Of a stretch of 21,087 nucleotides of DNA, positions 1 through 21,087 are shown one piece after another. How positions within the stretch are numbered: the first letter of the stretch is position 1; each line of letters begins with the position of its first letter. The stretch is taken from positions 1-21,087 of the IMG/VR virus record IMGVR_UViG_3300033151_000479; one strand, given 5' to 3'. A program made the position numbers and the translations under genes. The notes under the pieces were generated by a model that saw nothing but the letters and a program-made list of their open reading frames with translations, searched no databases and was not told the origin of the DNA. The DNA is from a virus.

Positions 1-186
1 ACTTCTTTCAATTTTGCCGGGAATCCTGGTAATTCTGCTAACCCTGACCCAAACCCAAACCTTGATCCTAAAGAAGATCCTGATGATGACAAAGATAAGG
101 ACAAAGACAAAGATAAATCCAAGTTATTCAAGAAACGGTTTGAGGTGTTTATAAGTGGTCGGAACTCCAACTCAGGAACAGCTTGA
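1..186 (+). CDS. Portal protein, C-terminal end (partial)
   Basis: An open frame enters from the left edge and stops at TGA 184-186, giving 61 visible residues. They are Asn/Pro-rich, then a run of alternating Asp and Lys, then a basic end. Low-complexity acidic/basic tails like this are common at the C-terminus of phage portal proteins. The position, just upstream of small head genes and a Mu F/SPP1 gp7-like protein, is where a portal gene is expected. No conserved portal core is inside the window, so the identity rests on context. The other two forward frames here give either an early stop or an implausible peptide. The frame overlaps the next gene by 32 nt. Confidence 0.5.
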   Translation, partial: TSFNFAGNPGNSANPDPNPNLDPKEDPDDDKDKDKDKDKSKLFKKRFEVFISGRNSNSGTA

Positions 187-412
187 CGGTATTCGGTCAG
201 ATTCTACTCAATGGTCAGCTAAAGCCAAGCGTGTTTATGAAGTTGGCGAATCAGGCGAATCAACATCAGATAATGATGGCAATGTATCACAGAAATTTGT
301 TACCGACAGAAAAACTTACGAACTGCTTCAAGAGCTGGTAATCGAACTTAAGAAGGTCAACATACATCTTCAATCTATTACTGACGAAACAATAAACACG
401 GAGGACACATAA
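155..412 (+). CDS. Small head-module protein, unknown function
   Basis: This 85-residue protein is not recognised with certainty. The GTG start at 155 is supported by a GAGGTG ribosome site at 141-146, 8 nt upstream. The first half is polar and probably flexible (Ser, Gly, Asp-rich around residues 30-42). The second half (about residues 48-80) is a predicted amphipathic helix containing LLQELVIELKKVNIHLQ. Short helical proteins of this kind often lie next to portal genes in tailed-virus genomes. It overlaps the preceding portal frame by 32 nt and ends 3 nt before the next gene, so it is translationally coupled within the head operon. A virion or assembly role is inferred from position only. 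Confidence 0.6.
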   Translation: MVGTPTQEQLDGIRSDSTQWSAKAKRVYEVGESGESTSDNDGNVSQKFVTDRKTYELLQELVIELKKVNIHLQSITDETINTEDT

Positions 413-415
413 AAA

Positions 416-964
416 ATGATAATTGAAAATGGTGGAAGTGAAGGCGGATATAAAGCCAAGGTAAACAAGGAAGGTAAACTTGAAGTTTGCTCAATAACTA
501 AAGCGTTCCAGCTACATACCAACTGGGACAAAGGGCAATCTTTCAGTATGTTGATCGACAAGACACCGACTGCGGCAGGCGATTGTTTTGCATACCTAAA
601 GAATGATTCTGATGATGACCTACTCATATCTGCAATGAATCTTCAGGCAGCTACTGATGAAGTCATAGAAGTAAAGATAAATGATGAAGGTACGCCTGTA
701 GGCGGCACTGAGGTTATACCTGTGAACAGGAACGCTGGCAGTGGCAATGCTGCTGATGGAACTTACGAAACTGGGGTTGACATCACTGGACTTTCCGGCG
801 GCGACATTGTAGAATATATTGGTCTTGACGGTGCTACAGGGACAAAGAAGCATACATGGGAGTCTTTCATAATAATTCCTAAAGGTAGAACCTTGACATT
901 GTATGCCACTACTGGGGGCATCGCGATCAAAGGAAGCATAACTGGAGGATTTCACAATAAGTAG
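416..964 (+). CDS. Putative virion structural protein, beta-rich
   Basis: This is a 182-residue protein with no signal peptide or membrane segment. A GGAGG site at 400-404 lies 11 nt before the ATG. The N-terminus (GYKAKVNKEGKLEVCSI) has an 'alter-variable-data' hairpin motif seen in small virion proteins of many uncharacterised tailed viruses. The rest is predicted beta-sandwich, with strands such as DCFAYLKNDSDDDLLIS and SFIIIPKGRTLTLYA. Its N-terminus resembles that of the next gene (GLKADVVNEDENNALVVAT), so the two may share an attachment domain. A role as capsid decoration or a head-fibre component is inferred; no enzymatic motif is visible. Confidence 0.5.
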   Translation: MIIENGGSEGGYKAKVNKEGKLEVCSITKAFQLHTNWDKGQSFSMLIDKTPTAAGDCFAYLKNDSDDDLLISAMNLQAATDEVIEVKINDEGTPVGGTEVIPVNRNAGSGNAADGTYETGVDITGLSGGDIVEYIGLDGATGTKKHTWESFIIIPKGRTLTLYATTGGIAIKGSITGGFHNK

Positions 965-975
965 AGTTGTAGAAT

Positions 976-2064
976 ATGCCAGCAAAGACTAATATTGTAG
1001 GTAAAGATGGACTTAAGGCAGATGTGGTCAACGAAGATGAAAATAATGCCTTGGTAGTTGCTACAAGAGACTTGAAAACATTTAACAATAAGCCTCAGTT
1101 CTATCTTGATACTAATGGTTCTAAAGATATGAATGTTAATGTAACTTATGCTGGGACACCGGACAAAGTTCATGACGGCACTGATTCTGTCCTATGGACT
1201 GCTACAGCTATCACTGGTGCTGCAAGGTGGGACTTTGCTTCAACTGACCAAAATCACACACCTGCTGGAACTAAGAGCATCAAATCTACTGTAACAATCG
1301 GTGGTGATGTAATGCAGTTAGATAAAGGCAGCAACATTGACCTTAGCAATTACTCTGCAATCACTTGCTGGATATATATAACCAGCTGGTCAGTAGGTTC
1401 AAGGATAGATATGTATGGATGGACTGTTGGAGTTAGTCAGGTAGGAACTACTGTTGACATCAGTGAATATGTTGACATTGCAACTCTTAACACTTGGCAG
1501 AAGATTGCTATACCTTTAGGAGATTTTGGATTAGAGTCAGAAACTATTGATGCATTTAGGATAACTATTATTAAGGGCGTTCAAAATCCTGACTTCTACC
1601 TTGACGACATCCAAGTTGAAGAGACTGGCACACCTGTTGAGTTCACTATTGAGCCAAGGAAAGGTACTTGGCTATATATTAAAAGGTTCAGTATTACTAT
1701 AGTTGACGAGTATGATTCCACGCATGCAGACGGCACATTACCTCAGATACCTTACTTAGGATTCCTGGGGGTTAGCTCATTAGCCGTAGGCATATTAATA
1801 CAACGTATCCAGCTAGGCAAAGTATTGTTCCAAGCAACAATAAATAATTTAATAGATTTCATGGCATTAGCAGACATGAAGATAGTCAGTTCAGGCTTTG
1901 ATGGCACTAATACTTGGATAAAACTTAATCAAGAACTGGAAGTTCCGCTGTTGTTAAAATCAGAGAATAGTGATAAGCATAGGTATGTTATAAGGGATAA
2001 TATGAGCGGATTAAAAATACTCTGGGTAAATGTTGCTACTTATGAAGAAGTGAGGAAACTATAA
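976..2064 (+). CDS. Putative virion protein with inserted carbohydrate-binding-like beta-sandwich
   Basis: The protein has 362 residues. The N-terminal ~45 residues resemble the upstream protein's N-terminus. Roughly residues 65-215 read like a carbohydrate-binding jelly-roll: DLSNYSAITCWIYITSW, then NTWQKIAIPLGDF, then FYLDDIQVEE, a strand pattern typical of galactose-binding/CBM-like sandwiches. The C-terminal part (about 225-362) resumes a virion-like beta domain (GTWLYIKRFSITIVDEYD). There is no signal peptide, so it is made in the cytoplasm and probably assembled onto the particle. It starts 11 nt after the previous stop without a clear Shine-Dalgarno site, and ends 2 nt before the head morphogenesis gene. 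Sugar binding is inferred from fold resemblance. Confidence 0.5.
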   Translation: MPAKTNIVGKDGLKADVVNEDENNALVVATRDLKTFNNKPQFYLDTNGSKDMNVNVTYAGTPDKVHDGTDSVLWTATAITGAARWDFASTDQNHTPAGTKSIKSTVTIGGDVMQLDKGSNIDLSNYSAITCWIYITSWSVGSRIDMYGWTVGVSQVGTTVDISEYVDIATLNTWQKIAIPLGDFGLESETIDAFRITIIKGVQNPDFYLDDIQVEETGTPVEFTIEPRKGTWLYIKRFSITIVDEYDSTHADGTLPQIPYLGFLGVSSLAVGILIQRIQLGKVLFQATINNLIDFMALADMKIVSSGFDGTNTWIKLNQELEVPLLLKSENSDKHRYVIRDNMSGLKILWVNVATYEEVRKL

Positions 2065-2066
2065 AT

Positions 2067-3191
2067 ATGCTAAGACTCAGCTTCCCAGTATTCTGGGCAA
2101 AGAAGGAGCAGGACATGCACAGGTTTACTACTTTGCACTGCCTTGAAGAATCAGATAAGTTTACTTTTGTTTTCAAGAGCAGGGAAGAATGGGAATATTA
2201 CACAGTTATCATGCGTGAAGATATTGTTGCGTTCTCACAATATTCTGGCATGAGCATGGATGATACCATAGAACAGTTCAGGATAAATTATTGCAGTAAC
2301 ACTCTGCCGCTTGAACCAAGTGATACCAAAAAGATACCTGAACTTACTGGACCGGTTGATGAAGAAGATTACTATGAGGAAGGTGATGATGAGTACCTCA
2401 AGCTCAGCCTTAGCAAAGACCTCATAATTGATGCTGGAGAAGATATTGTCAAGGAGTCAAAAGATTACGGCGAATTTCTTACCAAGACTTTCGAGTACAT
2501 GGAGCGCAAAGTGTTGCTTGCTGTTGACAAGATAGGTCTTGACAAGAGTTATACTGTCGATAAGACTTTCGGCGATTTCATGCGTAATTTGTTCAATGTA
2601 GTCAACACTGCCAACTTTGCCAAGCATATAAAGAAGTTTATCAAGGCTGATCTGGTTACCGGTTTGGTCAGTGCGGAAAGCGAGCTAAATATGGATATTG
2701 GCTGGAATGAAGAGTATCAAGCTAAATTAAATGTGTTGAGTCAGCAACAACTTTCAGGGTATTTAATAAATGGTAAGCGTTGGTATGGAATCCGAGGCAC
2801 TTCAAAGGAAGTACAATCTAAGATTATTATGACTGTGCAAAATGGTATCAAAGAGCATAAGACTGTAACTGAGATTAAAGAGGCAATCAAAAAAGATTTT
2901 ACAGTATTTAGTGATTGGCGGGCTAATCTAATCTCAAGATGTGAGACAAACAGGATTTTGAATGAGGGGTTATTGACAGCTTATAAATCTAGTGAAATGG
3001 AAGGGGGTAAGATTGTTAAGGTTTCACTTGACCATAGAACTACACCTATGTGCAAAAGAATGCACGCAAAGTATGGTAATAATCCTATCCCCCTTGATGA
3101 AGAGTTCTTGGATGATGAAACTGGCAAATCTTTTATGACTCCAGGATTCCATTATATGTGCAGAACGAGGATAGCCTTCCGACCTTCTTAG
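2067..3191 (+). CDS. Head morphogenesis protein, Mu gpF / SPP1 gp7-like
   Basis: This is a 374-residue minor head protein. The C-terminus carries the signature of the Mu F/SPP1 gp7 family: DHRTTPMCKRMH (about residues 322-333), then GFHYMCRTRIAF (about 361-372), with conserved His323, Cys329, His333, His362 and Cys365. The middle (about 205-320) is mostly helical, as in the family. The first ~110 residues, ending in an acidic stretch DEEDYYEEGDDEY, look like a separate lineage-specific N-terminal region. In known phages this protein contacts the portal and a few copies enter the procapsid, with effects on assembly or DNA ejection. It starts 2 nt after the preceding stop and is followed directly by an HNH cassette. 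Confidence 0.85.
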   Translation: MLRLSFPVFWAKKEQDMHRFTTLHCLEESDKFTFVFKSREEWEYYTVIMREDIVAFSQYSGMSMDDTIEQFRINYCSNTLPLEPSDTKKIPELTGPVDEEDYYEEGDDEYLKLSLSKDLIIDAGEDIVKESKDYGEFLTKTFEYMERKVLLAVDKIGLDKSYTVDKTFGDFMRNLFNVVNTANFAKHIKKFIKADLVTGLVSAESELNMDIGWNEEYQAKLNVLSQQQLSGYLINGKRWYGIRGTSKEVQSKIIMTVQNGIKEHKTVTEIKEAIKKDFTVFSDWRANLISRCETNRILNEGLLTAYKSSEMEGGKIVKVSLDHRTTPMCKRMHAKYGNNPIPLDEEFLDDETGKSFMTPGFHYMCRTRIAFRPS

Positions 3192-3213
3192 AAAAATGTA
3201 GGGCAACAATCAT

Positions 3214-3221
3214 TTTATATA
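3214..3221 (+). promoter_or_regulatory. TATA box of the first HNH gene
   Basis: TTTATATA sits 23 nt before the ATG at 3245, and no Shine-Dalgarno site precedes that ATG. In archaea the TATA box lies about 25 bp upstream of the transcription start, so the transcript would begin at or next to the ATG (leaderless). The second HNH gene has the same octamer with 22-nt spacing. Confidence 0.6.
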
Positions 3222-3244
3222 TGAGTTCTAATTTCTATATTATT

Positions 3245-3820
3245 ATGGTTAGATATAAAAATGGCAAAATATTAAATTGTAAATATTGTAATAAAAAGTT
3301 CTATGCCTCACTTAGCGTATTAAGGAAAGGGAGGCAATATTGTTCTCAGAAATGTTTTAAAAAAGATAAGCCAGTGTGGAATAAAGGATTGACCAAACAT
3401 AATGATTCAAGAATGATGACTATTTCTAAAAAAGCAACCGCACAACTACACAGAGAATATGCTAATGGAACAAGAGATAAATCTGCAATAATCAAGAAAG
3501 CAATTGAGGCAAGAATGAAACAAGGATTAAAAAAGTTCAAGACCAACCCCTCATTTATGATTAATTCGGAAGGATACTTAAAAATATATATTCCAGTTTT
3601 AATAGGTCATGGTTGGCAGTTCTATCATCATTATGTTTGGGAACAAGCAGGTAAATCAATTCCTAACGGTTACATTTTGCATCATATTAATGGAAACAAA
3701 GTAGATAATAGGATTGAGAATTTACAATTAATGAATCGAAGTGAACATATCTCTTTACATTCTAAGGGAAAGAAATATGTAAATGGAAAACGAGAGGAAT
3801 GCAAGCAGAATTTACCATAA
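3245..3820 (+). CDS. HNH homing-type endonuclease (first copy)
   Basis: This 191-residue protein has an N-terminal Cys4 zinc ribbon (Cys12, Cys15, Cys33, Cys37), a basic middle and a C-terminal HNH nuclease core. The core shows HHYVWEQAG (128-136), the metal and catalytic pair His146-His147 in YILHHINGNKVDN, and the helix IENLQLMNRSEH, typical of phage group HNH nucleases. The start at 3245 is chosen because TTTATATA lies 23 nt upstream (leaderless). The open frame extends back to 3158 inside the head morphogenesis gene, but that part is not nuclease-like. Its sequence is visibly more A+T-rich than the neighbours, consistent with a mobile insertion. It interrupts no gene and probably nicks cognate DNA lacking the insertion to spread itself. 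Confidence 0.85.
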   Translation: MVRYKNGKILNCKYCNKKFYASLSVLRKGRQYCSQKCFKKDKPVWNKGLTKHNDSRMMTISKKATAQLHREYANGTRDKSAIIKKAIEARMKQGLKKFKTNPSFMINSEGYLKIYIPVLIGHGWQFYHHYVWEQAGKSIPNGYILHHINGNKVDNRIENLQLMNRSEHISLHSKGKKYVNGKREECKQNLP

Positions 3821-3844
3821 ATAAAGTTAGGATTTAAATAAACT
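3820..3844 (+). promoter_or_regulatory. Capsid-operon promoter (25-bp element, copy A)
   Basis: This 25-bp sequence, core GTTAGGATTTAAATAAACT, is identical to one at 15766-15790. It contains a TATA-like TTTAAATA at 3833-3840 with a purine-rich block just upstream where the archaeal BRE lies. The protease ATG is 23 nt after the box and lacks a Shine-Dalgarno site, so transcription probably starts at the ATG. The element overlaps the last base of the HNH stop codon. Confidence 0.7.
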
Positions 3845-3863
3845 GTAATTCTTAATCCATAAT

Positions 3864-4730
3864 ATGACTACTAAATCTACGCATGAAACTAACATTGAAC
3901 TGTTTGCCCCAGTCTTGAAAGAAGCTAAAGGCAAATATATAGCAGTCCTTTCTGACACTTCTATTGATAGAGATGGTGAAAGGGTAGGCAAGTCTGCGCT
4001 CAAGAAAATAGTTGCAGAAGGTGGGTACATTGCTGCACTAATGGATCACGAAAACAAAATCCTTAACCAGGTTGCGCAGTGGACTAACATGCGCCTGACA
4101 GAATCAGAAGGTAACGTGGCACTCATTGCAGAACCGAAATTCTTTAAATCAAATCCTAACGCAGTCATTATCCAGAACATGCTTAACGAAGGTGCAGAGT
4201 TAGGCATATCAATAGGAGCTATTGTAAAAGAGTACGAAGACGAGAAAATAGAAGGAAAATCTATGAGGACGTTCACAAATCTCGATTTGCTAGAAGCGTC
4301 TTTTGTGGCAATTCCAAGTAATCGTCATGGTCGAGCTATGCTTGCTATGGCAAAATCATTTAATAAAAAAACAGGGGTGCAAACCATGGATAATGAATTT
4401 ACGCAGAAGGACATTGACCTTGCTGTGGAAAAGAAAGAAAGTGAGTTTAAGAAACAGTTAGGGACAAAAGATTCTGAGATTGCTAAACTGAAAAAAGATG
4501 TAGAAGAGGCAAAAGAAGAGTCTGACAAAGCAGAATCTGAAGCAAAAGAAAAGGTTGACGAAGCTGAAGCAAAGACTGAGGAAGCAGAGAAAGAAGCTGA
4601 AAAGAAAGTTAAAGCAGCAGAGAAATCTTCACTTGAAAAACAGAAGATAGCTGACGAAGCTGTTGAAAAGGAGAAAGAGACAGCAGAGAAATCGTTTGAG
4701 GCTGGCAATCTGCCGATCATGCAGATGTAA
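3864..4730 (+). CDS. Prohead protease (HK97 family, U35) fused to scaffold domain
   Basis: The protein has 288 residues. Residues 1-165 form a capsid maturation protease of the HK97/herpes assemblin type: catalytic His62 in LMDHENKI, Ser116 in ELGISIGA, and the conserved strand LLEASFVAIPSN (142-153). Residues 176-275 are an uninterrupted Lys/Glu/Ala coiled coil, as in scaffolding domains, ending in a short hydrophobic tail (LPIMQM) that may bind the capsid protein. The protease would cleave scaffold inside the procapsid. The ATG lies 23 nt after a TATA-like box without a Shine-Dalgarno site, so a leaderless start is favoured. An internal in-frame ATG at 4386 probably yields a free scaffold. 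The major capsid gene follows 54 nt later. Confidence 0.88.
   Translation: MTTKSTHETNIELFAPVLKEAKGKYIAVLSDTSIDRDGERVGKSALKKIVAEGGYIAALMDHENKILNQVAQWTNMRLTESEGNVALIAEPKFFKSNPNAVIIQNMLNEGAELGISIGAIVKEYEDEKIEGKSMRTFTNLDLLEASFVAIPSNRHGRAMLAMAKSFNKKTGVQTMDNEFTQKDIDLAVEKKESEFKKQLGTKDSEIAKLKKDVEEAKEESDKAESEAKEKVDEAEAKTEEAEKEAEKKVKAAEKSSLEKQKIADEAVEKEKETAEKSFEAGNLPIMQM
4386..4730 (+). CDS. Nested in-frame scaffold protein
   Basis: Met175 of the protease-scaffold protein is encoded by ATG 4386-4388. It is preceded by AGGGGTG at 4373-4379, 6 nt upstream, a strong ribosome site in the middle of a coding frame. Initiation here would give a 114-residue protein (MDNEFTQKDIDL...) consisting of the coiled coil alone. 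Nested scaffolds sharing the C-terminus of the protease are known in lambda (C/Nu3) and other tailed phages. The start sits at the domain boundary, just after the protease core, which supports functional use. Not proven: it needs protein evidence. Confidence 0.6.
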   Translation: MDNEFTQKDIDLAVEKKESEFKKQLGTKDSEIAKLKKDVEEAKEESDKAESEAKEKVDEAEAKTEEAEKEAEKKVKAAEKSSLEKQKIADEAVEKEKETAEKSFEAGNLPIMQM

Positions 4731-4784
4731 GGATTTGAGCTGACTTTCAACAACCAAAAAATCAGGAAAAAGAGGTACAATTAA

Positions 4785-5840
4785 ATGAAAGCAATATTCA
4801 AAGACCGTGAGACAGGATTCAGTGAAGAGCTTTGCAGGTCAAGGTTTAATGCTGGTCACATCGGCAAAGATTCTTTTGGAGGTTACTCCAAGGAATACTA
4901 CAATCCTTTCACAAGGGTTGACAACAGAATGGAAATAGCTAAGGCAACTTACGCTATCAATAAGGTGTCAATAGATTCGCAGACTGGGGGCGCAGGTACA
5001 GCAGGGACAGCACTTATCCCAGTATATCCCGACCCATCAATCGTTGACAGGACATCAAGAGAGTTACCGTTCAGGAACATTGTTCCAAGGCGTGCATGCA
5101 AAGGTATGACCTATGATTACATCCCTTTGACAGCCAAAGGTGGCGCATTCTGGGCAGGAGAAAACACAGCACTTAACGCAGTTGAAGATACTTACGATAG
5201 AGTCTCTGTTGCAATCAAGTTCTTGTATGCTAAGGGCAGCATCTCAGGACCGGCAATTGCAGGCATGCGTGGATTCATTGACCCGACACAGTTGGACTTG
5301 TCTGTCAAGACTATCTCCATCTATGAAGCTGAAGAAGATGCGCTTATCAACGGCGACACTTCAACAACTGTCTATGAACCTAATGGCATGATCAAACAGA
5401 TCACAACCAATACAACTGACAGAAGCGGCGGTTTGCCTACACTTCCTTTAATTAGGGCAGAGCTGGCAACAACATTCAATGCTAACGGTAACGTGAACCT
5501 TGCAATAACTGATGCAACAACTCATAACTACATCAAAGGACTTCTTCAGGATTTCCAGAGGAACATTAACCCATCCAAGGAAATGTTGGGTTTCGGTATC
5601 CCGGGAGCTTTCGAGTTTGATGATGTAATGTTCATCAGGGACAGGTACATGCCAACAGCTGCAAACAGCAAAAGGATACTTTTCCTTGACATGAGGTACA
5701 TCTTTATGGGTGTCTTACAGGACTTGACCTACGAAGAGAAGTACACGGACATGGACGGCGAAGTTTACATGCTTAAGGAATATGTAACGATAGTTAACAC
5801 ATTTGAGGCAAGCTGTTCTCAGATGTATGGCATTGCGTAA
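4785..5840 (+). CDS. Major capsid protein, HK97 fold
   Basis: This is a 351-residue protein, a usual length for HK97-fold capsid proteins without a fused delta domain. GAGGT at 4772-4776 is 8 nt before the ATG. Residues 1-60 form a polar N-arm. Then GTAGTALIPVYPDPSIVDRT (71-90) and FRNIVPRRACKGMTYDYIPLT mark the transition into the P-domain, and AFWAGENTALN (121-131) matches the family's E-loop/P-domain region. The C-terminal part (YVTIVNTFEASCSQMYGIA) is the usual P-domain end strand. It follows the protease-scaffold gene in classic capsid-operon order. The base composition is relatively balanced and the codons look chosen for high expression (many AAC, GAC, ATC), as expected for the most abundant virion protein. 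Confidence 0.9.
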   Translation: MKAIFKDRETGFSEELCRSRFNAGHIGKDSFGGYSKEYYNPFTRVDNRMEIAKATYAINKVSIDSQTGGAGTAGTALIPVYPDPSIVDRTSRELPFRNIVPRRACKGMTYDYIPLTAKGGAFWAGENTALNAVEDTYDRVSVAIKFLYAKGSISGPAIAGMRGFIDPTQLDLSVKTISIYEAEEDALINGDTSTTVYEPNGMIKQITTNTTDRSGGLPTLPLIRAELATTFNANGNVNLAITDATTHNYIKGLLQDFQRNINPSKEMLGFGIPGAFEFDDVMFIRDRYMPTAANSKRILFLDMRYIFMGVLQDLTYEEKYTDMDGEVYMLKEYVTIVNTFEASCSQMYGIA

Positions 5841-5864
5841 ATGCTGGGAGGATAATGATACAAA

Positions 5865-6143
5865 ATGACAGACATTGTAGAAACATTCAGGAAAGCAGGC
5901 TGGTGCGGTGATTTGAAAATAGTTACCATCCAGACCAGTGCAGCTGCTGCATCAGGTCACACAGTTGACTTCAACACTGACGCAACTGACGGTAAGGGTA
6001 TGGTATTCACCGAGATACTGAATACTTTGCTACAGGATGATGTAGGTGCTGACAAGGATGGAACTTTTGATCCAGCCACAGGCATATACACTTTTGGAAC
6101 CATTACAACAGGAATCCATAACCTGACCGTTATCGGCTATTAA
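5865..6143 (+). CDS. Small beta-rich protein after capsid gene, decoration candidate
   Basis: This 92-residue protein is not recognised by family. GGGAGG at 5846-5851 lies 13 nt before the ATG, a long spacing. After a short N-terminal helix (MTDIVETFRKAGWCGDLK) the sequence is predicted all-beta, ending in GTITTGIHNLTVIGY. It is co-transcribed with the major capsid gene (24-nt gap) and is the last gene before a terminator hairpin that overlaps its stop codon. Small beta proteins in this slot are often capsid cement or decoration proteins. That role is inferred from position, size and fold class. Confidence 0.5.
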   Translation: MTDIVETFRKAGWCGDLKIVTIQTSAAAASGHTVDFNTDATDGKGMVFTEILNTLLQDDVGADKDGTFDPATGIYTFGTITTGIHNLTVIGY

Positions 6144-6160
6144 TCATAGCCAAACTTTTT
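6135..6160 (+). terminator. Hairpin plus T-run terminator of the capsid operon
   Basis: GGCTAT (6135-6140) pairs perfectly with ATAGCC (6146-6151) around a 5-nt loop. The sequence continues into CAAACTTTTTTATTTATTTT. The stem includes the last codons and the stop TAA (6141-6143) lies in the loop. T-rich tracts end transcription in archaea; the hairpin may help or may protect the 3' end. Confidence 0.6.
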
Positions 6161-6166
6161 TATTTA

Positions 6167-6269
6167 TTTTAAATTAGTAATGACTGTATCAGACTGACCA
6201 GGGACGGTCTGGTGAAAAGCACTCTAAAAACTTTAGAGGGGCAAACGTGTCCTTGGGGAGACAATTAAA
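6167..6269 (+). promoter_or_regulatory. Possible promoter and structured leader of the beta-helix gene
   Basis: TTTTAAAT (6167-6174) directly follows the capsid-operon terminator and is a candidate TATA box, which would put a start near 6197. The leader then has a perfect 7-bp hairpin, CTCTAAA (6222-6228) with TTTAGAG (6232-6238). Around 6190-6213 there are two mutually exclusive 5-bp pairings (CAGAC/GTCTG and ACCAG/CTGGT). A near-perfect stem at 6247-6262 covers part of the GGGGAG ribosome site (6255-6260). The promoter is weakly supported; the hairpins are directly visible. Confidence 0.4.
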
Positions 6270-7223
6270 ATGGCAGGAACAGGATTTAGGACAAGTCCAG
6301 TAGGAGGTATCGCTGCGCCACCTTACACTAACGGACCTTACACATTCAGCGAGCATATAACATTCACGGGAGGAGTTGGAGGAGTTGGATCTTTCCTTAC
6401 CAAAGATTCAGATATATGGTATGTTGATTCTGGTAAAACTGCCCCTGCTGCTAGCGGTGACGGTAAATCACCTCAGACCGCATTTTTGACTATTGCTGAG
6501 GCTCTGACTGCTGCTGGTGATGGAGATTCGATTTATGTTGGTCCAGGAGATTATGAAATCTCTGCTGCTCTTGCAGTAACTAACAGCAACCTAAAAATCA
6601 TTGGACCTAACAAGAGCTGCAATGATTATTCTGCACTGATATATTCTGATGCTGCTATGACTTTGATGACAATTGATGCAAACAATGTTTCAGTTGTTGG
6701 ACTTGGTTTTAGCACAGTCGGAGGTAATGGCAACGGAATATCTATTGCCGGAACTACAACCAGCTATAAAGTTTATATTGCAGGATGTAGATTTGATGGA
6801 TATGGTAAAACTGGCACAGGAGTATTTTGTGATGCAACCCAGGACAGTCCTGACTTGGTAGTTGAGAACTGTCTGTTCAGAGAATGGAGCGCAGCAGCAA
6901 TTAATCATAATGCAACCAGAGCCATGTATAGAGGAAACCTGATCAATGTTAAGGCTGGCGGAATTGGGATTGATTGCACACCCACTGGAGCCAACAGACC
7001 GGATAGTTGGATAATTGATAACTATATCCTTGGCAGCAATTCAACAGATACAGGCATAAAGATAGCTTCAACTGAACCTACTGACGGAACTTTGCTTGTG
7101 GCAAACAATGTCGTAACAAACTGCAACCTTAACATCACTCAGGATAAATCCGATGCAGGCGTTGTAAACAATGGAACATACGGTGACGGTGCTGCGCTTG
7201 TTCAGGTTGATCCAAACGCATAA
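6270..7223 (+). CDS. Right-handed beta-helix (pectate-lyase-like) virion protein
   Basis: The protein has 317 residues. Residues 49-113 show the start of a parallel beta-helix: DIWYVDSGKTA, then PQTAFLTIAEALTAAGDGDS, then IYVGPGDYEIS and LKIIGPN, the arrangement of phage beta-helix proteins with a 'Dxx..Ta..AixaA..GDtI.V.pG.Y' opening. Later coils follow (VSVVGLGF, KVYIAGCRFDG, DLVVENCLFREW, LLVANNVVTNCN). No clear catalytic set or signal peptide is seen. GGGGAG at 6255-6260 precedes the ATG by 9 nt. In tailed viruses such helices form spikes or decoration fibres that touch glycans; placement right after the capsid operon suggests a head-associated or particle-surface protein. Enzyme activity cannot be claimed. 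Confidence 0.7.
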   Translation: MAGTGFRTSPVGGIAAPPYTNGPYTFSEHITFTGGVGGVGSFLTKDSDIWYVDSGKTAPAASGDGKSPQTAFLTIAEALTAAGDGDSIYVGPGDYEISAALAVTNSNLKIIGPNKSCNDYSALIYSDAAMTLMTIDANNVSVVGLGFSTVGGNGNGISIAGTTTSYKVYIAGCRFDGYGKTGTGVFCDATQDSPDLVVENCLFREWSAAAINHNATRAMYRGNLINVKAGGIGIDCTPTGANRPDSWIIDNYILGSNSTDTGIKIASTEPTDGTLLVANNVVTNCNLNITQDKSDAGVVNNGTYGDGAALVQVDPNA

Positions 7224-7224
7224 A

Positions 7225-7303
7225 CATAATTTATTTTTATTATTAAATTGTCTGAAAACCTTGACGGAACAGACTTAAATCAAGCAAGGAGGAATAAAGA
7301 AAA
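7225..7303 (+). other. Intergenic T-rich spacer before the beta-sandwich gene
   Basis: A T-rich tract (ATTTATTTTTATT, 7229-7241) follows the beta-helix stop and could end transcription. ATTAAATT (7242-7249) is a possible TATA box. A weak 5-bp pairing joins GTCTG 7250-7254 and CAGAC 7270-7274. AAGGAGG (7286-7292) is a strong ribosome site 11 nt before the ATG at 7304. Only the ribosome site is well supported. Confidence 0.4.
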
Positions 7304-7804
7304 ATGACAGACTTATTTGACGCATTGGAGCGGATGGGAGTACAAAATAATACTCTTCGGGCATTGATGAACCCTGACATGCCGCAGTACAAATCTGAAG
7401 AAATAACTGTGACTTTTGACGGTGGCACAGCTAACGCAATCGGAGACTATGACGGAACAGGCAATCCTCACACTATGTTTACTGTGACCGGAACTGTTGA
7501 GCTTTCTATCATAGCATTATGTGAAACAAGTTTGGTAGGTGCAAGCGCAACTGTTGAAATTGGGACAGCTTTAAGTACAGCTGGACTTATTGCACAAACT
7601 ACTGGCACAGACATTGACGTTAATGATATATGGCATGATGCTTCTCCTGATGCCAGCATAGAGCTTACAAGCGTAATCAAACGAAACCTAGTACATCAGG
7701 ATATTATCTTGACTGTAGCAACCGCTAACGTGACCGCTGGAGTTATAAGGTTCATAGTAAGATGGTCGCCGATAAGTGTTGACGGAAAAGTTGTTGCAGC
7801 ATAA
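7304..7804 (+). CDS. Conserved beta-sandwich virion protein, unknown role
   Basis: The protein has 166 residues. The pattern FTVTGTVELSIIALCETSL (about 63-81), ATVEIGTALSTAGLIAQTTG, DIDVNDIWHDASPDA and, at the end, VRWSPISVDGKVVAA resembles a family I recognise as recurring in uncharacterised tailed viruses from environmental sequence, usually among capsid-proximal structural genes. An N-terminal helix (TDLFDALERMGVQNNTLRALM) could be the attachment part, followed by an all-beta body. AAGGAGG lies 11 nt before the ATG. No catalytic residues are apparent. Its neighbours are the beta-helix protein upstream and the calcium-loop protein downstream. Function as a decoration or fibre-base protein is inferred. 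Confidence 0.6.
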   Translation: MTDLFDALERMGVQNNTLRALMNPDMPQYKSEEITVTFDGGTANAIGDYDGTGNPHTMFTVTGTVELSIIALCETSLVGASATVEIGTALSTAGLIAQTTGTDIDVNDIWHDASPDASIELTSVIKRNLVHQDIILTVATANVTAGVIRFIVRWSPISVDGKVVAA

Positions 7805-7828
7805 ACATATAAAAGAGGTAAACCTAAC

Positions 7829-8194
7829 ATGAAATTCAAGAACATATCAGAAAAAACTAAGCATATCATGGTTGACGAAGAGTGGCTTGTTGTTAAGCCT
7901 GGAGACGAGTTTGAGATAGCAAAACCAGGCAGTCTGCATTTAGATCCTGAACTGGGACTTGTTAAAGAAATTGTTAAGAAAGCCAAACCCTCACCCAAAT
8001 CCTCAGTAGAAGATAATGCTACCCTTGACGAAGCTACTGGTCAAGGAGGAGTCAAAGAACCTGATGATGGTGACGGAAAAAAAAAGGATGAACTGGATCT
8101 TAACAATGATGGCGTGGTTGATGAGAAAGATTCGTCAATAGCTGGCAAAGTTTTGGCAAATTCCAGGAAAAAGAAAAGCAGGTCAAAGAAATAA
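7829..8194 (+). CDS. Small protein with dockerin-like calcium loop and basic tail
   Basis: The protein has 121 residues. Residues 1-48 form a small beta unit (EEWLVVKPGDEFEIAKPG) of a type common in short phage structural proteins. Residues 50-88 are a charged linker. Residues 90-110 read DLNNDGVVDEKDSSIAGKVLA, with Asp90, Asn92, Asp94, Asp98 and Asp101 in the spacing of a dockerin type I/EF-hand calcium loop followed by a helix. Only one copy is present, where true dockerins have two. The last residues are Lys/Arg-rich. AGAGGT precedes the ATG by about 10 nt. It abuts the secreted-protein island (stop TAA immediately followed by the next ATG). Calcium binding is inferred from motif; the role is unknown. 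Confidence 0.6.
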   Translation: MKFKNISEKTKHIMVDEEWLVVKPGDEFEIAKPGSLHLDPELGLVKEIVKKAKPSPKSSVEDNATLDEATGQGGVKEPDDGDGKKKDELDLNNDGVVDEKDSSIAGKVLANSRKKKSRSKK

Positions 8195-9793
8195 ATGAAA
8201 CAACCTATCCTTATTTTTATACTTGTACTCCTGTGCGCTTCAATAGTTCTAAGCTGGACTCCTTCTTCAGATATTGACCTGCGGAACTATTACCAGATAG
8301 TCAACGGAACAAATATTAGCGCAACCTCATTATATCAGGATGGTAACTCTGTTCTTGATAACACTTCAACGATTGATGCAAACTATTCAACTTATGCAAA
8401 CAGTTCCTCTTATTTAGGTGATTACAATAGTTCTGACTTTATACTTTCTTCTGAAGAGGGCAACCTTAACGTGAACCATTCTGATACTGCCGCCACCTGG
8501 GATGATGAGACCAGCCAATCTGACCTCAATGTCAACTCTTCTAATTACTGGGATAATATGGATACTGCCTCAGACCTGAACGATGCAATAACTATCCAGG
8601 GCGAGAATATCACTGGCGGAACTATTGACTTTGCCAGACTTCCTTCTCTCACAAACAGGATAATATCTCACTGGAATAATATAACTAACAAGTTTATTAC
8701 TGCTGTTGATAATATCTATATCTATATGAGCGGAACTACTGCAACACTTAATGAGACAAAGTTGAATAATACGATAGATGCAAGGAGCGATTATGATACT
8801 CGGTGGTCTGTTGACGGAACCTGGGTATATAATAATTCAGGTGACCTGAGCTTCAATACCACCAGCGGAGATTCAAGGTATAGGCAGGAATCATGGGACA
8901 ATCTGACAGGCATCCCTCACGCAACACCTTCTAATGGAGATGTTACCCATTTCAGTCTTGCTGATGAAATCTATGACTTTGTGATTGGGTTAGGATATTC
9001 TACTACTACTGGAACTGTCACAAGTGTTGCTACTGATGACACTTATTTGACTGGCGGCGCGATCACAACAACTGGCACAATATCATTTAACACTGCACTT
9101 GCAGGCACAGATTTGGCAGTCAACAGCAGCGATAATTGGGACAACTTAGGTTCACCTTCAGACATTAACGCTGGAGACATAACTGATGACGGCACTTACA
9201 GATTGCAGTCCTGGAATAACTTTACAGGCATACCTACTGCCACACCAAGTGATGGTGACACTACACATTTAAGCACTGCCGACCAGATAAGAGATTATGT
9301 TATAGGTTTAGGATATTTTGACAGTATCACAGATTTCACAGGCACGCTTACAGATGAAAAGTTCTGTACTTATGATGCTGCTTCTGGTGAAATTAATTGT
9401 ACTAATGCTGGTGCTGGCGGCGATCAATGGAGTGACCCAGTAGATTCAGACATTATCCCTGATACTGACAATTCTTATGATTTAGGCAACTCCTCATATG
9501 AGTTCAAGGATGCTTACTTTGACGGCACGGTTACAACTGATGTCCTCAGCTGTTCTGGTGCATTGACTGGAACTACTTTGGATACCGGTCAAGGCGCAAA
9601 CGAACTTTATGCTATGGATGAAGATTTAAAGACAACAGATGATGTGACCCATGATAATGTAACTGCAAGCACACAGATGACTACTGAGACTATGCTGTTT
9701 GAAGGCAACACCACAGACATCAGCATAACTGCAAACTCAACTTCGCTTATACTCAGCGCAGGAGCAAACAAATATATACTTAACATCCCCTAA
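8195..9793 (+). CDS. Secreted tail-fibre-like glycoprotein/adhesin
   Basis: The protein has 532 residues. Residues 1-20 are a signal peptide or anchor (KQPILIFILVLLCASIVLS). The rest is Asn/Ser/Thr/Asp-rich with about twenty N-x-S/T sequons, consistent with an N-glycosylated surface protein. Phage tail-fibre signatures are present: GTVTSVATDD then LTGGAITTTGTISF (273-298), and DIIPDTDNSYDLGNSSYEF (419-437). A repeat of about 36 residues occurs at 233-268 and 339-374 (SWDNLTGIP...VIGLGY and SWNNFTGIP...VIGLGY). Its ATG directly follows the previous stop and no strong ribosome site is seen. A fibre with an export signal is odd because tailed virions assemble in the cytoplasm. It may act on the host surface or in a late, membrane-linked assembly step. 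Confidence 0.6.
   Translation: MKQPILIFILVLLCASIVLSWTPSSDIDLRNYYQIVNGTNISATSLYQDGNSVLDNTSTIDANYSTYANSSSYLGDYNSSDFILSSEEGNLNVNHSDTAATWDDETSQSDLNVNSSNYWDNMDTASDLNDAITIQGENITGGTIDFARLPSLTNRIISHWNNITNKFITAVDNIYIYMSGTTATLNETKLNNTIDARSDYDTRWSVDGTWVYNNSGDLSFNTTSGDSRYRQESWDNLTGIPHATPSNGDVTHFSLADEIYDFVIGLGYSTTTGTVTSVATDDTYLTGGAITTTGTISFNTALAGTDLAVNSSDNWDNLGSPSDINAGDITDDGTYRLQSWNNFTGIPTATPSDGDTTHLSTADQIRDYVIGLGYFDSITDFTGTLTDEKFCTYDAASGEINCTNAGAGGDQWSDPVDSDIIPDTDNSYDLGNSSYEFKDAYFDGTVTTDVLSCSGALTGTTLDTGQGANELYAMDEDLKTTDDVTHDNVTASTQMTTETMLFEGNTTDISITANSTSLILSAGANKYILNIP
8891..9316 (+). repeat. Two copies of a 36-residue coding repeat
   Basis: Copy one is encoded at 8891-8998 and copy two at 9209-9316. 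They share SW-N-TGIP-ATPS-GD-TH-S-AD-I-D-VIGLGY at protein level, while the DNA has diverged at many third positions, so the duplication is old. Each copy follows a sequon-rich stretch. Confidence 0.7.
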
Positions 9794-9802
9794 GATGAAA
9801 CA

Positions 9803-10645
9803 ATGGCTAACGCAAAAGACCCAAAAGTTATCGGCGGACTGATTGTTATAGTCTTTGCTATTATAGGTTCTGCTGCTTTCTTTCCTTATTATGTTGGGAC
9901 TGACAGATGCCAGTCTGATGGTAAGTATGGAACCTGGGAACCTGTGACAGAGTTGGTCTGGTTTGATGATGAGTTCCCTGCAATTGGCAGGTACTATTGT
10001 TATATTGAATCTGAATTGACTGAAGAAGAATGTTTATACTCAGATAAATTGTTGAATTATGACGGCTGTAAATGGGGTGGTAAGACAAGCAAGAGCAAGA
10101 AAACCCTTTATGTTATGGAAGATCCCCCACTTGAAGAAGAACTTAAGAAAGGCTGGACTGAAGTAATCACTGATGTCAAGCTGAGAAAGACTGAGAAGTG
10201 CATTACAACATTCTATAATGTGACAAGTTATAAGGGGGTCAATTGTACCAATAATACTTATTCAGAGAATAATACAGATTATGTGAAATGCGATAACCTC
10301 CAGATAATCAGAGAATATAATAATACCCAATGCAAACCTATCTCTTTTGATATTAACCTGACTTCAAAAGAGTATGGTATGAATTTTAAAGATTTCGGTA
10401 ACTGTTCATATCATGCAGATGCTAAGGATAACACTAAAGTTAAGATAATCTGTGATTCATATTATGACTCTAATCAAGATGGTGTATGTCAATCAGGAGA
10501 AAGCTGCTGCACATATTATTGTGATAAAGATGAGTGTGATTTTAACGAAAAGAACTGCGAACTTAATCATTATATACAAAGAATCCAGGAAAAGATGGGG
10601 CTGAATAAGCTGCCTATCACAGAAAATGGGGCGATGGTAAAATGA
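9803..10645 (+). CDS. Membrane-anchored cysteine-rich extracellular protein
   Basis: The protein has 280 residues and no recognised family. Residues 9-30 are one transmembrane segment (VIGGLIVIVFAIIGSAAFFPYY) after a short charged N-terminus, predicting a large domain outside the cell. That domain has 16 cysteines and several N-x-S/T sequons (for example NVT 139, NCT 148, NLT 185, NCS 200), consistent with a disulphide-bonded glycoprotein. A calcium-loop-like DSNQDGVCQSGESCC lies at 222-236, next to a Cys cluster. The ATG is 9 nt after the previous stop. It belongs to the same transcription unit as the secreted fibre-like gene upstream and a 34-codon membrane ORF overlapping its stop (ATGA). 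Role unknown; envelope display is the only safe inference. Confidence 0.55.
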   Translation: MANAKDPKVIGGLIVIVFAIIGSAAFFPYYVGTDRCQSDGKYGTWEPVTELVWFDDEFPAIGRYYCYIESELTEEECLYSDKLLNYDGCKWGGKTSKSKKTLYVMEDPPLEEELKKGWTEVITDVKLRKTEKCITTFYNVTSYKGVNCTNNTYSENNTDYVKCDNLQIIREYNNTQCKPISFDINLTSKEYGMNFKDFGNCSYHADAKDNTKVKIICDSYYDSNQDGVCQSGESCCTYYCDKDECDFNEKNCELNHYIQRIQEKMGLNKLPITENGAMVK

Positions 10646-10746
10646 ATCCAATTTTAACAATAATTTTGATATTGATTGTATTAAACATGATTTGGAATCT
10701 AATCGCACACAAATATGATATAGTTGCAGATAGGTGGATAAGTTGA
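10642..10746 (+). CDS. 34-residue membrane peptide
   Basis: ATG 10642 overlaps the upstream stop (ATGA) and the frame runs to TGA 10744-10746. The product begins MNPILTIILILIVLNMIWNL and ends in a short polar tail, HKYDIVADRWIS: one membrane helix and little else. The four-base stop/start overlap and the fit of the next gene's start to its end argue that it is translated by coupling. Single-helix mini-proteins in virus modules may be holin-like, assembly helpers or membrane-complex subunits. Nothing in the sequence decides among these. Confidence 0.45.
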   Translation: MNPILTIILILIVLNMIWNLIAHKYDIVADRWIS

Positions 10747-11522
10747 ATAAATTAATCATAATCTTGGGCTTGATGATTGTTTTATGTAGTGTGGGAGTTC
10801 TTGGGATAGGGACAGGTGATGTAGTCTCTTATTACAAATCTGATACAAACAATAGTTATTCTGATGCTCATGCAAGCAATGATGGAGATATTATCAATGC
10901 AGTATATACTGATAACGGAAAAATTAATGGTGCGTATGATTTTGATGGAACAGACGATTTTATCAATATTACTACCTCAGACTTTGATTTAAATACAGTA
11001 TCTGTTTCAGTATGGGTAAACTCAGATGATTTATTAGATTATGACTCAACAGCTGTTGCAAGAGAAATTTACTCAAATTATCAGTATGGAATTTTGGCAT
11101 GGGATGCAACAAATAAGCGTTTACAGTTTAGAATCAGAGATAGTGTTGGGTGGAAGATAGCTTACGCTACTGTTAATTTAAATGCTTCAACTTGGTATCA
11201 TATAGTCGGAATGGGAGGATTAAGCCAACCCCCACAATTATTTGTTAATAATGTTGCACAAGTAAATGGTAGTGCTACTGGGGTATCTTATGCTTCTGGA
11301 GATTGGACACCCCATATAGGAGTAAATGTTGATGAAGGTGACTCGGAGTGGGTTGGGTTGATTGATGAAGTTGCAATATTTAATAAATCTCTTGATTCCA
11401 CTGAACGAAGTGAGTTATATGCTTCAGGGGATGGCTTACAATATCCTTTTTCAGTCGATTTAACTTTCTCAGACTGGAACATGACAAGTGATGGCGGTAA
11501 TGATGTTCAACCCCCACGTTAA
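10734..11522 (+). CDS. Secreted LamG-domain protein, N-terminal part (frameshifted)
   Basis: 262 residues are visible before a stop that appears to be caused by a frameshift. Residues 1-24 are a signal peptide (LIIILGLMIVLCSVGVLG). Residues ~28-235 form a LamG/concanavalin-like jelly-roll: DVVSYYKSD, GAYDFDGTDDFINI, VSVSVWVNS, WYHIVG, LFVNNVAQVNG and GLIDEVAIFNKSL are its canonical strands. Such domains bind glycans or proteins. The start may be GTG 10734 or TTG 10743; the latter overlaps the preceding TGA and has AGGTGG (10732-10737) 5 nt upstream. The frame ends DVQPPR-stop at a C5 run, while the -1 frame continues naturally (TLTVTTSQSTYC), so this and the next entry were probably one gene of about 509 residues. 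Confidence 0.65.
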   Translation: MDKLNKLIIILGLMIVLCSVGVLGIGTGDVVSYYKSDTNNSYSDAHASNDGDIINAVYTDNGKINGAYDFDGTDDFINITTSDFDLNTVSVSVWVNSDDLLDYDSTAVAREIYSNYQYGILAWDATNKRLQFRIRDSVGWKIAYATVNLNASTWYHIVGMGGLSQPPQLFVNNVAQVNGSATGVSYASGDWTPHIGVNVDEGDSEWVGLIDEVAIFNKSLDSTERSELYASGDGLQYPFSVDLTFSDWNMTSDGGNDVQPPR

Positions 11523-12262
11523 CTGTAACAACAAGTCAATCGACTTATTGCAGGATAGGTAAGACTGACTCTAACTGGACTACTCTGGGTGCAACAAGAA
11601 ACTTTACTACAACCGGTGCAACAAGCCAAGTAGGGACAGTTATTGCAGGCGATGCTCTGAGCATAGGCAACCAATTTATTTATGTAGCTTGTAATTATAG
11701 TGAGGGTGCAACTGCTGATGCAAGATTAAACATAACATACCAGCCAAGCCCATCTATTACCGTTCACACAGTAGCAAATAATTCAGTAAATCAATCTTTG
11801 TCTCCTTTGCTTAATGTGACTGTCTTAAGTGATACTGAAGCTACAATCAATGTAACATTCTATAATGCCAGCGATAATTCCCAGATATGTTTCAATGAAT
11901 CTGTGGCAAACAATAGCCAGGCTACCTGCACATGGTCAGGATTAAAATCAAATTCATCTTATACCTGGAATGTTACTGCTTATGATGGATTCAGCACAAC
12001 CTTAACAGGACTATATAACTTTAACACAAGCGAGAACCTGATGATAGGAACCACCAAAGATGCGGATGGCAATGTCATAGGCAATTCTCAGGTCATCATC
12101 ATAGACCAGTCAGATGATACTATTGCATACAAGACCACCAGCAACAGCACAGGACATTGGAGCATTGGGATAGATTATGCTGGTACTTATATGGCAGTTG
12201 GATATAATCGTTCGAATCAGACAATTTCAGGTGATGCGCAGCCTCACATAACGGTGTCATAA
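11504..12262 (+). CDS. C-terminal part of the same secreted protein (FN3-like and carboxypeptidase-regulatory-like domains)
   Basis: The open frame runs from just after a TGA at 11501-11503 to the stop at 12260-12262. It has no ATG start before its middle and no ribosome site; TTG 11798 is the first nominal start and would cut a domain. From about 11517 the peptide reads TLTVTTSQSTYCRIG..., continuing the LamG protein in frame -1. It includes an immunoglobulin-like segment, then an FN3-like domain (ATINVTFYNASDN, TWNVTAYDGFS), then a carboxypeptidase-regulatory-like beta domain (GTTKDADGNVIGNSQVIII, GHWSIGIDYAGTYMAVGY). Sequons are frequent. One extra C at 11511-11515 would fuse both parts. 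The downstream gene starts directly after this stop, so the operon is otherwise intact. Confidence 0.6.
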   Translation, partial: CSTPTLTVTTSQSTYCRIGKTDSNWTTLGATRNFTTTGATSQVGTVIAGDALSIGNQFIYVACNYSEGATADARLNITYQPSPSITVHTVANNSVNQSLSPLLNVTVLSDTEATINVTFYNASDNSQICFNESVANNSQATCTWSGLKSNSSYTWNVTAYDGFSTTLTGLYNFNTSENLMIGTTKDADGNVIGNSQVIIIDQSDDTIAYKTTSNSTGHWSIGIDYAGTYMAVGYNRSNQTISGDAQPHITVS

Positions 12263-12649
12263 ATGGATTACAAAGCCTTAACAGTAAGCATAGGGATAAG
12301 TATATTATTGGTTATGATAGTTAATGCAGGTTCATATACTCCTCCTGACTTGGATAATGTCAGCCTTGAGTTTGACACAGGATATACTCCGCCTGCAATA
12401 TCTGGTGTCCCTTTGGTGTTTGGTGATGCTGTGACTGACACCTGTTCACCCTCTGGTTCAGAGAATCATGTAATGAAATGTTCAGATGGCTGCAACATAA
12501 CTCAGGATTTAAATATGCAATCTTATAATTTAACTTTCAATGAGAGCGGAACTATTACATTTGATGCTAACCTGACCAACGTGAACCAGCTTATCAATGA
12601 CGGTACTGGCTGCGTGGTCATATTCAACCAGAACATTAACTCAGACTAA
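12263..12649 (+). CDS. Small secreted protein with YTPP repeats
   Basis: The protein has 128 residues. Residues 1-22 form a signal peptide or anchor (LTVSIGISILLVMIVNAGS). Residues 24-54 hold two YTPP units (SYTPPDLDNVSLEFD and GYTPPAISGVPLVFG), a short beta repeat also found in phage-associated surface proteins. The second half (CSPSG at 61, VMKCSDGCNIT at 70-80, then NLTFNESGTITFDANLTN) is Cys-paired and sequon-rich, in the manner of archaeal surface proteins. The ATG directly follows the stop of the preceding gene. It closes the run of exported proteins. Function unknown; a cell-surface or particle-surface role is inferred. Confidence 0.5.
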   Translation: MDYKALTVSIGISILLVMIVNAGSYTPPDLDNVSLEFDTGYTPPAISGVPLVFGDAVTDTCSPSGSENHVMKCSDGCNITQDLNMQSYNLTFNESGTITFDANLTNVNQLINDGTGCVVIFNQNINSD

Positions 12650-12664
12650 ACCCAAAATGGAAAG

Positions 12665-12988
12665 ATGGCAGAAACAGATGACAAGAATGTTGAACTGAGC
12701 AAGGAAGATATAGTCAAGCTGTTAGGTATCAAGGTCAAGTCTGTAGGTGGCGAAATAAATACTATCAACGGTCACGGAACATCAAAGAATGAACGTGAGT
12801 GGTACATCATATCAAGGATAGACAACATCTACACGCTGCTTTCAGATTTCAAGGATGATTCAAACAAGAGGTTAGCTGAACATATCAAGGAAGCTGAGTG
12901 CAGGTATCTCACTAAAGATAACGCATACAAACTTGTGGTATGCACAATCTCGGTCATCTCTCTTGCAGTAATGTATTTCACAAAATAA
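12665..12988 (+). CDS. Small tail-anchored membrane protein
   Basis: The 107-residue protein is charged and helical up to about residue 85, with a single C-terminal transmembrane segment (YKLVVCTISVISLAVMYF, 88-105). It has no signal peptide, so the bulk is predicted in the cytoplasm with the C-terminus in the membrane. The helical-plus-terminal-anchor plan recalls small phage membrane proteins such as XhlA-type haemolysin/holin helpers, but no specific motif confirms this. It sits between the exported-protein island and the connector genes. A link between virion parts and the cell membrane, or a lysis-related role, is possible; both are speculative. Confidence 0.5.
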   Translation: MAETDDKNVELSKEDIVKLLGIKVKSVGGEINTINGHGTSKNEREWYIISRIDNIYTLLSDFKDDSNKRLAEHIKEAECRYLTKDNAYKLVVCTISVISLAVMYFTK

Positions 12989-13016
12989 AAAGTCAGGAGG
13001 ATAGAACAAAACCAAA

Positions 13017-14168
13017 ATGTCAAACACATACAATCCCTTTCATGAGCAGAAATTAGGGTCGGACTTATCAGGAAGCGGAACAGGAAGAACTTATGTCCTT
13101 GCCAATGATAACGCTATCCTTGCGAACATGCAGATAATGGTGGCTGAATCCTTGCTCCAGCCAGTAGTAAATTTCACATTCGATACTGCAACTAACACAA
13201 TAACATTCGTTGGCATGGTCTGGGATGATCAGGTTGTAACATTTGATTACTGGACTGAATCAACTTCAACTATCAGCGGTGACACTTACTGCACAACATT
13301 GCAGATAGCACGGTTCGGAGGCATGGGAACAGAGGTAATGCTTGAAGATTTGGGCACTGGTGACGGAGCAGAAGATTCCTATGATACAACCAATGGTAAC
13401 ATCCTGGCAGATTCTTATGTCTTGCGGTACGGTTCTGATGGCAGTAATAGCCTTAACAACCTATCTGAAGGCACAGATTACACCATATACAAAGATGACG
13501 GCAGGATCCTGCTGACTTCGGCTGGCGTGACAAAAGTTGACGGCAAGAAAATATATTTGAGTTACACTTTCTGCACAGACCTTTCAGATACAGTCCTGGC
13601 TTCATATATCATACCTTCATCAAGGGAAGTTGAGAAATTAACTCAAAACTATTACGGCACAGAAAAGACCAGCATAGAATATTTTGACGGCTATACTTCA
13701 GGCTATCCTCAGACAGACAGACCTTTTGGGAATCAGTTGGATAGTAAGCCAGAATTTGAGCTTGAAGTTCAGAGTGTTCAGTCAATTACTTCAGTTGAGT
13801 TCTTGGATAATACTGGGGCTGTGTCTGACACTGTTGATTCTGATTACATAACTCTTGACGAGGATGGCAGAGTTATATTGCAAACCAGCACGGTTCCTAA
13901 TGGGAAGCGCAACGTAAAGATTACTTATACTCATGGCTATACTGAGGTTCCTGCTCAGGTTCAGGAATTGGCTGCTTTGATTGGTGCTGTTATGAGTTTG
14001 GTTTCACTTTCCGCTGGGTCATATGATACAGTAACGAGCTATAACCTTGGCTCGTTTTCCGCAGGAATTGGGGAAGCCTATGTAAATATAAGAGAAGTAT
14101 TATCCCAAATCAATAAACGGATAGACAAGATATTAACAAATTTAGGAGGGAATTACACATGTGCGTAG
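13017..14168 (+). CDS. Head-tail connector/adaptor with three beta modules
   Basis: The protein has 383 residues. The C-terminal part (about 305-383), THGYTEVPAQVQELAALIGAVMSL followed by a helix NIREVLSQINKRIDKIL, has the pattern of HK97 gp6/SPP1 gp15-like adaptors, which dock on the portal. The first 305 residues contain three similar beta modules (about 29-78, 134-183 and 256-305) of the form DYTIYKDDGRILLT...GKKIYLSY. AGGAGG lies 16 nt before the ATG, which is longer than usual; no better start is visible. Upstream is the membrane-protein island and downstream a mobile HNH gene, then the head closure protein, the normal next gene. Placement after exported genes rather than beside the capsid gene is unusual. 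Confidence 0.7.
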   Translation: MSNTYNPFHEQKLGSDLSGSGTGRTYVLANDNAILANMQIMVAESLLQPVVNFTFDTATNTITFVGMVWDDQVVTFDYWTESTSTISGDTYCTTLQIARFGGMGTEVMLEDLGTGDGAEDSYDTTNGNILADSYVLRYGSDGSNSLNNLSEGTDYTIYKDDGRILLTSAGVTKVDGKKIYLSYTFCTDLSDTVLASYIIPSSREVEKLTQNYYGTEKTSIEYFDGYTSGYPQTDRPFGNQLDSKPEFELEVQSVQSITSVEFLDNTGAVSDTVDSDYITLDEDGRVILQTSTVPNGKRNVKITYTHGYTEVPAQVQELAALIGAVMSLVSLSAGSYDTVTSYNLGSFSAGIGEAYVNIREVLSQINKRIDKILTNLGGNYTCA

Positions 14169-14182
14169 AAAGTTTTATATAG
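14145..14182 (+). other. Orphan ribosome site and ATG at the HNH insertion point
   Basis: GGAGGG (14145-14150) is followed 8 nt later by ATG 14159, but this frame stops after 7 codons (MCVESFI). The site lies at the very end of the adaptor gene, exactly where a coupled downstream gene would start. It may be the old start of the head-closure gene, separated from it by the HNH insertion. Confidence 0.4.
14174..14181 (+). promoter_or_regulatory. TATA box of the second HNH gene
   Basis: TTTATATA lies 22 nt before ATG 14204, with no Shine-Dalgarno site between. It is the same octamer and practically the same spacing as at the first HNH gene, pointing to an autonomous leaderless transcript. Confidence 0.6.
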
Positions 14183-14203
14183 TTCGTATGATACTGTTAC
14201 TTT

Positions 14204-14956
14204 ATGATATTTGAAGGAAACTGTGCAATATGTGGAACACATTTCAGAAGAAGATACCCCAAAACAAGAAAGGCACCAATATGCTGTTCGGTAAAGTGTG
14301 GAGCTATACGATTAAAAAATAAATGGCAAGACCCAGGATATAGGCAAAAGCAAAGTGATTCCCACAAAGGCAATCCAGGTTATTGGACTGGCAAAGAAAG
14401 ACTTGCAATGAGGGGCGCAGGGAATCCCAAATGGAAAGGGGGCAATCGCAGAATAATTAATGGTAGGGGGTATATATGTTTATTATTACCTAAATATCTA
14501 GGGTTAGGGGCACAGGTCTTAGAACATCGTTGGGTAATGGAAAAGCATCTTGGCAGAAAATTAAGAAAGGATGAAGATGTGCATCATATTGATGGAGTCA
14601 AGACAAATAATAAGATTGAGAATTTACAAGTGATGGGGCATTCAGAACATTTAGCATTTGAATGGAAACACCATCGCAAAAGACTAGGGCCAAAACCCAA
14701 TAATAAAATTTGTGAACTATGTAATAAAGGATTTTATCATACATTACCAAAAAGGAGATTTTGTTCAATTGAATGTTTCAAAAAGTACGTTTTCATTAAA
14801 TCAAGGAAACCACATAAAGTTATATGTCGATGGTGTGGCAAGGAATTTCATACAAAAAGATTAACTCAAAAATGTTGTTCGACAAGTTGCGGAGCAAAGA
14901 AGAGTTATAAAACAAATAGGGATAAAAATGCCGACAACCAGAAACCCACAAAGTAA
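14204..14956 (+). CDS. HNH homing-type endonuclease (second copy)
   Basis: This 250-residue protein has three Cys4 zinc-ribbon units: Cys7/10/28/32 before the nuclease core, and Cys170/173/187/191 and Cys208/211/225/229 after it. The HNH core contains EHRWVMEKHLGRKL (107-120), the pair His127-His128 in DVHHIDGVKTNN and IENLQVMGHSEH (138-149). The first copy has only one zinc ribbon, so the two are related at the core but not recent duplicates. The ATG follows a TATA box by 22 nt. The sequence is more A+T-rich than adjacent genes. Its last 29 nt overlap the head-closure gene, whose start and weak ribosome site (AGGGAT) lie inside this gene. It is likely a self-spreading element with specificity for the connector region. 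Confidence 0.85.
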   Translation: MIFEGNCAICGTHFRRRYPKTRKAPICCSVKCGAIRLKNKWQDPGYRQKQSDSHKGNPGYWTGKERLAMRGAGNPKWKGGNRRIINGRGYICLLLPKYLGLGAQVLEHRWVMEKHLGRKLRKDEDVHHIDGVKTNNKIENLQVMGHSEHLAFEWKHHRKRLGPKPNNKICELCNKGFYHTLPKRRFCSIECFKKYVFIKSRKPHKVICRWCGKEFHTKRLTQKCCSTSCGAKKSYKTNRDKNADNQKPTK

Positions 14957-15335
14957 AGGAAAGCAGTTTAGAAAGATTTTCGCAGGTTACTTAGATTTCA
15001 AAGGAACAGATGTAACTCTTAGAACCACAACCAGAACATTAGATAGCAATGGCAGGACTACTGCAACTTCTACCACCACAAAAACCCTTAAGGCTGACAT
15101 CCAATGGTACACCAAAAAAGAACTGGATAAGGGCAATCTAGGCAATGTAAAAACTGGAGACGGTAGATTGTTCGTTAAGCATGACTCAGGGATAGACATT
15201 GAAGCTGATACTCTTTTCTATGAAGTTGAATATAACTCTGAAAGGTGGAGACTCATATCTCAGATGGAAGGGGAATTGATAGAGGGTGCTGTGGGATTTA
15301 TGGGCTTTAATATCAGAAAGAACTCGCAGTTATGA
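14928..15335 (+). CDS. Head-closure/stopper protein, SPP1 gp16-like
   Basis: The protein has 135 residues. After a basic N-terminus it shows the small beta-barrel pattern of head-closure proteins: DVTLRTTTRTLDSNGRT (an opening hairpin with a turn), then TLKADIQWYTKKELD, then GRLFVKHDSGIDIEADTLFY, VEYNSERWRLISQM and a terminal strand VGFMGFNIRK. Length and order (between adaptor and HK97 gp10-like gene) agree with a head-closure protein that seals the portal channel after packaging. The ATG at 14928 lies within the end of the HNH gene, with AGGGAT about 5 nt upstream. The original start may have been at the upstream orphan ribosome site. Confidence 0.7.
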   Translation: MPTTRNPQSKGKQFRKIFAGYLDFKGTDVTLRTTTRTLDSNGRTTATSTTTKTLKADIQWYTKKELDKGNLGNVKTGDGRLFVKHDSGIDIEADTLFYEVEYNSERWRLISQMEGELIEGAVGFMGFNIRKNSQL

Positions 15336-15338
15336 AAG

Positions 15339-15770
15339 ATGATAAAATTCAATGTTAAAGTTTCTGGGACTGAGAAAGGCAAGAAGAAGACCATTGATAA
15401 AAGTAAACTTGCGCTTATGAAGTGCATGTTTAAGATGGAAGAGTTGGCTATTGATTATGCTCCTTTTGACACTGGATATTTGAAAGCTAGGATAACTTTG
15501 TTCCCTCAGATACTTTCAGGTCATTATGTTCTTACGTCTCATGCGAGTTATTCTGCTGCCATGGAGTGGGGCACACGACCTTTCTATGCTCCAATCCAGC
15601 CCCTTAAAGAATGGGCAAGGAGGCAGCTTGGAGATGAGAAGTTGGGCTACGCTGTTCAGGCAAAGATTGCCAAGTTCGGAGTGCGCGCCCATCCATTCAT
15701 GAGAGTTTCTTTGAATTTGGTGCGTTCATTTTATTTGCCAATCTACATGAAAGAAGTCTTTAACCAATAA
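15339..15770 (+). CDS. Neck/tail completion protein, HK97 gp10-like
   Basis: The protein has 143 residues. The family signature is clear: a helix ending in AIDYAPFDTGYLKARI (about 38-53), then SHASYSAAMEWGTRPFY (67-83), PLKEWARRQLG and KIAKFGVRAHPFMRVSL (109-125). The 'DTGxLxxS/A...YA.xxExGT...PxPFxxPA' plan defines HK97 gp10-like proteins that join head and tail. It starts 3 nt after the preceding stop and is the last gene before the second copy of the 25-bp promoter. Its 3' end nearly touches that promoter, which begins 5 nt before the end of its stop codon. Confidence 0.8.
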   Translation: MIKFNVKVSGTEKGKKKTIDKSKLALMKCMFKMEELAIDYAPFDTGYLKARITLFPQILSGHYVLTSHASYSAAMEWGTRPFYAPIQPLKEWARRQLGDEKLGYAVQAKIAKFGVRAHPFMRVSLNLVRSFYLPIYMKEVFNQ

Positions 15771-15790
15771 AGTTAGGATTTAAATAAACT
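15766..15790 (+). promoter_or_regulatory. Tail-operon promoter (25-bp element, copy B)
   Basis: This is an exact 25-bp match to 3820-3844. The TATA-like TTTAAATA is at 15779-15786, placing transcription start near 15810. Unlike copy A, the downstream gene is not leaderless: a leader of about 46 nt with a GAGG ribosome site precedes ATG 15856. Similarity extends loosely past the repeat (CTTAAT in both). Confidence 0.7.
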
Positions 15791-15812
15791 AAGTTCCTTA
15801 ATAATTATAAAT

Positions 15813-15835
15813 AGCTCAAGAGAGCTTATCTTTTT
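15813..15835 (+). terminator. Leader hairpin followed by T5
   Basis: AGCTC (15813-15817) pairs with GAGCT (15822-15826) around AAGA. TATC and TTTTT follow. It lies just after the predicted start of the tail transcript. It could be a terminator for the connector operon, an attenuator or a 5'-end stabiliser; the stem is short. Confidence 0.35.
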
Positions 15836-15855
15836 AAATTCCAAGAGGAAACCTT

Positions 15856-16557
15856 ATGACTGAATATATTTTGGATAATGTTGATTGTGTCGTTGACTTT
15901 TTGAGGACTCACTTAGTAGACCCTAGAGCAAGGGCTGAGGCTTCACATACAAATAATTTAACTGCCACAGCTGGGCAAACTGTCTTCACTGTGACCCCTT
16001 CGGTTGGCACGGTTTCTTGTATAACTGCTATAACAGTCAATGCAGCAAGTAAATCTAAATGGCAAGATTATTATTGGGACTATCAAAATAGTAAGATAAC
16101 TTTCTTTACTGCATTATCTCTGAATGATGCAGTGGTAATAACATTTAAGCAAGGAACTTCGAATTGGATTTATGGGGACAAACCAGAAAATAAGTTGTCC
16201 AATGATTCTTTCCCCAGGATTGCTTGTTTCCTTGTCTCAGGTAGTGGCGCAAGGTTAGGACAATATGAATCTCCAGTCCAAGCCTCCAGTATGTTTCAGT
16301 GTGATATTTGGACGCGGAATGATCAAGTATTTACAATCAATTCAAGAAAATACTCCAATGATTACCTTGGAAGATATATCGGCGGCAGAATAACTAAGGC
16401 TTTTGAAGATAATGAGTCCGACCTGTTCCCAGTATTGTATGGCTATACTCCTGCAAGTGTTCCAAGAGCTGCTCCTGAGTCAGTCGAATATCAGGCTTAT
16501 CATACTGTTCTTGAGATAAATATGAAATGCCTTGATTCGGGCAGGATTGAGAAATAA
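15856..16557 (+). CDS. Tail terminator protein with inserted beta module
   Basis: The protein has 233 residues. An N-terminal helix (ILDNVDCVVDFLRTHL, 5-20) and a C-terminal half with FPRIACFLVSGSGARLGQYE, MFQCDIWTRND, a helix LGRYIGGRITKAFED and the end strand AYHTVLEINM match tail terminator proteins (gpU/SPP1 gp17-like), which cap the tail tube where it joins the head. Residues about 34-98 are an extra beta module (TATAGQTVFTV...YYWDYQNSKITFFTALSLNDAVVITF) like those in the adaptor. AGAGG lies about 8 nt before the ATG. First gene of the tail transcription unit. Confidence 0.7.
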   Translation: MTEYILDNVDCVVDFLRTHLVDPRARAEASHTNNLTATAGQTVFTVTPSVGTVSCITAITVNAASKSKWQDYYWDYQNSKITFFTALSLNDAVVITFKQGTSNWIYGDKPENKLSNDSFPRIACFLVSGSGARLGQYESPVQASSMFQCDIWTRNDQVFTINSRKYSNDYLGRYIGGRITKAFEDNESDLFPVLYGYTPASVPRAAPESVEYQAYHTVLEINMKCLDSGRIEK

Positions 16558-16590
16558 TAATTTAATTAATAACAAAGAGGTAAAACTAAA

Positions 16591-17553
16591 ATGGTTACAA
16601 AGGAAGGATTGATCGGATTGAGGGAGCGTTGGATCATGAAGGAAGAAGCGACCTATAACACTGCTCCCTCATTGGCTACAGCATTAGTCCCTGGATATGA
16701 TATAATAATAAACCCAACATTTACTCAGGGGTTCCAGGAGATACTTAACAATGGAACTGACGTGAGGACAGTCAATTCAAAGGTTGCCGGACCGCTAGGC
16801 TTGGCATACTCTCTGGCATACTATCCCGTTGATTGGCGAATGCTGAAATATGTATTTGACATTGATTCAGAGACTGGCAGCGGAACATACACGCATACAC
16901 TTTCTGTAGGCAACACACTAAAATCTTTCACTGCCGAATGGGCTATGAGACATAGCACAGACCCAATGATATTCAAGCTCACAGGTAACGTCATAAACCA
17001 GTTCAGAATTAATTGGGCTAAGGCTACAGGTGAAGGTAATAGCGGATTCATTACCTGCACTGCTAATTGTATAGCTAAAGATTATACTACACCTGCACTC
17101 CAGGCAGGCTCTTTCACTGCATCCGGAGACCCATTCCAGTATAGGCATGCAGAGATTACTCTTGACACTTCTGAAGTTATTGAGATAAATAATGGTGAGC
17201 TTGTGTTTACTCAGGGCATGAGTCCTAACGATTTCAGGTATGCAAGTTCTTCTAATGACAGACTTATTGGCACACCTATAGCCACAGTTTTCAGAATCTC
17301 TGGCAGGATCAATGTAAATCTTTTGAGCACTACTCTCCCCAGTTTGTGGGAACTTGCAGCTGCCATAAGCGGAACTAACACTATTGTGTTCGAGCAGTCT
17401 GCCAGCAACAAGGTAACTTTTACTCTATCTGGAGTGTACTGCGAACCTGTGCCTCTTGCAGGCACTAACATTGAAGGAGTCAATACTGGTGACTTTGTGT
17501 TTACTGCCACCGGAATCACAACTATAGCCCTAGATGCAATATCTTCGTGGTGA
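16591..17553 (+). CDS. Major tail tube protein
   Basis: The 320-residue protein starts with RERWIMKEEATYNTAP, an opening typical of tail tube proteins of siphoviruses and of the 'phage tail tube' family. Beta strands alternate with short loops through the rest (YTHTLSVGNTLKSFTAEWA, INQFRINWAKA, GFITCTANCIAKDY, AEITLDT, ATVFRISGRINVNLL, TFTLSGVYCE). The Cys/Gly-poor beta content, length and place between the terminator and the G/GT chaperone genes all agree. GAGGT (16577-16581) is 9 nt before the ATG. It polymerises into the tail tube around the tape measure. The two halves each resemble a tail-tube beta unit, so an internal duplication is possible but not shown. Confidence 0.82.
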   Translation: MVTKEGLIGLRERWIMKEEATYNTAPSLATALVPGYDIIINPTFTQGFQEILNNGTDVRTVNSKVAGPLGLAYSLAYYPVDWRMLKYVFDIDSETGSGTYTHTLSVGNTLKSFTAEWAMRHSTDPMIFKLTGNVINQFRINWAKATGEGNSGFITCTANCIAKDYTTPALQAGSFTASGDPFQYRHAEITLDTSEVIEINNGELVFTQGMSPNDFRYASSSNDRLIGTPIATVFRISGRINVNLLSTTLPSLWELAAAISGTNTIVFEQSASNKVTFTLSGVYCEPVPLAGTNIEGVNTGDFVFTATGITTIALDAISSW

Positions 17554-17561
17554 TCAAGACA

Positions 17562-17948
17562 ATGGATAAATGTGATTTTTTCGTAAAAAGTGAGACTAAG
17601 GACATCGTAATAGAAAAGTTGACCTTCAAGTATAAGCCAGTAAATGCAGGCGATGAACTTGAATGGATTGAGGATTACCTGGAAGATAAGATTGAGATAG
17701 GCGAGGATGGCAAAGAGAAGGCTGTCAAAAGGACAAACTTCGGCAAGCTGTCTATGTGTAAATTGAGGAACATCCAAGAAGTGCCATTCAATACTGAAGA
17801 ACTTGAGAAATTGACTGGTGTAAACAAATCATTTAAAAATTTCACTAACCAACAGAAAGATAAACTATTTAGTAAACTCAACCCAATCATATACAATCAA
17901 CTTATAACAGCTATTGACAACATCAACAAACATAAAAAAAAAAGTTAA
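17562..17948 (+). CDS. Tail assembly chaperone, G-like part
   Basis: This is a small acidic/basic helical protein of 128 residues from ATG 17562; an upstream GTG at 17547 or 17550 would overlap the tail-tube stop. ATG 17562 is preferred because GGTGATC (17549-17555), a strong match to the archaeal 16S 3' end, lies 6 nt upstream. The beta opening (TKDIVIEKLTFKYKPVNAGDELEWIEDYL) and helical end are like gpG-type chaperones, which hold the tape measure during tail assembly. The frame ends in a lysine run encoded by ten A's and stops at TAA 17946-17948. A share of ribosomes probably shift to -1 there and continue into the T part. Confidence 0.75.
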   Translation: MDKCDFFVKSETKDIVIEKLTFKYKPVNAGDELEWIEDYLEDKIEIGEDGKEKAVKRTNFGKLSMCKLRNIQEVPFNTEELEKLTGVNKSFKNFTNQQKDKLFSKLNPIIYNQLITAIDNINKHKKKS

Positions 17949-17970
17949 TTTCAAGGATATGCTCAATATC
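17934..17970 (+). promoter_or_regulatory. Programmed -1 frameshift site (A10) with downstream stem
   Basis: Ten consecutive A's (17934-17943) contain the slippery heptamer A AAA AAA in correct zero-frame phase (17936-17942). The zero frame stops 4 nt later, while the -1 frame is open for 81 more codons. GATAT (17956-17960) and ATATC (17966-17970) form a small stem 12 nt downstream. Transcript slippage on the A run is an alternative mechanism. Confidence 0.7.
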
Positions 17971-18187
17971 GAAAGATGAAAAGCTGTACTTGGATCAAGG
18001 AGACAGGTTATATTTAGAGATGGCGAAAGCCTGGAACAGGGGCATAAGTCCGCATGAGTTCCGGAAATGCCTGACCTCAGACCTCAACTTCATAATGGAC
18101 TTCAATGATATGCAGGCAGATAGAGCCAAACAACAAGCGCATGATCAGAAGATAATTGATACAATGAACAGTTTACAGCAAAGATAG
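17942..18187 (+). CDS. Tail assembly chaperone, T-like extension (made by -1 frameshift)
   Basis: This is an 81-residue extension in frame -1 relative to the G-like gene, stopping at TAG 18185-18187. The sequence after the lysine run (LISRICSISKDEKLYLDQGD) has no start codon or ribosome site of its own; the first nominal start is TTG 17990. The remainder is helical (LYLEMAKAWNRGISPHEFRK..., DRAKQQAHDQKIIDTMNSLQ), as in T domains that recruit the tail tube protein. The fused G-T product would be 208 residues from ATG 17562. Position between tail tube and tape measure genes is the classic G/GT slot. Confidence 0.7.
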   Translation, partial: KLISRICSISKDEKLYLDQGDRLYLEMAKAWNRGISPHEFRKCLTSDLNFIMDFNDMQADRAKQQAHDQKIIDTMNSLQQR

Positions 18188-19009
18188 GTGATTCCAACCG
18201 CAGAAGTAGGAGCAATAAGTATAACAGGGGATATTGACGAGACAGGAATAGTCTCTGGGTTAGACAGGATTACTGACCAACTGAAAGAGATGGAGAACCA
18301 GTTTAATCAGGTCAATCAGCCCATGAAACGGACTGCTGGCTATGCAGCCAAACTAGGTGTTTCATTGATAGCTATTGGGGTTGCTGGTGTTGCTGCAATG
18401 ACTGCTCTTGCCACCAAATCTCCTGTGCTTGCCACAACTTTCGCAAAGATGGAGGTTTCTACCCTTAAATTATCCAATACTTTAGGTAGGTTATTGAAGC
18501 CTGCCTTTGAAGGTGTGAACAGTCTTATCATTAGTGCAAATGAATTTATGGTAAATTATGGATCAACTATTTCTAGGGTTGCAACAGGGATAGGTGATAC
18601 TTTAGGAGACTTGGGAAGTATCATCAGCGGTCAATTTTCAGAGATTGATAACATTATTCCAAAGACGGGCATGGCTGCTATGGGTGCAGCTGCTGGATTT
18701 GCATTGATGGGTCCGAGAGGATTATTTATTGGCGCAGCTTTAGGCTTGGCTGCTGCGAATGTCATAGAAGCCAATAAACAACAATTAGATATGTTGCCTG
18801 CTGAGATTGATCCAAAGATTGCTCCTGGCGCAGCTATGCTAAATATAGGTGAAGCACAAGGTGTACCTGGAAAGATGGAAGCTGCGTTCAGAGGTTCTCC
18901 AGTAGAATTTATCTATGATGCAGTCCAGGCTTTCTTCGGTCAAGTTTTAAAAGATGAGGATGTTAAGAATAGGGCTTTTGCAAGTTCTGATGGGGTAATA
19001 AGAGCATAA
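18188..19009 (+). CDS. Tail tape measure protein, short
   Basis: The protein has 273 residues from GTG 18188, which follows the T stop codon directly. An N-terminal helix (GLDRITDQLKEMENQFNQVNQ, about 20-41) is followed by hydrophobic helices (LGVSLIAIGVAGVAAMTALA, 52-71) and a Gly/Ala-rich membrane-like stretch (MAAMGAAAGFALMGPRGLFI, about 162-181; continuing GAALGLAAANV). This mix of coiled coil and glycine-zipper hydrophobic segments, placed right after G/GT, marks the tape measure, which sets tail length and can enter the host membrane at ejection. At roughly 0.15 nm per residue the tail would be about 40 nm, short for a siphovirus. No lytic domain is seen. Confidence 0.72.
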   Translation: MIPTAEVGAISITGDIDETGIVSGLDRITDQLKEMENQFNQVNQPMKRTAGYAAKLGVSLIAIGVAGVAAMTALATKSPVLATTFAKMEVSTLKLSNTLGRLLKPAFEGVNSLIISANEFMVNYGSTISRVATGIGDTLGDLGSIISGQFSEIDNIIPKTGMAAMGAAAGFALMGPRGLFIGAALGLAAANVIEANKQQLDMLPAEIDPKIAPGAAMLNIGEAQGVPGKMEAAFRGSPVEFIYDAVQAFFGQVLKDEDVKNRAFASSDGVIRA

Positions 19010-19010
19010 A

Positions 19011-19796
19011 ATGGCATACATGAAATTGGTGGATTATTCTGATGCAGGTTCAGTTTTCACATTTCCATACAACCCTAACTCACTAGAGTTCGGTACTGCG
19101 AAGTTCCTTGACCAAAGAAATCTGCCATACTCGTTTACTTTCCTTGGCATGGCTTCACCTATCCGAAGCAGTATCAATATAGGAATTAACGGACATTTTG
19201 ATGGCGCAACCAAGAACAGCAATTATCGAAGTTTGGTCAAGATGATCAATAACCCTATTCTCCTTAAACTGTATTTCGAGAATAGTTATGGTAAGTTCTA
19301 TCTTTGCACAGGTTCAGCTATCCAGAAAGTTCCCACTGGAAGCAGACCGCTGCATATAGATTATGTAGGCAACTTCTTCAGTCCTTTCGGAATATTGTTT
19401 GATGATACTCAACAAGACGGACTTGAGGCAAGCGCAAAATCTAATGATGGTGACATGGAGACACCTATTGAGAAGATAACTGGTTCTGTCACTGCAACCC
19501 AGCAGGTCACAATCAAAGATAAGGATGATAACGGCTTTACTTTCACAGCTTCTGCCACAGGCACAATGACATACTCGATTGTCAAAGTAACAACTTCAGA
19601 CAATGCGACACATTTAGTTGAATATATGTATGTCGAAGTTGGCGGAACTGAGCAGATAATTAAGAATGCCAGCGTTAACGGCGACCTTATGCTGACCTTG
19701 GATGCTGGAGAAAGCATTAATGACATCTTCACTGGCGGTACTATAACTAACATAACTCCTACTTTTTATTTCAGGAATGGGTGGGCGAGTGATTGA
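19011..19796 (+). CDS. Distal tail protein (Dit-like)
   Basis: The 261-residue protein opens MAYMKLVDYSDAGSVFTFPY and continues with FTFLGMASPIRSSINIGINGH, YRSLVKMINNPILLKLYF and KFYLCTGSAIQKVPTGSRPL; this is the ring-forming N-terminal domain of distal tail proteins. The C-terminal domain (about 158-261: GSVTATQQVTIKDKDDNGFTF, HLVEYMYVEVGGTEQII, TPTFYFRNGW) resembles the galectin-like second domain of Dit. It starts 1 nt after the tape-measure stop and forms the hub where the tail tip and hub protein attach. The last strand (NITPTFYFRNG) is well kept and the protein appears complete. Confidence 0.72.
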   Translation: MAYMKLVDYSDAGSVFTFPYNPNSLEFGTAKFLDQRNLPYSFTFLGMASPIRSSINIGINGHFDGATKNSNYRSLVKMINNPILLKLYFENSYGKFYLCTGSAIQKVPTGSRPLHIDYVGNFFSPFGILFDDTQQDGLEASAKSNDGDMETPIEKITGSVTATQQVTIKDKDDNGFTFTASATGTMTYSIVKVTTSDNATHLVEYMYVEVGGTEQIIKNASVNGDLMLTLDAGESINDIFTGGTITNITPTFYFRNGWASD

Positions 19797-19799
19797 ACT

Positions 19800-20063
19800 A
19801 TGTGTGACAAAGTAAATTATAAGGATTGTAATGTCAGGATAGATAAGTGCATTAGACAATTGATAAAATATCTAAGGGCAAGAGGGTGTAATCCTATTGC
19901 TTCATGTTGTGGACATGGTAAATATCCAATGACTATAGTTGAACATCGTTGTGATGGTTCTATTGAAGTGTTGAGCGGGACTTATATACCTCGAACCAGA
20001 AATATTTATAAGCGTGACAAAGAAGGATATTATTATATTCCTGAAGTGAGTAAACCAAAATGA
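19800..20063 (+). CDS. Small cysteine-rich CCGHG-motif protein
   Basis: The protein has 87 residues. It has Cys2, Cys10, Cys17, Cys30, Cys36, Cys37 and Cys51 and the motif ASCCGHGKYPMTIV (34-47), after a helix NVRIDKCIRQLIKYLRARG. I recall proteins with an ACCCGHG-type motif as short uncharacterised genes in phages and some archaea; they have the look of metal-binding proteins. It lies between the distal tail protein and the hub gene, where no structural protein of this type is expected, and it is richer in A+T than its neighbours. Stop and next ATG overlap (ATGA). It may be a moron gene carried within the tail operon. No function can be given. Confidence 0.6.
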   Translation: MCDKVNYKDCNVRIDKCIRQLIKYLRARGCNPIASCCGHGKYPMTIVEHRCDGSIEVLSGTYIPRTRNIYKRDKEGYYYIPEVSKPK

Positions 20064-21087
20064 CCAACGGATATGTTATAAATGTAGGGGATGCAAGCGC
20101 AAAGCAGTGGGTATCTTTTGCTTACGAAAAGACCCTTAACGCAATGTCTAACTGCCAACTCGCACTGGATGGAGTGACTTCTGGTTACTCCTCTGAATTT
20201 GAAGTTGACAAAGAGATTGAGATATACAAGAACGGAACCTTGAAGTATAGAGGCAAGGTCATAGGCAAGCAAGACCTGACAGCTGGCGGGGTCATACTGA
20301 CTTCTGTAGGCATTGAGGAAGAACTGTCTGACCAGAAGTGCCCTATGGTGGGAGCTGCACTTGTCAGGACATGGAATACAACTTCTGATCACACTATCTT
20401 ATCAACTTTGGTGACAAGCGTATCAGGTTGGACTATAGACATCAGCAATTCTACATCCTCAACATTGAACTCTTTCCGTGTGTCTGCCTCAGAATCTGTA
20501 TGGAACGGTGTGATAAACCTGATTGAGCATACTGGCAAGGACACGCTTATAGACCAAGCCAACAAAAAGGTCTATCTGTATGACGAACTTACCAGGGCAG
20601 ACCAGTTCAGTTTTATTGAAGGTAAGAATGCTTCAGGTATAAGAAGAAACACTTTGAGGTCAAAGGCAGGCAAGGTCATAGTCTATGGCAAAGGTGACGG
20701 CGATTTCCAGATAATTGGTTCGTCTGGTTCCGGTACTCCAGTTCATACCATCATTGACAGGAATATTGTGTCTGATACTGAAGCTGATGCTCGGGCATTA
20801 ATTGAGTATAACAAACTGCATCCCCAGCCGAAGCGGTACAACTTTGTGCCTACTTATGCCATTGATAGCCTTAGAGTGGGTGACATGGGCAACATATCAA
20901 ACAATTCGGCAGGCATAGATGAAGAGGTTGACATAGTAAGAATCAAGACTTCTGTTGCTGGCAACGGTGTAGAAAAGATTGACCTTGAGGTTACTAACCC
21001 TGATCTAAGGCTTGCAAGCAAGAACTCAGCTGAAGCCAATGCTCAAAGTCAGGCAGGATATAACCAAAGCCAGTCATCTATGCAAGG
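20060..21087 (+). CDS. Tail hub / tail-associated protein, N-terminal part (partial)
   Basis: The frame starts at ATG 20060, overlapping the previous stop (ATGA), and stays open to the right edge, giving 342 complete codons. It begins MTNGYVINVGDASAKQWVSF, then a barrel-like segment (EFEVDKEIEIYKNGTLKYRGKVIG), a segment with VWNGVINLIEHTGKD and later TEADARALIEYNKL and DSLRVGDMG. These are features of gp27/Tal-type baseplate hub proteins: two beta barrels with a helical linker, a 'GD' barrel strand and the typical IDRNIVSDTEADARALIEYN helix. The end is Gln/Ser/Asn-rich and probably leads to a linker or fibre domain outside the window. In siphoviruses this protein sits under the distal tail ring and carries host-recognition or ejection parts. 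Confidence 0.7.
   Translation, partial: MTNGYVINVGDASAKQWVSFAYEKTLNAMSNCQLALDGVTSGYSSEFEVDKEIEIYKNGTLKYRGKVIGKQDLTAGGVILTSVGIEEELSDQKCPMVGAALVRTWNTTSDHTILSTLVTSVSGWTIDISNSTSSTLNSFRVSASESVWNGVINLIEHTGKDTLIDQANKKVYLYDELTRADQFSFIEGKNASGIRRNTLRSKAGKVIVYGKGDGDFQIIGSSGSGTPVHTIIDRNIVSDTEADARALIEYNKLHPQPKRYNFVPTYAIDSLRVGDMGNISNNSAGIDEEVDIVRIKTSVAGNGVEKIDLEVTNPDLRLASKNSAEANAQSQAGYNQSQSSMQ

Follow-up and report, generated by a model that had tools for sequence, protein, structure and literature searches.

A conserved all-A slippery heptamer and probable −1 ribosomal frameshifting in the tail chaperone genes of uncultured, likely archaeal viruses

How a reading frame of 81 codons that overlaps the end of another gene and has no usable start of its own comes to be translated is the question raised by the tail gene region of one IMG/VR virus record (IMGVR_UViG_3300033151_000479, 21,087 bases; herein the window, meaning the whole stretch of DNA analyzed). 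The structural genes of the window include those for a Mu F-like head protein, a prohead protease and an SU10-type major capsid protein. Downstream, all on the plus strand, lie a putative major tail (tube) protein of 320 aa (16591–17553), gene G (17562–17948; 128 aa, 15.0 kDa), an extension in the −1 frame that we call T (17942–18187; 81 codons) and a short tape-measure-like protein of 273 aa (18188–19009). Judged from sequence, the two overlapping genes very probably yield a single fused protein when ribosomes slip by −1 on the A run, and it is with high confidence that we read them as the G/GT tail chaperone pair of a long-tailed (siphovirus-like) virus, made by −1 ribosomal slippage.

In the 0-frame, G ends CAT AAA AAA AAA AGT TAA. 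Within this stretch an A10 run (17934–17943) contains the slippery heptamer A_AAA_AAA in X_XXY_YYZ phase (17936–17942; codons 17937–17939 and 17940–17942), and the TAA stop follows 3 nt past the heptamer (17946–17948). The run is the sole A10 in the whole record, for which a first-order Markov model predicts approximately 0.17 on the same strand. The −1 frame stays open for 81 codons up to a TAG stop (18185–18187), a length attained with P = 0.0036 in shuffles of the same stretch, and the remaining two frames contain seven and six stops. The preliminary description of this DNA had pointed out both the phased A run near the G stop and the 81-codon open frame, and both are borne out; it had also placed the start of G at 17547, which had to be moved, as that GTG overlaps the 3′ end of the upstream gene and the best start is ATG 17562, from which MDKCDFF aligns with the starts of relatives. 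Normal termination would give G alone (the putative 15.0-kDa product), and the predicted GT fusion of G and the T extension has 208 aa and 24.5 kDa, with LYLEMAK and CLTSDLNFIMDFNDMQADR as T-extension peptides. As T is without a start, ORF callers miss it.

The G and GT frames sit between tube and tape measure genes, as G/GT pairs do. The gene order claimed earlier thus holds, whereas the identities of the flanking genes are less firm: the tube protein has no family match in PHROGs or Pfam and is named, putatively, from gene position and conservation (55–77% identity in relatives), and the tape-measure-like protein is recognized from weak PHROG matches (phrog_167, E 9e-4) and from its place directly after T in relatives.

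Scans of IMG/VR with T, tube and alignment queries retrieved 12 further distinct genomes (13 including the window; L012 and L013, alike in the G/T region, were counted once), and a single-sequence scan with G as query retrieved no relatives. All 12 relatives have, ahead of a tape-measure-like gene, a G-like ORF ending at a slippery heptamer, with a T-like protein in the −1 frame; identity to the window is 34–63% for G (12 aligned) and 24–51% for T. The heptamer is A_AAA_AAA in 12 of the 13 genomes and A_AAA_AAC in the other (L088), and its phase is X_XXY_YYZ in all 13. The 0-frame stop follows at a distance of 3 nt in ten genomes, 6 nt in L086, 45 nt in L089 and 0 nt in L088. The slippery site and −1 frame that the preliminary description had proposed to seek in related genomes were therefore present in every one, and neither of the counterexamples it had named, a T gene with an independent start or an A run in a different phase, was found among the 12 relatives.

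The constancy of this arrangement bears on the possibility that T has its own initiation at TTG 17990 or ATG 18020, either as a separate event or through re-initiation coupled to termination of G. Both codons do lie in the T frame, which qualifies the earlier statement that T has no start of its own, and the Met at 18020 is common to most relatives; however, it is missing in three (L086, L087 and L088), both codons fall inside the conserved domain, such that initiation at either would remove the first 16–26 residues of the conserved T part, and a separate T start would leave the invariant heptamer unexplained. We regard this explanation as very improbable.

A second alternative is slippage of RNA polymerase at the A10, with one A added to some transcripts, whose normal translation would yield GT. 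Runs of 9–11 A's are prone to polymerase slippage, nine of the 13 genomes (including the window) have runs of this length, and one extra A would give a nearly identical protein. Across the group, however, the A run varies from six (L088) and seven (L002, L017) through eight (L004), nine (L001) and ten (the window, L012, L015, L086, L087, L089, L095) to 11 (L016, in which the heptamer is taken as A_AAA_AAA at 7345, three bases before A_AAA_AAT in the same run). Polymerase slippage requires no phase and is weak on runs of six or seven A's, yet L088, with A6 (A_AAA_AAC), and L002 and L017, with A7, each keep the X_XXY_YYZ phase exactly. It is these three genomes that favor tandem slippage of tRNA-Lys and that narrow the choice between ribosome and transcript, left undecided in the preliminary description, toward the ribosome. 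Polymerase slippage as the source of GT is accordingly improbable, although it may contribute in genomes with 9–11 A's, the window included.

The same variation disposes of a third alternative, that G and T are truly one frame interrupted by a homopolymer sequencing or assembly error. A run of ten A's is error-prone in some sequencing technologies, but the −1 relation recurs in the 12 other assemblies, whose runs span 6–11 A's, and the 0-frame stop lies just past the heptamer in nearly all of them. In view of the A6 and A7 relatives, and barring an identical error in every assembly, we reject sequencing error as an explanation, its probability being negligible. Taken together, the constant heptamer phase and −1 relation, maintained despite A runs of 6–11, argue for tandem −1 slippage by the ribosome over either polymerase slippage or sequencing error.

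Conservation at the nucleotide level is centered on the heptamer, whose first six bases are invariant in all 13 genomes and whose seventh is shared by 12; nothing in the flanking 45 nt on each side is as well conserved. This invariance extends to the wobble positions, even though 0–45% of Lys codons elsewhere in G are AAG. Given the Lys codon use of each G gene, and with phylogeny ignored, the chance that the tandem codons would all be AAA is approximately 10^-3.2, a modest figure because several members use AAA almost exclusively. The frames on either side of the heptamer are constrained as well. Over eight pairs, pN/pS is 0.36–0.76 for T in the −1 frame and 0.30–0.52 for G, ratios that are rough because pS is close to saturation in several pairs, and of the frames across the T stretch only −1 lacks stops in every one of the 13 genomes (the other frames have 4–15 stops). 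These sequence comparisons indicate that G and T are both under purifying selection.

Neither G nor T has a sequence family match in PHROGs or Pfam. For the AlphaFold2 model of G (pLDDT 87.7), the hits at BFVD ranks 1–3 all bear the name tail assembly chaperone (E 1.7e-3 to 1.1e-2, TM 0.61–0.62), and the hit at rank 5 comes from an uncultured archaeal virus. Against the PDB, VIA-align places YqbN first (3klu; Z 7.9 over 98 residues), the HK97 tail assembly chaperone second (2ob9; Z 5.3 over 93 residues) and 5ir0 third (Z 4.8), Z values within the range where chance matches occur; Foldseek gave no significant match to the PDB. The HK97 protein and YqbN share the fold of the G model at a sequence identity of only 8–10%. 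The scores are middling singly, but two libraries independently rank the same family at the top, and we assign the G model to the tail assembly chaperone fold. The T model is all-helical (pLDDT 90) and has no fold match in BFVD. The assignment of the locus as a frameshifted G/GT tail chaperone, advanced in the preliminary description, is hence supported by the arrangement in 13 of 13 genomes and by the chaperone fold of the G model; the assignment of G also draws on the 12-row alignment (alignment A9), and that of T on the conserved −1 frame, its pN/pS and the lack of a start ahead of its conserved part.

We infer the slippage itself, its efficiency and the binding roles of G, GT and T along the following lines. 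Most ribosomes would translate G and terminate at TAA 17946, whereas a smaller share, holding tRNA-Lys paired to AAA in the P site as well as the A site, would slip back one base at 17936–17942 and read 81 further codons to produce GT. By analogy with phage lambda, the tape measure protein would be bound by both G and GT, and tail tube subunits would be recruited through T, with the efficiency of slippage setting the G:GT ratio. Stimulatory elements are not evident: across the 13 genomes no conserved downstream RNA stem-loop was found (mean z −0.5 to −1.25 depending on the interval, stem-loops only; z falls below −3 only in L004 and L095, for the interval +5 to +65), no Shine–Dalgarno-like stimulator upstream of the heptamer is obvious by eye, and an Rfam search across the region gave no match. 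More tentatively, and with somewhat less than even confidence, we suggest that the group is an undescribed clade of non-halophilic archaeal tailed viruses with a stimulator-free all-A site one codon before the G stop, in which the A run (perhaps together with the nearby stop) alone sets the G:GT ratio.

An archaeal host for the virus group, as proposed earlier, is probable. The capsid, portal and neck proteins are nearest to archaeal-virus proteins: the sole match of the capsid protein in the phage collection is Haloarcula hispanica tailed virus 2 (HHTV-2), and HSTV-1 and a Methanobacteriales virus have the best E-values among the matches listed for the portal of one relative. The protein encoded at 13017–14168 likewise has a Halorubrum tailed virus as its sole phage-collection match (E 8e-3). 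Shine–Dalgarno motifs precede 35% of ORFs of at least 150 aa in the group compared with 8% in Bacteroidota prophage regions (8% and 4%, respectively, when shuffled). Glycosylation at N-x-S/T is common across archaea and rare among bacteria, and in a chosen set of twelve proteins, almost all of which begin with a signal-peptide-like segment, N-x-S/T sequons number 346 against 162 for the reversed motif, whereas capsid and cytosolic controls have 53 against 59. With automatic selection the ratio is 1.96 among signal-like proteins and 1.02 among the rest; the signal-like set from Bacteroidota has 41:28, numbers too small for a good comparison. The sequon excess is possibly a signature of N-glycosylation that could be used as a sequence-based test of host domain. 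Sequon-rich secreted or membrane-anchored proteins are encoded in the window at 8195–9793, 9803–10645 and 11798–12262, and elsewhere at L008:8218–10644, L019:9894–12209, L102:1827–3365 and other loci.

In contrast to the head proteins, Shine–Dalgarno use and sequon bias, the large terminase (TerL) in three relatives has its closest counterparts in Bacteroidota phages, and that of L101 matches Bacteroides phages among others. Identity between the TerL of the relatives and Bacteroidota prophages is mostly 40–45%. A TerL scan of genome contigs returned 55 loci at 37–50% identity, almost all of them in Bacteroidota, and the host is therefore not fixed through a provirus; a scan of the same kind with the capsid protein found no relative. 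Also against an archaeal host, PCNA, which was archaea-only among 14 controls, was not found in eight related records. A Hjc-like match and an ERCC4 nuclease, each in a different relative, are weak hints only. Four related contigs derive from metagenome 3300035698, which has been used as Ace Lake, Antarctica (PMC8542988).

Several further features of these genomes were observed. Relatives with shared tail genes carry unrelated-looking terminases (L099:3099–4565 and L010:6186–7577), one of which weakly matches Halogranum virus HGTV-1 and phiCD27, others being Bacteroidota-phage-like, and from sequence the packaging genes appear to have been exchanged. In relative G010, a terminase-like ORF of 855 aa (L101:9343–11910) has LAGLIDADG/homing endonuclease matches at residues 264–345, and the insert is probably an intein. 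Two window ORFs amid the structural genes (3158–3820 and 14204–14956) have Cys pairs of zinc-finger type and HHI/DG-N-K motifs, and resemble HNH homing endonucleases on visual inspection. In G002 (L007, L008) and G003 (L009, L010), capsid genes lie near the contig end and tail genes at its start, an arrangement suggestive of near-complete, circularly permuted genomes (about 36 and 41 kb).

Among known systems, phage lambda has the same arrangement as the window: a gene between the tail tube and tape measure genes makes a short G and, through a −1 slip close to where G ends, the longer G+T. The slip site of lambda is G_GGA_AAG, unlike the A_AAA_AAA of the window, and no sequence family match connects the two. 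The distance of 3 nt from slip site to 0-frame stop is also short beside the averages of 26 nt in the SEA-PHAGES set and 36 nt in the Xu set (PMC10885494). No close isolate of the virus group was found; by major capsid protein the nearest is HHTV-2 (23% identical, E 8e-5), whose gene order of tube, two chaperones and short tape measure matches the window. Its chaperones gp47 and gp48, which occupy the position of G and T (L098 6610–7553), are annotated as separate genes, and profile comparison of its tube and chaperones with the window tube, G and T detected no similarity. Lambda and many other phages are known to use G/GT frameshifting, which has also been predicted in the haloarchaeal siphoviruses HVTV-1, HCTV-1, HCTV-2 and HCTV-5 (PMC5009743; PMC8211752), in keeping with the earlier remark that few archaeal cases are characterized; the heptamer of HCTV-2 (PMC5009743) is A_AAA_AAC, as in relative L088. 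By published descriptions rather than by sequence, the present group differs from these haloarchaeal viruses in being uncultured, low in G+C (26–40%) and equipped with all-A heptamers, and the 13-genome comparative set joins the few predicted −1 frameshifts in viruses that likely infect archaea. The group thus adds to an already known mechanism, and what is distinctive is an all-A heptamer that almost touches the G stop with no visible RNA stimulator, a conserved and simple cassette for studying slippage by the archaeal ribosome.
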